Shown: piece after piece, positions 1 through 64,000 of the stretch
How positions within the stretch are numbered: the first letter of the stretch is position 1
Layout of the letters: every line of letters starts with the position of its first letter
DNA from: Elusimicrobium minutum
GTDB lineage: Bacteria > Elusimicrobiota > Elusimicrobia > Elusimicrobiales > UBA9959
Assembly: GCA_020723765.1 (NCBI GenBank)
Contig: DYIF01000002.1
Span: forward strand, 1 to 64,000
Length of the DNA stretch: 64,000 nt
Reading direction: 5' to 3'
The notes under the pieces: generated by a model
The model's database searches: none
Seen by the model: only the letters and a program-made list of their open reading frames with translations
What the model was told of the DNA's origin: nothing
Translations under genes and position numbers: made by a program

Positions 1-23
1 TAATTTTTATATAATGGTTATTA

Positions 24-365
24 TTACGATGACATAGTATTTTTATCTAACACTACCCAGTTTCTTATTTTACCTATATATAAAGATGAGTTTATTTCTT
101 TATCGTTTTCCATTTCGAATTTATAATAAGACATAGGCCCGACTTTTACTTTGGAACCGTTATCGAAATAAACCTCTACGCTGCTCGCCCTCTCCGTTGA
201 TATCTCGGTATTGGGCTTTATTTCTATCCTTTTGTTCTCCCCGGCTTTTTCCCATTTATCGCTTTCTTTATAAAAGACATTTCCTTTTGCGTTTGTAATA
301 TAAGCCCCGTAAAAATAAGAATTTAAAAAACAAAAAACAAAAGAGAAAATCGTTAAAAATTTCAT
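24..365 (-). CDS. Small secreted FecR-like protein
   Basis: About 113 residues. The N-terminus (MKFLTIFSFVF...) is a hydrophobic signal peptide ending near residue 20. The remainder resembles the core of FecR-type domains: a stretch ISTERASSVEVYFDNGSKVKV followed by a beta-rich segment. A start four codons upstream (377) is possible, but GAGGG lies 5-9 bases before the ATG at 365, so 365 is preferred. It is much shorter than a classical FecR regulator and lacks a visible DNA- or receptor-binding partner here; a periplasmic ligand- or glycan-binding role is only inferred. It lies downstream of the O-antigen-ligase-like gene on the same strand. A longer FecR-domain gene occurs at 24848-25546. 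Confidence 0.6.
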   Translation of the reverse strand: MKFLTIFSFVFCFLNSYFYGAYITNAKGNVFYKESDKWEKAGENKRIEIKPNTEISTERASSVEVYFDNGSKVKVGPMSYYKFEMENDKEINSSLYIGKIRNWVVLDKNTMSS

Positions 366-422
366 TTTTCCCTCCATACAAAATTATAATCAAGAATATT
401 GAAATAGTCAATGTTAATATTG

Positions 423-1613
423 TTACTTTTTAATACCTTTTTCATTATAATAAGATTCATAAATACCCATATAAAACGAAACAAAACCCCATAAAAGGAA
501 AGTCCCGAAGTTATGTTCGGTAAGTCCCGACAAAGATATGCTGATAAATATCGCCAAAAGCGAGATCGAAAAAGCCTTAGAAAAATCATCCGAAAAAGAT
601 TTAAAAAGATTAAAATATTTTTTTATAAAATGAAAATAAATCCATAAAAGCAAAAAAAGACCGAAAATTCCAGTTTCGGCCATAACGGTTATATAGTTAT
701 TATGACAATGAGCGATATTGTCTATTTCCCCTCTTTCCAAATACGGTTTTAAGTAATCGCTTACCTTTCCGTCTCCGACCCCCAAAATCGGATTTTTATT
801 AAAAATATCTAATCCCGCTTTCCAGAAGTTTTTTCTCAAACTTATACTCGAGCCTGATTGACTTAAGCCCACTCCCGATTCCACTCTTTTGGTATATTGT
901 TTAAAAATCGCAAAAAAAGAAACTATATAAATAGTTAAAATAAGAGCCGAAATAAAAAAAACTTTTTTGTTTTTTATAAAAGAAATTATAAAAAAAGTTA
1001 AAACTACGCTAAACCAGTATGTTCTTGAGCCGTTTAAAAGAAGACCAAAAAATAAAACCGCAAACATATAAATATATTTCTTAGAATAAAAAAGGCCGAA
1101 ACTAAAAGCTATAACGCAAACGGTAGAATAATAACCGGCAAATCTTAGAGGATGAGAATGAAAGCCTTTAAATCTTTCTCCATCGGAGGTAAAAAGTTTT
1201 TTAAAAATCACGGGAAAATCTAAATAATTTTGCAATAAGGCATAGGCCAAAACTATCATATTGGCCCATAAAAGAATATCTATAAACCTTAAAATTTTAT
1301 CTTTATCTATTTTGATATTGGAGCAAAAAGCGTATGGAAATTTGTCCCATATTCCGTGGAAAAACCTTGAAATTCCTTCCCAAAAATAACCTTTAAAAAT
1401 CAATGTTATAAATCTCCATAAATAAAAAAATACAAATATTAAAAAATCTTTTGGGGTTTTTTTAATATTGTTTTTAAAATCTATGAGATAAATAAGAAGA
1501 AAAACGGCCAGAATAGAAGTCATAGCCGAGATGGAAAAAACCGAGGATAAAGCAAAAAGATAAAAAAAATAAATAAAATACTTTTCTTTGAATTTGTCTA
1601 TAAATTTAACCAT
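423..1613 (-). CDS. O-antigen ligase / Wzy-type polymerase-like membrane protein
   Basis: 396 residues, almost entirely hydrophobic, with about ten or more predicted membrane helices. The centre and C-terminal half carry the Wzy_C/O-antigen-ligase pattern: a GFHSHPLRFAGYY segment, a NGSRTYW segment, and the periplasmic-loop motif NPILGVGDG followed by HCHNNYITVMAETG, which matches the conserved H-N-x-Y/F...E-x-G signature of the family. Such proteins ligate or polymerise lipid-linked glycans at the periplasmic face of the inner membrane. Ligase and polymerase cannot be separated from sequence alone. No Shine-Dalgarno is visible; a promoter-like element is close upstream (1634-1661). The main polysaccharide genes of this window lie far away at 54-64 kb. 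Confidence 0.75.
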   Translation of the reverse strand: MVKFIDKFKEKYFIYFFYLFALSSVFSISAMTSILAVFLLIYLIDFKNNIKKTPKDFLIFVFFYLWRFITLIFKGYFWEGISRFFHGIWDKFPYAFCSNIKIDKDKILRFIDILLWANMIVLAYALLQNYLDFPVIFKKLFTSDGERFKGFHSHPLRFAGYYSTVCVIAFSFGLFYSKKYIYMFAVLFFGLLLNGSRTYWFSVVLTFFIISFIKNKKVFFISALILTIYIVSFFAIFKQYTKRVESGVGLSQSGSSISLRKNFWKAGLDIFNKNPILGVGDGKVSDYLKPYLERGEIDNIAHCHNNYITVMAETGIFGLFLLLWIYFHFIKKYFNLFKSFSDDFSKAFSISLLAIFISISLSGLTEHNFGTFLLWGFVSFYMGIYESYYNEKGIKK

Positions 1614-1633
1614 AAATTAGATTTTACAAAAAT

Positions 1634-1661
1634 ATTTTATGTTTTAATTTACTATTGACAA
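1634..1661 (-). promoter_or_regulatory. Predicted sigma70-type promoter for the O-antigen-ligase-like gene
   Basis: On the minus strand TTGTCA (1656-1661) and TAAAAT (1634-1639) are separated by 16 bases; each has one mismatch to consensus. The expected start of transcription would give a leader of only about 14 bases before the ATG at 1613. The whole stretch is AT-rich, so a chance match is possible. Confidence 0.35.
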
Positions 1662-1671
1662 AAAATATAAT

Positions 1672-3309
1672 TTATTCAACAATATACTTAGATCCAATCA
1701 GTTTAGTTAAATCTTTTTTAATTAATTTTAACCTTTCTTTTTTAAATGTATCAAATTTTAATTTAATTTCCCCTTTTTCAAGCAAACAATCATGATATGG
1801 CAAAACATGGCTTTTTAATATTTCCTTAAAATTACTATTATTTTTAAATTCATTCAGATACACCCATGGAGGTTTATTTTTTATTTTTATATTTTCTCCA
1901 AAAGTTAAGAAACAAATATTTAAAATCGTATTAATTTCATCTTTATAAAAATATTCTTTTAATAAATCCTTTGGAAAAATGTGATGATCATTCTTAGCAT
2001 TAAACAATGAAGACATATTTTCAATAGATAATTGTTCTCCGTTTGCAAAATTAACTGGTTTTTTTGAAATAAGATAACAAAAAAATGTATTTCTAATTGC
2101 TCCAAATTTGTTATATTTAATTTTTGCCAATGCTTTTATTGACAAAGGCTCAATTCTAGTCTTGCCTTCTAAATTTAATTTATATCTAGCATTTTTAGCT
2201 AATTTTTTCATTTCTTCTGCATCATTTATTTGATTGTGACTTTGATTGCCGCCAGAATATCTCTTGGCAAAACCTGTTATCCAAAACCACTTTTCAATTT
2301 CTTTGATTTGTTTTTTTGTTGGTTGACGGTTCCCATTATAGTAATAAAATATGGAAAGTATTGATAACATCGCTGGATAAGGTATATATGATGCATCTTC
2401 AATTCTTCGAATTAGAAAATCTGCAGACAATTTTATAGATTCAAATATCTTTTTATGTTGTTTTTTATATTTTATATGTAATTCATCTCTGGGATTTGCA
2501 ATTTTTTTAGCAAAAGTATTAAGAGATGTGTTAAAATCTTTTATGCCTAAATCAAAAGATATTGCTTTAATAAAATGCATTTTATCAAAATTTTGGAACC
2601 CTTCTTGTAAATCATGCAATAAATGTTCACAATGTCTTCTAATATCGGTATCTTTATGATAAGACATAGCAAATATTTTATCCTCAGAACTTAAAGATGT
2701 ACCTCCTTTATTTAATCTTATAAAAGCTTGTCTCATACTTTTTTCATCATACCCGGAAATAAATATAAAAGGAAAACTATACGATTTAAATTGATTAAAA
2801 CAATCCCTAACTCTTGTATTCATGTTTTTGCTCAATTTATATCTTATTCTACCATTAAGAATATCAAATATTTTTATATGAGAATTTTCATCAGTCTTAT
2901 AAAAATCAAATTCAGATTCTTTATTTTTAGTTGGAGAGAGACATATTTGCATAAAATCAATACCATCAGAATATTTGGTTTCTAAAATTTTTCTTCCATT
3001 AATTATAGAATATAAAACAGAAAGCCTTTGCTGGCCGTCGACTACGATATAACACTCTTGATTATTTTTTGAATCAAATTTTGGCAATATAGTACTTTCT
3101 CTAACAAATTTGGCTTTTTTAGCAGGAACTTTACAAATTAAAAAACTACCGATTGGATAATGTTTTTTTATGCTATCTAACAAATCAACTATCTTTTTCT
3201 TTGTCCATACAAAATCTCTTTGAATTTCAGGAATTGCAAATATTCTTCTGTCAAACATTTTTTTTAATTCATCAAACGATATTTTTTTAACATCTATAGG
3301 TTCTCTCAT
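1672..3309 (-). CDS. DUF262/DUF1524 protein (GmrSD-like, putative anti-phage nuclease)
   Basis: 545 residues. The N-terminal DUF262 (ParB-like) domain contains EIQRDFVW near residues 28-35 and the nucleotide-binding hallmark VVDGQQRLSVLY near residues 89-100. The C-terminal part holds an HNH-type DUF1524 motif, NDHHIFPKDLL, followed by an asparagine-containing segment (N-T-I-L-N-I-C). This order is that of fused GmrSD-type enzymes, which use nucleotide hydrolysis and an HNH nuclease against modified or foreign DNA; defence here is inferred from family. The gene stands alone, is clearly more AT-rich than its neighbours (sampled 60-base lines fall to about a quarter G+C), lacks a visible Shine-Dalgarno, and lies near the 3' end of tRNA-Asn, all suggesting horizontal acquisition. 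A TATAAT hexamer just upstream may be its -10 box. Confidence 0.8.
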   Translation of the reverse strand: MREPIDVKKISFDELKKMFDRRIFAIPEIQRDFVWTKKKIVDLLDSIKKHYPIGSFLICKVPAKKAKFVRESTILPKFDSKNNQECYIVVDGQQRLSVLYSIINGRKILETKYSDGIDFMQICLSPTKNKESEFDFYKTDENSHIKIFDILNGRIRYKLSKNMNTRVRDCFNQFKSYSFPFIFISGYDEKSMRQAFIRLNKGGTSLSSEDKIFAMSYHKDTDIRRHCEHLLHDLQEGFQNFDKMHFIKAISFDLGIKDFNTSLNTFAKKIANPRDELHIKYKKQHKKIFESIKLSADFLIRRIEDASYIPYPAMLSILSIFYYYNGNRQPTKKQIKEIEKWFWITGFAKRYSGGNQSHNQINDAEEMKKLAKNARYKLNLEGKTRIEPLSIKALAKIKYNKFGAIRNTFFCYLISKKPVNFANGEQLSIENMSSLFNAKNDHHIFPKDLLKEYFYKDEINTILNICFLTFGENIKIKNKPPWVYLNEFKNNSNFKEILKSHVLPYHDCLLEKGEIKLKFDTFKKERLKLIKKDLTKLIGSKYIVE

Positions 3310-3705
3310 ATTTCATTTATTATATAAAATAAATAAAAAAAATTTAAAATAGCGCATTAGATAATAAAAAATGTCATCGAAGTAAACATAGTTAGATAAA
3401 AAACATGCCATTGAAACCTCTTAAGTTTGCATATCAATCTTAGGAGGTATTTTATGCTCAAGGCTTTCGATATGAAACTATTAAATAAATTATTGAATTC
3501 TTATCTTAATGAGTCTAAAGATGTTAAAGATAAGTTAATAGATTAATATGTTAATCTTACCCGAGTTAAGAGTAATACCGTCATTAAATGATTTGATTTA
3601 TGCTGTTTTTCGCAATATCTTAAACTATATAATATATTTATCATTATCACCGCTTTGATTATTTTATTCATCTCCCCATCTATTTTTTTAATTATATCAC
3701 TTCTC
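3310..3705. other. Gene-poor stretch between GmrSD gene and tRNA-Asn
   Basis: Apart from the mini-ORF at 3454-3546 and the heptamer repeat that follows at 3706-3754, I see no convincing gene here. The minus-strand frame across 3543-3776 is mainly a translation of the heptamer repeat and low-complexity DNA and has no family resemblance. The stretch looks like degraded sequence. Confidence 0.5.
3454..3546 (+). CDS. Possible 30-residue mini-ORF or 5' remnant of a decayed gene
   Basis: An ATG at 3454 follows an excellent Shine-Dalgarno (TAGGAGGT, 3441-3448) and opens a 30-codon frame beginning MLKAFDMKLLNKLLNSYL, ending at TAA 3546. In the same frame after the stop, residues VNLTRVKSNTVIK can be read before another stop. 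The good initiation site with a very short product suggests either a true small peptide or the beginning of a degraded mobile-element gene in the island next to tRNA-Asn. I do not recognise the sequence. Confidence 0.3.
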   Translation: MLKAFDMKLLNKLLNSYLNESKDVKDKLID

Positions 3706-3754
3706 ACTTGCAACTTTAAACATTGAACTTTTAACTTTGAACTTATAACTTTAT
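3706..3754. repeat. Seven-fold imperfect heptanucleotide tandem repeat
   Basis: Seven consecutive 7-base units read ACTTGCA, ACTTTAA, ACATTGA, ACTTTTA, ACTTTGA, ACTTATA, ACTTTAT (consensus ACTTTNA). The array sits in the gene-poor interval 33 bases from the 3' end of tRNA-Asn. It is the type of degenerate intergenic repeat that often encodes artefactual 'KLKVQxxK' peptides on the other strand. No function is evident. Confidence 0.75.
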
Positions 3755-3786
3755 ATGCTTGCTCCCGTATACCCAAAATAAAAAAG

Positions 3787-3858
3787 CTCCCCGGGCAGGA
3801 CTCGAACCTGCAACCTATCGGTTAACAGCCGACCGCTCCACCATTGAGCTACCGGGGA
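3787..3858 (-). tRNA. tRNA-Asn (GTT)
   Basis: The reverse complement folds as a complete 72-base cloverleaf: 7-bp acceptor stem TCCCCGG/CCGGGGA with discriminator G, 4-bp D stem GCTC/GAGC, 5-bp anticodon stem GTCGG/CCGAT around loop CTGTTAA (anticodon GTT), 5-base variable loop, and T stem GCAGG/CCTGC with loop TTCGAGT. CCA is not encoded; a short T-run follows and may end transcription. A good promoter sits immediately upstream (3874-3902). Its 3' end faces the foreign-looking GmrSD segment. Confidence 0.97.
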
Positions 3859-3873
3859 ACTATTTATAATAAT

Positions 3874-3902
3874 TTTATATCAAATTTTGATTATAAAATC
3901 AA
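3874..3902 (-). promoter_or_regulatory. Promoter of tRNA-Asn
   Basis: On the minus strand TTGATT (3897-3902) and TATAAA (3874-3879) are separated by exactly 17 bases. Transcription would start near 3867, about nine bases before the mature tRNA 5' end, which is typical for a tRNA gene. The same bases overlap an imperfect AT-rich inverted repeat (CAAATTT...AAATTTG, 3881-3907), which might also act as a weak terminator for the MFS gene. Confidence 0.55.
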
Positions 3903-3911
3903 ATTTGGCAA

Positions 3912-5156
3912 TTATAGAATTTCAAACTCCCGACTTTCTTCTATCTTTTTTTTCTTAACCTCTTTCATCTTTAGATAAAACCATAAATTCGATATTAAAA
4001 CCCATAATCCGCATAAAATAAAAGTATTGGATATTCCCATTTTATCGGCGGTATAACCCCAGACCATATTTCCAACCGGCGCAAGCCCCATAAAGCTTAA
4101 ACTGTAAATGCTTATCACTCTTCCGCGCATATCGTCTCTTACGAGAGTTTGTATTACGGTATTTAATCCTATCGCTTGCCTGGATGTTCCGACACCGGCA
4201 ACAAAAAGTATGAACAAAGAAACAAAAATATTTTTAACAAAAAAAAGCGTCAATATCGCTAAACCGTAGAGTATGGAAAAATAACTTACCATATTTATAT
4301 AATTTTTGGGATTTTTTTTCGACGCCATCTCAAAGCCCGATATAACCGCCCCGACTCCTATCGAGGATATAAGCAAACCCAATGTTTGAGCGTCTCCGTT
4401 TATTTTCTTAACATATACCGGAAGCAAGGTTATAACCGGCATTATTACAAAACTTAACAGAAACATAAATGATATCGGATATTTTATATGCTTTGTTTTT
4501 CTTATATATTCTATCCCTTTTAAAAAAGATGTTTTCATGTCGGATTCTTCCTTTACCGCTGAAAAAGGAACTATGAAATATAAAGCTATTATTATAAACA
4601 AATAAGAAAACGAGTTTATTATAAAACACCACCCTTCGTTACCCGCATATTTTATAATAAACCCGGCTATTGCGGGACCCAAAATCCTCGAAATATTAAA
4701 CATCATCGAATTTAAAGCTATGGCGTTATGAAGAAAATGTTTGGGAACTATTTGAATCACAAAACTTTGCCTGAAAGGCATATCGAAAGAGCCGACAATT
4801 CCTAAAATAAATCCGATAATAAATATGTATTCTATTTTTATTTTATGAGTTACCGTAATAACTCCGAGTATTAAAGCCAAAAACATAGCCAGGCTTTGAG
4901 TTACGTAAAGACCTTTTTTAATGTTTGTTTTATCGGCCAAAACTCCGGCGGGATATGAAAAAATAAGCGGAGGTATCATATTTACAAAACCCATAAAACC
5001 CAACATTTTGGGCGATCCGGTAATTCTATAAACAAGCCATCCTAAAGCGGTAGATTGTATCCAGGTTCCGGTCAATGAAAGAACCTGACCCGAAAAATAA
5101 TATCTATAATTTTCGACCGAAAAAACTTTTATTAATCTTGAAATTCGCTCTTTCAT
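3912..5156 (-). CDS. MFS exporter, EntS-like (MFS_3 family)
   Basis: 414 residues with 12 predicted membrane helices. The opening resembles the enterobactin-exporter/transmembrane secretion effector family: FSVENYRYYFSGQVLSLTGTWIQ followed by ALGWLVYRITGSP, the PAGVLADKTNIKK loop (motif A-like) near residue 70-80, and DDMRGRV near residue 340. Members export siderophores, drugs or other small molecules with the proton gradient; the substrate is not predictable. The C-terminus is a charged tail (KKKKIEESREFE). No clear Shine-Dalgarno precedes the ATG. It is transcribed toward tRNA-Asn and away from the 5212-7949 operon. Confidence 0.85.
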   Translation of the reverse strand: MKERISRLIKVFSVENYRYYFSGQVLSLTGTWIQSTALGWLVYRITGSPKMLGFMGFVNMIPPLIFSYPAGVLADKTNIKKGLYVTQSLAMFLALILGVITVTHKIKIEYIFIIGFILGIVGSFDMPFRQSFVIQIVPKHFLHNAIALNSMMFNISRILGPAIAGFIIKYAGNEGWCFIINSFSYLFIIIALYFIVPFSAVKEESDMKTSFLKGIEYIRKTKHIKYPISFMFLLSFVIMPVITLLPVYVKKINGDAQTLGLLISSIGVGAVISGFEMASKKNPKNYINMVSYFSILYGLAILTLFFVKNIFVSLFILFVAGVGTSRQAIGLNTVIQTLVRDDMRGRVISIYSLSFMGLAPVGNMVWGYTADKMGISNTFILCGLWVLISNLWFYLKMKEVKKKKIEESREFEIL

Positions 5157-5211
5157 ACAATTTTATTTTATCATATTAAAGCTTTAGTCTTAAAAATGGT
5201 AAAATATAGTT

Positions 5212-5325
5212 ATGGAAATAATTTATTTAAGGGAAAGAAATAAAAAAATAAGAAAATTTTTTAAAGAAATGTTCGGCTTCGACAGAAACAAAAGAAGATT
5301 TTTTTTTGAAATATATTTAAATTAA
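5212..5325 (+). CDS. Small basic ORF, 37 residues, coupled to the next gene
   Basis: An ATG at 5212 opens a 37-codon frame beginning MEIIYLRERNKKIRKFFKEM and ending FFFEIYLN; it is rich in Lys/Arg and Phe. Its TAA stop (5323-5325) overlaps the ATG of the next gene (TAATG), an arrangement typical of translational coupling. No strong Shine-Dalgarno is seen. It could be a real small protein or a leader frame that helps translate the downstream gene, which has little ribosome-binding signal of its own. No family is recognised. Confidence 0.4.
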   Translation: MEIIYLRERNKKIRKFFKEMFGFDRNKRRFFFEIYLN

Positions 5326-5837
5326 TGTTTAAAACTTTTTATCTTATTTTCTTTTTTCTGATCTTCGGCTGGCGGTTTTTACTTTGCAAAGAAACCCCCA
5401 AAAAAGAAAACGATTTAAATAAAAAAGTTTCTTATCTTGAAAAAAAAGTAATGGCACTTGAGAAAAAAATATCCATACTTGAAAACAAAATAAAATCGAT
5501 AAACCAGGAGGAAGCGGAGGTTAAATTAACCGTAAAATCGGTTCAACTTTTAAAAGGAGCGACCAAAGAAGGATTAAAGTTTGAAATAAATATAGATAAT
5601 CTCACCAATCAAACTATCGATTTTATATTCGGAAACATAAAATTTTTAGACGGTTTTAATAACGAAGTTCACTCCGAAAAATTTTACTTCGACCAACCTA
5701 TATCCCCTTTATCAAATTCTCAAACCATAATAATGATAGAATCCTCTTCGCCTAACTTTGAGAAACTAAAAAAACTGGAAGATTTTAAAATAAAATTTAT
5801 ACCTTCAAAAATTATCAAAAAGGAAAAAAACAAATGA
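5325..5837 (+). CDS. Secreted coiled-coil protein of unknown function
   Basis: 170 residues. An N-terminal signal segment (MFKTFYLIFFFLIFGWRFLLC) ends in a cysteine but lacks a good lipobox, so it may be a cleaved signal or an anchor. Residues ~33-62 form a heptad-rich coiled coil (SYLEKKVMALEKKISILENKIKSI). Residues ~65-165 look like a single beta-sandwich of the FxLYD/DUF-type found in periplasmic proteins, with alternating hydrophobic residues. The start overlaps the preceding small ORF by one base, and the end overlaps MarC by four bases, placing it in the 5212-7949 operon. Function unknown. Confidence 0.65.
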   Translation: MFKTFYLIFFFLIFGWRFLLCKETPKKENDLNKKVSYLEKKVMALEKKISILENKIKSINQEEAEVKLTVKSVQLLKGATKEGLKFEINIDNLTNQTIDFIFGNIKFLDGFNNEVHSEKFYFDQPISPLSNSQTIIMIESSSPNFEKLKKLEDFKIKFIPSKIIKKEKNK

Positions 5838-6469
5838 AAGAGTTTATAAACACATCCTTTCTTACTTTTCTTACTTTATTCCCGATATTAAATCCCCCCG
5901 CCATGGCTCCGATATTTAACGAGCTTACTTCGCATTTAGACGAAAAAAGACAATACAAAATAGCCTATCTCGTATCAAAATATTCTTTTTATCTATTATC
6001 GGTTTCTTTGCTAATCGGAAGCTGGATTTTAGCCATATTCGGAATATCCGTTATGATTATTAAGATTGCCGGCGGAATACTTTTATTCAACACCGCGTGG
6101 AAGATGTTAAACGAACAGCCCAAAATATCGGAAAAACAAAAAAAGGAATGCATTAAAATAGACGAAAAAACCGCTTTTTATCCGATGACCCTGCCTTTAA
6201 CCGCGGGAGCCGGAAGCATATCGGTAACGATAAGCTTGACCCCTTCAAAATTATCTTTATCTTTAAATACCCTATCGGAAATATCGGCGATAATTTTGGG
6301 AATCTTTTTATCCTCGATAAGCATATATGTTTTTTACAGATACTCTTCTTATATAATTAAAAAAATGGATTACTCAAAACAACAGATAATTTCAAAGCTA
6401 TCAGCTTTCATACTATTGGCCATAGCCATAAAAATGAGTCTTGACGGAATAAAATACGTTTTATTGTAA
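5834..6469 (+). CDS. MarC-family integral membrane protein
   Basis: 211 residues with six predicted membrane helices, the standard size and topology of the MarC/NAAT family. Diagnostic segments are LTLFPILNPPAMAPIFNELT near the N-terminus, the IKIAGGILLFNTAWKML helix, and YPMTLPLTAGAGSISVTISL near the middle. Archaeal members have been reported to carry neutral amino acids, but most bacterial MarC proteins have no proven substrate. It starts within the end of the preceding gene (ATGA overlap) and is followed ten bases later by the PAS protein. Confidence 0.9.
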   Translation: MKEFINTSFLTFLTLFPILNPPAMAPIFNELTSHLDEKRQYKIAYLVSKYSFYLLSVSLLIGSWILAIFGISVMIIKIAGGILLFNTAWKMLNEQPKISEKQKKECIKIDEKTAFYPMTLPLTAGAGSISVTISLTPSKLSLSLNTLSEISAIILGIFLSSISIYVFYRYSSYIIKKMDYSKQQIISKLSAFILLAIAIKMSLDGIKYVLL

Positions 6470-6479
6470 AATATATTAT

Positions 6480-6839
6480 ATGGAAATACATAAGTTAATA
6501 CTCGAAAATTTAACAAGCGGAATAATAACCTTAGATTCTTACGGAACCGTTTTGTATATAAATCCGATGGCCGAAAAAATTCTTCATATAAACCATAAAA
6601 AAATAATAGGCAAAACCTACAATGAAGCTTTCGGCGTGTACTTTGAACTTGAAAATTTAATAACTCAAATGATAAAAGAAAACAAAACGGTAAGAAGAGG
6701 AGAAATAGAAATAGGCCACGGAAGCATAATACTAAAAATAGGTTACAGTTCCATGCCTTTGAAAAACGAAGAAGGAAAACATTTCGGATACAATATAATA
6801 TTCCAGGATCTGGACGTAATTTCCGCATATGACAAATAA
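6480..6839 (+). CDS. Stand-alone PAS-domain protein
   Basis: 119 residues that consist of essentially one PAS fold: ILENLTSGIITLDSYGTVLYINPMAEKIL at the start, the helical IIGKTYNEAF segment, and the closing beta strands (GYNIIFQDLDVI). There is no kinase, cyclase or DNA-binding output domain, so it must act through a partner or be a sensor subunit. It overlaps the downstream small membrane protein by eleven bases, suggesting a two-component membrane complex, although that is inference. It lacks heme- or flavin-specific residues that I can recognise. Confidence 0.8.
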   Translation: MEIHKLILENLTSGIITLDSYGTVLYINPMAEKILHINHKKIIGKTYNEAFGVYFELENLITQMIKENKTVRRGEIEIGHGSIILKIGYSSMPLKNEEGKHFGYNIIFQDLDVISAYDK

Positions 6840-7011
6840 AAATATTACAAAGATATTCGTAACAAACATAATTTTGATAATCATAATCGTGAAAATTTTA
6901 AATCACGCGTTAAACATAGAGGAATATAAAATAGAAAGAATCGCGTCTATCTATTTATTATTATCTTCTCTCTTTTTCTTAATTTCAATAAACAAAAAAT
7001 CCAAAGAATAA
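6829..7011 (+). CDS. Small two-helix membrane protein
   Basis: 60 residues with two predicted transmembrane helices (approximately residues 8-25 and 40-55) joined by a short polar segment with EEYKIER, and a lysine-rich tail. The ATG lies inside the end of the PAS gene and the stop is two bases before the J-protein start, so it is translated in the same operon. No family is recognised. The tight coupling to a PAS protein makes a membrane anchor or partner role conceivable. Confidence 0.6.
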
Positions 7012-7013
7012 GT

Positions 7014-7949
7014 ATGCCGGAATACAAAGATTATTACAAAATATTGGGAGTGGAAAGAACCGCTACTGAAAGCGATATAAAATCGGCTTACAGAAAATTA
7101 GCGATGAAATACCATCCGGACAGAAACCCTGGTAACAAAGAAGCGGAGGCGAAATTTAAAGAAATAAACGAGGCTTACGAGGTTTTATCTGACTCTCAAA
7201 AAAGAAAATTATACGATAGCTTGGGAGAAAACTGGCAAAACGGCCAAAACTTCGAGCCCCCGCCTGATTTTAGAAACTTTAATAAAGGAAACTTTAGATT
7301 TCACACCGGCTACGGTTCCAACGAAGATTTTAGCGATTTTTTTAAAACCATTTTCGGTAATTTCGGTTTTTTTGATAACGACAACGATAATTCTTATAGA
7401 AACGTTTTTGATGAAAACGATTTTTTCGAGTCCGCGGGAAGAAAGAGGAATTTAGATATTAATTCCGAATTAAATTTAAGTTTATACGATATTTTAAATC
7501 CCTCCGTCAAAAATCTAACTTTAAAAACAAATAATCAGACCAAAGAAATAAAAGTAAAAATTCCCAAAGGAATTAAAGACGGCTCCGTCATAAAACTAAA
7601 AGGCGAGGGATTAAAATCCGGGAACAAAACCGGAGATTTATATTTGAAAATAAACATATTAAAAGACGAAAAATTTCAAATAAACGATTACGACGTATTA
7701 ACCGAAATAAAAATATACCCGCATCAGGCGGTGTTAGGCGATGAAGTTGAGATCCCTTCCCCCGACGGCGGATTTATAAAAATAAAAATTCCGCCTATGA
7801 CTCATACCAATACCAAGTTAAGAATAAGAAACAAAGGGCTTTATAAACAAGACGGCACAAGAGGCGATTTGTATGTAAAGACCGTTATAGATATTCCCCC
7901 GGTAATAACTCCTTTGGAAAAAGAAATATACAAAAAATTATCTAAATAA
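7014..7949 (+). CDS. CbpA-type DnaJ (Hsp40) co-chaperone
   Basis: 311 residues. The J domain occupies residues ~5-70 with the essential HPD at 34-36, followed by a glycine/phenylalanine-rich region ([16 protein letters not shown]) and two C-terminal substrate-binding beta domains ([33 protein letters not shown]). The cysteine-rich zinc-finger of classical DnaJ is absent, so it is a class B/CbpA-like protein that stimulates DnaK ATPase and delivers clients. It is the last gene of the 5212-7949 operon; no dnaK or grpE is nearby, suggesting an accessory rather than the main DnaJ. Confidence 0.9.
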
Positions 7950-7995
7950 GATAAGCCGTATCAAAAAATTTCAAACAATATTATTTAAATAAAAA

Positions 7996-8021
7996 AAGCG
8001 GCCGGTTTTGGCCGGCCGCTT
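7996..8021 (-). terminator. Intrinsic terminator after the PFOR gene
   Basis: A perfect 10-bp GC-rich stem (AAGCGGCCGG / CCGGCCGCTT) encloses a 6-base loop. On the minus strand it is followed by a T-run (TTTTTTATTT), placing a classical terminator 22 bases past the PFOR stop. On the plus strand the tail is only TAATTTAAAG, so it would be a weaker terminator for the J-protein operon ending at 7949. Confidence 0.85.
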
Positions 8022-8043
8022 AATTTAAAGTAGGAAACGCTTT

Positions 8044-11000
8044 TTATTTTACAGCTTCCACTTTTTCTCCGACATCGCAGCTCATTTTAGCTATCTGCTC
8101 GTAAACCGACAATCTCCATCTGTATTCTTCTTCGGCTAACTTAGCCAATTTTTCGGCTATCTCGGGCTTAGACTGAAATAAGGATTTGAATCTTATTTCT
8201 CCCATAAGATAGTCTCTCAAAGAGTAAGTCGGTTTGGTAGGAGAATCTATTATAAGAGGATTTTTCCCTTCTTTTCTAAGTTTGGGATTAAACCTGTAGA
8301 GTATCCATCTTCCGCTTGCAACGGCTTTTTTCTGCTCGTTCATACCCTCGTTCATCGGTATTCCATGAGCTATGCAATGGGAGTAAGCTATGACTATGGC
8401 CGGTCCATCGTACTCCTCGGCTTCTTTTAAAGCTGTTAAAGTTTGCTGCATATTGGCGCCCATCGCTATCTGAGCGACATATACGTTACCATATGTCATC
8501 ATCATCATGCCCAAGTCTTTTTTGGGTAACGGTTTTCCTCCGGCAGCAAACTGAGCTATTGCGCCCAAAGGAGTAGATTTTGACATCTGTCCGCCGGTGT
8601 TGGAATAAACCTCGGTATCCAAAACTATGGCTTTTATATTTTTACCGCTTGCCATAACATGGTCCAAACCGCCGTAACCTATATCGTAAGCCCAGCCGTC
8701 TCCGCCGACTATCCATACCGATTTTTTTATAAGATAATCAGCCGCGTTTAATAAAGCTTTCGCTTTATCGCTATTTTTAGAAGAAAGGATGTTTTTAAGC
8801 TCGTTAACTCTTCCTCTCTGTTTTTCTATCTCGACCCAATTATCTTGTTTTGAGTTTATGATTTCGTCTACTATGGGCTTGTTAATTTCGGTTTTAAGTT
8901 CTTTCAAAAGATTAATCGCATATTCGTATAAACTATCGTAAGCAAGCCTCATACCGAGCCCAAACTCAGCGTTATCTTCAAACAAAGAGTTTGACCAGAC
9001 CGGTCCTTTCCCATCGTTTCTAACGCAATAGGGGGTGGTCGGAAGATTTCCGCCGTATATGGAGGAACAACCGGTGGCGTTTGCTATGGTCAAATGGTCT
9101 CCGTATAACTGAGATAAAAGTTTAACATAAGGCGTCTCGCCGCAACCCGCGCATGCTCCTGAAAACTCAAACAAAGGTCTTACAAGCTGGCTGCCTTTAA
9201 TGGTAAACCTGTTTGTTTTTTCGCTTCCTTTATCTTGAATTTTAAGGAAGAACTCCCAGTTTTTCCTTTCGGTTTCTCTCAAAGGAATTTGAGGATGCAT
9301 ATTTATGGCTTTTTTGCCGGTCTCTTTACCGTCTTTTCTTTCTTTTGCCGGGCAGTTATAAACGCAGGCTCCGCAACCCGTACAATCTTCAACCGAAACC
9401 TGAACGGTAAATTTAAGACCTTTCAAATCGCCTTTTCCTTCCGCGGATTTAAAAGTGGAAGGAGCGTTTTTTAAATCGGATTCTTCGTAAGCTTTAAGCC
9501 TTATTACGGCATGAGGACATACCAGAGAACAAATACCGCATTGTATGCAAAGCTCGGGTTCCCAAACCGGAACTTCTAAAGCGATGTTTCTCTTTTCATA
9601 CTGAGTGGTGGCGGTAGGATATGTTCCGTCAACCGGGAATTTTGAAACCGGAATATTGTCCCCGTGATAAGATATCATTTCGCATGTTACGTTTTTTACA
9701 AAATCCGGCATATCATCGGTTAATCTGCAAGGAGAAAAAGGTATGCTGGATGTCACTTTTTCCGGATATTTAACCTCTTCTATCGCGCTAACCGTTTCAT
9801 CCACAGCTTTCCAGTTCTTCTCGACCACATCCATGCCTTTTCTTATATAGGTCTTTTTAATGGATTCTTTTATCGCATTTATCGCTTCGTCTTTCGGAAG
9901 AACTCCTGATATGGCGAAAAAGGCGGTCTGCATTATGACGTTTATTCTCGAACCCATTCCTACTTTTTTGGCTATCTCGGAAGCGTTTATAACATAGAAT
10001 TTGGCTTTTTTGTCTATTATAAGTTTCTGTACATGAGCCGGTATTTTATCCCATACCTCTTTAGAGTTATAAGGACTGTTTAATAAAAACACTCCGCCGT
10101 TTTCAAGTTTCTCGGCCATTTCGTATTTTTCAAGAAAAGAAAACTGATGGCAGCCGACAAAGTTCGCTCTGTTTATGAGATAAGGGGCTCTTATGTATTC
10201 CTTACCGAATCTTACGTGAGAAACCGTCAAAGAACCGGCTTTCTTTGAGTCGTAAACGAAATAACCCTGAGCGTAATTTTCGGTTTCTTCGCTTATTATC
10301 TTTATGGTGTTTTTATTTGCGCCTATGGTACCGTCCGAACCCAAACCGAAAAATAACGCTTTAAAAGTATCTTTAGATTCGACATTAAAATTATCGTCCC
10401 AATCTAAACTTAGATTTGTAACGTCGTCTTTTATGCCGACGGTAAAATTGTTTTTCGGTTCTTTGGAATTTAAGTTATCGTAAACCGCTTTTGCCATAGC
10501 CGGGTTAAATTCCTTTGAACCCAATCCGTATCTTCCGCCTATTATCAAAGGCATATTTTTTATTTTACCTTCCATATATCCTTTGGTAACCGCATCTACC
10601 ACATCCAGATACAAAGGCTCTCCGGTAGCTCCGGGTTCTTTGGTTCTATCCATTACCGCTATTTTCTTTACGGTTTTCGGAAGCGTATTTAAGAAATGTT
10701 CGACAGAAAAAGGCCTGTAAACCCTAACTTTTATTACTCCTACCTTTTCTCCTTTTTTATTAAGATATTTTACGGTTTCCTCTACCACATCGGCACCGCT
10801 TGCCATTATAACTATTACATTTTCGGCGTTAGGATCTCCTACATAATCGAAAAGGTTATATTTTCTTCCGGTAAGTTTTTCAAATTCCTTAAATGTTTCC
10901 TCGAATATTTTGGGCATATCGTTATAAAATTTATTTACCGCTTCTCTTCCCTGGAAAAAGACATCCGGATTTTGAGCGGTTCCTCTCATAGCCGGCCTTT

Positions 11001-11637
11001 CGGGATTTAGTCCTCTCTTTCTATGCTCGGCTATAAGATTCTCATCTAAAAATTTTCTCATATCTTCAAAAGATATGACATCCACCATATTAAGCTCGTG
11101 CGAAGTTCTAAATCCGTCGAAGAAATGCAAAACGGGAACCCTTCCTCTGAGAGTGGCTTTTTGAGCTATTAAAGCGAAATCCATAGCTTCCTGAGAATTT
11201 GCGCTTGCAAGCAACGACCACCCCGTTTGTCTGGTCGCCATAACGTCGCTATGGTCTCCGAATATAGATAATGCGTGAGTCGCAACCGCTCTTGCCGAAA
11301 CATGGAAAACGGTAGATGTAAGCTCTCCCGCTATCTTATACATGTTTGGTATCATCAAAAGCAAACCTTGAGATGCCGTAAAAGTTGTCGTCAAAGCTCC
11401 GGATGTCAAAGAACCGTGAACCGCGCCGCTTGCCCCTCCCTCCGACTGCATCTCTATTACATTTGGAACAAGACCCCATATATTTTTCTCGCCTTTTGCC
11501 GATTTCAAATCCGACAATTCTCCCATAACGCTTGAAGGAGTTATGGGATATATGGCTATTACCTCGTTTGTCGCATGGGCGACATAAGCGGTGGCGGTAT
11601 TTCCGTCCATCGCCTGCATATTTTTGGATTTTGACAT
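8044..11637 (-). CDS. nifJ: Pyruvate:ferredoxin (flavodoxin) oxidoreductase, single-chain
   Basis: 1197 residues, the usual length of the fused homodimeric enzyme. It oxidatively decarboxylates pyruvate with CoA to acetyl-CoA, CO2 and reduced ferredoxin/flavodoxin. Visible features in order: N-terminal pyruvate-binding domain (YPITPSSVMGELSD near residue 30), CoA-binding domain, two [4Fe-4S] motifs CIQCGICSLVCP (~692-703) and CTGCGACVYNCP (~747-758), a further cluster-binding CAGCGE (~825), and the TPP-binding domain with GGDGWAYDIGYGG (~978). Strong Shine-Dalgarno GAGGAGG precedes the ATG and a good promoter (11684-11712) lies upstream. It diverges from the NfnAB-like pair, consistent with ferredoxin-based redox balance in an anaerobe. 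Confidence 0.97.
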   Translation of the reverse strand: MSKSKNMQAMDGNTATAYVAHATNEVIAIYPITPSSVMGELSDLKSAKGEKNIWGLVPNVIEMQSEGGASGAVHGSLTSGALTTTFTASQGLLLMIPNMYKIAGELTSTVFHVSARAVATHALSIFGDHSDVMATRQTGWSLLASANSQEAMDFALIAQKATLRGRVPVLHFFDGFRTSHELNMVDVISFEDMRKFLDENLIAEHRKRGLNPERPAMRGTAQNPDVFFQGREAVNKFYNDMPKIFEETFKEFEKLTGRKYNLFDYVGDPNAENVIVIMASGADVVEETVKYLNKKGEKVGVIKVRVYRPFSVEHFLNTLPKTVKKIAVMDRTKEPGATGEPLYLDVVDAVTKGYMEGKIKNMPLIIGGRYGLGSKEFNPAMAKAVYDNLNSKEPKNNFTVGIKDDVTNLSLDWDDNFNVESKDTFKALFFGLGSDGTIGANKNTIKIISEETENYAQGYFVYDSKKAGSLTVSHVRFGKEYIRAPYLINRANFVGCHQFSFLEKYEMAEKLENGGVFLLNSPYNSKEVWDKIPAHVQKLIIDKKAKFYVINASEIAKKVGMGSRINVIMQTAFFAISGVLPKDEAINAIKESIKKTYIRKGMDVVEKNWKAVDETVSAIEEVKYPEKVTSSIPFSPCRLTDDMPDFVKNVTCEMISYHGDNIPVSKFPVDGTYPTATTQYEKRNIALEVPVWEPELCIQCGICSLVCPHAVIRLKAYEESDLKNAPSTFKSAEGKGDLKGLKFTVQVSVEDCTGCGACVYNCPAKERKDGKETGKKAINMHPQIPLRETERKNWEFFLKIQDKGSEKTNRFTIKGSQLVRPLFEFSGACAGCGETPYVKLLSQLYGDHLTIANATGCSSIYGGNLPTTPYCVRNDGKGPVWSNSLFEDNAEFGLGMRLAYDSLYEYAINLLKELKTEINKPIVDEIINSKQDNWVEIEKQRGRVNELKNILSSKNSDKAKALLNAADYLIKKSVWIVGGDGWAYDIGYGGLDHVMASGKNIKAIVLDTEVYSNTGGQMSKSTPLGAIAQFAAGGKPLPKKDLGMMMMTYGNVYVAQIAMGANMQQTLTALKEAEEYDGPAIVIAYSHCIAHGIPMNEGMNEQKKAVASGRWILYRFNPKLRKEGKNPLIIDSPTKPTYSLRDYLMGEIRFKSLFQSKPEIAEKLAKLAEEEYRWRLSVYEQIAKMSCDVGEKVEAVK

Positions 11638-11683
11638 TTTTCCTCCTCGAAAAATACCGAAAAAATTTTATAGCTCCGTAATT

Positions 11684-11712
11684 ATTTTATCATTTTTTGC
11701 AAATATTGTAAA
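11684..11712 (-). promoter_or_regulatory. Promoter of the PFOR gene
   Basis: On the minus strand TTTACA (11707-11712) and TAAAAT (11684-11689) are separated by exactly 17 bases; each hexamer has one mismatch to consensus. Transcription would begin near 11677, giving a leader of about 40 bases with a GAGGAGG ribosome-binding site. The divergent Nfn genes must start transcription within the same 131-base gap, but I see only weaker plus-strand candidates (TTGTAA at 11706-11711). Confidence 0.6.
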
Positions 11713-11768
11713 ATAACTGGATAAGGTTTTATTTTAGTTTTTATATTAATATTATAAGGGGAGGAAGT

Positions 11769-13184
11769 ATGAATAAACCCAAAAGACCGAGCCCGAACTT
11801 AAAAAGAAACGAGGGAAGACATCAAGATCCTGTGGAAAGAACCAAAAATTTCGAAGAGGTGGCTTTGGGATTTAATATGGAAGAAGCTTTGACCGAGGCG
11901 GCAAGATGCCTGAACTGCAAAAACAAGCCCTGCGAACTTGCATGCCCGGTAAATGTAAAAATTCCGGAGTTTATAACCTCTCTATATCAAGAAGACATTC
12001 AATCTTCGGTCCTAAAAATATACGAAACGAGTTTATTCCCGGCCATATGCGGAAGAGTATGTCCGCAGGAAGAATACTGCGAAGCCGCCTGCGTTTTAAA
12101 GGATAAATTCGGCTCGGTCTCGATAGGAAGGCTTGAGCGATTTGTGGCGGATTACGCAAGGAAAAACAATATGCTTAAATTACCCGAATGCGATAAAGAT
12201 AACGGACTGAAAGTAGCATGCGTAGGCAGCGGCCCGGCATCTCTGGCAGTTGCGGCGGAACTAAGGAAAAAAGGATACGACGTAACGGTTTTCGAAGCGC
12301 TTCACGAGTACGGCGGAGTTTTAAGATACGGCATTCCGACCTTTAGATTGCCCAGAGAAGTAATAGATTTTGAAGTTGAAAATTTAAAAAAGATGGGAGT
12401 TAAATTTATAAAAAACGTTTTAATAGGAAAATCGATATCCTTAGACGAAATAAGAAAAGACTTCGATGCGGTTTTCATCGGTAGCGGCGCCGGGCTTCCG
12501 TCTCCTTTGGGAGTTAACGGAGAAGACCTTATAGGAGTTTATAGCTCAAATGAATTTTTAACGAGAATCAATTTGATGAAGGGTTATAAATTCCCCGAGT
12601 ACGACACCCCGGTTTATGTCGGCAAAAAAGTAGTGGTGGTAGGCGGCGGAAACACCGCCATGGACTCCGCAAGATGCGCTAAGAGATTAAATCCCGAAAG
12701 CGTTACGGTTTTATACAGAAGAACCAAAGCCGAAATGCCGGCAAGAGCCGAAGAGATAGAAAACGCCATAGAAGAGGGAATTAAATTCGAATTTTTAACG
12801 GCGCCCGTAGAGCTTGAAGGAGACGAAAAAGGAAGGCTAAAAAGAGTCAAATGCATAAGAATGGAGTTAGGAGAGCCGGACTCAAGCGGTAGAAGAAAAC
12901 CCGTTCCGATCAAAGGAAGCGAATTTTATATTGAGGCCGACGTAATAATAGCGGCCATAGGACAAAGCCCCAATCCTTTAATACAACAAACTTCAAAAAT
13001 AGAAACCAATAAATGGAACTGTCTTGTGGTCAACGAAAAAGGGCAAACTTCAATCGAAGGAGTTTTTGCTGGCGGAGACGTCGTAAGAGGCGGCGCTACG
13101 GTGCTACTTGCGATGAAAGACGGAAAAACTGCTGCAAACGCGATAGACGAATATCTTAAATCTAAAACATCTAATAAAAACTAA
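11769..13184 (+). CDS. NfnB / GltA-type NADPH-binding flavoprotein (large subunit)
   Basis: 471 residues. The N-terminal part has cysteine-rich [4Fe-4S] motifs (CLNCKNKPCELACPVN; CGRVCPQEEYCEAAC), followed by two Rossmann nucleotide-binding domains: FAD (VACVGSGPASLAVA near residue 150) and NADPH (VVVVGGGNTAMDSARCAKR near residue 287). The C-terminal GQSPNPL... FAGGDVVRGGATVLLAMKDGK is the classical FAD-closing motif. The family includes glutamate synthase small subunit, but the immediate downstream ferredoxin-NADP reductase-like partner and the adjacent PFOR favour the electron-bifurcating NADH-dependent ferredoxin:NADP+ oxidoreductase (NfnAB). No gltB-type large subunit is nearby. Shine-Dalgarno GGGGAGGAAG precedes the ATG. 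Confidence 0.88.
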   Translation: MNKPKRPSPNLKRNEGRHQDPVERTKNFEEVALGFNMEEALTEAARCLNCKNKPCELACPVNVKIPEFITSLYQEDIQSSVLKIYETSLFPAICGRVCPQEEYCEAACVLKDKFGSVSIGRLERFVADYARKNNMLKLPECDKDNGLKVACVGSGPASLAVAAELRKKGYDVTVFEALHEYGGVLRYGIPTFRLPREVIDFEVENLKKMGVKFIKNVLIGKSISLDEIRKDFDAVFIGSGAGLPSPLGVNGEDLIGVYSSNEFLTRINLMKGYKFPEYDTPVYVGKKVVVVGGGNTAMDSARCAKRLNPESVTVLYRRTKAEMPARAEEIENAIEEGIKFEFLTAPVELEGDEKGRLKRVKCIRMELGEPDSSGRRKPVPIKGSEFYIEADVIIAAIGQSPNPLIQQTSKIETNKWNCLVVNEKGQTSIEGVFAGGDVVRGGATVLLAMKDGKTAANAIDEYLKSKTSNKN

Positions 13185-13198
13185 AACGGAGGTTATTT

Positions 13199-14065
13199 AT
13201 GTATAAACCGCAGGAAAAATATGAAATAATTGAAAAAAGAGACCTATCGGATGTTATATCCGAACATATTATCTATGCTCCCTTAATAGCACGCTCGGCC
13301 AAACCCGGACATTTTGTAATACTTATGAAAGACAATAACTCCGAAAGAATACCGGTTACGCTTGTGGATTGGAATAAAGACAAAGGGACGATAACCGTAA
13401 TTATTCAGTCGATAGGAAAATCGACCGCCGATATAAATTCTATGAAAAAAGGAGATTTCTTTTTAAACGTATCCGGACCTCTTGGGACTCCGGTGGAGGT
13501 TAAAAAAGTGGGAACCGTGGTGGGGATAGGCGGAGGAGTCGGAATAGCCGAGTTATATCCCATAGCTAAAGCTTTTAAAGAGGCCGGGAACAAAGTCATA
13601 TCCATACTGGGCGCCAGAAACAAAGACCTTCTTATATTGGAAAAAGAAACGAAAGAAATATCCGATGAAATTCTTATAACTACCGACGACGGAAGCTACG
13701 GAAAGAAAGGTGTCGTAACCGACGCGTTAAAAGAGTTATATGAAAGAGGAGAGAAGATTGATTCGGTATTTACCATAGGCCCGCTTATAATGATGAAATT
13801 TGTGGCGCTTGCGACAAAACCTCACTCGACGCCGACATACGCGAGCTTAAACCCCATAATGTTAGACGCTACCGGTATGTGCGGTGGTTGCAAGGTCGAA
13901 GTTGATGGAAAATTCAAATTCGCATGCGTAGACGGACCGATGTTTGACGCACATAAAGTTAACTTCGAATCGCTTTTAAAAAGGAATAACGCATTCAAAG
14001 AGTTTGAAGAACAAAGTTTAAAAGAATTCGAAAAAAAACATAACTGCAAAATCGGGCTTCATTAA
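13199..14065 (+). CDS. NfnA-like ferredoxin:NADP reductase subunit (sulfide dehydrogenase-like)
   Basis: 288 residues. An N-terminal FAD-binding beta barrel (residues ~1-95, with ARSAKPGHFVIL) is followed by an NAD-binding domain starting VGIGGGVGIAELYPIAKAF and a C-terminal [2Fe-2S] motif LDATGMCGGCKVEV...FACVDGP, with three cysteines and the preceding aspartate that NfnA proteins use as a cluster ligand. It follows the large subunit by 14 bases with its own GGAGG site. Together they would couple NADH and reduced ferredoxin from PFOR to NADPH formation. An alternative annotation is sulfide dehydrogenase subunit beta (SudB-type). Confidence 0.88.
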   Translation: MYKPQEKYEIIEKRDLSDVISEHIIYAPLIARSAKPGHFVILMKDNNSERIPVTLVDWNKDKGTITVIIQSIGKSTADINSMKKGDFFLNVSGPLGTPVEVKKVGTVVGIGGGVGIAELYPIAKAFKEAGNKVISILGARNKDLLILEKETKEISDEILITTDDGSYGKKGVVTDALKELYERGEKIDSVFTIGPLIMMKFVALATKPHSTPTYASLNPIMLDATGMCGGCKVEVDGKFKFACVDGPMFDAHKVNFESLLKRNNAFKEFEEQSLKEFEKKHNCKIGLH

Positions 14066-14069
14066 AAAA

Positions 14070-15305
14070 TTATTCGGTCCATTTTTCTAAAAGCTTTAGC
14101 GAAACTTCAAACGATTTTAGCATCGAATCCAGAGATATCCATTCGTAGGGACCGTGATAATTATAACCTCCGGTAAATATGTTCGGAGTGGGAAGCCCCA
14201 TAAAAGAAAGACGAGAACCGTCGGTCCCCCCTCTCACCGGCTTTATTTTATAATCTATACCGACATTTTTAATTGCGGATATCAGTTTTTCCATAACTTC
14301 CGGGTATTTATCTATAACCTCTTTCATATTTCTATACTGCTCTTTAAATTCCAGCTTTATATCCGCAAGAGGATATTTGTATCTTTTTTCTTCCGCTATT
14401 TTCAAAAGAAGGTTTTCCATATATTTAAGTTTTTTTATGTCGTGTTCTCTGACTATGCCGCTTGCCTTGGCATAACTTACATCTCCTTTTATCTCGTCGA
14501 ACATTATAAAACCGTCGTAATTTTCGGTATTTTCGGGCATCATATTTTCGGGCCATGAGGATATTATATCGGATATTATTCTAACCGCGTTAGCCATCTG
14601 GTTTTTTGCGCTTCCGGGGTGAACGCTTTTACCTTTAACTTCTATACTAACACCATCCGCGTTAAAAGTTTCTTTTTCTATGGTACCTTTTAGATCTCCG
14701 TCTAAGGTATAGCCGAACTCGGCATCCAATTTTTTCAAATCCAATTTTTCAACCCCCTTTCCTATTTCTTCATCGGGGGTAAAAAGTATTCTAAAATTAG
14801 GATATTTTATCTTTTCCTTGTTCTTTAATAGATATTCCGCCAATGTCATTATTATCGCTATCCCGGCTTTATTATCCGCTCCCAACAAAGAATTTCCGGA
14901 AGCCGTAAGGATATCGTCGCCTATATGCTCGGAAAGAGCGGGACAGTTTTTCTCGTCTATATATACTCCTCTTCCTATGTTTATTTTTCCCCCCCTGTAA
15001 TTTCTGTGAATCTTAACCCGCACATTTTTACCCGAATAAGCCGGGGCCGTATCCATATGAGCTATAAAAGCTATTTTCCTTTTCGAACCGCAGTTTGAAT
15101 CTATTTTTCCAAAAACATAAGAATATTTGTCCATAAAACTATTTTTAACCCCTATTTCTTTTAATTCTTTCAGTAGTTTTTGGGCGAAATCTTTTTGAGT
15201 TTTTGTTGAAGGATATGTCGAAGATGCAGGATCCGATTGAGTATCTATAGCGACGTATCTTTTCAATCTTTCAAACATTTTCTCTTTTATAATTTTTTTA
15301 TCCAT
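14070..15305 (-). CDS. pepT: Peptidase T (tripeptide aminopeptidase, M20B)
   Basis: 411 residues, normal length for PepT. Zinc-ligand and catalytic motifs are visible: AFIAHMDTAPAYSG (~80-93), SLLGADNKAGIAI (~139-151), FTPDEEIGKGV (~174-184), HPGSAKNQMANAVR in the dimerisation domain, and GGTDGSRLSFMGLPTPNIFTGGYNYHGPYEW near the C-terminus. It removes the N-terminal residue of tripeptides in the cytoplasm, in line with the other peptidases in the window. It converges on the Nfn genes with only four bases between stops, and diverges from the phosphate genes. Confidence 0.95.
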   Translation of the reverse strand: MDKKIIKEKMFERLKRYVAIDTQSDPASSTYPSTKTQKDFAQKLLKELKEIGVKNSFMDKYSYVFGKIDSNCGSKRKIAFIAHMDTAPAYSGKNVRVKIHRNYRGGKINIGRGVYIDEKNCPALSEHIGDDILTASGNSLLGADNKAGIAIIMTLAEYLLKNKEKIKYPNFRILFTPDEEIGKGVEKLDLKKLDAEFGYTLDGDLKGTIEKETFNADGVSIEVKGKSVHPGSAKNQMANAVRIISDIISSWPENMMPENTENYDGFIMFDEIKGDVSYAKASGIVREHDIKKLKYMENLLLKIAEEKRYKYPLADIKLEFKEQYRNMKEVIDKYPEVMEKLISAIKNVGIDYKIKPVRGGTDGSRLSFMGLPTPNIFTGGYNYHGPYEWISLDSMLKSFEVSLKLLEKWTE

Positions 15306-15380
15306 AAAATCCTCCGTATCGATTTTTTATTACCTTATAAATTATATATAATTTTATTATACGAGCCTAACGGAGGTAAG

Positions 15381-16004
15381 ATGGCCTTAATACCGAAAGA
15401 AACCAAATTCTTCGATATGACCGTGGAACAGATAAAAGTAATAGAGGATTCGGTCAATCATTTAAAAAACATAGTTAAAAACGAAGACTTTTCGGAAGAT
15501 TCCATAAAAAAGATCAAAGAAATGGAACAGCACTGCGATACTATTTCCCATGAAATAATAGACGTATTAAACGAAACTTTTTTAACTCCGATAGATAGGG
15601 AAGACATACACAAGCTCGTAAACGAAATAGACGATATAATGGACTTAATAAACGTTTTGTCGAACAGATTATACATATATAAAATAAAATCGGTAAAAGA
15701 CACATTTCTCCCGGAGTTTATAGAAAACATATCCGAAGCGGTAACCGCGGTCGGAAACGCCGTAACAAGTTTAAAAGAAATCAAAAAAACCAGAAGAATA
15801 CTTGAGTATTGCATAGAAATAAACAGGCTTGAAAACAGCGGCGATTCCATAAGAGAAAAAGCCATAATGAATCTTTTTGAAAAGGAAAAAGACCCGATAA
15901 ACGTAATCAAATGGAAAGAAATATACGAGGTTTCCGAAACCATACTCGACGCGTGCGAAAAGGTTGCGAGAACCATAGAAGAGGTTTTGGTAAAAAATGG
16001 ATAA
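15381..16004 (+). CDS. DUF47/PhoU-like accessory protein of PiT phosphate transport
   Basis: 207 residues starting at the ATG at 15381, which follows CGGAGG; the upstream in-frame extension to 15237 lacks a ribosome-binding site and would overlap pepT. The protein is all-helical, with the DUF47 pattern of charged helices (KNIVKNEDFSEDSIKKIKEMEQHCDTISHEIIDVLNETFLTPIDREDIHKL near residues 28-75 contains the family core T-P-I-D-R-E-D-I). DUF47 proteins are PhoU relatives that accompany and probably regulate PiT transporters. It overlaps the PiT gene by eight bases. Confidence 0.9.
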   Translation: MALIPKETKFFDMTVEQIKVIEDSVNHLKNIVKNEDFSEDSIKKIKEMEQHCDTISHEIIDVLNETFLTPIDREDIHKLVNEIDDIMDLINVLSNRLYIYKIKSVKDTFLPEFIENISEAVTAVGNAVTSLKEIKKTRRILEYCIEINRLENSGDSIREKAIMNLFEKEKDPINVIKWKEIYEVSETILDACEKVARTIEEVLVKNG

Positions 16005-16995
16005 TAACATAATAATAGTATCTATAATAATATTCATAGCTCTTGTGTTCGATTTCTATAACGGAGCAAACGATGCCGCTAACTCCATATCCACTATAGT
16101 AGCGACAAAAGTGTTAAGACCTTTTCATGCAGTTTTATGGGCCGCTTTTTTTAACTTTGTCTCGTTTCTGATATTAGGAACGGCAGTCGCAAAAACAATA
16201 GGAAAAGGGATAATAGACATAAATATAGTGGATAATACATTAATAGCTTCCGCTATGATAGGGGCTTCGCTGTGGACCATGATATGTACTAAAATAGGGC
16301 TTCCGATAAGCGCCTCACACGCATTAGTAGGCGGATTAGTCGGATCTGCTATAGTTAAAGCCGGAATTAACTCACTTATACCTTCAGGCATATATAAGAT
16401 AGCAATATTTATAGTCCTTTCACCAATAATAGGAGCTTTATTAGGTTTAGTTATAATGATAATTCTTTTTAATATTTTCCAAAAATCTAAACCTTATAAA
16501 ATAGAAAATATATTTAAGAAAGGACAGCTTGTTTCCTCCGCCTTATATTCAATAGGACATGGTGGAAACGATGCCCAGAAAACCGCGGGTATAATAGCTA
16601 CACTGCTTTTCAGTAATGGATATTTAGGTGATAGCTTTTATATACCGACATGGGTTGCTCTTTTGTCTTACTTTACAATAGCTCTTGGAACTCTGGCCGG
16701 AGGATGGAAGGTAGTAAATACTTTGGGACATAAACTAACCAAACTAAGACCTGTTGATGGTTTTGCGGCCGAACTGGGTGCCGCAATAACCCTACACTCT
16801 GTTACGCTTTTAGGAATACCGGTAAGCACAACCCATACGATTACAGGATCAATAATAGGTGTAGGCGCTATTAAAAGAATACACTCAGTAAGATGGGGTG
16901 TGTCCAAACGGATAATATGGGCTTGGATTTTAACTATTCCCGGTAGCGCTTTAGTAGCCGCCGCGTCTATATATATTATAAATTTTTTTAAATAA
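15997..16995 (+). CDS. PiT-family low-affinity inorganic phosphate transporter
   Basis: 332 residues with about ten membrane helices. The duplicated PiT signature is clear: DFYNGANDAANSISTIVATKVL near residue 20 and the second copy GHGGNDAQKTAGIIATLLF near residue 185, plus PISASHALVGGLVG and PVSTTHTITGSIIGVGA. It imports phosphate (as metal-phosphate) with protons or sodium. Overlap with the DUF47 gene indicates one functional unit. The downstream aldolase follows after 19 bases and may be co-transcribed. Confidence 0.95.
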   Translation: MDNNIIIVSIIIFIALVFDFYNGANDAANSISTIVATKVLRPFHAVLWAAFFNFVSFLILGTAVAKTIGKGIIDINIVDNTLIASAMIGASLWTMICTKIGLPISASHALVGGLVGSAIVKAGINSLIPSGIYKIAIFIVLSPIIGALLGLVIMIILFNIFQKSKPYKIENIFKKGQLVSSALYSIGHGGNDAQKTAGIIATLLFSNGYLGDSFYIPTWVALLSYFTIALGTLAGGWKVVNTLGHKLTKLRPVDGFAAELGAAITLHSVTLLGIPVSTTHTITGSIIGVGAIKRIHSVRWGVSKRIIWAWILTIPGSALVAAASIYIINFFK

Positions 16996-17014
16996 AATTT
17001 ATTAAGGAGGAATT

Positions 17015-17989
17015 ATGGTATCTTATAAAGAATTAGGGTTTGTAAACACGAAAGAGATGTTTAAGGACGCGATGAAAAACGGTTATGCCGTTCCCGCTTA
17101 TAATTTTAACAATATGGAACAACTTCAGGCTATAATTACCGCTTGCGTAAGGTCTCGCTCCCCTGTAATACTTCAAGTCTCCAAAGGCGCAAGAGATTAC
17201 GCAAACTCCACTTTACTTAGATGGATGGGAAAAGGCGCGATAGAGATGATGAAAGAAATGACCGACAAACCCATACCGATCGCTCTCCACTTAGACCACG
17301 GAGATTCATTTGAACTATGCAAATCATGCATAGATAACGGGTTTTCCTCCGTTATGATAGACGGTTCTCATCTTACATACGAGGAAAATGTGGCTCTAAC
17401 GAAAAAGGTTGTGGAATACGCCCACAAATACGACGTTACTGTGGAAGGAGAATTGGGAGTTCTGGCCGGTATAGAAGAACATGTTTCAAGCGAAAAATCT
17501 CATTATACAAATCCTAACGATGTGGAAGATTTCGTTAAAAAAACAGGGGTTGATTCCCTTGCCATATCTATAGGAACAAGCCACGGAGCTTATAAATTTA
17601 AAGTAAAACCGGGAGAATCCGTCCCCCCACTAAGATTTGACATACTTGAAGAAATAGAAAAAAGAATTCCCGGTTTTCCAATAGTTCTTCATGGGGCTTC
17701 AAGCGTTTTACAAGAATATATAGAAATGATAAACAAATACGGCGGTAAAATGGACAACGCGGTAGGAATTCCGGAAGAACAATTAAGAAAAGCTGCAAAA
17801 TCCTCGGTATGCAAAATAAACATAGACTCTGACGGAAGACTGGTCATGACTGCCATAATAAGAAAAATATTTGCGGAAAAACCTCAAGAGTTCGACCCGA
17901 GAAAATACCTGGGACCGGCCAGAGAAGAGCTTATAAAAATGTATATCAATAAAAACGAGAGAGTTTTGGGTTCGGCTAACAGAGTATAA
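17015..17989 (+). CDS. fba: Class II fructose-bisphosphate aldolase
   Basis: 324 residues. Class II (zinc) aldolase motifs: N-terminal VPAYNFNNMEQLQAI, ALHLDHG with D94-H95 (catalytic Asp and zinc His), GFSSVMIDGSHL, VEGELGVLAGIEE, ISIGTSHGAYKF (zinc His), VLHGASSV (third zinc His), and KINIDSDGRL. It interconverts fructose 1,6-bisphosphate with DHAP and glyceraldehyde 3-phosphate. It resembles the ~310-330 residue bacterial FbaA/GatY-related group. AGGAGG precedes the ATG. The next gene, transketolase, follows after 25 bases with AGGAGG, so the two sugar-phosphate enzymes are likely co-expressed. Confidence 0.95.
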   Translation: MVSYKELGFVNTKEMFKDAMKNGYAVPAYNFNNMEQLQAIITACVRSRSPVILQVSKGARDYANSTLLRWMGKGAIEMMKEMTDKPIPIALHLDHGDSFELCKSCIDNGFSSVMIDGSHLTYEENVALTKKVVEYAHKYDVTVEGELGVLAGIEEHVSSEKSHYTNPNDVEDFVKKTGVDSLAISIGTSHGAYKFKVKPGESVPPLRFDILEEIEKRIPGFPIVLHGASSVLQEYIEMINKYGGKMDNAVGIPEEQLRKAAKSSVCKINIDSDGRLVMTAIIRKIFAEKPQEFDPRKYLGPAREELIKMYINKNERVLGSANRV

Positions 17990-18014
17990 GAGATAATTTT
18001 TATTAGGAGGAAAA

Positions 18015-20423
18015 ATGAGCGACAACGAATTGTTTTTAGGCGTAAAGCCTTCCAAATTTTCGATTAAAACAAAAAGAGGAAAATATTACGATGTTTCGGA
18101 TATTATTTCAAATTCAAAATATAGACCTGAAGAAGAAGAGATAGATTTTTATGAAAAGATCGACGTAATATATAGGACCCTTTGCGCCGTATTATATAAC
18201 TTTGCTCCCACATCCGGACATCCCGGAGGAAGCATATCCAGCGGAAGAATAGTTCAAAGCTTGATCTTCGATAATATGCTTTACGATTTTTCAAATCCAC
18301 AGCGCCCCGATAACGATATAATATCTTATGCGGCGGGACACAAGGCTATGGGATTATACGCTATGTGGGCTTTAAGAAACGAACTTATAAAATCAGGAGA
18401 TCCCAATCTTTTACCTAAAGAAGAAAAATTTCAATTAAGACTAGAAGATCTTTTGGGTTTTAGAAGAAATCCTACAAACGATACCCCACTATTTAAAAAA
18501 TTCAAATCTAAAGCATTAGACGGACACCCATCCCCACAAACTCCTTTTATAAAAATATCTACCGGAGCAAGCGGAGTCGGAGTAGGAGCATCAATAGGAC
18601 TTGCTTATGGGGCTATGGATACATTTAGGACAAACCCACCGCGTGTTAATATAATAGAAGGAGAAGGAGGTCTAACTCCGGGAAGAGTAAACGAAGCTTT
18701 AGCATCGGCGGCAACATCAAGATTATATAATGCTGTAATTCACGTAGACTGGAATCAAGCGTCTATAGATTCCAATTCCGTATGCGCCGAGGAAGGGAAA
18801 AACGGAGATTACGTTCAGTGGTCCGTAGACGAGCTTTTTTATATAAACGATTGGAATGTAATAAATGTCGCAAACGGTCTTGATTTTTTCCAGATACTGA
18901 CCGCTCAAAAATTCGTATCATTCATAGAGACCAGTCAACCCACCGCGGTGATATATAGAACCATAAAAGGTTGGAAATACGGAATAGAAGGAAGATCTTC
19001 TCACGGCTCCGGTCATAAATTTGCATCCGATGGTTATTACCAAACCTTAAAAGAATTCGAAGACACATTTAATAAAAAAATGCCGAAATACTGCGCTTCA
19101 AAGCCAACTCCGGAATCAATAGAAGAATGTTTTTACGATACTCTTATGATTATAAGAGAAACCATAAAAGAAAACAAAAAGATAACTCAGATTGCTGTGG
19201 AAAAGATAACAAATGCAAAAAACAAACTGGACGAGTTAAACAGAAAAAAACTCAATACTAATTTAGACGTTTCAAAAGCTTATAAGTTAGACATTTCCAC
19301 TCCGCAAGAACTTGTCTTGAATCCGGATACCGAAATAACATTGAGAGAGGTAATAGCAAAGTCTTTAAATCATATAAATAAAATTACAGGCGGTTCAATA
19401 ATGGTATCCGCGGCGGACCTCTACGGCTCGACAAGCGTAAATCTAATAAACAAAGGGTTTTCAGAAGGATTTTACAACGCCGTCTCAAACCCGGATTCTA
19501 GACTTATATCGGTGGGTGGAATTTGTGAAGACGCTATGGGAGCGGTGGCAAGCGGTTTATCTTCTTATGGTAATCACATAGGAGTAACTTCTTCTTACGC
19601 CGCCTTCATATCTCCTCTTGAACATATAGCGGCAAGGCTTCATGCGATAGGACAACAGGCAAATCATGAACTTACCGGAGAAAAGTATAAACCTTTCATA
19701 ATAATAAACGCTCATGCCGGACCTAAAACCGGAGAAGACGGGCCGACTCACGCAGACCCACAGGCGTTACAAATACTTTGCGATAACTTTCCAAAAGGAA
19801 CCATGATAACTCTTACTCCTTTTATGCCGGATGAAATATGGCCTCTTTTGGCTCAGTCGTTAAAATTAAGACCGGCGGTAATAGCTCCATTTGTAACAAG
19901 ACCAGCAGAAAAGGTGCTAGATAGAAAAAAATTAGGACTTTGTCATCCGGAAGAATCGGTAAAAGGAATATATTATATTTTAAAAGCCGATAACACATCA
20001 AAGCAATATAACGGAACCGTTGTCCTGCAGGGCAACGCCGTAGCGAGCATATTTGTAAACGAAGTTATGGAAGAGATAAAGAAAGCCGGACTAAATATGA
20101 ACGTCTTATATGTAACGAGCAAAGAACTATTCGATTATCTTGACGAAAAAGAAAAGAATAAACTTTATCCAAACAAATTGGCATGGCATGCCATAGGTAT
20201 AACCGATTTTACCATAGCCACAATGTACTATTGGATAAGATCGGATTACGGGATAAAACATTCGTTGCATCCTTTTGTCAATTCAAAATATCTGGGAAGT
20301 GGAAAAGCGGAATCTGTATTAAAAGAGGCGGGACTTGACGGTAAATCTCAAATAAAAGCTATAAAAGAATACGCTTCTTTTATAGAAACAGGGGCAAAAA
20401 ATGGGGAGGTTGTATGTCTTTAA
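18015..20423 (+). CDS. Long transketolase-type enzyme
   Basis: 802 residues, about 130 longer than a typical transketolase. Visible TPP-enzyme elements: SGHPGGSISSGRI near residue 75, the diphosphate-binding EGEGGLTPGRVNEALA near 215, the catalytic glutamate segment GGICEDAMGAVASGL around 500, EDGPTHADPQAL around 575 (transketolase EDGPTHQP box), and a C-terminal domain. Transketolase shuffles two-carbon units between pentose phosphates and glycolytic intermediates. The sequence is not phosphoketolase despite similar length: the typical GPGHGG motif is absent. Divergent spacing between domains suggests a subfamily. The 3' end overlaps the PPC-domain gene by ten bases. Confidence 0.85.
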   Translation: MSDNELFLGVKPSKFSIKTKRGKYYDVSDIISNSKYRPEEEEIDFYEKIDVIYRTLCAVLYNFAPTSGHPGGSISSGRIVQSLIFDNMLYDFSNPQRPDNDIISYAAGHKAMGLYAMWALRNELIKSGDPNLLPKEEKFQLRLEDLLGFRRNPTNDTPLFKKFKSKALDGHPSPQTPFIKISTGASGVGVGASIGLAYGAMDTFRTNPPRVNIIEGEGGLTPGRVNEALASAATSRLYNAVIHVDWNQASIDSNSVCAEEGKNGDYVQWSVDELFYINDWNVINVANGLDFFQILTAQKFVSFIETSQPTAVIYRTIKGWKYGIEGRSSHGSGHKFASDGYYQTLKEFEDTFNKKMPKYCASKPTPESIEECFYDTLMIIRETIKENKKITQIAVEKITNAKNKLDELNRKKLNTNLDVSKAYKLDISTPQELVLNPDTEITLREVIAKSLNHINKITGGSIMVSAADLYGSTSVNLINKGFSEGFYNAVSNPDSRLISVGGICEDAMGAVASGLSSYGNHIGVTSSYAAFISPLEHIAARLHAIGQQANHELTGEKYKPFIIINAHAGPKTGEDGPTHADPQALQILCDNFPKGTMITLTPFMPDEIWPLLAQSLKLRPAVIAPFVTRPAEKVLDRKKLGLCHPEESVKGIYYILKADNTSKQYNGTVVLQGNAVASIFVNEVMEEIKKAGLNMNVLYVTSKELFDYLDEKEKNKLYPNKLAWHAIGITDFTIATMYYWIRSDYGIKHSLHPFVNSKYLGSGKAESVLKEAGLDGKSQIKAIKEYASFIETGAKNGEVVCL

Positions 20424-20875
20424 CGGATAAACCTTATCTTCAAGGACGAACTTTTGTTTTCTCGGTTGAAAAAGGAGAAGACCTTCTGCCATTTCTACAA
20501 CAGTTCTGTATAGAAAACCAAATTAAATTCGGCTCAATTTCGGGAATAGGCGCAGTAAGCAAAGCCACCATAGGAATATACGATCAAAAAAATAAGAAAT
20601 ACAATAAAATCGTATTAGATAAGGAATTAGAGATATTATCTCTACAAGGAAATATAAGCATATACGAATATAAACCGATGATACATTCCCATATAACCTT
20701 ATCAGATTCTGAAGGAAAAGCGTTCGGCGGTCATTTAATGTCTCCTACGATAGTTTTTTCATCCGAAATAGTAATCCAAGAATTTACTCCAACTCAGGGA
20801 AGCCAAATTAAAACCAGAAAATCCGATAAAACAACTCAACTATTATTATGGCAGGACCCTTTTAAAACTAAATGA
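20414..20875 (+). CDS. PPC-domain (DUF296) protein
   Basis: 153 residues forming one PPC/DUF296 domain: TFVFSVEKGEDLLPFLQQFCIENQIKFGSISGIGAVSKATIGIYD at the start, LQGNISIYEYKPMIHSHITLSD with the H-x-H pair in the middle, and AFGGHLMSPTIVFSSEIVIQEF at the end. Plant homologues have AT-hooks and bind DNA, but bacterial stand-alone PPC proteins are trimers of unknown role, with the histidines possibly binding metal. The ATG lies inside the transketolase end and the gene overlaps era by four bases (ATGA). Confidence 0.85.
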   Translation: MSLTDKPYLQGRTFVFSVEKGEDLLPFLQQFCIENQIKFGSISGIGAVSKATIGIYDQKNKKYNKIVLDKELEILSLQGNISIYEYKPMIHSHITLSDSEGKAFGGHLMSPTIVFSSEIVIQEFTPTQGSQIKTRKSDKTTQLLLWQDPFKTK

Positions 20876-21774
20876 GCGGAGATTTACATTATAAAGCGGG
20901 ATTCGTATCTATAGCTGGGCTTCCAAACGCAGGAAAATCGACTTTAATAAACTCTTTTTGTCAAGCGCATATCGCGGCCGTTTCCCCCAAACCCCAAACT
21001 ACCCGTTATCATCTTAAAGGCATAAAAACGACTGAAAATTATCAAATAGTATTCATAGACACCCCGGGATTTATAAAACCCAAAACCGCACTTGAAAAAA
21101 TAATGAAAATGGAAACGATAAAAGCCGTTAAAGAAGACGCCGACATAATATTATTGCTTGTAGAACCTAACTTAAAAGAAATAGCCGAAAAAAAAGATTT
21201 TTTCGCATCGATAGCCAAATTAAACAAAAAAACCATAATAGCGATAAACAAAATAGACTTATACAAAAAGGAAGAAATAAAAGACTCTATTTCGATACTA
21301 AAATCCATTTATGATACAGATAACATAATAGAGATTTCGGCGCTAAAAAAAACGAACATAAAGGAACTTGAGTATTTAATAATTTCAAATCTTCCGTTCT
21401 CCCCCCCATATTATTACGAAGATATATTATCAGACAGATGGGAAAGATATTTCGCTTCGGAAATAATAAGAGAAGAGATTTTTTTAAAATATAAAGACGA
21501 AATACCTTACTCCACCGCAGTATCTATAGAGACTTTTAAAGAAGATATACAACCCATATACATTTTCGCAAACATATATGTTTCAAAAAAGTCGCACAAA
21601 CCCATAATAATAGGAGAAAACGGCAGAGCCATCAAAAAACTAAGAGAAGATTCGGAGAAAAAAATAGAATCTTTTTTAAACAAGAAAGCGAAACTGGAAC
21701 TTTTTGTAAAAGTAAGAGAAAACTGGACCGACGATCCAGTTTTTATAAATATGCTTACAAAAGATTACAAATGA
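20872..21774 (+). CDS. era: GTPase Era
   Basis: 300 residues, standard Era length. GTPase motifs: G1 GLPNAGKST (16-24), G3 DTPG (63-66), G4 NKID (126-129), and ISALK for G5. The switch region has PQTTRYHLKGI. The C-terminal KH domain (residues ~205-295) includes PIIIGENGRAIKKLREDSEKKIE, the GxxG-type RNA-binding loop being GENG, and ends KLELFVKVRENW. Era assists 16S rRNA 3'-end maturation and small-subunit assembly. It overlaps both neighbours by four bases, so it is translationally coupled in the operon that starts with the phosphate and sugar enzymes. Confidence 0.97.
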   Translation: MSGDLHYKAGFVSIAGLPNAGKSTLINSFCQAHIAAVSPKPQTTRYHLKGIKTTENYQIVFIDTPGFIKPKTALEKIMKMETIKAVKEDADIILLLVEPNLKEIAEKKDFFASIAKLNKKTIIAINKIDLYKKEEIKDSISILKSIYDTDNIIEISALKKTNIKELEYLIISNLPFSPPYYYEDILSDRWERYFASEIIREEIFLKYKDEIPYSTAVSIETFKEDIQPIYIFANIYVSKKSHKPIIIGENGRAIKKLREDSEKKIESFLNKKAKLELFVKVRENWTDDPVFINMLTKDYK

Positions 21775-22193
21775 CCGCAAAAACGCTTACAAGAATAAAT
21801 ATCTTTTTATTTATGATATGGGTTGAAGTAGTTATCTTTTCTACGGCTCTATTTTCATCCGCCTTAATAGTAAAACCTTTTTCGTTTCATATAGTCTCCA
21901 ATTACGGATATACTACCTATGATTCTTTAAGAATTTCTTTGGTATTCGTAATTACTACGATTATTCAAAACTTATATTCTTATTTGATTAGAAAAACGAC
22001 AAATATCAACAAAAACATTTTATTGTCGGTAATAAACTCTTCGGCGATATCGCTTTTTTTTATAAGTTCAATAATTAAAAAAACCGTAATATCCAAATAT
22101 TCTCTTTCCTATCTGGGAATATTTTTTTGCTTTATACTCCCGTTTATAACCGATATAATTGAATACTTAAAAAATCGAGAGAAGAGTTTTTAA
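21771..22193 (+). CDS. Small polytopic membrane protein, unknown
   Basis: 140 residues with four predicted membrane helices (about 10-32, 45-70, 80-102 and 108-130). It starts within the era stop (ATGA) and lacks its own clear ribosome-binding site. No family is recognised. Its stop codon shares bases with the stop of the opposing AmrS gene (22190-22193), so transcription from both sides meets with no space for a terminator. Confidence 0.6.
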   Translation: MTAKTLTRINIFLFMIWVEVVIFSTALFSSALIVKPFSFHIVSNYGYTTYDSLRISLVFVITTIIQNLYSYLIRKTTNINKNILLSVINSSAISLFFISSIIKKTVISKYSLSYLGIFFCFILPFITDIIEYLKNREKSF

Positions 22194-23224
22194 TAAACTC
22201 CGTATATTTTTCCCCCGCATTTGGGACACAAATCTTCTTTTATCCCGTAATATTTAAGGCTCATATATCCCCTTTCAAATATTTTTTCCCCGCATTTGGG
22301 ACACAAAGTATCTTTATAAAAAGTATCGTAATTCCCGCCGTAAACGTAATTGAGTCCCAAAGATTTGGCGTAGGATATCAAATCATCCATTTTTTTAGCT
22401 TCGGGGGTATTAATATCCGACATTTTATAATCGGGATGAGATCTGGTAATATGCCAGGGGATGTCCGAAGATAAAGATTTTATAAAAAAAGCCATTTCTT
22501 TCAATTCTTGTTTTGTATCGTTAAAACCTTCGACTATCAAAGTAACGATTTCCAGATGAAATCCCTTTTTATATATTTTTTCTATAGAAACAATCAGATC
22601 TTTTAAATTAGCTTTGGTAAGTTTTTTAAATCTTTCCGAATTGAAACTTTTAAGATCAACTCTTATAAAATCAACATGATCATCTATATACTCCAAAACT
22701 TCATCGGACAAATATCCGTTAGAAACAAATCCTGTCTTTGCGGATTTGATTTTATTCTTTGCCTTTTTGAATATTTCCAAAGCCCATTCTATTGAAACAG
22801 TAGGCTCGTTATATGTCGAAACTATAATTTTTATATTATTATCTTCCGCGATACTTACGATTTCATCCGATGAGATATCCCTAAAAGAAATATTTTTTAT
22901 GTTTTCGTCCGAAAATACTTGAGATATTTCGTAATTTTGACAATAATCGCATCGAAAATTACATCCCAACATTCCGAAAGAAAGAGTATCGCTTCCCGGC
23001 ATAAAATGATAAACGGGCTTTTTTTCTATCGGGTCTATGTTTAAAGCGGAAACATAGCCGTATGGGACCATAAGAGAACCTTTTTTATTAAGCCTTACTT
23101 TACAAAAACCCGAGTTCCCCTCGGATATCTTGCATTTTCTACGGCATGCAAGACAGATAACCGAATCATTTTCCGATTTAACATAAAGTTCGGATTTAAA
23201 ACTGTGGGTCTCTAAGAAATTCAT
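22190..23224 (-). CDS. AmrS-type radical SAM enzyme (AmmeMemoRadiSam family)
   Basis: 344 residues. An N-terminal cysteine cluster (C24, C27, C31, C41 in CLACRRKCKI...GFC) is followed by GYVSALNIDPIEKKPVYHFMPGS and the radical-SAM motif CNFRCDYC (C88, C92, C95), a combination characteristic of AmrS. The C-terminal end carries two CPKCG pairs that probably form a zinc ribbon. AmrS proteins usually accompany AmrA/AmrB (MEMO-like) proteins, which are not seen here; the modified substrate is unknown. It shares four bases with the diacylglycerol-kinase-like gene upstream. Confidence 0.88.
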   Translation of the reverse strand: MNFLETHSFKSELYVKSENDSVICLACRRKCKISEGNSGFCKVRLNKKGSLMVPYGYVSALNIDPIEKKPVYHFMPGSDTLSFGMLGCNFRCDYCQNYEISQVFSDENIKNISFRDISSDEIVSIAEDNNIKIIVSTYNEPTVSIEWALEIFKKAKNKIKSAKTGFVSNGYLSDEVLEYIDDHVDFIRVDLKSFNSERFKKLTKANLKDLIVSIEKIYKKGFHLEIVTLIVEGFNDTKQELKEMAFFIKSLSSDIPWHITRSHPDYKMSDINTPEAKKMDDLISYAKSLGLNYVYGGNYDTFYKDTLCPKCGEKIFERGYMSLKYYGIKEDLCPKCGGKIYGVY

Positions 23225-24099
23225 ACCGAGATAACGCTTAAGGATTGTTTCAAAACGCTTATGTTTAACACTCCGTCTTGCGTTTTATAATCCTCGCCGT
23301 CTAAATGATATACAGTTTTTGGCGGAAGAATTATCTTAAAATTAGACGATTTAAAGCATTTTACAAAATCATTTTGCAGTATCTTCGAATCAAACAATGA
23401 TTTTAAGCTAAAAAGAGTTTTTAAAAAGCCCGCATCGTAAATCAAAACAAGTTCAAGGACCCCGTCATCCATATAAGACTCCGGGCTTATTATCGCTCCG
23501 CCGCCGTATTGTCTGCCGTTTGCAACGGTAGCTATTATCGGATAGAATTCATATTTTTTACCGTCCATATAAACTTCAGTTTTGTGAGGTTTAAATTTAA
23601 AATAGGACAAAGCACCGTGGAAAAAATAAGGCAAAAGACCTCTCGAATGGACCGTATTATTAAATAAATATGCGACTTTCGCATCCAGAGCCGTACCGCA
23701 GGTAGATATAAAAATATCTCCGTTACACAACCCGCAGTCTATTTTTCTTATCTTATTTTTCAAAATAACATCTATAGCCTCATCTATATTCAAAGGTATC
23801 GATAAGTTTCTGGCAAGCCCATTCCCCGAACCGCATGGAATTATTCCGAGATTTATTTTGTTTTTTCCGGCTAAAACCGAACTTATTTCTTTAATGGTTC
23901 CGTCCCCGCCTACCGCTATTATGTTATCGTAACCTTTATTTAAATAATTTATAGTTATTTCTTTGGCGTGATTTTTATATTTTGTGTATTCTATTATAAA
24001 ATTATGTCCGGTATTTAAAAATTTTTCTTTTATTTTATTTTCTATATATCTGTTTATTTTTAAACCGGATTTCGGATTTATTATAAATAAATAATTCAT
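23221..24099 (-). CDS. Diacylglycerol kinase / lipid kinase-like protein (YegS/DagK family)
   Basis: 292 residues. The DAGK catalytic domain begins LFIINPKSG and has the nucleotide-binding GGDGTIKEISSVL (64-76), followed by LGIIPCGSGNGLARNLSIP and later VANGRQYGGGAIISPESYMDDGVLELV, all typical of the family. The C-terminal domain contains YHLDGEDYKTQDG, the usual closing D-G-E. Members phosphorylate diacylglycerol or related lipids, recycling phospholipid head-group by-products. It overlaps the AmrS gene by four bases and is separated from the upstream gene by one base. Confidence 0.9.
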   Translation of the reverse strand: MNYLFIINPKSGLKINRYIENKIKEKFLNTGHNFIIEYTKYKNHAKEITINYLNKGYDNIIAVGGDGTIKEISSVLAGKNKINLGIIPCGSGNGLARNLSIPLNIDEAIDVILKNKIRKIDCGLCNGDIFISTCGTALDAKVAYLFNNTVHSRGLLPYFFHGALSYFKFKPHKTEVYMDGKKYEFYPIIATVANGRQYGGGAIISPESYMDDGVLELVLIYDAGFLKTLFSLKSLFDSKILQNDFVKCFKSSNFKIILPPKTVYHLDGEDYKTQDGVLNISVLKQSLSVISV

Positions 24100-24100
24100 A

Positions 24101-24769
24101 CTAAAAAGCGGAAAGACCGCTCGCCCAAGGTTCTTTTTTTTGAGTTTCTTCTATGGATAACAATTTGTTGCCTTTTCTTACCGAACCTTCTTGCGAAATA
24201 AAAGTTACGTTATAATAATAGCCTATTTTAAACGAATCGAAATTTTTTATTATTTTATCCTCGTCTTCAACATCGACATAAAAAGCCTGATTATCCAATC
24301 TTACTAAAAAATAAAGTTTTACCCCGTTTTCCTTTTCCCCTTTTAAAAGGATCATATTACCGGATATTTTTTTAAAAACAAAAGAATCCGGCGATTTCAC
24401 AAAATTAGAAACTTCAAAAAACTCTTCGTTCTGCTGCTTAAAGTCGGAAGATGCGACAATAACGAAATCGTAATCGTCGTCTATAGGATTTTGAACGGCG
24501 ATATTTTCTACAAACTTTTTTTCTTCTTTGGTCGTTTTATCTATACCTCCAAACTCGGTGTTTTGATATGAATTGTTTTTTAAATCGCTTTTCAGATAAA
24601 CCGGAGTATAAGAATCTCTCAAATCCTTTCCGTAATAAACCGGTTTATAATCCGAATTGGAAAAAACTTTCTTAAAAAAGTTATTTTTAGAAGCGAAGTA
24701 AAAGCCCAAAAGTATCCCTATAATGAAAAGAAAAAGAGTATTTATAAACCTCAATCTATAAAAATTCAT
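24101..24769 (-). CDS. Membrane-anchored protein of unknown function
   Basis: 222 residues. One N-terminal transmembrane helix (residues ~8-26, TLFLFIIGILLGFYFASK) is followed by a polar, probably periplasmic region. Residues ~45-85 are low-complexity and rich in Tyr, Lys and Asn, whereas residues ~95-205 look beta-rich with one compact domain. No cysteine lipobox and no catalytic motif is visible. It is the middle gene between a FecR protein and lipid kinase; functional relation is unknown. Confidence 0.55.
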   Translation of the reverse strand: MNFYRLRFINTLFLFIIGILLGFYFASKNNFFKKVFSNSDYKPVYYGKDLRDSYTPVYLKSDLKNNSYQNTEFGGIDKTTKEEKKFVENIAVQNPIDDDYDFVIVASSDFKQQNEEFFEVSNFVKSPDSFVFKKISGNMILLKGEKENGVKLYFLVRLDNQAFYVDVEDEDKIIKNFDSFKIGYYYNVTFISQEGSVRKGNKLLSIEETQKKEPWASGLSAF

Positions 24770-24847
24770 AATTAAATTATACCAAATAGCTTATAACAAA
24801 AAAATTACGCTATTGTTACGCTTTAATTGGCGGGATTGAAATGCGGT

Positions 24848-25546
24848 TTATGTTTTTTTAGAAAGTTTTTCGGATATTTTTTTGTTCCTTTCGTCTATTT
24901 TTTTTCTTACGCTATCGAAATATTTTTCCAATTTTTCAGCCCTTTTCTTTTCTTTTTCCATAATCTTTGAAAGCCTTTCGTTTATCTTTATTTCCGTTCT
25001 TGAGACATAAGCTGTCTGGCCGGGATTTAAAGTTTTAAATTCTTCTCCTTTCCCAACCTCCACAACTCCTTTAAATAAACCTATTTCCGACGCTTTATCG
25101 TCCGATATTATTGAAAAAGCCGTTCCTCTCACTCCGCAAACCGCGGTGGGAGTTCTTACCGAGTATTTTTTAGAGCCTAATTTTTTTATAAAAAAAGTGG
25201 CTTTGCCGTAAAGATAATCGGTAAAAGATTTTTCTTCTTCCGCGTATAAGTTTTTTACGCCGAGCAACTTATCCCAGAAAGAAAGAGAGTTTGGAGAATT
25301 TTGATCCGATATTACGAATTTGCTGTTTTCGTAAACGACTACAAGCCCGATATCTTCAATTATAAGCTCTATCTCGGAGTTTTTTTGAGTAGCCACTTCG
25401 TAGTTTTTTCCTATAGAATCTCCCTCTTTTACGACTATCTTTTCTTTTTTATCGTTTAAAAAATCCGCGTTTCCTTTAATTTTATATACGACGGCATCGG
25501 CATAAATATTAGAACAAAACAACAAAAAAGTTAAAATAAATTTCAT
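24848..25546 (-). CDS. Secreted FecR-domain protein
   Basis: 232 residues with a signal peptide (MKFILTFLLFCSNIYADA). The FecR domain occupies residues ~20-165 and has its hallmark RTPTAVCGVRGTAFSI near residues 130-145, then ETGLF/GVVEVG-like strands and NPGQTAYV. The last ~60 residues are a highly charged helical tail, likely a coiled coil (MEKEKKRAEKLEKYFDSVRKK). No FecA or sigma factor is adjacent, so this is a periplasmic or envelope FecR module rather than an iron-signalling regulator. Neighbouring lipoproteins suggest an envelope role. Confidence 0.8.
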   Translation of the reverse strand: MKFILTFLLFCSNIYADAVVYKIKGNADFLNDKKEKIVVKEGDSIGKNYEVATQKNSEIELIIEDIGLVVVYENSKFVISDQNSPNSLSFWDKLLGVKNLYAEEEKSFTDYLYGKATFFIKKLGSKKYSVRTPTAVCGVRGTAFSIISDDKASEIGLFKGVVEVGKGEEFKTLNPGQTAYVSRTEIKINERLSKIMEKEKKRAEKLEKYFDSVRKKIDERNKKISEKLSKKT

Positions 25547-25566
25547 AAAATTCTCCTTTCTATGTA

Positions 25567-26604
25567 TTATTTTATCTTTGCGTTTATAAAAAAATCTCTT
25601 ACCGAAATTATTTCCACATTATCTTTTTTAGAAAGCAAAGCAGATATATCTTGAGATTTTCCTCTATGCAAAACGATTTCAAAAACCGCGGTATTTTTAT
25701 CGTAATTTTTCATAACGGAAGTTTTAACCGCCGGTATATTTCTCAAGTATTTTATTATATCCTGGACCATATTAATCGAATCGACATTGGCCAGTTCCAG
25801 CTTTATAATTTTCTTTTGGTTATAAAAACTTATTATGGAATTTTTTATATCCGGATAGACCTTTCTAATACAGTTTATTATCGCGTTATTTCTCGCATCG
25901 GTATCGGTAACTCCTATACCGCCGTTTGCCGAATTAAACCCACCGACCATTTCTCCATCTCTTGTTTTTAGGTTTCCGGTTATGGAACAAGAGTAAGAAT
26001 AAAAGCCTCCCAAACCTTCCGATGTGTTAAATTTGGATGAAACCTTGGCTTCTATTATAATATCGGATAGATTATAATCGCTTACGACTCTAAAACTATC
26101 CTTTTTAAGTTCCGCTAAAAGCCCGTCGTTTGCAAAGCTTATCTCTTTATTGTCGATATCGAGAATTTGGGAATATATTACCGGACTTCCTATTCTCTCT
26201 ACATCGTTTTCTATCCTTTTAAGTTTATTAGCTAAATCTTCTTTTCTAACATAAGCCTTAACTTTTGTCTTATAAAAATTATTTTCGGTATATTCTTTCA
26301 ATATCTCATATTTTTCGACATAACCTTCGGTTTTAGACGTAATCTCGTCGTCTATAAGAATAGACTTGGAAACCATAGATTCGCCGCTTATATAAACGCC
26401 TACGACCAAATGAATGGCGTTTTTCAAGGCGTCCGAAAGGGAAGATTGTTTTGCTGAGCTTAAATTATTATCAGTTATGGGAGCCATACCGGTCGCTTCA
26501 ACTATCTCCACATCATAAGAAGAATTCAAATTGGACTTTTTCACATTACCGGAACAACCAGCAAAAACAAAACAAACAACCGCGAGACAATAAAATCTCT
26601 TCAT
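25567..26604 (-). CDS. Lipoprotein, LPP20/FlgO-related architecture
   Basis: 345 residues from the ATG at 26604, chosen because GGAGG lies five bases before it; a start seven codons earlier lacks this. Signal peptide MKRFYCLAVVCFVFAGC ends in a lipobox-like FAGC. The following region (VEATGMAPITDNNLSSAKQSSLSDALKNAIHLVVGVYI) resembles the ATG-x-A...A-x-x-x-A-x-x-x-A pattern of LPP20 and flagellar-assembly-T-like domains. Later segments look like the beta-alpha modules seen in such proteins (IIEAKVSSKF; SFYNQKKIIKLELANV). It probably sits on the periplasmic side of the outer membrane. It is followed by FecR and preceded by a second LPP20-type lipoprotein. Confidence 0.65.
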   Translation of the reverse strand: MKRFYCLAVVCFVFAGCSGNVKKSNLNSSYDVEIVEATGMAPITDNNLSSAKQSSLSDALKNAIHLVVGVYISGESMVSKSILIDDEITSKTEGYVEKYEILKEYTENNFYKTKVKAYVRKEDLANKLKRIENDVERIGSPVIYSQILDIDNKEISFANDGLLAELKKDSFRVVSDYNLSDIIIEAKVSSKFNTSEGLGGFYSYSCSITGNLKTRDGEMVGGFNSANGGIGVTDTDARNNAIINCIRKVYPDIKNSIISFYNQKKIIKLELANVDSINMVQDIIKYLRNIPAVKTSVMKNYDKNTAVFEIVLHRGKSQDISALLSKKDNVEIISVRDFFINAKIK

Positions 26605-26640
26605 AATCCTCCGAATATAACTCAAATAAAAAATATACGA

Positions 26641-27090
26641 TTATTCCAAAACTTTTAATCCCATGTCTTTCAAAGCGCTTTTATAAAGCCTTAAAACTAC
26701 GACGCATCCGTCATCGTTTGTCCACTCTGTTCTTACGACTTGAGCTCCCTTTATCATAGCGTCTATTTTGGTGGCAAGCAAAGAATCCGTCTCTATGGCT
26801 TTCTCCACCGTAATTCCACCCTCTAACTGAACTCCTTTTATTATGCTAAGCATATTATACTGAGCGTTAACTATGGCCGCGTTTCTAGAGGTAGCCATTC
26901 TCTGTGTTTTATTATCAAGCGTCTGGTCCGCCGCACCTATGCCTCTGGCAAATATATAATTTTTGGTGACTCCTTCCTCAACCCATTCTCTCTCTATCTC
27001 ACCGCCTTTAGAAACCGTTCCTTTATCCGCTTTTGTTCCGCAAGAAGCCACAAAAGCGGATACCAACAACACAGCTAAAAGCTTTTTCAT
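26641..27090 (-). CDS. LPP20-family lipoprotein
   Basis: 149 residues. Signal peptide MKKLLAVLLVSAFVASC has the lipobox VASC. The mature protein has the LPP20 pattern: FARGIGAADQTLDNKTQRMATSRNAAIVNAQYNMLSIIKGVQ, with repeated alanines on one helix face, and a C-terminal strand CVVVLRLYKSAL. LPP20-type lipoproteins are outer-membrane associated, some linked to flagella or curli-like secretion, but no function is established here. GGAGG precedes the ATG. It is the first gene of the leftward operon and is driven from the promoter at 27126-27154. Confidence 0.8.
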   Translation of the reverse strand: MKKLLAVLLVSAFVASCGTKADKGTVSKGGEIEREWVEEGVTKNYIFARGIGAADQTLDNKTQRMATSRNAAIVNAQYNMLSIIKGVQLEGGITVEKAIETDSLLATKIDAMIKGAQVVRTEWTNDDGCVVVLRLYKSALKDMGLKVLE

Positions 27091-27125
27091 ATTATCCTCC
27101 TATTATCCTAAGATATTCTAAAACT

Positions 27126-27154
27126 ATTTTACAATTAAAAATATTGACAGTCAA
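27126..27154 (-). promoter_or_regulatory. Promoter of the LPP20/FecR lipoprotein operon
   Basis: On the minus strand TTGACT (27149-27154) and TAAAAT (27126-27131) are separated by 17 bases, one mismatch each. Its -35 box overlaps that of the divergent ABC promoter inside the palindrome TTGACAGTCAA (27144-27154), so the two promoters face away from one shared site. Confidence 0.65.
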
Positions 27155-27172
27155 TTCTTTTTTTTGTATATT
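27144..27172 (+). promoter_or_regulatory. Promoter of the GldA/F/G-like ABC operon
   Basis: TTGACA (27144-27149, perfect consensus) and TATATT (27167-27172) are separated by exactly 17 bases, the best promoter match seen in the window. Transcription would start near 27179, just before a large hairpin in the leader. It shares the -35 palindrome with the divergent lipoprotein promoter. Confidence 0.75.
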
Positions 27173-27190
27173 TAGTTACATAAGGTTCTT

Positions 27191-27231
27191 TAAAAGTTTA
27201 AAGATAAACTTAGGTTTAATTTAAACTTTTA
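27191..27231 (+). promoter_or_regulatory. Leader hairpin upstream of the ABC operon
   Basis: A perfect 12-bp inverted repeat TAAAAGTTTAAA (27191-27202) / TTTAAACTTTTA (27220-27231) encloses a second 5-bp stem TAAAC/GTTTA (27205-27209, 27214-27218) with loop TTAG. It lies within the predicted 5' untranslated region, 26 bases before the ATG at 27258, and has no T-run after it, so it is not a standard terminator. It could be an operator for a dimeric regulator or an RNA structure near the ribosome-binding site. Confidence 0.55.
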
Positions 27232-27257
27232 TCTCATAAAAATCAATAGGAAAAATT

Positions 27258-28163
27258 ATGATAACGACCGAAAACATAACTAAAAGTTACGGTAATTTTA
27301 AGGCTTTAAAAGGAATATCTTTTAAAGTTCCTTCTAACAATATAACCGTTTTGCTAGGTCCTAACGGAGCCGGTAAGACGACCACGCTTAGAATACTTGC
27401 CGGATATCTATATCCGGACTATGGAAAAGTGGAATACTTCGGCCAAAAATACGACGAAAATCTTGAGTTTAAAAAACTAATAGGATATATTCCGGAAAAC
27501 AATCCGGTATATGAAGACCTGGAAGTAACGGAATACCTTGAGTTTGTCGCTAAATCCTATTATCTTGGCAAAAAAGAAATAAAAATAGCAGTAGAAAGAT
27601 GCGCGTTAAAAGAAGTTTTGGGTAAAAAAATAGGAAATCTTTCAAAAGGATATAAACAAAGGGTATCTCTGGCAAAAGCCATACTCCATAACCCCCCTAT
27701 CCTTCTTTTGGACGAGCCTACTACCGGGCTTGATCCCAATCAAGCCTATCAAACAAGGGAACTGATAAAAGAACTAAAAAAAGACAAAACCATATTGATT
27801 TCCACTCATATATTAAGCGAAGCGGAGGCGATATGCGATAATATATTGATAATAAACAAAGGAGAAATATGCGCAAGCGGAGAAAAAGAGTCTCTAATAA
27901 AACAATACTCCAAAAATTCTTACGTTTTAAGATTTGACGGCGATATTGAAAACAAATTCATCGAAATGGAAGGAATAAAAGAAATAACGGCGAAAAAAGA
28001 AAATGGCGAAACCGAATTTATTATAGAGTTTGAAAATGATAAAGACATGAGAAAAGATATTATAAATTTCGCATATGAAAAAAAATTGCCTTTAATAGAG
28101 TTTTATAAAAATAAGGTCACACTTGATAAAATATTTTCAAAGATAACGAAGGAGCGGTTATGA
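27258..28163 (+). CDS. ABC transporter ATP-binding protein (GldA-like)
   Basis: 301 residues. Walker A GPNGAGKTTT near 36-45, Q-loop GYIPENNPVYEDLEV, signature LSKGYKQRVSLAKAIL, Walker B PILLLDEPTTGLDPNQ and H-loop STHILSEAEAICD. The C-terminal extension after residue ~215 is as in ABC-2 transporters. With the permease, GldG-like and DUF4340 genes it makes a GldAFG-type system. These occur widely outside gliding bacteria and probably move an envelope component; no specific substrate can be named. The Shine-Dalgarno (AGGAAAA) is weak. It overlaps the permease gene by four bases. Confidence 0.93.
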   Translation: MITTENITKSYGNFKALKGISFKVPSNNITVLLGPNGAGKTTTLRILAGYLYPDYGKVEYFGQKYDENLEFKKLIGYIPENNPVYEDLEVTEYLEFVAKSYYLGKKEIKIAVERCALKEVLGKKIGNLSKGYKQRVSLAKAILHNPPILLLDEPTTGLDPNQAYQTRELIKELKKDKTILISTHILSEAEAICDNILIINKGEICASGEKESLIKQYSKNSYVLRFDGDIENKFIEMEGIKEITAKKENGETEFIIEFENDKDMRKDIINFAYEKKLPLIEFYKNKVTLDKIFSKITKERL

Positions 28164-28876
28164 GAGCGGAAAACATAAAGACACTTGTATCCAAAGAGCT
28201 AAAACATTATCTAAATACCCCCCCGTCTTATGTTTTAGCTTCCGTATTTTTGCTTTTATGTGGATATTTTTTCGCTCAACCATTATTTTTAATAAACCAG
28301 GCCAATCTAAATTCGCTTACCGATATAGCGCCTTTAATACTGACCTTTTTCGCTCCGGCTCTTAGCATGAAGCTTATAGCCGAAGAGAAAAAGACCCAAA
28401 CGATAGAAATTCTTCTTACTATGCCTTTTTCGGAAGAAGAGATAATAATATCCAAATTCATATCCGCTTCGTTAATAATGATAACTACGATATTCTTAAT
28501 GTTTATCTACTCGATTACTCTTTATTTTTTATCAAAACCAGATACCGGCCATATTTTGGGAAGTTATCTTTCTTTACTCTTTACCGCGGTTTGTTTCCTC
28601 TCGATAGGAGTTTTCTCATCAACCCTTTCTTCAAGCCAGATTAACGCATTTATATCGGGATTTGCCATATCATTCTTTTTCTATTTATGCGGAAAGGTGA
28701 CGTTCTTTTTGCCTCTTTATTTACAGGAGGCGGCAAACTACATAGGAATAGATTCTCACATATCCAACATGGCCAGGGGCGTAATAGACTTTAGAGATAT
28801 AATATATTTTTCGTCCATATCTTTTATTTTCATCTATTTGTCGATAAATAAACTTAAAAATATGAGAGTGAGGTAA
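28160..28876 (+). CDS. ABC-2 type permease (GldF-like)
   Basis: 238 residues with six predicted membrane helices. N-terminal VSKELKHYLNTPPSYVLASVFLLLCGYFF, then LTFFAPALSMKLIAEEKKTQTIEILLTMPFSEEEIIISKF are the signature of GldF/ABC-2 permeases (the MKLIAEEK-x-x-x-T-x-E-x-L-L segment). It couples to the upstream ATPase (ATGA overlap) and is followed one base after its stop by the GldG-like gene. Substrate unknown. Confidence 0.92.
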   Translation: MRAENIKTLVSKELKHYLNTPPSYVLASVFLLLCGYFFAQPLFLINQANLNSLTDIAPLILTFFAPALSMKLIAEEKKTQTIEILLTMPFSEEEIIISKFISASLIMITTIFLMFIYSITLYFLSKPDTGHILGSYLSLLFTAVCFLSIGVFSSTLSSSQINAFISGFAISFFFYLCGKVTFFLPLYLQEAANYIGIDSHISNMARGVIDFRDIIYFSSISFIFIYLSINKLKNMRVR

Positions 28877-28877
28877 T

Positions 28878-30446
28878 ATGAAAAAGAATTTATCGGTTTA
28901 TTTGTATATAATAATCGCGATAATAGCCAATCTTATATTTTTTAATCTTAATATAAGATTGGACCTTACAAGAGACGGTATATATTCCCTGTCTAAAGGG
29001 ACCAAAAACATACTAAAAAAAATAGACGATAACCTTTTTATAGACCTATACTATTCGAAAGAACTTCCCGTCCAGATTGCGGCCAATAAAGAATATGTAA
29101 ATTCCATTCTTAAAGATTATTCGAGATATTCGAAAGGAAAAATAAAATTTTCTTCTTTTAAAATAGACGATTCTCCTGGATCTAAAAAATCGGCTATTGA
29201 GGAAGGAATAACTCCCGTAAGATTCGACATAGTATCCAAAGAAAAATTCGAGCAGAGAGAAGGTTTTTTAGGCTTATCTATAAGATACAGAGAAAAAAAA
29301 GAGGTTATGCCTTTTATTTCCGACATATCCAATTTCGAATATGAAATATCCTCAAAAATAAACATGCTGATAAACGAAAAAAAGAAGAATATATATTTTA
29401 TAACCGACGCTCAGGCGATATCTTCATACAGGCTTAACCCGGAAATAAAAGCCAAGCTTTCAAACAATTACGAAATCAAAGACGTCTCTTTGTCCGAACT
29501 GTATAAAACGACCGAAGAAATAACCGGATGTTTTATAGGCCCCTCATCCCCGTTAGACGAAAAATCGCTATTTTATTTAGACCAGATTCTCGTAAGAGGC
29601 TCAAAAATATTTCTGGCATACGACTCAAGATATACCTCCATGGATAGTTTTTTTACGAGAGAAAATAAAACCGGAGTCGAAAAAATTTTAGAAAAAAACG
29701 GCATAAAAATAAAAAACACTCTTATTACCGATAAAAACTCTCAGGCCATTCAAATAGCCTTCAGACAGGGCCCTTTTATAGTTACAAACATAGTCAAATA
29801 TCCTTATTTTATAATCACTGATAATCTGGATAGGAACAACCCAACCACCAGAGACATATATTCGCTTACTCTTCCTTTCGCCTCTCCCATAGAATACTCA
29901 ACCGGTACCGAAAAAACATTAACCCCTCTCATAAAAACTTCCGATTATAGCAGGGCCAAAAAAGAAAACTCGTATATAAACATAAATCCTTTTCAAGACT
30001 ACTCACCGTCGGATGACGACTTAAAAGGGCCGTTTAACGTCGCATTAATTTTTAAAGGCAAAATGGAGTCTTACCTCGAATCTATTCCCAAAGAATTGGA
30101 AAAAGATAAAAAAGAAAAAGTTTCTCTAATAAAGAAAGCCGAAAAAGAGAGTTTGTTATATATGGTTTCCACATCCAAATTTTTATTTCAAGAAAACTTA
30201 AATTACGAAAATGCTCAGTATTTTATAAACATCGTCAACTACCTTTCTCAAGACGAGGACCTTATAACTATAAGGCCCAAAAAAGCCGGCTTTATACCGC
30301 TTAAAGAAATAAACGATAACGCAAAAACCGCGATAAAATATTTCAATATTTTCTTGCCGATAATAATGGTAATAAGTTTCGGAATATACAGATGGAAGAA
30401 AACTCAAAAAAATATAAGGAAAGCGGTTTCCGAGTATAAAGATTAA
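28878..30446 (+). CDS. GldG-like ABC-associated membrane protein
   Basis: 522 residues. N-terminal transmembrane helix, then the GldG extracytoplasmic region: RLDLTRDGIYSLSKGTKNILKKIDDNLFIDLYYSKELP near residues 25-65 is typical for the family, followed by a DUF7088/GldG-like fold with YEISSKINMLINEKKKNIYFITD. A second C-terminal helix (residues ~490-510) is followed by a basic cytoplasmic tail (RWKKTQKNIRKAV). It likely receives or holds the transported component in the periplasm. It lies between the permease and the DUF4340 gene, as in many GldFG loci. Confidence 0.9.
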   Translation: MKKNLSVYLYIIIAIIANLIFFNLNIRLDLTRDGIYSLSKGTKNILKKIDDNLFIDLYYSKELPVQIAANKEYVNSILKDYSRYSKGKIKFSSFKIDDSPGSKKSAIEEGITPVRFDIVSKEKFEQREGFLGLSIRYREKKEVMPFISDISNFEYEISSKINMLINEKKKNIYFITDAQAISSYRLNPEIKAKLSNNYEIKDVSLSELYKTTEEITGCFIGPSSPLDEKSLFYLDQILVRGSKIFLAYDSRYTSMDSFFTRENKTGVEKILEKNGIKIKNTLITDKNSQAIQIAFRQGPFIVTNIVKYPYFIITDNLDRNNPTTRDIYSLTLPFASPIEYSTGTEKTLTPLIKTSDYSRAKKENSYININPFQDYSPSDDDLKGPFNVALIFKGKMESYLESIPKELEKDKKEKVSLIKKAEKESLLYMVSTSKFLFQENLNYENAQYFINIVNYLSQDEDLITIRPKKAGFIPLKEINDNAKTAIKYFNIFLPIIMVISFGIYRWKKTQKNIRKAVSEYKD

Positions 30447-30457
30447 AGGAGAGTAAT

Positions 30458-31309
30458 ATGAAAGAAAAAACTTTAATACTCGTTATAACGTCCCTTATAA
30501 TCGCATACTTTTTAATAGCGGCATTCAACAAACCCAAAACATATTCAAATACATTTTTTTCGGACAAAATAAATACAAATAAAATAAATCAAATTTATAT
30601 AAAAAACAAAGACAACGAAATATTACTTGAAAAAACAAAGGACTTGTGGTTTTTAAAAACTCCGTATGAGTACCGTGCCGATAACAGGGAAATAGAAAAC
30701 ATTCTGGATAAGATTTCAAACTCAAAGTTATTCGGACCATTGACCGACAAAAAAGAAATATACGATAGGTTTGAAATATACCCGGATTCCGCGCCGGTTA
30801 TAACATTAAAAGGGAATAAAGAAATATCCTTTATTACCGGCAAAGCCACGATGGATTATCAAGGAACATTTATAAAATTTACAAACTCAAAGGAGATATT
30901 TGAGGCTAAAGGGATATTCCCATTCGATTTCAAAAAAAAATATGAGGATTTTATATATCCTAAAATAATGGAATCGGATGAAAAAGAATTAACCCAAATC
31001 TTAATAAATTATTCCGGTAAAGAATATTCCGACTCAAAATCGCAAGAAAAATGGGTTAAATCCGAAACACAATCCATAATAGATCTGTTAAAAGAAATAA
31101 GATTTTCAAAAATAGAAAAAGGAGAAAAAGACAGCCAAAAAACAAATCTGGAAATAATTTTAAAGTCTCCAAACGGAGAAGAAAAAATATTATTTAAAAA
31201 CGGAAAAAATTATTTATCTTACAAAAACGGATATAAATTTACAATAGATGAGCCCAATTCAAAAAAAATAGAAGAGTTAATAAATAAGATAAAAGCGGAA
31301 TCCAAATAA
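30458..31309 (+). CDS. DUF4340-domain protein
   Basis: 283 residues with one N-terminal membrane helix and an exported remainder. The DUF4340 features are INQIYIKNKDNEILLEKTKDLWFLKTPYEYRADNREIENILDKISNS near residues 43-90 and TGKATMDYQGTFIKF near 127. DUF4340 proteins usually follow GldG genes and are assumed to work with the ABC system. A GGAG ribosome-binding site is present and the gap to the GldG-like gene is 11 bases. It converges on the large peptidase with 29 bases between, without a visible terminator. Confidence 0.88.
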   Translation: MKEKTLILVITSLIIAYFLIAAFNKPKTYSNTFFSDKINTNKINQIYIKNKDNEILLEKTKDLWFLKTPYEYRADNREIENILDKISNSKLFGPLTDKKEIYDRFEIYPDSAPVITLKGNKEISFITGKATMDYQGTFIKFTNSKEIFEAKGIFPFDFKKKYEDFIYPKIMESDEKELTQILINYSGKEYSDSKSQEKWVKSETQSIIDLLKEIRFSKIEKGEKDSQKTNLEIILKSPNGEEKILFKNGKNYLSYKNGYKFTIDEPNSKKIEELINKIKAESK

Positions 31310-31338
31310 GAACCTCCAAAGATTAATCGGTAAAACTG

Positions 31339-34300
31339 TTATTTTTTTATATTAATAACGGTATTTTTAATTTCATTATTTGAAATATATTCTATTGAAA
31401 TACTCTCTCCGACCTGAGATAATATATTTGAATATGTAATAAGATTATCTATATCCTTTCCGTTTATTTTTAGTATGACATCTCCCTCTTTTATGGGAGA
31501 AGCGGATATTAGCGAGTTTTCTGATATCTTTGACACTCTAACGCCTTTACCTGAGTATGAAAAATCCGGCATAAAACCCAAAGAAACTTTTCTTTTGGCA
31601 GGTAAATTTTGCATATCCGGTTTTAAATACTCGATAGAATCGTATTTATCCAGCTCTTCAATTAAAGATATCGTAAATTCTCCAAATAAACCGATACCTT
31701 CGAAATTGAGAGTATCGTAAGTATCCGAATGTTTATGATACAAAAGATCCCCCCCGTCAAAAAATTGAACCGACGGTATATTTTTCTCTATAAAACTAAT
31801 TTGGTCCGAAGAATCTAACTGCTGGTTAATAATTTGATAATCTATCATAGTCGAAAGCGAAACATTTTTAAAAATCCTCTGCCAATCGGAAGAAGAATTG
31901 GAATTTAATATTTTTATTTTAAAATCGGTTAATCTTCCTATCGTATCTAAGTTTATGTCGGCAATTGTTTTTGAAAGAAGAGGCAAAGACAAATTGGAAA
32001 GAAAATATCTCGAACCTATTCTCCCATACTCTTCTCCGGAAAAAGCGCAAAAAACGATATTGTGGTTGGGCTTGTTTTTATTAAAATAATCGGAAAGCGC
32101 TATAACCAGCGAAACGCCGCTTGAGTTATCGTTTGCTCCGGGAAAGCACTTCCCATTATCGGGAAAAAGATGGTCGTAATGAGCGGTTATAAAAACGTAC
32201 TTATCCGTTTTTCCCTTGAGATAACCGCATATATTTTTAAAATCATACTCCTTGCCGTTTATATGAGCATTAAAACTCTGAATATAGCCGTTTTTAAAAA
32301 ATTCCGCCAATCCGTTTTCTTTAAATCTCTTTTCAATATAATATGCGGCTTTGTCTATTTCTTTTGAGCCGGGATGCCTTGTCTTTAATTCGGATGAAAG
32401 AAAAAACGAATCTTTTTTTATATTACCAACATTAATTTTAAAATTGAAAGGAACAAGAGCTTTGGTCCTGATATAGGGAAGATCGATTTTTAAATCTTTA
32501 TATACAATGTTCGGAGAGTGGATATTTTTCCAAACTCCGGATAAAACATTAGTGTCGTTTGAGTCGAAAACGAGATAAGAATATTTTGAGTAGTGGGCTA
32601 TTTTAAAAGAAATGTTTTTTGTCGACGAACTATCCTTTGGAATTAAAAAATTTACGGTATGAGAAGGATTGAAAGGATTGTCGAATGAAAAAACAAAGCT
32701 ATTATCTTTAATGGCGTATCTCGTATTATCTAAAACAAAATACTCGTTTGAGTATTTTACCCTATCCTTTGAAACTTTACTAAATATTTCCTCGTCAAAA
32801 CCTATAACCCAGATATCCGAATTAAGTTTAGCCAGATCGATATCTCTCTTTTTTAAGATTGTATAGTCTCTATATTTATATATATCTAAAAAATTAGAAT
32901 ATTTATCATCTGCTATGTATATGTAGGGATTTGTTGAAGCATTTATTTTAGTAAGAGTTGTAGGAAGTTCTCCGTCGTTTATTTTTCTTGGGAGATCATA
33001 GTTTAAGTCAAGCCACACCGCTATGGGATAAGAAGAAAAAGAAAAACTAAAAATCTGCTCTTTTTTATCCGATTTTAGTTTTATTTCTTCGTAGGTTTTA
33101 TCTTTAAAAAAAACAAAAATGGGAATATCACATAAAGTATCGCCGGTTTGAGTAATTTTAAACTTAATTTCATACAGAGAGTTTTCCGCGTTAAAATCCA
33201 CATCCGAAATATTTATTTTTTCAAGCCCTTTCCCATCCACATATTTATAGAAAAAGGCTTTCAAATCCATTTTGCTTTCTTTCTCAAAAGCGTTTCTTAA
33301 ATCCGAAAAACTTGCTTTTTTGAAAAGATTTTCTTTATAAAATCTTTTCAATGATTTTATAAAAATATCGTCGCCGACTTTTTTTCTAAGAGCATGAAAA
33401 AACATAAGAGACTTTCCATAACCAACGGCTTCCGATGCGCCGCTGTTTCTTGATTTAAATTCGGAAAGTTTGATATCGTTATCTTCATTTACAAAATCCG
33501 TATATTTTTTAAGCGTATCGGCTCTATAAGCGCTCCCTTTCCCCAATTGTTCGGCCATAAGATGGTCGGATAGATATGCTGTAAGCCCTTCGGACCAGTT
33601 CCCTTTTTCATAATCCACAAAAACTCCGTTTCCCCACCAGTTATGAAGTATCTCATGCGGATAAGAAGAAACTACGAGAAAAGGAAATCTTATTACGGTT
33701 GGACCTATCAAAGTAAAAGAAGCAAACCCGTAGCCAGTTTCAAAAAAGTTTTCCACAAGAGCGAATTTCTTGTAAGGATAAGTTCCGATTAAGTTAAAAT
33801 AGATATTTATATATTTTTTGGCGTATTTTAAATATTTATCCGCCAATTTCTTATCCGGAGATCGCAAGAAAACATAAAGCGAAATATCGTTATATTTATC
33901 TTTGTACTCGGTGTATTTTCCGCATGATAAAGGGATATCCTCCGCATATCCTTCCGACTCCCAGATTTCGGTTCTTCCATCATCACTAACAAACTCATCC
34001 GTTTTTAATCCGGATGTTACGGTTTTATAATTTCTATCTATTTTTAAAGCCAATTTGAATCTGAAAACATCTAAATCTTTTATTACGGGATAAAAATAAC
34101 TTTGAGCCGAAAGATAACAACCCTCTTCGGATATTATCCCGTTTGTTTCTCTGAAACTTCTCTGATATTCTTCTTTTTGCTCCTTTAAAGGATAATTGAT
34201 AACTCCCTTATAATAAATTTTAAAAGAATCGAATTTTTTATTATCCTTTCTTTTTATCTCATATAGGTTATAAACATGTTCTTTTTTCTTTAATATGACT

Positions 34301-34479
34301 TCATAATCCGAAGTAATTTCCAAATTATTATTGAGAGCAAACTCGACCTTCTCTTTTTTATCTCCCAAATTAACAGAAACCGTGGAAGAAATAATTGAAG
34401 ACCTAACATCTATATCGGATTTTATATTGTAATAAACAAAGGCGTTTAATACCGTCGAAAAAAGCATTAATATTATCAT
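31339..34479 (-). CDS. Secreted multidomain peptidase: M1 + M28 + PDZ
   Basis: 1046 residues with an N-terminal hydrophobic signal (MIILMLFSTVLNAFVYY). An M1-like gluzincin domain has HEILH near 275 and the third zinc ligand E 18 residues later (GNWSEGL), in the proper M1 spacing. Around 735-930 lies an M28 (Zn carboxypeptidase/aminopeptidase) domain: TAHYDHLFPD, PGANDNSSGVSLVIAL, FSGEEYGRIGSRYF, and DLLYHKHSDTYDTL. The last ~85 residues form a PDZ-like domain (GVRVSKISENSLISASPIKEGDVILKINGKDI). Two peptidase domains of different families with PDZ in a single chain are unusual; all main zinc ligands seem present. A GAGGAG site precedes the ATG. It diverges from the phosphopentomutase-like gene. 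Confidence 0.88.
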   Translation of the reverse strand: MIILMLFSTVLNAFVYYNIKSDIDVRSSIISSTVSVNLGDKKEKVEFALNNNLEITSDYEVILKKKEHVYNLYEIKRKDNKKFDSFKIYYKGVINYPLKEQKEEYQRSFRETNGIISEEGCYLSAQSYFYPVIKDLDVFRFKLALKIDRNYKTVTSGLKTDEFVSDDGRTEIWESEGYAEDIPLSCGKYTEYKDKYNDISLYVFLRSPDKKLADKYLKYAKKYINIYFNLIGTYPYKKFALVENFFETGYGFASFTLIGPTVIRFPFLVVSSYPHEILHNWWGNGVFVDYEKGNWSEGLTAYLSDHLMAEQLGKGSAYRADTLKKYTDFVNEDNDIKLSEFKSRNSGASEAVGYGKSLMFFHALRKKVGDDIFIKSLKRFYKENLFKKASFSDLRNAFEKESKMDLKAFFYKYVDGKGLEKINISDVDFNAENSLYEIKFKITQTGDTLCDIPIFVFFKDKTYEEIKLKSDKKEQIFSFSFSSYPIAVWLDLNYDLPRKINDGELPTTLTKINASTNPYIYIADDKYSNFLDIYKYRDYTILKKRDIDLAKLNSDIWVIGFDEEIFSKVSKDRVKYSNEYFVLDNTRYAIKDNSFVFSFDNPFNPSHTVNFLIPKDSSSTKNISFKIAHYSKYSYLVFDSNDTNVLSGVWKNIHSPNIVYKDLKIDLPYIRTKALVPFNFKINVGNIKKDSFFLSSELKTRHPGSKEIDKAAYYIEKRFKENGLAEFFKNGYIQSFNAHINGKEYDFKNICGYLKGKTDKYVFITAHYDHLFPDNGKCFPGANDNSSGVSLVIALSDYFNKNKPNHNIVFCAFSGEEYGRIGSRYFLSNLSLPLLSKTIADINLDTIGRLTDFKIKILNSNSSSDWQRIFKNVSLSTMIDYQIINQQLDSSDQISFIEKNIPSVQFFDGGDLLYHKHSDTYDTLNFEGIGLFGEFTISLIEELDKYDSIEYLKPDMQNLPAKRKVSLGFMPDFSYSGKGVRVSKISENSLISASPIKEGDVILKINGKDIDNLITYSNILSQVGESISIEYISNNEIKNTVINIKK

Positions 34480-34540
34480 TTTATCTCCTCATAACTATAT
34501 TATATAATTTAGTTTGGATGGCATTTTAAAAGGAGGATAA

Positions 34541-35755
34541 ATGGCTAAAACGGCTATAGTTACGGTAATAGATGCGGTAGGATTAAAAACGCTGGAATAT
34601 TTGATAAAAAAATACGGGAAAAAGATAACGCTTGAAAACCTTTCCAATTTAGGAATAAAAGAACTTTTATCCGAAGAATCATCCCAAAAAATCAAAAACA
34701 AATCTCATATTAAACTAAACAAAAAAGCTTTCGAAATAAAACAATTATCAAAAACCGCTGACAGCCTGATAGGCCATAGAGAAATGGTGGGGCTTGTGGA
34801 CAACAACACTTACGAACTTTTCCCTAACGGTTTTCCAAAATCTTATCTTGAAAAAATAGAAAAAGCCGTCGGAAGAAAAACATTCTTCAATCAAATGGCC
34901 GGAGGCGTGGAAGCGATAGAAAAAAACTACGAAAGGCATGAGAAAACCGGAGATTTAATAGTTTATGCCAGCAAATGCGACCCGCTTATACAAATAGCGA
35001 TGAACGAAGAGATAATAAGCGTAGACGAACAAAGATTCATCGCAGATACCGCATTCAAAATAGCTATGGAAGAAAAAATACCCATCACAAGGGTAATAGC
35101 GAGAAGTTATAAAAGAAACGGCAAAGAAATAATAAGAACTCCCAACAGATACGATGCGGTTTTGCCTTTAAAAGGAAAAACTCTAATAGACGTTATGAAC
35201 GACAGATTCATATGGACCGTATCGGTCGGCAAAACGAGCGACCTGGTAAATACCAAGTATTACGAAAAAATAAAAATAACAAAAAAGGAATTCATAGACC
35301 CGAAGTTAAAACTAAGATTTGTCCATCCGGCTCAAAAAGACTCAAATCCGTTTAACGTTCAGGGAATAATAAACGCGATAAATTCCTCAAAAGTAATATA
35401 CAGGCCTTACGGCACATTCATATTCGCAAATCTCGTAGACACGGATAGCCTTTACGGACACACAAGAGACGTCGAAGGCGCAATAAAATCGATAGAAGAA
35501 ACGGATAGGGCCGTAGGCAAAATAATGGAAACCATGGATAAAGATGACATCTTGATAATAACCGCGGACCACGGGATGGAACACAAAGAGGATTACGGAT
35601 ACCATTCAAACGAGGAATTATTCGCTCTTGTTTGTTCTAAAAAATACGATCTTTCAACTATAACAAAAACTAAAACAAGCGGACTTTTACAAATAGGAGA
35701 AATAACCGCGAAATATTTCGGCATAGAAAAAGAATACTATAAGCTTACAAACTAA
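34541..35755 (+). CDS. Phosphopentomutase-like alkaline-phosphatase-superfamily enzyme
   Basis: 404 residues. The metal-binding scaffold of the superfamily is visible: TVIDAVGLKTLE at the start, SLIGHREMVGLVDN in the middle, ANLVDTDSLYGHTRDVEGAIKSIEETDRAVGKIM and ITADHGMEHKEDYGYHSNEE in the C-terminal third. The order and length best match phosphopentomutase (DeoB), which moves phosphate between C1 and C5 of ribose or deoxyribose. However the threonine-rich stretch before GHWE in DeoB is replaced by D-S-L-I-G-H-R-E, so the phospho-acceptor residue is uncertain. A nucleoside transporter (NupC) lies at 48.5 kb, supporting nucleoside salvage. AGGAGG precedes the ATG. Confidence 0.72.
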   Translation: MAKTAIVTVIDAVGLKTLEYLIKKYGKKITLENLSNLGIKELLSEESSQKIKNKSHIKLNKKAFEIKQLSKTADSLIGHREMVGLVDNNTYELFPNGFPKSYLEKIEKAVGRKTFFNQMAGGVEAIEKNYERHEKTGDLIVYASKCDPLIQIAMNEEIISVDEQRFIADTAFKIAMEEKIPITRVIARSYKRNGKEIIRTPNRYDAVLPLKGKTLIDVMNDRFIWTVSVGKTSDLVNTKYYEKIKITKKEFIDPKLKLRFVHPAQKDSNPFNVQGIINAINSSKVIYRPYGTFIFANLVDTDSLYGHTRDVEGAIKSIEETDRAVGKIMETMDKDDILIITADHGMEHKEDYGYHSNEELFALVCSKKYDLSTITKTKTSGLLQIGEITAKYFGIEKEYYKLTN

Positions 35756-35807
35756 AATGTAATATTTTTTTAATGAAAGCTTAACAATATAAAACTAAAA
35801 TTTATTT

Positions 35808-36956
35808 ATGAGAAAACTAAAAAACCTGTTCTTCGTAGTTATTATTTTAATGAGCTTAAATTTATTGGTTTTTTCAAAAAACAAAAAGACAACCGATACT
35901 CAACAATCGAAAAACTCGTCTCAAACGGCTTCAAATCCCGACTCCCCATCAAAAAAGGCCCTAAATATAATAGTTTCGCATATTAAAAACGGAGACTCGG
36001 ACGTAAAATCATATGCGATAGAAGCTCTTTCCAAAACGCATAACCCCAAATTAATACCGATAATAAAAAAATATCTTAACGACCAGAGCAAATATGTCAA
36101 AATATCGACGGTAAAAGCTTTATGGGAATTGGGAGATGTAGGATCCATATCCAAATTATACGAAGTGATAAACGATATTCCTTCGGAAAACGCTTTAGCC
36201 AGCGACCCTCTAACTCAAATAAAAATTATATCTCAAAATAAGATAAGGGAAAAAGCGATAGAAACTTTAGTAGACCTTATAGGAATTAAAGCCAACAAAA
36301 CTCTCTTAGACTTAAAAGAAAACGATAATTTTGCGCAGATAAGAGACGTAGCCTCAAGAGAACTTGCCAAAATAGGATATAAAAACGAAATTGAAAATTT
36401 TTATAACGCTTTAAACTCCAAAGACGAGGAGATTAGAAATCAAGCCGCGATTAGCCTGGTAAGGATATGCCCTGAAGACGGATCTAAAATAATAGCCGCC
36501 GTAAAAAAAGAAAAATCGATAAGAGTTAAAATGCTTCTGCTGGATTCTCTTAAATGCGCAAAACTCAATAAAAAAGACGAGGAAGAGATAATAAAATATT
36601 CGGAAGATGAAAATCAAACCCTAAGGTATAAAGCGATATCAGTATTATCCAACTCAAATAGCGATTATGTAATACAAAAGCTAAAAAAAACTTACGAAGA
36701 TTCGCCGGATATAAACATTAAACTTCTAATATTAAAAAAATTACTATCGGAACAAACCATAACCTTGACCGAATCGGATGCGGAATATTTAAATTCGATA
36801 GACAAATCCGAAATAAAAAGAAGATTTATAGAAATATCCAATTTTATCCCCAAAATTTCTGAAAAATATTTAATAAACTATCTTGAAGACCAGGACCCAT
36901 ATGTTCAAATAGATTCCGCTATAAAAATAATAGAAATGGAGAGCAAAAATGATTAA
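35808..36956 (+). CDS. Secreted HEAT-repeat protein
   Basis: 382 residues. Signal peptide (FFVVIILMSLNLLVFS) is followed by a Ser/Thr/Gln/Asn-rich linker and then HEAT or armadillo-like helical repeats across most of the rest: KSYAIEALSKTHNPKLIPIIKKYLND, VKISTVKALWELGDVGSISKLYEV, IRDVASRELAKIGY and IRNQAAISLVRICPED are examples. Such proteins are protein-protein interaction scaffolds, here outside the cytoplasm. It overlaps the following secreted metalloprotease gene by eight bases, so the two may be produced together. Confidence 0.8.
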   Translation: MRKLKNLFFVVIILMSLNLLVFSKNKKTTDTQQSKNSSQTASNPDSPSKKALNIIVSHIKNGDSDVKSYAIEALSKTHNPKLIPIIKKYLNDQSKYVKISTVKALWELGDVGSISKLYEVINDIPSENALASDPLTQIKIISQNKIREKAIETLVDLIGIKANKTLLDLKENDNFAQIRDVASRELAKIGYKNEIENFYNALNSKDEEIRNQAAISLVRICPEDGSKIIAAVKKEKSIRVKMLLLDSLKCAKLNKKDEEEIIKYSEDENQTLRYKAISVLSNSNSDYVIQKLKKTYEDSPDINIKLLILKKLLSEQTITLTESDAEYLNSIDKSEIKRRFIEISNFIPKISEKYLINYLEDQDPYVQIDSAIKIIEMESKND

Positions 36957-39900
36957 ATTAGTTTTAATAATTTTAAATTCTTTCTCGCTTTTTGCGGGTT
37001 TTAAATTGGAAAGAACCAACAAAATATCCCCTCTTTCAAACACATTAATAGAAATTGAAAAGCAAAAAAAAGCAAAAGGGCAAAAAATAAATATAATGAA
37101 AACGGAATCGGCTTTTAAAACTTTTAACAAACAAAACTCCAAAAACGGAAAATGGAAATTAAAAACAAACTCATACGGAATTCCTTCATTGCTATCCGGA
37201 GACAAAACAAAAAAGTATTACGGAGACATAAAACAAATATCTCAGGCCTTTTTAACCGAAAACAAAGAATTATTGGGAATAGATTTTAATAATCTTATTC
37301 AAGTAAACGAATCTTCTTTTCTAAACACGAAACATATAGAATATAAACAAATTTATAAAGGAATCCCTGTTGAGTTTTCTTATGTGAAGGTTCATTCAAA
37401 CTCCGAAGGAGAAATAAGCCTTTACAGCTCAAGATACTTTCCTTATATAAACTTAGATATAAATCCAAATATAAGCATAGATTACGCCAAATCGGTAATA
37501 AGCATGGAATTGGGACCGATTTCCATATCTTCCTACTCTCTTGTGGTATATCCGGACGAATTAAAAGACGAGTATTATTTAGCCTGGAAAATAAAAGTAG
37601 ACGGCGGAAATGGAAATTTAAACGGCAAATGGATTTATTATATAGACGCAAAATCGGGAGATAAACTTTTCAGATACGACTCAAGACAATACGCCTGCAC
37701 TTTACAAGAGGAAACCACAGGGTATGTTTACGCTAAAGTTTACGACATATCCCCATTCCCTACCGGAAGCGGAGAAAACGGACCAAGCACATGGGTTCCC
37801 CAAATCACAACCCCAATAGCAAACCAGTATGTTTTTGCCGGAAATGTAAATAAATCAACAATAACTCGTTCCAACGGAGAATATTGCATAGATTACGACC
37901 CGGGAAATAACGGAGCAAAAGTTTTTATGACGACTATGGGGCCGTATTTTTCTGTTATGAATTTTAACGGAAAACCTTCTTTCTTCACAAACGGCTCTTT
38001 CGTATGGAGAACGGCTTCCACTCCGTTATCCGTAAATTCATATTCCAATAATTCCGAAACCACATATACGGTCTCTCCCACCTATTCCATCGGAGCAAGC
38101 GAATCTTTGGCCTTTGTCGGTCCTTTTTTTCAAACATTAAATTTAGGCGAGGTCGATAACTGCGGAAGCGGAATAGACAACGATATGCTATACGTTATGG
38201 ATTCTACCGGGAACGCCATAACATCATGGTTTGGCAAAAATAAATCTAATTTATTCGGGGGGTTAATTCCTTCATCTTCTTATAAAATAAAGGTAAAGTC
38301 GGATTCGCAAAACTCAGGAAATTTTTATCTTACTATATCGAGCTACGTTGTAATAACAAATTATCAAAACGCAAATAACGCCACGGGAACAATAACATGG
38401 TCCACATCAAATTACATCAACGATTCAAACGGAGCCTCAATAAACACCTTTTATCATCTTAATAAAATAAGAGAATTTATGATGAAGTTCAATTCAAAAT
38501 GCCCTGGTATAGGATGCATAAATTTAAACAAAAGAGTTCCCGCAATGGTCGGAGTTTTTGGAGATGCGGCCACTATCGACTGCTGGCAATCTAATACTAT
38601 GTGGAACGCGTTTTACGATATGGAGCATGACGCCATATTCATGGGTAAAGGAATAGACGAGGGCGGATATTATAAGGACTTCGGACTTGACGGAACGGTT
38701 ATAAGGCATGAATACGGACATCTGGTTATGAATAGAATATATCCGATAATATACTTCGGGGAATTTGGAGCAATAACCGAAGCCATTTCGGATTACTTTG
38801 CTTTATCTTCTTTCTGGGACGAAAATAAAACTCTTACCATTTTAGGCAATTTTATAGGTACCGGAGAAGGCGCCGCAAGAGATTTAAAAACATTATCCGA
38901 TAACCCTAAAAAGATGCCGGATGATTGGGTTGGAGAGGTACACGACGACGGTCAGATATTATCCGGAGCGTTATACAAAATAAGAGCGTCGACAAATAAC
39001 GACGGGGAAGATAATTGCAACACTACCACGGGGACTCATTGTTTATATAACTTGGGAAAATTTACCTCGGGGACATACTCCGGACTTTATAAAGCGGATT
39101 TATATATATTCGGTTCTATGTTTTATTTTCCGGATAACTTTGAAAATTTTTTGGAAGCTATAGTCGACCTGTGTAAACAGGTGGAAGGAACGGGATGCGC
39201 GGAATCAAAAATAAGAGCCGCTTTCGGTGTTCATGGAATAGGCGCACAGGCTGTTGTAGACAAATACGAACCGAATAACGGTCCAGAGTATGCCACAAAT
39301 ATTTCTACTATCAACAACATAACCGCATATATAGATTATAAGGGAGATGAGGATTATTATGTATTGCCTTTAAAAGAAGGCGCTATTAATTTGAGATTAT
39401 ATCTTCCCGAATCAAGCTCTTATCCTCAACTTTATCACGCTTACGGCTTATTCCTATTCGATTCTCAAAGAAATTATATAAAAGATATCTCCCCCGACCC
39501 GGTTCCTTCTTTGTGTTATAGCGAAACCGTACCCGAAAATTGTTATACGAGATCCTCTTATGTGGATCTTTATTATCCTATAAACAAAACAGGAATATAT
39601 TATATCGCCGTAACCGGCTCTTTAAATATGTATTACGGAAACGGAGTAGATTACAATAAAACATCTCCATACAGGCTTACATACGACGCTCAAAACTTAT
39701 CGGTTGTAACCGCGGAGATAAAAAATAGGAAAGTAGACGAGGATGAGATAGAGTTTACCGCCGTGGTTCCGAAATTTGAGTATTTATCATCCATCCCCCC
39801 CACAAACTGGACAAACGGAAGCGAGTTTGAGTTTTGCGAATACGAATGTATTAAACTGTTCGATAATAATCTAAAAGAATTATCCACAAATTACATATCC

Positions 39901-40407
39901 GTGAGTTATGTGGTAGGAGAAACTTCATATAATACTACGGACTCTTTAGGGAGAAGCGTAATAAAAGGAAAAATAACTTTAAAATCATACGGCGGAAAAA
40001 CATTTTCTCAAAGATATCCCGGAGCCGGAACGATTTACATAAAAATCTACGCTAAAAATCATATGTTTAACGTAGGGAAAACCGATTACATACCACTCGG
40101 CATATCCAACCCTTTAAACCTGACGGCATCCAAAACGGATTTTATATCTTATAACAACATAATAACAAAAGACAACTCTTCTATGACATTAAAATACGAA
40201 TCGACTACAAATTCAAATATAAAAATAGCGGTTTATACTCCGACAGGCCAAAAAGTTAAAACTATATACGAAGGCGCGATATTGGGAAAAATAAGTTTTA
40301 ACTGGGACGGAACCGACGATAACGGTTCGAAATTAGCCAGCGGCATATACTACATAAAAACCGAAGGGGCTATAAACAAAGTGGAAAAAGTGGCGATTGT
40401 AAGGTAA
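36949..40407 (+). CDS. Secreted zinc metalloprotease (M4/M36-like) with PPC and FlgD-type Ig domains
   Basis: 1152 residues. Signal peptide, then FTP/PepSY-like propeptide (ISQAFLTENKELLGIDF; KQIYKGIPVEFSYVKVHSN). A Ca/Zn peptidase region follows with HEYGHLVMNR near 587 and GAITEAISDYFALS near 617, giving the HExxH + E pattern of gluzincins; closest are fungalysin/thermolysin-type. Next is a PPC-like beta domain (YEPNNGPEYATNI... DYKGDEDYYVLPL). The last ~90 residues are a FlgD-like Ig domain (YTPTGQKVKTIYEG...WDGTDDNGSKLASGIYYI), which in several phyla is attached to secreted surface proteins. Probably digests protein outside the cell. PorV-like gene follows by five bases. Confidence 0.85.
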   Translation: MIKLVLIILNSFSLFAGFKLERTNKISPLSNTLIEIEKQKKAKGQKINIMKTESAFKTFNKQNSKNGKWKLKTNSYGIPSLLSGDKTKKYYGDIKQISQAFLTENKELLGIDFNNLIQVNESSFLNTKHIEYKQIYKGIPVEFSYVKVHSNSEGEISLYSSRYFPYINLDINPNISIDYAKSVISMELGPISISSYSLVVYPDELKDEYYLAWKIKVDGGNGNLNGKWIYYIDAKSGDKLFRYDSRQYACTLQEETTGYVYAKVYDISPFPTGSGENGPSTWVPQITTPIANQYVFAGNVNKSTITRSNGEYCIDYDPGNNGAKVFMTTMGPYFSVMNFNGKPSFFTNGSFVWRTASTPLSVNSYSNNSETTYTVSPTYSIGASESLAFVGPFFQTLNLGEVDNCGSGIDNDMLYVMDSTGNAITSWFGKNKSNLFGGLIPSSSYKIKVKSDSQNSGNFYLTISSYVVITNYQNANNATGTITWSTSNYINDSNGASINTFYHLNKIREFMMKFNSKCPGIGCINLNKRVPAMVGVFGDAATIDCWQSNTMWNAFYDMEHDAIFMGKGIDEGGYYKDFGLDGTVIRHEYGHLVMNRIYPIIYFGEFGAITEAISDYFALSSFWDENKTLTILGNFIGTGEGAARDLKTLSDNPKKMPDDWVGEVHDDGQILSGALYKIRASTNNDGEDNCNTTTGTHCLYNLGKFTSGTYSGLYKADLYIFGSMFYFPDNFENFLEAIVDLCKQVEGTGCAESKIRAAFGVHGIGAQAVVDKYEPNNGPEYATNISTINNITAYIDYKGDEDYYVLPLKEGAINLRLYLPESSSYPQLYHAYGLFLFDSQRNYIKDISPDPVPSLCYSETVPENCYTRSSYVDLYYPINKTGIYYIAVTGSLNMYYGNGVDYNKTSPYRLTYDAQNLSVVTAEIKNRKVDEDEIEFTAVVPKFEYLSSIPPTNWTNGSEFEFCEYECIKLFDNNLKELSTNYISVSYVVGETSYNTTDSLGRSVIKGKITLKSYGGKTFSQRYPGAGTIYIKIYAKNHMFNVGKTDYIPLGISNPLNLTASKTDFISYNNIITKDNSSMTLKYESTTNSNIKIAVYTPTGQKVKTIYEGAILGKISFNWDGTDDNGSKLASGIYYIKTEGAINKVEKVAIVR

Positions 40408-40411
40408 AATT

Positions 40412-41494
40412 ATGAAAAAATATTTATATCCGATAATTTTCTTAATCCTAACATCAAACACATATTCCAACTCATCTCTCGACATTTTAAAAAACGATAT
40501 AAGCGCAAAAGTCGTTTCGATGGCGGGTTCGGATGCGGTAACAAACAAAGACATTTTCTCGATAAACTATAACCCGGCCGCTTTAGGTTTTCTTAATAAT
40601 TCGCAAATAGCGATAAACTACTCAAACGGATTTGAAGATTCAAAATATTCTTATATCGCATTCGGAACCATATTGCCTTATAAAGTAATATCCGATTTTT
40701 CAAAGCCTTACATAGGACTATCCATATACGCCACCGATTTAGGAGATATGATTTACAGAACCATAGACGACAACGGAAACATAACCGAAAAAAACTTAAG
40801 TACCGAAAAAAACGTCATAATAACATTATCATACGGCGAAAAAATACACAGAGAAAACGTATTTATATACCAAGGAGTAAAATCAAATTTTGAAAGCGGG
40901 ATAGGAATTAGTGCAAAATTTATAAACTCAAAATTGGTAGGATACTCCGCCAATACCATAGCTTTAGACGGAGGATATTTCGGAAGTTTTACGGATATAG
41001 GATTGGATTTCGGAGTCTCCATTTCAAACACCATAGGAAGCATAAAATATATAGAAGAAAAGTACAACCTTCCTACCGTACTTAGAGCCGGCATATCATA
41101 TTCCAAACCGACAATTATGGACCAAAGAGTAAAAACATCTTTAGAGTTTGACAGATATATAACCGATAAAAAAAGTTCTTTAAAATTAGGATTGGAATAT
41201 ACCATAGAAAACACCATATCTTTTAGAACCGGATATAAATTTTTAGACGACAATAAAGGATTTAGCGTGGGAATAGGACTTTTTGCCGGAAACTTTTCGG
41301 TCGATCTGGCCACCGTTTTTTACGATATTTATAAATACAGCTCGGTATCTATAAAACTAAGATTCGGAGAAAAAGAAGAAAAAAAAGAAGAATCGAAACA
41401 ACTAAAAAAATTCATACAAAAAGAAAATAAAACAAAAGAAACATTGCCCCAAAAACCTCAAGGACCTTCGAAAGACACGATAATAATATTTTAA
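40412..41494 (+). CDS. PorV/UPF0164-family outer-membrane protein
   Basis: 360 residues. Signal peptide (MKKYLYPIIFLILTSNTYS), then the family's opening pattern LKNDISAKVVSMAGSDAVTNKDIFSINYNPAALGFL (the 'G-x-A...A-x-x-x-NPA-G' motif), and many alternating-hydrophobic beta strands to residue ~325, ending VSIKLRFG. The final ~35 residues are lysine/glutamine-rich. PorV-type barrels assist surface attachment of proteins bearing type IX-like C-terminal domains; the adjacent protease with a FlgD-type C-terminus is consistent with that. No other T9SS genes are in the window. Co-transcription with the protease is likely. Confidence 0.8.
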   Translation: MKKYLYPIIFLILTSNTYSNSSLDILKNDISAKVVSMAGSDAVTNKDIFSINYNPAALGFLNNSQIAINYSNGFEDSKYSYIAFGTILPYKVISDFSKPYIGLSIYATDLGDMIYRTIDDNGNITEKNLSTEKNVIITLSYGEKIHRENVFIYQGVKSNFESGIGISAKFINSKLVGYSANTIALDGGYFGSFTDIGLDFGVSISNTIGSIKYIEEKYNLPTVLRAGISYSKPTIMDQRVKTSLEFDRYITDKKSSLKLGLEYTIENTISFRTGYKFLDDNKGFSVGIGLFAGNFSVDLATVFYDIYKYSSVSIKLRFGEKEEKKEESKQLKKFIQKENKTKETLPQKPQGPSKDTIIIF

Positions 41495-41606
41495 ATAAAA
41501 ACTTATAACTTATTTATTAGACATTTTTAATCAAAAAATATTCTGATATTGCTGAAAATTGGAAAGTATTAATAAAATTTTTTTCCGATTTTAACAGTTA
41601 TTGAAA

Positions 41607-42095
41607 TTATTTTAATTCTTCAAATTCGCCTTTGTTTTTATTTTTTCTTACATTATACCAGTTAAAATATCTACCGTTCATAGCTATATAAACTCCTGGA
41701 GGAAGTACCTGCGCAAACGAGACCGCGCTTCCCAAATTAAACATGCCGTCCGAGGAACCGAATTTATAAGGAACCATCGCGCCGGTTAAAACCACTGTTT
41801 TGTTTTTTATTTTTTGACCTAAAACCTTAGCGGTTTCGGCCATAGTATCGGTTCCGTGAGTTATTACTATGTTTTTCTCCTTGGAACTTATACATTCTTT
41901 GAGTATCAAACCTCTGTGCGATGCCTTCATAAAAAGGCTATCTATCATCATAAGCTTTTTTATTTTGTAATGAACTCTGCATCTTCCAAGAGTTAACATT
42001 TCATTTATATGAGTATCCCTGAAGAACAACTCTCCGGTAAGCTCGTTATATTCTTTATCGAAAGTTCCGCCCGTAACTATTATTTTTATGGTCAT
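41607..42095 (-). CDS. Short asparaginase-like protein
   Basis: 162 residues, half of a full L-asparaginase. It keeps the N-terminal catalytic-domain hallmarks: IIVTGGTFDKEYN at the start (first catalytic Thr) and IVITHGTDTMAETAKVLGQK near residue 75-95 (second Thr-Asp), then VVLTGAMVPYKFGSSDGMFNLGSAVSFA. The C-terminal domain of normal type I or II enzymes is missing, but the gene ends with an intact stop and similar stand-alone versions exist in databases as 'asparaginase domain-containing protein'. Activity is uncertain. It lies 31 bases downstream of the M18 aminopeptidase. Confidence 0.8.
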   Translation of the reverse strand: MTIKIIVTGGTFDKEYNELTGELFFRDTHINEMLTLGRCRVHYKIKKLMMIDSLFMKASHRGLILKECISSKEKNIVITHGTDTMAETAKVLGQKIKNKTVVLTGAMVPYKFGSSDGMFNLGSAVSFAQVLPPGVYIAMNGRYFNWYNVRKNKNKGEFEELK

Positions 42096-42125
42096 AATAA
42101 TTTACCTTAAAAAGAAATTAATATT

Positions 42126-43556
42126 TTATTTCCTTTTATCCATATAAAAATAAAAATAGGCTTTATAAGCCATATATATGTCTAATTTTGAGGCTAACTC
42201 CATAGGAGCATGCATAGACATTAATCCCACTCCGCAGTCTATGACCTGCATGCCGTATCTGGCCAGATAATGAGCGATCGTTCCACCTCCGCCCTCATCC
42301 ACTTTACCAAGCTCCCCGGTCTGCCATATGACCTTATTGGAATCGAATATTCTTCTTATCTCCGCCACAAACTCGGCGTTTGCATCCGATGCCCCGCTTT
42401 TGCCTCTTGCTCCGGTATATTTCGTTACGCATATCCCGTAGTTTATAAAAGCGGTATTCTTTTTTTCGGAAACCGACGGGAATAACGGGTCGAATACGGC
42501 ATTTACATCTGCCGAAAGCATCCATGAATTTTTAAGCGTTCTTTTAAGATTTATTTCGTTATAATCTCCATAATAAAGATTTACTATCTCCGAACATGCG
42601 TTTTCAAAAGAATTGGATCCCATTCCCGTAGCGCCGTACGACCCGATTTCTTCTTTGTCCGCCAGGATAAGACAGGATGTATATTCCGGAATATTATTGA
42701 TATCGGAAAAAGCTTTTAAAGCGGTATAACCACAAACCTTATCGTCATGGCCGTAAGCCAATATCAAAGACCTATCAAGCCCCACCTCCCTGGGTTTTAA
42801 AGCCGGAACTACTTCCAATTCCGCCGACAAGAAATCCTCTTCGGTAATCGAATATTTTTGTTTAAGAATATTTAAAATATTATGCTTTACTTTTTCCTTG
42901 GCATCCCTGTCTTTAGAAGGGACCGAACCGATAATCAAATCCAAATTCTCCCCTTCCACAGCCTCGGATAAGCTTTTTTTCATCTGACTCTGAGCTAAAT
43001 GAGGCAAAAGATCTGTAATACAGAAAACTGGATCCGATTCGCTTTCCCCTATGTTTACATTAACTTTCTCTCCGTTTTTCTTAACTATCACGCCGTGGAT
43101 AGCCAGAGGTATCGTAAGCCATTGATATTTCTTAATCCCTCCATAGTAATGAGTATCGAGATAAGCTATCTCGGAGTTTTCGTAAAGAGGATTTTGCTTT
43201 ATATCTATTCTCGGCGAATCTATATGAGCTCCGACTATATGCATACCTTCTTTAAGGTCCTTTTTACCGATAATAAAAGCAAATAAGGTTTTTCCGTAAT
43301 TGGAAACATAAACCCTATCTCCGGCCTTTATATTGTTATAATCGGAAAGTTTTCTAAACCCTTTCTCTTCCAAAAACTTTATGGAATTGTCATGGAATTC
43401 TCTCTCGGTTTTAGAAACGGACATAAATTCCATATAATCTTTTGAAAAATTTTCAACTTTTACTTTTTCTTTTTCGTCTATAACGCTCCAACCGTTTTTT
43501 CTTTGATAATATATATCTTTCTTATTTAAATTTTCTTTTCTTATTTTAGTTTTCAT
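42126..43556 (-). CDS. M18-family aminopeptidase
   Basis: 476 residues, normal for M18. Metal and catalytic motifs: IVGAHIDSPRIDIKQNPLYE near residue 110, then DTHYYGGIKKYQW typical of this subfamily, GHDDKVCGYTALKAF near 270, LADKEEIGSYGATGMGS near 300, and the C-terminal ending GTIAHYLARYGMQVIDCGVGLMSMHAPMELASK. Members are dodecameric zinc aminopeptidases acting on peptides in the cytoplasm, often with preference for acidic or hydrophobic N-termini. The start follows an AGGAGG sequence. It forms a small leftward group with asparaginase-like and other genes. Confidence 0.93.
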   Translation of the reverse strand: MKTKIRKENLNKKDIYYQRKNGWSVIDEKEKVKVENFSKDYMEFMSVSKTEREFHDNSIKFLEEKGFRKLSDYNNIKAGDRVYVSNYGKTLFAFIIGKKDLKEGMHIVGAHIDSPRIDIKQNPLYENSEIAYLDTHYYGGIKKYQWLTIPLAIHGVIVKKNGEKVNVNIGESESDPVFCITDLLPHLAQSQMKKSLSEAVEGENLDLIIGSVPSKDRDAKEKVKHNILNILKQKYSITEEDFLSAELEVVPALKPREVGLDRSLILAYGHDDKVCGYTALKAFSDINNIPEYTSCLILADKEEIGSYGATGMGSNSFENACSEIVNLYYGDYNEINLKRTLKNSWMLSADVNAVFDPLFPSVSEKKNTAFINYGICVTKYTGARGKSGASDANAEFVAEIRRIFDSNKVIWQTGELGKVDEGGGGTIAHYLARYGMQVIDCGVGLMSMHAPMELASKLDIYMAYKAYFYFYMDKRK

Positions 43557-43593
43557 CTTATCCTCCTAATATCATTATATATCATTTTAAATC

Positions 43594-43899
43594 TTATTTT
43601 CCCATTAGGATTTTTAAAAAAAATAAACTTGCGAAAAGAAGAATAAATCCGATTATTATAAGAGGTATTCCTATTATCGCCCCTATTATTGTGGAAGACA
43701 ATATCGCTCCCACCACTATTAAAACCAAACAAATCGGGAAAGCGAAAAACAAAACGGCTTTCCCGAACTTTTTTCTGATTTTAAATATTATGCCTTCCGA
43801 TTTTTTATTGCGATTGTTTGAAAAATCATCCACTATCTCGGCTTCGACATATTCTTCTTTTTTATTAGAAAATAAATCCAATTCTTTATTTCTCATCAA
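43594..43899 (-). CDS. Small membrane protein, unknown
   Basis: 101 residues. A charged cytoplasmic N-terminal half (residues 1-50, many Lys/Glu) precedes two closely spaced hydrophobic helices (about 50-72 and 75-97) rich in Ile, Leu and Gly. No family is recognised. It sits between the glutaredoxin-like gene and the M18 aminopeptidase on the same strand. Confidence 0.6.
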   Translation of the reverse strand: MMRNKELDLFSNKKEEYVEAEIVDDFSNNRNKKSEGIIFKIRKKFGKAVLFFAFPICLVLIVVGAILSSTIIGAIIGIPLIIIGFILLFASLFFLKILMGK

Positions 43900-43922
43900 A
43901 TCCTATTATACAAAAAGAAAAA

Positions 43923-44570
43923 TTATTTTATAGACTCAAATACGGCGTTTACAAATTCGGATTCGGGTTGAGCGCCTACAAGATGAATTTTATCGTTTAC
44001 TACTATTTTAGGAACCCCCTCTACTCCGTAAATCCGAGCAAGCTCCGGGTATTCCTGTATCTCTATCATCTCCGATATTATTTTATCGCTTATCATAGCC
44101 AATTTATGAGCCGTTACAACCGCCGAAGGGCAGTAAGGACATGTTGGCGTTACAAAAACCTTTATATTTACCTCTTTATCCAAATTTTTTAATCTATTAA
44201 CGCTATCTTCTTCTATTTCGATTTTATCAGAAACCGAATTTTTAATAGCCTCTATCAAAGAAACAAACTCATATCCGACGGGAGAGCCGTAAAATATAAC
44301 TCTTTTGCCGGTTTTAGGAGTTTCTATAAATATGGCGGGAGTTCTTGCCGGCTTATATTCGCTTGATTTTCCTTCGTCCGTAATTCTATTATAAACTTCT
44401 AAAGAAATATTCGGCAAGACCTCAGCCATCTCTTTTAACAATTCTTCGACTGAAGCGGAATTTCCCGGATTTAAATTTTCTTTAAAAAAAACTATTTTTA
44501 CTTTATTATCTCCAAGCTCCGAAAATATTTTTTTTAATTCTTCTCTTACATTATCATCTAAAAAAGCCAT
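43923..44570 (-). CDS. Two-domain glutaredoxin/thioredoxin-like protein (Pdo-type)
   Basis: 215 residues made of two thioredoxin-like folds. The C-terminal unit (residues ~133-215) has the redox motif CPYC (in TPTCPYCPSAV) and a cis-proline segment GVEGVPKIVVND. The N-terminal unit (residues ~10-115) keeps the fold (RTPAIFIETP) but has no CxxC. This matches glutaredoxin-like or protein-disulfide-oxidoreductase proteins of anaerobes and resembles the N-terminal part of AhpF. It probably reduces disulfides in the cytoplasm with thioredoxin reductase or peroxiredoxin, none of which is nearby. GGAGG precedes the ATG. Confidence 0.85.
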   Translation of the reverse strand: MAFLDDNVREELKKIFSELGDNKVKIVFFKENLNPGNSASVEELLKEMAEVLPNISLEVYNRITDEGKSSEYKPARTPAIFIETPKTGKRVIFYGSPVGYEFVSLIEAIKNSVSDKIEIEEDSVNRLKNLDKEVNIKVFVTPTCPYCPSAVVTAHKLAMISDKIISEMIEIQEYPELARIYGVEGVPKIVVNDKIHLVGAQPESEFVNAVFESIK

Positions 44571-44625
44571 AACTCCTCCTTCTAATAGTTTGATGATTTA
44601 AAAGTTAAAAAAGTTTCGATTTGCC

Positions 44626-45273
44626 CTAAATATTATCGCGTATTATAAATTCTTCTATTTCTTTTGTAAAATTATCCGAATCCACAAAATCGTATCTTTT
44701 GCCTTTATATTTAAAAGATAACTTATAGGAATGCAACATCATTCTGTATATTTGTTTTTGTTTTAACAAATCTCCATACAATTTATCCCCTACTATCGGA
44801 TAGCCAAAATGATAAAGATGAACCCTTATCTGATGTCTTCTGCCAGTCAAAGGCTTTGCTTCGATTAAACTAAATTTATCAAACCTTTTTAAAACATTAA
44901 ACTCGGTAACCGATATTTTACCGGCGTCGCTAATCCCCATTCTCCCGGAACCGAATTCTTTTATGGGGCTGTCGGATATATAAAAATCTTTATCGCAGAC
45001 TCCCCAAACAAGAGCTAAATATCTTTTATCCACATGTCTATTTTGAAACATAAAAGAAATATTTTTATGAGATTCTTTGTTTTTGGCAAATATCATTATG
45101 CCGCTCGTGTCTTTATCCAACCTATGAACAATATAAATCTGAGAGTATTTTCGCTTTAATTCGTCGAAAATTGTATTGTCGTTAATTATGGTTCCTCTGG
45201 CCTTAATGGAAAGAAAACCTTCCTTCTTTGAAATAACTATAAAATCTTCGTTTTCATAAACGATATCGTACAT
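44626..45273 (-). CDS. RluA-family pseudouridine synthase
   Basis: 215 residues. The catalytic motif VHRLDKDTSGIMIFAKN (H50-R51-L52-D53, with the catalytic aspartate at 53) and the closing pattern GRRHQIRVHLYHFGYPIVGDKLYGD are typical for RluA/RluC-type enzymes acting on 23S rRNA or tRNA. There is no N-terminal S4 domain, so it resembles the short RluA-type group; the target base cannot be decided. It is divergent from the VWA gene at 45405. Confidence 0.92.
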   Translation of the reverse strand: MYDIVYENEDFIVISKKEGFLSIKARGTIINDNTIFDELKRKYSQIYIVHRLDKDTSGIMIFAKNKESHKNISFMFQNRHVDKRYLALVWGVCDKDFYISDSPIKEFGSGRMGISDAGKISVTEFNVLKRFDKFSLIEAKPLTGRRHQIRVHLYHFGYPIVGDKLYGDLLKQKQIYRMMLHSYKLSFKYKGKRYDFVDSDNFTKEIEEFIIRDNI

Positions 45274-45354
45274 AGTAAGATTATATCATATATTAATATT
45301 CGCATTTTAAAAAACAATAATAACAACGAATTAAACTTTTCACATCAAATAATA

Positions 45355-45360
45355 TATAAT
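45355..45360 (+). promoter_or_regulatory. -10 box of the FlgO/VWA operon
   Basis: A perfect TATAAT lies 45 bases before the ATG at 45405. The expected -35 position holds only TTAAAC (45331-45336, 18-base spacing), a weak match. The leader contains CGGAGGGAAAGG as a strong ribosome-binding site. Confidence 0.35.
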
Positions 45361-45404
45361 TTTATTAAGAGTTATCTGTTTAATAATTTTCGGAGGGAAA
45401 GGAT

Positions 45405-46940
45405 ATGAAAATATTATTAATAGCTTTGTCCTTTATAAATCTATCCATATTTTCTCAAACCGTAGATAATATGTGCGATAATCTTTTTTCGTCTTTGGAC
45501 AAAACCAAAGAAAACAAAATAGCGATAATAGAATTTTCTTCCATAAACTCAAAAAACGAAGACGCCAAAATAATCCGAGAAAGAATAACTACTAAATTCG
45601 CGGGATATCCCAAAATAACTCTTGTGGAAAGATCCCTTCTGGATAAAGTTTTATCCGAAATAAAATTACAAACCACGGGAATAATAAACGAAAAAGATAT
45701 GACAAAAATAGGAGAAATGACCGGCGCGGATTATGTTATAACCGGAACCGTTAATAATCTTAAAAACAACAAACTTGAGATAAACTCAAGGATAATAGAA
45801 ATAAAAACCGGCAAAATAATTTCCGCGGCGAAATCTTCTATAGATAAAGATTGGGAAGATGTTACCATATCTACAAAAACACCGGTCTATTCTCAAAAAC
45901 CTTTAACTCAAGTGGCCATATTATTAGACACATCCAATTCTATGGACGGACTTATAGAGCAGGCGAGAAGGCAGATATGGGCCATTGTAAAAGAATTATC
46001 AAAATACGAAAAGGGAGGGCAGGGTAATAAAATAGAGGTGGCGTTATTTGAATACGGCAATAATTCTCTGGAGAAAGACAAAGGATATATAAGAAAAGTC
46101 AGCGATTTTACCGATGATATGGACAAAATAGCGAAAGAATTATTTTCGTTAAAAACAAACGGAGGAGATGAATACTGCGGATGGGCGATAAAAGAAGCGG
46201 TAAACAATCTTAAATGGGATAAAAGAGACGACGTATATAAAGCCATATTCATAGCGGGAAACGAACCTTTCACTCAAGGCCCGGTGCCATACGAAGAAGC
46301 GGTAAATTTAGCCAAATCTAAGGGGATATTTGTAAACACCATATTTTGCGGACCAAGGCAACAAGGCATAGCGCAAAAATGGAAAGACGGCGCATTGCTT
46401 GCCGAAGGAGAATATTCAAACATAGACCAAAACCAAATTTCATCCATAGAAACTCCTTACGACGATAAATTAGTGGAATTAAATCAAAAAATAAACCAAA
46501 CCTATATACCTTACGGCGCCGGCTCAAAAGAAAAATACGAAAACAAAATAGCTCTGGATAAAGCTTCATTATCTCAATCAAAATCGGTTTTGGCCGAAAG
46601 AGCTTCTTATGCCGGCTCGGCTCCGCAGGCGGCATATTCGGCATGGGATCTTATAACCGCCATTGAAAATGGGAACATAAACCCGGACAATATTAAAAAC
46701 GAAGATTTACCCGAAGAATTAAAGAAAATGAGCAAAACTGAATTGCAAAAATATATCAATGAAAAATTGGAAGAACGAAAAAAAATAAGAGCCGAAATCA
46801 AAAAAACCGAAATGGAAAGAGAAAAATTTTTAGAATCCAAGAAAACTCAATCTAACGAAGATTTAGGAAAAGCTGTAATAAACGCTATAAGAAATCAAGT
46901 TACGAGAAAAGGATATACCCAGAAATCCGAAAAACATTAA
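45405..46940 (+). CDS. Secreted FlgO/CsgG-like protein with von Willebrand A domain
   Basis: 511 residues. Signal peptide (MKILLIALSFINLSIFS), then a FlgO/CsgG-like domain: KIAIIEFSSINSKNEDAKIIRERITTKF, ITLVERSLLDKVLSEI and KIGEMTGADYVITGTVN are its signatures. Next is a VWA domain with MIDAS start DTSNSM near 174 and later GGDEYCGWAIKEAV and IFIAGNEPF. The last ~160 residues are charged, with a helical coiled-coil-like tail (ELQKYINEKLEERKKIRAEIKKTEMER). The combination suggests a metal-dependent adhesion or assembly protein of the periplasm or outer membrane. It is followed by a secreted glycosidase and NupC. Confidence 0.82.
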   Translation: MKILLIALSFINLSIFSQTVDNMCDNLFSSLDKTKENKIAIIEFSSINSKNEDAKIIRERITTKFAGYPKITLVERSLLDKVLSEIKLQTTGIINEKDMTKIGEMTGADYVITGTVNNLKNNKLEINSRIIEIKTGKIISAAKSSIDKDWEDVTISTKTPVYSQKPLTQVAILLDTSNSMDGLIEQARRQIWAIVKELSKYEKGGQGNKIEVALFEYGNNSLEKDKGYIRKVSDFTDDMDKIAKELFSLKTNGGDEYCGWAIKEAVNNLKWDKRDDVYKAIFIAGNEPFTQGPVPYEEAVNLAKSKGIFVNTIFCGPRQQGIAQKWKDGALLAEGEYSNIDQNQISSIETPYDDKLVELNQKINQTYIPYGAGSKEKYENKIALDKASLSQSKSVLAERASYAGSAPQAAYSAWDLITAIENGNINPDNIKNEDLPEELKKMSKTELQKYINEKLEERKKIRAEIKKTEMEREKFLESKKTQSNEDLGKAVINAIRNQVTRKGYTQKSEKH

Positions 46941-46958
46941 AAAGGTCAGCTTAACCCG

Positions 46959-48494
46959 ATGAAAAAGATACTTCTTTTTTTAGCCGTTATTAATTTAAAT
47001 TTTTTATATTCTCAAAATCTTGAAGACAAGATATCTCAAATGTTATGGCCGGCCTTCGACACCGACCAGACGGAAAAAATTAAAAAGGCAGCGAATGAAA
47101 ACATAGGCGGAATACAAATAATGTGGGGCGAATACTCAGACGAAAAGACGAGAGGAATAATACAAGAATTGTATGAAATAACAAAAGACTCTTACCCCCC
47201 GTTTATAGCAATCGATTATGAAGGAGGAAGCGTATATATACATCAAACGCATAATATTTTAAATTTGCCTTCAAACATGGCCATAGGCAAATCCGAAGAC
47301 TATAAAAATATACCCATTCTTTTCTATCTTTTAGGATTAGAGCTTAAAAAATTAGGGATCAATACCGTTTTTTCTCCTACCGCGGATGTAAATACGGAAA
47401 AATATAATCCCATAATCAATGTAAGAGCTTTTTCCGACGACAAAAATGTAGTAACCAAGATTTCGGAAATGGTAATAGACGGTTTTACATCCGCCGGAAT
47501 AATTCCGACATTAAAACATTTTCCAGGCCACGGCATGACCAGATCAGACTCTCATCTTACCCTTCCCGTTACCGACATAGACCCCATAGAATTGTATCAA
47601 ACTCACATATATCCTTTTAAAAGTATCATAGAAAAGAAAAAAGCCGATATAATAATGGTTTCTCACGTTTTATATAAAAATATAGACAAAGATATGCCCG
47701 CAAGTTTATCCCGGATAATAATTACGAATATACTAAGAGACCAATTAAAATACGAGGGAGTGATTATAACCGACAGTCTGGATATGAAAGCCGTAACATC
47801 TAAATATTCCATAGAAAAAGCCGCAGTATTGGCTATAAAAAACGGGGCGGATATGATTTTAATAGGCAAATACCCCGTAAACAAAGTAAGAGATGAGATA
47901 TTAAAAGCTTTAAAAAACCGAGAAATATCCGAGCAAAGAATAGAAGAGTCTTATAAAAGAATTATCTCATTAAAAGAAAAATATAAAAAAAACGGATTTA
48001 GAATAGAAAACGGCCTATTCGATATGGCATACAAAAAAATTGCGAATGAAATATCTTTTAAATCGATAAAGGTAATAAAAGGGAATCTGGAAAACATAAA
48101 AAAATCGAAAATAGCGTTTTTATTATTCCTACCTCAACGATTCTCCACCGAGGCGACTATAATATATGAGGAAATGGCAAAAAATGGATTTGACATAAAA
48201 ATCACCGTATCAAATTCGGACAAAATAAACGCAGATAATTTCTTCGAAGAAAACAAAACCGATTTAATTATAATAGGAAATTACTCCTGGCCGAATATGA
48301 ACGAAAAAAAATTAAAAACGATAAAAGAATTATCAAAAAAATACAACCGAAAAATATTTATAAATTTTCTAAATCCAATAGATTCCGAATTTTTATACGA
48401 TGATTTCGACACGATAATAGAAACATACGGAATAAACGAATTTTCCGCATACTCTTTAGCCAAGATACTCAATAACGAAAAGTTAACGGAATAA
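46959..48494 (+). CDS. Secreted GH3 beta-N-acetylhexosaminidase-like protein (NagZ-like)
   Basis: 511 residues with a short signal peptide (KILLFLAVINLNFLYS). GH3 family motifs: PPFIAIDYEGGSVYIH near 85-95, PTADVNT, KHFPGHGMTRSDSHLTLPV near 185 (NagZ family loop holding the His-Asp catalytic pair) and VIITDSLDMKAV near 270 with the catalytic Asp. It probably cleaves beta-N-acetylglucosaminyl bonds of peptidoglycan or chitin-like glycans outside the cytoplasm. A C-terminal domain of ~170 residues follows the barrel. It lies 18 bases after the FlgO/VWA gene, so co-transcription is likely. Confidence 0.88.
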   Translation: MKKILLFLAVINLNFLYSQNLEDKISQMLWPAFDTDQTEKIKKAANENIGGIQIMWGEYSDEKTRGIIQELYEITKDSYPPFIAIDYEGGSVYIHQTHNILNLPSNMAIGKSEDYKNIPILFYLLGLELKKLGINTVFSPTADVNTEKYNPIINVRAFSDDKNVVTKISEMVIDGFTSAGIIPTLKHFPGHGMTRSDSHLTLPVTDIDPIELYQTHIYPFKSIIEKKKADIIMVSHVLYKNIDKDMPASLSRIIITNILRDQLKYEGVIITDSLDMKAVTSKYSIEKAAVLAIKNGADMILIGKYPVNKVRDEILKALKNREISEQRIEESYKRIISLKEKYKKNGFRIENGLFDMAYKKIANEISFKSIKVIKGNLENIKKSKIAFLLFLPQRFSTEATIIYEEMAKNGFDIKITVSNSDKINADNFFEENKTDLIIIGNYSWPNMNEKKLKTIKELSKKYNRKIFINFLNPIDSEFLYDDFDTIIETYGINEFSAYSLAKILNNEKLTE

Positions 48495-48531
48495 TTTTTA
48501 AGTTTGATATAATATCTATATCGGAGGAAAG

Positions 48532-49758
48532 ATGGAAAAACTCATAAGTTTTATTGGAATTTTTATTTTAATCGCAATAGCATGGGTTTTCAGCAAAAAC
48601 AAAAAAGCCGTAAATTATAAAACCGTTTTGATGGGAACATTGATACAGCTGATATTCGCGCTTTTGGTTCTTAAATTCCCTCCGGGTAGAAAATTTTTCG
48701 AAATAATGAACGACGTAATAATTAAAGTAATATCTTTTTCAAACGACGGGGCTAAATTTATATTCGGCGGTCTTATAGATAATCAAAGCTTAGGGTTTAT
48801 ATTCGCTTTTCAGGTATTGCCGACTATAATCTTCTTTTCATCTTTAATGTCCGTTTTATACTACTTAGGAATAATGCAAAAAATAGTTCTTTTTTTCGCA
48901 AAGATAATGACTAAATTTATGGGCACAAGCGGTGCCGAATCTTTATCCGCAAGCGCGAATATTTTCGTAGGACAAACCGAGGCTCCTCTTGTCGTAAGAC
49001 CATACGTAAGCGAGATGACCCAGAGCGAACTCATGGCGGTTATGACCGGAGGCATGGCAACAATAGCCGGAGGCGTGATGGCGGCTTATGTGGGAATATT
49101 AAAAGATTATCTTCCAAACATAGCTGGACACTTATTAGCCGCTTCCATAATGAGCGCTCCGGCGGCACTTGTTATGGCCAAGATAATAGTTCCAGAAACC
49201 GAAGAACCAAAAACCAAAGGGGTCGTAAAACTAAACGTAGAAATACAGGACGCAAACATAATAGACGCGGCGGCAAACGGCGCCACAACCGGAATGACAT
49301 TGGCTTTAAACGTGGCGGCATGTCTGGTCGCTTTTATGGCTCTTTTAGCTTTATGCAATTACATAGTCGGATTTATCTCTCCCGGACTTACTCTTGAGAA
49401 AATAATGGGATGGATATTCTATCCTTTAGCGTGGATTATGGGAGTTCCATCAAACGATTTGATGAAAGTGGCCGAATGGATGGGACAAAAAACCATATTA
49501 AACGAGTTTGTAGCTTATTTTAACATGGCTAATTTTCTAAAAGACAATCCCAATATGATTTCGGAAAGAGCGATAATAATATCATCTTACGCCTTATGCG
49601 GTTTTTCCAACTTTCTATCCATAGCTATTCAAATAGGCGGAATAGGCGGAATAGCTCCCAATAGAAGGCACGATCTGGCAAAATTGGGATTATATGCTGT
49701 TTTGGCGGGTTCTTTGGCGTGTTTTATGACCGCGGCGATAGCGGGGCTTCTTATATAA
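48532..49758 (+). CDS. NupC-family concentrative nucleoside transporter
   Basis: 408 residues with about ten membrane helices plus re-entrant regions. Family signatures: FQVLPTIIFFSSLMSVLYYLGIMQKIV, GTSGAESLSASANIFVGQTEAPLVVRPYV near 140-160, the MTGGMATIAGGVMAAYV segment, and C-terminal SYALCGFSNFLSIAIQIGGIGGIAPNRR. It imports nucleosides with a cation. CGGAGG precedes the ATG and a TATAAT hexamer lies at 48508-48513, so it may have its own promoter. Its stop is directly adjacent to the murB stop on the other strand. Confidence 0.95.
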   Translation: MEKLISFIGIFILIAIAWVFSKNKKAVNYKTVLMGTLIQLIFALLVLKFPPGRKFFEIMNDVIIKVISFSNDGAKFIFGGLIDNQSLGFIFAFQVLPTIIFFSSLMSVLYYLGIMQKIVLFFAKIMTKFMGTSGAESLSASANIFVGQTEAPLVVRPYVSEMTQSELMAVMTGGMATIAGGVMAAYVGILKDYLPNIAGHLLAASIMSAPAALVMAKIIVPETEEPKTKGVVKLNVEIQDANIIDAAANGATTGMTLALNVAACLVAFMALLALCNYIVGFISPGLTLEKIMGWIFYPLAWIMGVPSNDLMKVAEWMGQKTILNEFVAYFNMANFLKDNPNMISERAIIISSYALCGFSNFLSIAIQIGGIGGIAPNRRHDLAKLGLYAVLAGSLACFMTAAIAGLLI

Positions 49759-50655
49759 TCAAAACTTACCGACGATTATTTGCTCAAGCTCCAAATCTAT
49801 CGAGGTCTTTTTATAAACCTCTTCTTTTATCTTCAATATTAAATTGTAAATATCCGACGATTTTGCGTTTCCCTTATTTATTATAAACCCGCAATGCTTT
49901 GCGCTTACTTCCGCGTCTCCTATTCGAAGCCCCTTAAGACCGCATTCATCTATGAGCTTAGAGGCGTAGTTATTTTTAGGTCTTTTAAATACGCTACCGG
50001 CGGATGGATAGTCAAGAGGTTGTTTTATTTTTCTTTTGCTTATTATTTCTTCCCTTATTTTTTTTAACTCGTTCGCATCGCCATAATCGAACTTAAACAA
50101 GGCATTCAATATAAAGCACTCGTCTATCCCTTCAACTTTTCTGTAACCGTAATTAATATTCGATTTTTCAATTTTTTTTATATCCCCTTTAATATCTAAA
50201 ACCGAAAAAGAAATCAATTTATCGAATGTTTCCTGTTCAAAAGCTCCGGCGTTCATTTTAACCGCTCCTCCGACGGTCCCGGGAATATACGAGGTTTTTT
50301 CAAGGCCGGCCAATCCTTTATTAACGCATATTTCTATCATATTATCCCACTTAAAACCGCAATCTACGGATATCTCGTTATCTTTCGTATTTATTTTGTT
50401 TAACATATCTGTTTTTATAAAAACACCTCTAAATCCGTCGTCGCTTACAAGTATATTTGTCGCGTTACCGCATATGAAATAATCGATATTCCTTTTAACC
50501 AAAATATCGAATAGCCATACTATTTCTTCTTGCGTTTGAGGATATACTATCAAATCTATTTCCCCCCCGGTTTTATAGCTCGTTATTTCTCTGGCCAAAA
50601 CCCCGGATAAAGCCCTTTTTTGAAATCTCGATTTTATAAGTTCATACGAATTCAT
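49759..50655 (-). CDS. murB: UDP-N-acetylenolpyruvoylglucosamine reductase
   Basis: 298 residues, normal for MurB. FAD and substrate motifs: the TGGEIDLIVYPQTQEE strand region, CGNATNILVSDDGFRGVFIKT near 60-80, LEKTSYIPGTVGGAVKMNAGAF near 118-139, INYGYRKVEG near 165-175, and the active-site serine in YPSAGSVFKRP near 215-225, with final catalytic Glu in SIDLELEQIIVGKF. It makes UDP-N-acetylmuramate in the cytoplasm. It overlaps the EamA gene upstream by 14 bases. Confidence 0.95.
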   Translation of the reverse strand: MNSYELIKSRFQKRALSGVLAREITSYKTGGEIDLIVYPQTQEEIVWLFDILVKRNIDYFICGNATNILVSDDGFRGVFIKTDMLNKINTKDNEISVDCGFKWDNMIEICVNKGLAGLEKTSYIPGTVGGAVKMNAGAFEQETFDKLISFSVLDIKGDIKKIEKSNINYGYRKVEGIDECFILNALFKFDYGDANELKKIREEIISKRKIKQPLDYPSAGSVFKRPKNNYASKLIDECGLKGLRIGDAEVSAKHCGFIINKGNAKSSDIYNLILKIKEEVYKKTSIDLELEQIIVGKF

Positions 50656-51550
50656 TGCAACCGCCTCTATATTTATTATTATCGTTCAAAACAAAATAAA
50701 CTCCGATTAAAATTAACACTCCGCCGTAGAAAGTCAAAGGAAGTATTTTTTCTCCTAAAATAAAATACGCGCTTATTATTGTGGCGAAAGGTTCGTCGTA
50801 TATAAAATATGAAGACTTAACCGGACCCAAACCTTCAACCGAATTATTCCAGAAAAGATAACCTAAAAAAGAAGACAAAAAACATAAGTAGAAAACCGAA
50901 CTCCATCCTAAAAAATCCAGATTCTTTAGTTCCGATAGCAGAGAATATTTAAATTCGAAGGGTATTAAGCTGACAAAAGCCAAAGCCATAGTCATAGCCG
51001 TAACCTCTTTTTGAGAATAATTTCTAAACCATCTTTTAGTTAAAACCACATACAAAGCCCAGGTAAAAGAACTTGTTAAAAATATCAAATCCCCTTTAGT
51101 CGAGGGCATAGAAATATTTAGTTTTCCAACCGAATACATAACCACCAGAGAACCGAACATCCCAAATAGAAAACCTAAAATTTTATTTCTGGATATTGTC
51201 GCACCTAAGATAAATTCTATTAAAACTATCACAATGGGCGTCAAAGCTATGATAAATCCGGCATTAGTGGATGTGGTATATTTCAAGGCATAACTTTGCG
51301 AAAACTGCTGGAGGCTAACCCCTAAGATAGACATTATTAACAATTTAAAAACCAATTCTTTTTTTAAAAATTTTTTAAAATCCGGTTTAACGAATAAAAT
51401 CAATAAAAGACTTCCGACAAAACTTCTTATAAAAACAAGAGACAAAGGAGATATTAAAGAGACGGTATGCTTTGTAAAAGGATAAGCCCCCCCCCAAACT
51501 ATAGTAGCAAACAACACCTGAAAGTATAATTTAAACTTATTTTTATCCAT
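50642..51550 (-). CDS. EamA-family (DMT superfamily) permease
   Basis: 302 residues with ten predicted membrane helices in two EamA repeats. Typical segments: ATIVWGGAYPFTKHTVSLISPLSLVFIRSFVGSLLLI near residues 15-50, and FSQSYALKYTTSTNAGFIIALTPIVIVLIEF; the second repeat includes YFILGEKILPLTFYGGVLILIGVYFV. Substrate (amino acids, metabolites) unknown. Its ATG is seven bases past the stem of the rocD terminator and directly adjoins that terminator's T-run, with no Shine-Dalgarno visible, so initiation is unusual. It overlaps murB by 14 bases. Confidence 0.88.
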   Translation of the reverse strand: MDKNKFKLYFQVLFATIVWGGAYPFTKHTVSLISPLSLVFIRSFVGSLLLILFVKPDFKKFLKKELVFKLLIMSILGVSLQQFSQSYALKYTTSTNAGFIIALTPIVIVLIEFILGATISRNKILGFLFGMFGSLVVMYSVGKLNISMPSTKGDLIFLTSSFTWALYVVLTKRWFRNYSQKEVTAMTMALAFVSLIPFEFKYSLLSELKNLDFLGWSSVFYLCFLSSFLGYLFWNNSVEGLGPVKSSYFIYDEPFATIISAYFILGEKILPLTFYGGVLILIGVYFVLNDNNKYRGGCNEFV

Positions 51551-51556
51551 AAATAA

Positions 51557-51580
51557 AAGCGGCGGGTTTTCCCGCCGCTT
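51557..51580 (-). terminator. Intrinsic terminator between rocD and the EamA gene
   Basis: A perfect 10-bp stem AAGCGGCGGG / CCCGCCGCTT with a 4-base loop, followed on the minus strand by TTATTT, lies 23 bases after the rocD stop. It ends seven bases before the EamA start codon. Confidence 0.85.
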
Positions 51581-51602
51581 AGACCGATTTTAAGTCAATG
51601 AT

Positions 51603-52817
51603 TTATTTTGAAAGAACTTTTTCTATTCTCTTAAGCGCCCAGTCTATTTCTTTTTTAGTTATAACAAGAGGCGGAGCGAATCTTATAACCATATCGTGAG
51701 TTTCTTTTGCAAGCACTCCCAAACTCATTAACTCTTCGCAATATGGTCTGGCTTTGGTATCAAGCTCCACACCTATTAAAAGACCTCTTCCTCTTACCTC
51801 TTTTATATGAGGACCTTTTATTTCTTTTAGTTTAGATATAAAATATTCTCCCATCTCGGCGGATTTCTCGACAAGCTTTTCTTCTTTTATAACTTTAAGA
51901 GCTTCTCTGGCTACTGCGCATGCAAGGGGGTTTCCGCCGAAAGTGGAACCGTGATCTCCGGGTTTATATACGCCTAAAATTTCCTTAGAAGATACCACCG
52001 CCGAAACCGGATAAACTCCGCCGCCCAAAGCTTTGCCCAAACACATCATATCCGGTTTTATCCCTTCCCACTCCGAACAGAATTTTTTCCCGGTTCTTCC
52101 AAACCCGGTCTGTATTTCGTCGGCTATGAAAAGGATATTGTTTTTTTTGCAAAGCTCGTAGGCTTTTTTAAGATATCCCTGTGGAGGAATTTTTATTCCG
52201 GCTTCCCCCTGTATGGGCTCGACCAAAAAAGCCACCGTATTTTTGGTTATCGCTTTTTCAAGCTCGTTTATATCGCCGTATTTAACAACTTTAAAACCGG
52301 GAGTAAAAGGGCCAAATCCATCTCTATACTGAGGCTCGGTCGAGAAAGAAACTATGGTTACGGTTCTTCCGTGAAAGTTGTCCGTTACCGTTATTATTTC
52401 GGCTTTATCTTCCTCGACTCCTTTAACTTTATACCCCCATTTTCTTGCGGTTTTTAAAGCTGTTTCTACCGCTTCCGCGCCGCTATTCATAGGAAGAGCC
52501 ATTTCGTAGCCGGTAAATTCGCAAAGTTCTTTAAAAAATGGACCTATCTGATCGTTATTAAAGGCTCTGGAAGTAAGAGTAACTTTCTTAGCCTGCCTTA
52601 CAAGAGCTCTTATTATCTTTGGATGTCTATGGCCGTGATTTAAAGCGGAATATGCGCTTAACATATCCATATATCTATTTCCGTCTATATCTTTAACCCA
52701 AACACCCTTAGCGGAAGTTATTACAACCGGAAGAGGATGATAATTATGGGCACCGTATTCCTCCGCCAGTTTTATCATATTATCAGATTTCCCGGTAATC
52801 TTAACCGAATTATTCAT
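51603..52817 (-). CDS. rocD: Ornithine aminotransferase
   Basis: 404 residues, class-III PLP aminotransferase. Motifs: [48 protein letters not shown], the N-terminal signature of ornithine aminotransferases; [67 protein letters not shown] with the PLP-binding lysine; and [18 protein letters not shown]. It converts L-ornithine + 2-oxoglutarate to glutamate-5-semialdehyde + glutamate, linking arginine/ornithine to glutamate and proline. It has a good terminator downstream. Confidence 0.94.
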
Positions 52818-52836
52818 AAATACCTCCGTTTTATTA

Positions 52837-53562
52837 TTAAAATCTTACGCCAAGGCCGAAGTTATACCCTTTTTCGCTGTGTATTATGCTATATGCTCCG
52901 TATAAATATACAAGCGGAAGAGGGCTAAACTTAACCCCCAATGTATATCTTGAACCTGAAGCCGATTCGTCTATACCGTCAAAGCCCGTTATCCCGTCTA
53001 TTTCGAGCTTTGTTTTATCTATACCTATTCCGGCGAAAGGCTTAACAATAGGTATATCCCATGAACCGACTATATCTAAAGAAATGTGACTGCCTTTAAA
53101 ATAATCGTAGTTTATTTTATCGTAATATAGCATAGCCGAAAGGTCAGGCATAAATTTAGTAATCATTCCGCTTTTAAATATGTTGTATCTCAATCCCCCG
53201 CCGATTATATTGAGGCCGGAGTATGAAAAACCTCTTAAAGTAAAATCTAGTCCCGTAAGAGGAATTCCCACCGAACCGTGAACCATTGGAATTCCAAAAC
53301 TTTTAACTCCCGCATTTTTCAATATTTTATTGCCTGAAGCCGGTTCTTTTTGTATAGCCATATCGAAACCGATATCAAATCCCGGAAAACCCAGGGCTCT
53401 TCCCGAATTAAAATCGTTTGCTCCCAAAACCCCGCCGAAATCCTTTACGAAAGCCTTAAAATCCGATTGAGAAAAATAAGTTTTAAAATCTTCGAAAGGA
53501 TCGGCAAATAGGTTAAACGAAAACGACAAAAAAAGCGAGACCAACAATGAAATCTTTTTCAT
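52837..53562 (-). CDS. Predicted outer-membrane beta-barrel protein
   Basis: 241 residues from the ATG at 53562, preferred over the start at 53595 because AGGAGG lies just before it. Signal peptide [20 protein letters not shown]. The mature part has repeated amphipathic strands, many Gly and Tyr, and ends with the aromatic carboxyl-terminal strand YNFGLGVRF that BAM recognises. It resembles the small barrel or DUF6588-type proteins, without a specific function. It lies downstream of a glycosyltransferase and upstream of rocD on the same strand. Confidence 0.65.
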
Positions 53563-53584
53563 ATATCCTCCTAAAATCATTATA

Positions 53585-54604
53585 CTAAATTTCAAAAAAA
53601 TATTTTTTTCTTAATAACATCGCTTTATTTCTTATTTTTAAAAACAAAAATTTAGGCAAAATGGAATATAAAATTAAAGTTATAAAAAAAGAAGAAAAAA
53701 TAAGGCTAACCGCCCCCACGCGGGCTACGACATCGGAAAATATTTTTTTAGCGGAAACGTTGTCTTTTAAAGCGTAAATAGATACCAACATATTGGCTAA
53801 TCTTAAAAAAGATCTTTTTTTCCATAAATCAAAAATTTTTTTTCTCTCCGGCCACAAAGAAACGCCATCCGAATAAACGGACTCCGTCAATTTTTTTACA
53901 TTATCTAAGAAATCGGAATATGTCGTTTTGATAGTGGCGCTAAAATCGGTCACATTCCATACATAAAAAACTTTATCTATGTAAAGAACCTTTCCTCTTA
54001 AAAAAAATCTTAAATGAGATTCAAGGTCGTCGCTAATTATTCCGGCCCTGTAAAAATCGAGTTCCAAAGCCTTTTCCCTGTCGTATAAAACGGCCCCGTG
54101 AGAGTAAAAAATATTAGGATATTTCATAACAAGCCGAAAACCGTCTATAAGTTTATTCGGCGGAATATTTTCAAAATATTTTTTAACCGAAGAATCGTAT
54201 TTAACAAATCCCCCAAGTATCGCGACAATCTCATCGCTATAATTTTCTTTAAATTTGCAAATAGCCGCCGAAATAACCGAATCGTCGTACAAATAATCGT
54301 CTCCGTCAAGCATTAAAACCCAATCGCCTTTTGATAGTTCATATAAAAGTTTTTTGTAAGTTTTAGTTCTGCCTAAGTTATTTTCGTTTCTAAAAATTTT
54401 AATCCTTTTTTTTTCTTCCTCTCTCAAACCCTCATAAAAACTCTTAATAATGTCCCAGCTGCCGTCCGTCGACATATCGTCTAAAACTATCACTTCCAAA
54501 TCGGAATAATCTTGATTTAAAGCGGAATTTACGGCTTTTAAAATCCGATCTTTAAAGTTATAACACGGTATCATTATAGATACGGAAGGATTTTTAAAAC
54601 CCAT
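53585..54604 (-). CDS. Family-2 glycosyltransferase
   Basis: 339 residues. The N-terminal GT-A domain reads VSIMIPCYNFKDRILKAVNSALNQDYSDLEVIVLDDMSTDGSWDII, later GDWVLMLDGDDYLYDDS with the metal-binding D-x-D, and RAGIISDDLESHLRFFLRGKV for the acceptor-site E/D. A hydrophobic helix (residues ~303-320) and basic tail anchor it to the membrane. It adds a sugar to a lipid-linked or surface glycan; donor and acceptor unknown. GGAG precedes the ATG. It diverges from the GT39 cluster. Confidence 0.88.
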   Translation of the reverse strand: MGFKNPSVSIMIPCYNFKDRILKAVNSALNQDYSDLEVIVLDDMSTDGSWDIIKSFYEGLREEEKKRIKIFRNENNLGRTKTYKKLLYELSKGDWVLMLDGDDYLYDDSVISAAICKFKENYSDEIVAILGGFVKYDSSVKKYFENIPPNKLIDGFRLVMKYPNIFYSHGAVLYDREKALELDFYRAGIISDDLESHLRFFLRGKVLYIDKVFYVWNVTDFSATIKTTYSDFLDNVKKLTESVYSDGVSLWPERKKIFDLWKKRSFLRLANMLVSIYALKDNVSAKKIFSDVVARVGAVSLIFSSFFITLILYSILPKFLFLKIRNKAMLLRKKYFFEI

Positions 54605-54650
54605 TTTTGCTCCTTATTTAATTTTACAAAAAATTATAAAATATCTATAA

Positions 54651-56053
54651 ATGATAAAAAATTATATTAACGATAAAAAATATTTATACAACGTTTTTAT
54701 AATATTGATTTTTTCAATATCTTTAAAACTGTTTCTACTCCACAAATCGGGACCCGTTTATTACGGAGACTCGGCTGAATATTTGGAGGTAATAAATAAC
54801 ATAAATAACGGATTGGGATTTTCAAGAATAGACATATCCGATAATCTCATGAAACCCTACTCCAACAAACCGCCTTTGTTTTTTTATATCGTTTATTTTT
54901 CAAAATTTTTATTCGGCTCGGACTGGGCCAAAAATATAACAATAATCAATATTATATCTTCATCATTAACGATTGTCTTATGGATTTATATATCTTTAAT
55001 TATAACGCAAAACCCTAAAATCTCACTTCTAACAGGCTGGCTAATGATGTTGAATATAAATTTGATTTATAACAATATATTGCTTATGCCGGATACATTT
55101 TACTTATGACATTTAGTTTTTTTTTCTTATTATTTTTAACCGCATTAAGATCGAAAAAAGCATATTTGTTTTTTATCTCGGGTATTTTAATGGGAATAAG
55201 CGTTTTAACAAGAACTTTACTAAAAGCGTACTGGATACTTATACTACCGCTTATAATTTTATATTTTAAAGATGAAATAAAACAAAAGATAAAATACATA
55301 CTATTATTCCTTTTAGGATATTTAATTATAGTTTTCCCATACCATACAAGAAATTATTTAAAATTTCACACCCCGACTCCAATAGAGTTTCATCAAGGAA
55401 TCGCTTTATATTGGTCCATAATACCTTTAACAAAATCAACCGACTATAAATATTTATATTCAAAATATCCCAAAATCGAAGAAATAATAAATATTCCTCC
55501 TCACAAAGCCGGCTCGCCTGATGAATATAAAATTAAAACCGAGGTTAAACTAACAGATGCTGAGATGGCCAAATATTTAACGATAATTACCTTATATACC
55601 ATAGTACAAAATCCAATATCTTTTATAAAAATATATATAAGAAATTTTATAAATCTTATAACATCTCCAAGCTCTTATCTTTCATCGATAGACATATTTT
55701 ATAAAGATTACTTTGAAAAACAGCATGAAATAATTAAAAAATTTATAAACGATTATAAAACCCTTAGTTTTAAAGAATTTCTAATCATAACGCCCAATTT
55801 GTTTTTCAGATTCATTAATCTTATATTATTTTTAACCTTTTTAGCGGGCATAACGCTCTCTTTTAAACAAAAATATATAAATAAAGAAATTAACATATTT
55901 ATTATAAGTTTAATAGTTTATATTATTGGCGTAACCTCCTTAACTCCGGCATATGACAGATACAGGCTCCCAATAGAACCTATTATTTGTTTTTATCTTT
56001 CTTTATTTATTTTTTATATTATCAGTAAAAATAAATTTGGATATGGCAATTAA
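54651..56053 (+). pseudogene. GT39-like membrane glycosyltransferase, split by a -1 frame change
   Basis: Two frames (54651-55109 and 55106-56053) together encode about 467 residues, matching the 469-residue paralogue at 57371-58780 end to end. The first frame holds KSGPVYYGDSAEYLEVINNI and ends MPDTFYL; the second starts MTFSFFFLL at an ATGA overlap and continues GISVLTRTLLKAYW. Aligned to the paralogue (MSDTFFSLTVIIF...) there is no length loss across the junction, so one missing base upstream of 55107 (ATTTTA tract) or a real -1 shift explains it. Alternatively, both halves are made by termination-reinitiation. The enzyme would transfer sugars from polyprenyl-phosphate donors at the periplasmic side. 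Confidence 0.8.
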
Positions 56054-56072
56054 ATTATGATATATTTTGTTT

Positions 56073-57386
56073 ATGAATAAAACATCAGTAATAATACCGA
56101 CATATAACGAAAAAGAAAACATAAAAAAATTAATAGAGAAAATAATAGAATCAAACAAAGACTTGAATATAATAATAGTGGACGATAACTCCCCCGATGG
56201 GACAGCGGATATAGTCGAAGAATTAAAAAATATTTATAAAACGATTCATCTGATAAAAAGACCTAAAAAAATGGGACTTGGAACCGCATATATAGCTGGT
56301 TTTAGATACGCAAAACAAAATTTAAATTCCGAATACGTTATTACCATGGACTCCGATTTTTCTCACGACCCAAAGACTATACCGGATATAATCTCAAATC
56401 TCCAAAATTACGACTTAGTTATAGGTTCAAGATACACCGAAGGCGGAAAGGTAATAGATTCTCCCTTAATAAGAAGATTTATCTCAAAAGCGGCGAATTT
56501 TTTTGCCACATTCTTTGTTGGAGTAAAAGTAAAAGACGCCACAAGCGGTTTTAGAGGATATCGAATAGAAGCTCTTGAAAAAATAAATTACGATAAAATA
56601 TTTTCCAACGGATACTCTTTCCTGACCGAAATAATATATAAAATATCGAAAATAAAAGACATAAAAATAAAAGAGATACCGATTACTTTTCTGGATAGAA
56701 AATACGGAAAATCTAAAATTTCCAAAAAAGAAATAATAAAAGCGATGTATACCGTAATTAGACTTACAATTTTTAGAATCATAATAAAAAAAGATCTGCA
56801 TTATTATAATCTTGTGGAAAATGAGTTTTCTTTATTTAATCCTATAAATTACCTATCTTTTATATTTCACACTGGAAGATATATTAAAATATCAAAAATG
56901 CTAAAAGATGGGAATATTTTAGACATAGGTTGCGGAAGACCATCTAAGTTTATGTCGGACGGAGCATTTCTCAATTTTATAAACAGAAAGGAGTCTGTGG
57001 GAATAGACTTGAACGAGATAAACCTATCTAAACATGATTTCATAAAAGCGAATATACTAAATATGCCTTTTGCAAACAAACATTTCGACAACGTAGTCGC
57101 TATGGAAATACTCGAACATATAGAAGAAGTAGACAAAGCTTTATTGGAAATAAAGAGGATAATGAAAGACGACGGGGTTCTGGTAATCTCCACCCCCGAT
57201 AATTCTGTTTTATGGAAGATTATATGGTTTATTTGGAGTAACACTTTCGGCAGAATGTGGCAACACAAACATCTAATAGAATATAACAAAAAAGAATGGT
57301 TAGATAAAATATCCAAGTATTTTAAAGTTGAAGAAACAAACAATCATTTTTCATTCGATCTTATAATCAAATGCAAAAAGATATAA
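56073..57386 (+). CDS. Polyprenyl-phosphate glycosyltransferase fused to a methyltransferase
   Basis: About 437 residues from the ATG at 56073 (a TTG two codons earlier is also possible). Residues ~1-235 form a DPM1-like GT2 domain: VIIPTYNEKENI, IIVDDNSPDGTADIV, VITMDSDFSHDP (D-x-D) and VIGSRYTEGGKV. A short helical region leads to a class-I SAM-dependent methyltransferase: DGNILDIGCGRPSKFM near 290, SVGIDLN, VVAMEILEHIEEVDKALLEIKRIMKDDG and DGVLVISTPD. The GT domain probably makes a polyprenyl-phosphate sugar, used by the flanking GT39 enzymes; the methyltransferase may modify the sugar or acceptor. It overlaps the second GT39 gene by 16 bases. Confidence 0.85.
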   Translation: MNKTSVIIPTYNEKENIKKLIEKIIESNKDLNIIIVDDNSPDGTADIVEELKNIYKTIHLIKRPKKMGLGTAYIAGFRYAKQNLNSEYVITMDSDFSHDPKTIPDIISNLQNYDLVIGSRYTEGGKVIDSPLIRRFISKAANFFATFFVGVKVKDATSGFRGYRIEALEKINYDKIFSNGYSFLTEIIYKISKIKDIKIKEIPITFLDRKYGKSKISKKEIIKAMYTVIRLTIFRIIIKKDLHYYNLVENEFSLFNPINYLSFIFHTGRYIKISKMLKDGNILDIGCGRPSKFMSDGAFLNFINRKESVGIDLNEINLSKHDFIKANILNMPFANKHFDNVVAMEILEHIEEVDKALLEIKRIMKDDGVLVISTPDNSVLWKIIWFIWSNTFGRMWQHKHLIEYNKKEWLDKISKYFKVEETNNHFSFDLIIKCKKI

Positions 57387-58780
57387 CCGACAAATCTTTC
57401 GTTATAAATATTTTTTTAATATTCATATTCTTAATAACGGTAAAATCATATTTTTTATTAAAGATTCCTCCTCAGATAGTAGGAGACTCACCGGAGTATG
57501 TTTCGGTAATTAAAAACATATCGGAAGGCAAAGGGTTTTCCGAAATAAACACGCTAAATAATCAAACAGAACCTTATGCCAGAAGACCGCCTATTTTTTT
57601 CTACGCCGTATATATTTTAAATTTTTTTAAAGATATAGAAAAAAACATAATTTTTTTAAATTATTTATCTTCTTTTTTAATAGTTTTTTTATCAATATAT
57701 CTTTCTTTTCATATAACAAAAAACAAATTAATAGCTATCGCAACCGGATGGCTATTATCTCTAAACGCCAATATTTTATATAATTCGCTTCTTATTATGT
57801 CCGATACTTTTTTTTCTCTAACGGTCATAATATTCATTTTAACTGTAATCTATTTTATTAATAATCCCACCAAAAAACTTTTTTTATTAACGGGAATATC
57901 TCTTGGCATTTGCGTACTCACAAGAACGGTTTTAAAATTTTATTGGATAATATTCGGATTATTAATATTTTTCTATTTTTTTAAATCCGAAGATATTAAA
58001 AAAAGACTAAAATATTTGTTTTTATTTATATTCGCCTATTCCATTGCCATATTCCCTTATCACTTAAGAAATTACAATAAACTAAATACCTTATCGATAG
58101 AATCCTATCAGGGGGCTTCGGCAATGTGGAGCATTATGCCTCTCATAAAAAACACCGATTATGGAAAATTATACCAAAAGGAGATGTCTTATAAAGAAAT
58201 TTTAGATATACTAAAAAAATACGATTATCCTAATCTCGCCGAATATGAAATAAGAAAAAAATACGACCTGACTACAGTAGAGTACTCCAAAAAACTATTT
58301 AAAATTGCCAAATATACCATAATAAACAATCCGGTAGGATATTTTAAGATATTCATAAAAAATGTAATTAATAATATCACATCTTCAAGCGCATATTTAA
58401 AGATAATAGATTTTGCAAAACCCGGGTATTACGATAAACAACATAAAATAATGTTGGATTTAACCATACAAAAAAATAATATTAATTTATCCCAAATTAA
58501 ATATTTAATTCCAAACCTTATTTTTAGGCTTCTAAACTTAATAATATTCGTTTTTTCTTTAATCGGAATAATAGCTTCTTTTAAAAAATTAGATAAAAGA
58601 AAATCCGTTTTTTTGATAAGCTTTCTATCTTATATAATTATAATTTCATCTCTTTCTTCAAGCTACGATAGATACAAATTGCCTATAGAATTTATAATCA
58701 ATTTTTATTTGGCTTATTTTTTATGCAATTTAGAAGATATAAAACAAAATTTATCAATTAAACTTAAAAGAATTTCTTAA
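57371..58780 (+). CDS. GT39-like membrane glycosyltransferase
   Basis: 469 residues with about ten or more membrane helices. The N-terminal periplasmic loop IVGDSPEYVSVIKNISEGKGFSE carries the acidic D...E residues in the position used by PMT/ArnT-like (GT-C) enzymes. Later hallmarks include GICVLTRTVLKFYW, IFPYHLRNYNKL and the closing YDRYKLPIEFIINFYLAYF. It is intact and clearly paralogous to the split gene at 54651. It should transfer a sugar from a polyprenyl-phosphate donor to protein, lipid or glycan at the periplasmic face. The 3' end overlaps the opposing glycosyltransferase gene by 17 bases. Confidence 0.85.
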   Translation: MQKDITDKSFVINIFLIFIFLITVKSYFLLKIPPQIVGDSPEYVSVIKNISEGKGFSEINTLNNQTEPYARRPPIFFYAVYILNFFKDIEKNIIFLNYLSSFLIVFLSIYLSFHITKNKLIAIATGWLLSLNANILYNSLLIMSDTFFSLTVIIFILTVIYFINNPTKKLFLLTGISLGICVLTRTVLKFYWIIFGLLIFFYFFKSEDIKKRLKYLFLFIFAYSIAIFPYHLRNYNKLNTLSIESYQGASAMWSIMPLIKNTDYGKLYQKEMSYKEILDILKKYDYPNLAEYEIRKKYDLTTVEYSKKLFKIAKYTIINNPVGYFKIFIKNVINNITSSSAYLKIIDFAKPGYYDKQHKIMLDLTIQKNNINLSQIKYLIPNLIFRLLNLIIFVFSLIGIIASFKKLDKRKSVFLISFLSYIIIISSLSSSYDRYKLPIEFIINFYLAYFLCNLEDIKQNLSIKLKRIS

Positions 58781-59462
58781 AAGCGTAAAAATACCATTTA
58801 AGATATTTTGGCAGCCATTTTAAAAGTTTAAATCTGGATTTCCCCTTAACCCTATCGGTCCAAACGCTTGGGATTTCCCCTATCTTAGCGCCCATAACGA
58901 AAGCCTTAACCGTAATTTCCATACCTATCTCAAAACCGCCGGTGCTTTCGATATTTATTCTTTTTAAAAAATCTTTATTATACATTTTAAAGCTATTGGT
59001 AATATCGTGAGTGGGAATACCGGTTAAAAAATGCAAAGACAAACCGGCGAGTTTCGATATCGTTTTTTTTATTATCGGCCCCCCTATTTGTTTTCCCCCT
59101 CTCGCGTATCTTGATCCGCAAACGATATCGTATCCTTGATTTGATATCATATCGTACATTCCATTTACTATGGATAGGTCATCGGAAAGATCGGCCATAA
59201 TTACAAGAATCGCTTTGTTTTTAGCCTCTTCAAATCCCGTTTTAATCGCGTTTAAAACACCTTTGGAATATTTATTTTTAATGAGTTTTATTTCGGAATT
59301 ATAATTTTTGGAAATACTTTTAATTACCGGCAGCGTGTTATCCCAATCCATATCGTAAATAAAAAGAATTTCCATCGGGATATTTATATTTTTATGAATG
59401 TTATTCAATAAGTTTTCTACGTTTTCGGCTTCGTTGTAAATGGGGACCACCAAGCTTAGCAT
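58764..59462 (-). CDS. DPM1-like family-2 glycosyltransferase
   Basis: 232 residues consisting of a GT2 domain only: LSLVVPIYNEAENVENLLNNI, then ILVIMADLSDDLSIVNGMYDM in which the usual M-D-A-D-L-S-H-D box is shortened to M-A-D-L-S-D-D, and VCGSRYARGGKQIGGPIIKKTISKLAGLSLHFLTG. It lacks the C-terminal membrane helices of longer DPM-like proteins, and ends basic-aromatic (YLKWYFYAFKKFF). It probably makes a polyprenyl-phosphate sugar. The start is one base after the preceding gene's stop on the minus strand. Confidence 0.88.
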   Translation of the reverse strand: MLSLVVPIYNEAENVENLLNNIHKNINIPMEILFIYDMDWDNTLPVIKSISKNYNSEIKLIKNKYSKGVLNAIKTGFEEAKNKAILVIMADLSDDLSIVNGMYDMISNQGYDIVCGSRYARGGKQIGGPIIKKTISKLAGLSLHFLTGIPTHDITNSFKMYNKDFLKRINIESTGGFEIGMEITVKAFVMGAKIGEIPSVWTDRVKGKSRFKLLKWLPKYLKWYFYAFKKFF

Positions 59463-59463
59463 A

Positions 59464-60657
59464 TTATATCACGCAACCTTTTCCGGTTATGTTCCATATA
59501 TCGATTATTATTTTGTTTTTAGGAAATCTTATTTTATTATATTCTTTATGCGGAGTGGCTATTATTATTATATCCGATTTTTTTATAAGCTCTTCCTCTC
59601 CCATAAAACCGCTGTCTTTTATATAAACGTCGCTTAAATAAACTTCTTTAGCTTCAAATTTAAGTATTTTTTTAAGCTTATAAGAAAGAGATTCTCTTTT
59701 ATCGTCCACATCCGACTTAAAAGCCATACCTAAAATTCCGACTTTCATATCGGAAAGTTTGTATTTGAGTTTTAATCTGTTAACCAGGTAATTCGGGAGT
59801 CCCTCGTTTACAAGCATGGCGGAATGGCCCAAATAAAAACTGTTATTATTAAACGAAGCCAACTGCATAGCGTCTTTAAACAAACAAGGTCCGGCCGCAA
59901 AACCCGGACGCGGAAGGTCTTTGGCTCTTGGATAATTATAAGTCATAGCTTTATGTATTTTATAAAAATCCGCCTTATGGTCGTTTGCTATCATAAAAAA
60001 TTGATTGGCGGTCGCAAATTTAATATATCTCCATACGTTGGTAAAAAGTTTAGCCAATTCCGCTTCTATCGGTTTTAATTCCACAAGGTCTTTTGTTAAA
60101 ACCGAAAATAATTTTTTAGCTCTTTTAAGCCCTTTATCGGTCGTAGCCGATACTATCTGAGGCAGCTCTTTTAATTCTTTCATCGCATATCCTTCGGCTA
60201 TTCTTTCGGGGCAAAAAGAAACATCCGCATTTATTTTATTCGATTTAAACCATCTATCTATCATATCCGTGGTTCCGGGATAAACCGTACTTCTTAAAAC
60301 TATAAGATGTCCGTCTCTAAAATACTTTTTGTATGACTCCATCATCCTGCCCATAAGCTCAAACTCGGGATTTAAATGTTCGTCTACCGGCGTTCCTATT
60401 ACTATGACTATGACCTCCGACTCCGATATAACCTCGGGATTTAAAGATAAAGAAAAATTGCCGTTTTTCAAAACCTTTTTCAAAACCGGCTCCGAATCGT
60501 ACTCCACAAACGGCATTTTGCCGGTTTTTATGATTTCCATAGATTTGGGGTTTATATCCAGAGAAACCACCTTCTTTCCCCCGTCAGCCAAAGATATGGC
60601 GAGAGGCAATCCCACATGACCGAATCCTCCGACTACGCACACATCGTATTTAAACAT
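59464..60657 (-). CDS. Nucleotide-sugar dehydrogenase (UDP-glucose/ManNAc dehydrogenase family)
   Basis: 397 residues. Rossmann motif VCVVGGFGHVGLPLAISLADGGKKVVSLD at the start, VIVIGTPVDEHLNP, STVYPGTTD, CPERIAEGYAMKELKELPQIV, catalytic-lysine/asparagine region AELAKLFTNVWRYIKFATANQF, and the active-site cysteine in GPCLFKDAMQLASF near 258. C-terminal half KVGILGMAFKSDVDDKRESLSYKL is the second domain. It oxidises the sugar C6 of a UDP- or GDP-sugar to a carboxylate with two NAD+. WecC/WbpA-type is the nearest guess. It has a GGAGG site. Confidence 0.93.
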   Translation of the reverse strand: MFKYDVCVVGGFGHVGLPLAISLADGGKKVVSLDINPKSMEIIKTGKMPFVEYDSEPVLKKVLKNGNFSLSLNPEVISESEVIVIVIGTPVDEHLNPEFELMGRMMESYKKYFRDGHLIVLRSTVYPGTTDMIDRWFKSNKINADVSFCPERIAEGYAMKELKELPQIVSATTDKGLKRAKKLFSVLTKDLVELKPIEAELAKLFTNVWRYIKFATANQFFMIANDHKADFYKIHKAMTYNYPRAKDLPRPGFAAGPCLFKDAMQLASFNNNSFYLGHSAMLVNEGLPNYLVNRLKLKYKLSDMKVGILGMAFKSDVDDKRESLSYKLKKILKFEAKEVYLSDVYIKDSGFMGEEELIKKSDIIIIATPHKEYNKIRFPKNKIIIDIWNITGKGCVI

Positions 60658-60706
60658 AAATCCTCCAATAAATCTTATATAATCCTATTATATAACTTTT
60701 AAATTT

Positions 60707-62059
60707 TTAATTTTCTTTAGTTCCAAATACGTTAAGAGAATACTTATCCAAAACTTCGGCGTATTTTTTCTTAATATATCCAGTTTTTTCAAAATCGATT
60801 TTAATTTTTTGATAAAGTTCGGGATTAATAGTTTTAAGATAATCTATCTCCGAAAAATCGGGATTTAGTTCGAAATCGCTAAATTTCTTATAATTTTTAA
60901 CCAGATATTCCTCTCTTTTGTTTTTTATAAAAACAAGTTCGTATTTAAAATAGTTTGAAAAAGAAGTTATTATCTGAAAACAAAAAAGAAAAATCAAAAG
61001 AATAAAGAAATTAAAATTAAATTCTTTTTTATAATAAATCTTGTGCAAAAAAATAGCATAAACTCCCATAGGCCCCAACAAACAGAAACTTACATACCTT
61101 GAGCCTATCCCCCCCTGCCAGCCGAAACCTGAACGTGAAATCGCAATTAAAAAAGAAGATAACAAAGAAAAGATAATAAGCGAGGCGAAAAAAGGATAAT
61201 CTTTATAACTTTTTAAAGAATGATAATAAAAAAAGATCAAAATCAAACCCAAAATAAAAGCGGTATATTTTTCGGTTGTCAAAGGACTTCCGACGGATAC
61301 GATAAAATAAAGTATGAAATTAAAAAAATTTTTTTTAAAATAGATATGCTCTTCTTCTCCATTAAAAGGATATCCATAAAAATAAAAAAACAAAAACGCT
61401 ATGGAAATTAAGCTCCAAACATATAATTCTTTGTTCCTTTTTTGGTTTACGATTAAAAGAAAACCTATCGGCCATATCAAAATACCGTTACCAAATGTGT
61501 AAGTAGTAAAAATACCCGAGATTATGGAAAGAGCAAAATTGATATCGAGACCTTTAGATTTGGATAAGCAGTAAAGAGAAACCAAAAACAAAAAAACCAT
61601 CATCGGTATCTGAAACTGCCAGCCGTATAAAAAATTTTCCCACTGCCTCATACTAAAAATTAAAAAAGACGGTATTATAAGATGAGAAACCCTAAATTTT
61701 TCGCCCAACAAATTATTAATAGATTTATATAGGACTCCAAAACTTAACATAGCAAAAAAGTATCCAAAAAACATTTGATATTTGGAATTGTAACCGAAAA
61801 ATTTCGAGTTTATCAACATTAAGATTCTCGGCAAAGCTATTCTATGCTGGTTGTGAAAGTCTAATATATCTTTAAAAGAAATTTCTCCTTTAAAAAATTT
61901 ATCTATATAAGGAACTATAGCCCACTCGTCCCCGGTTATCACATTGACCCCGTATCTATATATTAAAAAGAAAATCAAAAAACAGGGTATTATTATAAAC
62001 AAAAAAGACACAATATTTGATTTTGGAAAGAAATCTTCGACAAAATCTTTATTAGACAT
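60707..62059 (-). CDS. Polytopic membrane protein, GT-C-like
   Basis: 450 residues with about ten membrane helices. The first periplasmic loop contains VITGDEWAIVPYIDKFFKGEISFKDILDFHNQHRIALPRILM, with acidic DE residues and an H-N-Q-H-R pattern reminiscent of GT-C glycosyltransferases (PMT/ArnT-like). No stronger match is visible. The C-terminal ~90 residues are soluble and charged. It overlaps the epimerase gene upstream by eight bases and belongs to the polysaccharide group; a sugar-transfer or polymer-export role is inferred. Confidence 0.65.
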   Translation of the reverse strand: MSNKDFVEDFFPKSNIVSFLFIIIPCFLIFFLIYRYGVNVITGDEWAIVPYIDKFFKGEISFKDILDFHNQHRIALPRILMLINSKFFGYNSKYQMFFGYFFAMLSFGVLYKSINNLLGEKFRVSHLIIPSFLIFSMRQWENFLYGWQFQIPMMVFLFLVSLYCLSKSKGLDINFALSIISGIFTTYTFGNGILIWPIGFLLIVNQKRNKELYVWSLISIAFLFFYFYGYPFNGEEEHIYFKKNFFNFILYFIVSVGSPLTTEKYTAFILGLILIFFYYHSLKSYKDYPFFASLIIFSLLSSFLIAISRSGFGWQGGIGSRYVSFCLLGPMGVYAIFLHKIYYKKEFNFNFFILLIFLFCFQIITSFSNYFKYELVFIKNKREEYLVKNYKKFSDFELNPDFSEIDYLKTINPELYQKIKIDFEKTGYIKKKYAEVLDKYSLNVFGTKEN

Positions 62060-63041
62060 TTATTTTAATTTTCTGAGATATGAAATTATATGTATCTTCT
62101 ATTATATATTCCATATCGTATTTAGGGGTCCAGTCGAAAACCTTTTTAGCTTTTTCGGATATACCTATTCTAAACCTGACATCAGAGGGAGGAACAGGCA
62201 TATTCTTAAATCCGGGAAAGCTTAAATTCGGATTTATTTTATTCCATATCTTTAAAGCTAACTCCCCCATCTCATAAGTATTATTTCCGCATAAATTAAA
62301 ATCGTCGTTAACTATGCCTTTTTTCATCATTTCGACAACAGCCTCGGATATATCTTTGGCATGAGTAAAAGTTCTAACCTGTTTTCCGTCTCCGAATATC
62401 TCAAAAGGAGATTGTTTTACCATAGCTTTATATATGAAATCGGGTATGACATGCGCCATACCGAACTCGACATCCCCGTCTTTTTTAACCTCGGGCAGTT
62501 CCCCGCTTCCGACCGCGTTAAAAGGTCTTATTATGAGATATTTAAGCCCAAATTCTTTATTTGCTCCTCTTACCATATATTCTCCGAAAAGTTTTTGCAT
62601 GCCGTAGTTTGTAAAAGGAACTATCTGGTTTGTGGCGTCTTCCTCGGTAGCTGGTCTCGTCATTCTTTCGTAAACCATAGAAGAAGAAAAATAAACGAAA
62701 ATAGCATCGGGATTTACCGCTAAAGTGGAATCTATGGCATGAGCGATTATTTCGTTATTGTCTCTTGAAATTCTATAAGGTATTTTATGAAAATATTTTA
62801 TTCCGCCTATCAGTGCGGCAAGACAAAAAACATAATCGTATCCTTTAAACTCCACGGGATACATCGCTCTTACGTCTTTTATCATAAGATTAAAATTTGG
62901 ATGCGAATAAAAACTATGGTCCAAAAAGCCGTATTTTGAAAAATTATCCACCACCGTAACCTTATAACCGTTCTCCAACAACTCCCTCGTTATATAAGAA
63001 CCTATAAAACCGGCTCCGCCCAACATAAGAACTTTTTTCAT
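62052..63041 (-). CDS. NAD-dependent nucleotide-sugar epimerase/dehydratase
   Basis: 329 residues, extended SDR. Cofactor motif MLGGAGFIGSYITRELLENGYKV at the start, VVDNFSKYG, and the Y-x-x-x-K pair in NYGMQKLFGEYMVRG near residue 150, preceded by VYFSSSMVYERMTRP with the Ser. The following VIRPFNAVGSGE and FGDGKQVRTFTHAKDISEAVVEMM are typical for UDP-glucose 4-epimerase/dTDP-glucose dehydratase relatives. Exact substrate is not decidable. GGAGG precedes the ATG; it overlaps the next gene by eight bases. Confidence 0.92.
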   Translation of the reverse strand: MKKVLMLGGAGFIGSYITRELLENGYKVTVVDNFSKYGFLDHSFYSHPNFNLMIKDVRAMYPVEFKGYDYVFCLAALIGGIKYFHKIPYRISRDNNEIIAHAIDSTLAVNPDAIFVYFSSSMVYERMTRPATEEDATNQIVPFTNYGMQKLFGEYMVRGANKEFGLKYLIIRPFNAVGSGELPEVKKDGDVEFGMAHVIPDFIYKAMVKQSPFEIFGDGKQVRTFTHAKDISEAVVEMMKKGIVNDDFNLCGNNTYEMGELALKIWNKINPNLSFPGFKNMPVPPSDVRFRIGISEKAKKVFDWTPKYDMEYIIEDTYNFISQKIKINV

Positions 63042-63073
63042 AAATCCTCCTTAGTAAATTTTATAAAATTAAG

Positions 63074-63904
63074 TCAACTATCAGAAATACCCTTAAAAAT
63101 CATTTTTATTTTTTCAAATTTATCCTTTTCAAATAAAATAACTTTACAAAAATCGAAAATAACGCTTTTTATTTCATAAAGGCAGTGAGAAGGAAAAAAC
63201 TTAAAATAATTCTTTATTATATTAATGGCGTTTTTCGTCATATAATAATGCCTTGTTGGATGGTGATTTGTAACTCTTATCTTAAAGAGCAAAAAATTAT
63301 AAACCTTTAAACTTCCCAATTTATGATGAAGGCGAGAACCATTGTACCTTAACAATTCATATCCCTGTTTTCTTAATCTAAGAGAGTACTCGAAATCTAT
63401 TCTATCCAAAAAATAATCTTCTCTAAATTTTCCCGCTTTTAAAAAAGCTTTAAGATTTAATATGCCGCCGGAGTTAATTGCAATTGAAATTTTTTGAAAA
63501 TTTTCATTAACCTCATTTTCTGCTTTATCGCCTTCGTAAACTATTAAAGGAGAAATAATCCCTATCTTTTCTTTATCCCGACCGAATTTTTTTTCAAATT
63601 CGCCAATCATTTTTAAAACTCCGTTAGGCTCGAAATAACTATCCTGGTCCATAGTTAAAAGCCAATCATATCCTTCTTTAACGGCCATTTCGCAAACATA
63701 ATTTAAAGCGTAACCTATACCCATATTTTTGCCTACCGAAAAATATTTGACTTTATTTATTTTTTCTATTTCGACTATTAATTCGGTTTTAATCTCGGAG
63801 TTATCAAAAACATATAGCAGCTCAATATCTTTTATATAACTGTCTATGTTTAATATTACCGATTCATCGGGATTATATAAAACCACTACTCCGGCTATCT
63901 TCAC
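63074..63904 (-). CDS. Family-2 glycosyltransferase (rhamnosyltransferase-like)
   Basis: 276 residues from a GTG start at 63904, which overlaps the TGA stop of the upstream gene (GTGA) and is preceded by AGGAGAG. GT2 motifs: AGVVVLYNPDESVILNIDSYI, YVFDNSE, GYDWLLTMDQDSYFEPNGVLKMI (D-x-D), INSGGILNLKAFLKAGKFREDYFLDRIDFEYSLRLRKQGYELL and HHKLGSL. This matches the rhamnosyltransferase-like WbbL/RfbF-type group. It adds a sugar during surface-glycan synthesis. Confidence 0.9.
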   Translation of the reverse strand: MKIAGVVVLYNPDESVILNIDSYIKDIELLYVFDNSEIKTELIVEIEKINKVKYFSVGKNMGIGYALNYVCEMAVKEGYDWLLTMDQDSYFEPNGVLKMIGEFEKKFGRDKEKIGIISPLIVYEGDKAENEVNENFQKISIAINSGGILNLKAFLKAGKFREDYFLDRIDFEYSLRLRKQGYELLRYNGSRLHHKLGSLKVYNFLLFKIRVTNHHPTRHYYMTKNAINIIKNYFKFFPSHCLYEIKSVIFDFCKVILFEKDKFEKIKMIFKGISDS

Positions 63905-64000
63905 TGTCTCTCCTTTTCAATTTTTTTAAATTCGCTCAAAATATCGATATCCATACACTCATAATCGCAATCCTTTCTTATATACCAGTTACAGGGAGAA
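63901..64000 (-). CDS. 3' end of a gene running off the window edge
   Basis: The reverse complement of the last 100 bases is open in one frame and ends ...CNWYIRKDCDYECMDIDILSEFKKIEKERQ followed by TGA (63901-63903), which overlaps the GTG of the next gene. The cysteine-rich CNWYIRKDC segment is not assigned to a family by me. It is evidently the upstream gene of the polysaccharide operon. Confidence 0.6.
   Translation of the reverse strand, partial: SPCNWYIRKDCDYECMDIDILSEFKKIEKERQ

Follow-up and report, generated by a model that had tools for sequence, protein, structure and literature searches.

The 167-bp intergenic gap between a leftward lipoprotein operon and a rightward ABC transporter operon, situated in the window (the whole stretch of 64,000 nucleotides analyzed here), appears to hold two interpenetrating sigma70-type promoters. 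We put the probability of this reading at roughly 80%; the pair would be used by one polymerase at a time, with both operons expressed and the palindrome between them a by-product. Read directly from the sequence, the rightward promoter consists of TTGACA at positions 27144 to 27149, a 17-bp spacer, and TATATT at positions 27167 to 27172, and the leftward promoter consists of TTGACT from 27154 to 27149, a spacer also of 17 bp, and TAAAAT from 27131 to 27126 (in plus-strand letters, AGTCAA at 27149 to 27154 for the -35 and ATTTTA at 27126 to 27131 for the -10). A promoter scanner scored the pair 11/12 and 10/12. One base pair, the A/T at 27149, is common to both -35 hexamers, and the palindrome TTGACAGTCAA at 27144 to 27154 is the two inverted hexamers merged, all 11 of its bases being accounted for by them. 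It has arms of 5 bp and, in the window, one outer A/T pair that is absent from G001, the other genome of the genus returned by the searches. The -35 element of the rightward promoter is the left-hand one and that of the leftward promoter the right-hand one, so that the promoters interpenetrate, each -35 being placed largely inside the spacer of the opposite promoter. Every base of the elements quoted in an initial annotation of this DNA was confirmed on reading, as were their positions and 17-base spacers; its description of the promoters as back-to-back is loose and makes too little of the overlap, as they interpenetrate. Because the usual distance from a -10 element to the start is 7 bp, transcription would be predicted to begin at about 27119 (leftward) and 27179 (rightward), about 60 bp apart.

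Leading the leftward operon is a gene that encodes a small lipoprotein of 149 amino acids (26641 to 27090, minus strand), for which no Pfam family was matched at an E value of 0.001. It is followed on the same strand by a gene for a second lipoprotein (25567 to 26604), which is FlgT_N-like by a marginal match (28.7 bits, with a cutoff of 28.8), and one for a FecR-domain protein (24848 to 25546; PF04773). The lipoboxes of both lipoproteins were recognized by eye. The rightward operon, on the plus strand, opens with an ABC transporter ATPase (27258 to 28163; PF00005) and continues with an ABC-2 type permease (28160 to 28876; PF12679), an ABC_transp_aux/DUF7088 protein (28878 to 30446; PF09822 and PF23357), which we take to be GldG-like, and, as the last gene, a DUF4340 protein (30458 to 31309; PF14238). 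From these assignments, envelope functions may fairly be inferred for both operons. No DNA-binding regulator was apparent among the nine neighboring proteins scanned with Pfam. The 149-amino-acid lipoprotein was matched in 57 of the 59 family genomes, mostly at 70 to 84% identity, with weaker homologues extending to the sister family, and in G001 and G005 it is better conserved than the adjoining ABC genes. An A+T-rich hairpin (27191 to 27231, plus strand; z of -3.0) falls in what would be the 5' leader of the ABC transcript; it lies outside the promoter pair, has one copy in the genome, and was not seen in the aligned gap of G001, and a search of the locus from 27000 to 27400 against Rfam, with E values of up to 1, gave no family.

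A single other genome of the same genus (g1) was returned by the searches, namely, G001, in which the ABC protein is 57% and the lipoprotein 82% identical to its counterpart in the window. The gap of G001 is shorter (105 versus 167 bp), but its palindrome, both of its -10 elements, and the length of its rightward spacer are identical to those of the window; the leftward spacer is 18 bp long, compared with 17 bp in the window. When the two gaps were aligned with each other, all 23 promoter-element bases were identical, versus 46 of the 81 other aligned bases (57%), a difference with a Fisher P value of 2.6e-5 for what is a comparison of two sequences only. A first count (background of 71/141; P value of 1.0e-6) was dropped, since it had set some coding bases of G001 against the gap of the window. 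Comparison supports both putative promoters at the locus.

Beyond the genus, the leftward lipoprotein promoter would seem to be old, and it is found across the family. The 57 genomes with a lipoprotein match provided 55 upstream regions, including that of the window; G013 (contig edge) and G069 (partial match) were left out, the second copy in G012 was dropped, and other extra copies of the lipoprotein gene fall outside this count. With the promoter defined as TTGACA or TTGACT, 17 to 18 bp, and then TAGAAT, TACAAT, or TAAAAT, it was present in 49 of these regions, upstream of that lipoprotein gene (TTGACA in 44 and TTGACT in 5; TAGAAT in 33, TACAAT in 12, and TAAAAT in 4), the spacer being 17 bp in 42 of the 44 TTGACA cases, and by this definition it was missing from the remaining 6 (G006, G007, G016, G017, G023, and G072). 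The clade appears to use sigma70-type consensus promoters, as TTGACA-16/18-TATAAT has 72 sites in six clade genomes, compared with 9 for the reversed pattern. Each direction at our locus has a -35/-10 pair, the core elements of the two overlap at 27149, and the identity between the window's genome (G000) and G001, together with the recurrence of the leftward promoter in 49/55 regions, points to selection on the elements. The initial claim of two promoters, one for each operon, is thereby borne out within the genus, and the assignment of the locus to the overlapping divergent sigma70-type promoters, a kind already known, would seem to be well supported.

Conservation of the palindrome in related genomes had been proposed as a check, and here the outcome is divided, with the palindrome identical in G001 but the exact sequence found at this locus in those two genomes only. 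A head-to-head ABC gene was detected by tblastn at 4 of the 30 lipoprotein loci searched (L048 to L077, flanks included to a maximum of 1500 bp), those of G000, G001, G005, and G027; further upstream regions, of at most about 430 bp, were outside this adjacency test, and 17 loci of ABC ATPase relatives from a contig search (23 to 36% identity) were excluded from the conservation analysis. In G021, the start of an ABC-like gene is readable by eye within the 200-bp flank. In this genome and G027, the two genomes from which the geometry in genus g13 is taken (a third, G013, being unreadable at a contig edge), the -35 elements abut (TTGATA-TGTCAA), both promoters score 11/12, and a TG stands just ahead of the rightward -10. 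In G005, the -35 elements are 5 bp apart and the leftward one lies to the left of the rightward one, a true back-to-back arrangement, and the rightward promoter is weak (9/12, with no T at position 6 of its -10). Overlap or abutment of the -35 elements is thus retained in two of these three genera, and the overlap is not general, because in G005 the elements are separated and the rightward promoter is poor. The leftward -35 reads TTGACT in 3 of the 5 genomes that have a head-to-head ABC gene (G000, G001, and G005) and in 2 of the 44 others that have the leftward promoter (G010 and G029). We considered whether the change from TTGACA to TTGACT was driven by the needs of the rightward promoter and rejected this idea, since the -35 elements of G005 do not overlap.

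In the mechanism that we favor, two outward-facing housekeeping promoters would interlock through a -35 inverted repeat with one common base pair. A single holoenzyme would bind in either orientation, clear the promoter, and leave the site to the other, so that both operons would be expressed and would be coupled only via competition, which would become relevant if one direction were strong. The palindrome would be a by-product of the two -35 boxes and not an operator, and the ABC promoter would overlap an older lipoprotein promoter in g1 and abut it in g13. That the elements work as promoters, with steric exclusion and weak coupling, is what we infer from the sequence. Exclusive binding is likely because a polymerase at one promoter would be expected to cover the -35 of the other, and PMC12825309 gives a steric rule by which two polymerases are not accommodated at once on bidirectional promoters; the initial statement that two polymerases cannot occupy both promoters is thus likely to hold.

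It does not follow that the operons are mutually exclusive, as the initial annotation had suggested, because the exclusion of simultaneous binding is not the exclusion of expression. A true switch, in which heavy activity at one promoter silences its partner and the operons alternate, is in our view unlikely. The overlapping cores and near-consensus -35 elements would be compatible with one, and it is reported that raising one direction can repress the partner (PMC12825309) and that overlapping divergent promoters together with a regulator form a switch (PMC4207663). Of the Escherichia coli bidirectional promoters tested (n = 5), however, all had too little basal activity for competition, and one direction had to be raised substantially before its partner was repressed (PMC12825309). 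Because such promoters show little effect of exclusion at basal activity, we expect both operons to be expressed here, with competition that is mild at most. The switch of pLS20, according to PMC4207663, needs a regulator that affects its two promoters unequally, and none was apparent among the nine neighboring proteins here.

Three described arrangements resemble the one found in the window. The bidirectional promoters studied by Warman, Grainger, and colleagues (PMC12825309 and PMC10268837) are likewise a single stretch of DNA with two orientations, occupied by one polymerase at once and giving two divergent RNAs, but they share the -10 element, with starts 7 to 25 bp apart and most often 18 bp apart, and separate divergent promoters are not counted among them. 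Here, it is the -35 elements that merge, whereas the -10 elements are separate (27126 to 27131 and 27167 to 27172), and the predicted starts, about 60 bp apart, fall outside the 7- to 25-bp range around a common -10. The Pc and Pr promoters of pLS20 are also divergent, with overlapping cores at which one polymerase should exclude the other, but in the reading favored by their authors, the -10 of one coincides with its partner's -35; of the two promoters, one is weak and dependent on RcoLS20 (PMC4207663). In the window, by contrast, -35 lies on -35, both promoters are near consensus, and there is no DNA-binding regulator among the nine neighbors scanned. The locus leaves the understanding of divergent transcription unchanged; it offers a concrete promoter pair with comparative support for this lineage, a -35-to-35 overlap that is distinct from the studied -10-centered bidirectional promoters, and a potentially clean setting in which to test whether polymerases compete at two near-consensus promoters. 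We make no claim that this -35-to-35 geometry is absent from the literature.

In the tetA/tetR system, overlapping divergent promoters are both controlled by an adjacent regulator gene and an operator. Like it, the locus described here is a compact pair of divergent promoters set between two transcription units; unlike it, the locus showed no DNA-binding regulator among the neighboring proteins scanned, and its palindrome does not recur as a site. The second suggestion of the initial annotation was a dimeric regulator on TTGAC-N-GTCAA that would control both operons jointly, and this we consider distinctly improbable. The 5-bp inverted arms are perfect and are identical in G001, and an operator would show the same conservation in both g1 genomes. 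A related word whose gap is 2 bp, TTGACNNGTCAA, has 56 sites in eight genomes, compared with 14 for the reversed control; of the 11 sites inspected, several appeared by eye to sit on or next to the -35 of genes whose products are exported, and g13 carries TTGATATGTCAA at this locus. Nevertheless, each base of the palindrome is already required by a -35 hexamer. As a word, TTGACNGTCAA is unremarkable because it occurs once in the genome of 2.1 Mb and its reversed control equally once, so that placement and conservation carry the weight; it is present in 24 of the 59 family genomes and is not enriched in them (40 sites versus 67 for the control), and the second site in G001 falls within a coding gene. 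Nor does TTGACNNGTCAA exceed its control in G001 (3 versus 6), and in 1.6 Mb, the 2-bp gap accounts for 6 sites and other gaps for 0 to 7, which does not make it clearly higher. The palindrome was not found to recur at other regulated promoters, and both the sequence and the spacing of the arms differ between genera, the half-sites overlapping by 1 bp in g1, abutting in g13, and lying 5 bp apart in reversed order in G005.

As a separate observation, 8 of the 11 TTGACNNGTCAA sites that were inspected by eye lie on or close to the -35 of a gene (G000 C21:37665, C4:17549, C12:7134, and C2:50229; G001 C3:20405; G005 C7:38561; G021 C1:18155; and G013 C25:14553), and several of these genes encode exported proteins that share an Ile/Val-Pro-x-Pro-like stretch after the signal peptide. 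It is possible that TTGACNNGTCAA is the operator of a regulon of exported proteins. The extension of this idea to our locus is more doubtful than the joint regulator itself: an envelope or exported-protein regulator would read TTGAC-N(1-2)-GTCAA over -35 elements, its dimer silencing both promoters here and single ones elsewhere, and the 1-bp gap would be a variant of the commoner 2-bp site.

Least probable of all is that the leftward promoter alone is real and the rightward match fortuitous in A+T-rich DNA (about 35 to 36% G+C in two contig pieces). In its favor, lone promoter-like matches are common and not above chance (52 in 15 kb; shuffle mean, 60.0), and G005 has a poor rightward promoter. 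Against it, the rightward promoter of the window scores 11/12, its hexamers and 17-bp spacer are unchanged in G001 against a background of 57% identity in the other aligned bases of the gap, and in g13 a separate rightward promoter, with a TG ahead of the -10, also reaches 11/12. It is the combination that exceeds chance: when the region (the gap plus 30 bp on either side) was shuffled 20,000 times with dinucleotides preserved, overlapping -35 pairs with a total of at least 21/24 consensus matches appeared in 3 shuffles and those with at least 20/24 in 31.

Overlapping -35 pairs were also surveyed in 1,600,657 bases from five genomes (G000, 800,657; G001, 400,000; G027, 260,000; G021, 120,000; and G013, 20,000), in which a crude open reading frame caller gave 122 divergent gaps. 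Pairs of at least 20/24 were found in 4 of these gaps, compared with a mean of 0.3 in 30 shuffles, and two of the four are the present locus in G000 and G001, which was known beforehand. Among tandem gaps, the count was 2 of 315 (shuffle mean, 0.23); among convergent gaps, it was 1 of 59 (shuffle mean, 0.17). A class of -35-sharing promoters specific to divergent genes was rejected, since tandem and convergent gaps show a similarly small excess. A smaller run that is contained in this survey covered 31 gaps of the window's own genome and gave pairs scoring at least 19/24 in 3 of them (mean in shuffles, 0.4).

One further divergent gap, on the same contig (G000:C15:86992-87196; L143:2992-3196), has a rightward promoter of 12/12 and a leftward promoter of 11/12 whose -35 elements overlap by 5 bp (TTGACAA); it lies between genes for an HtrA-like protease and an exported protein, both named by eye. 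The leader lying downstream, at G000:C15:87062-87200 (L143:3062-3200), gave no Rfam match near a gathering score, and no similar DNA was found in the 58 other family genomes searched. It is strongly structured (133 nucleotides, -43.4 kcal/mol, z of -3.45) and possibly represents an undescribed small or leader RNA.
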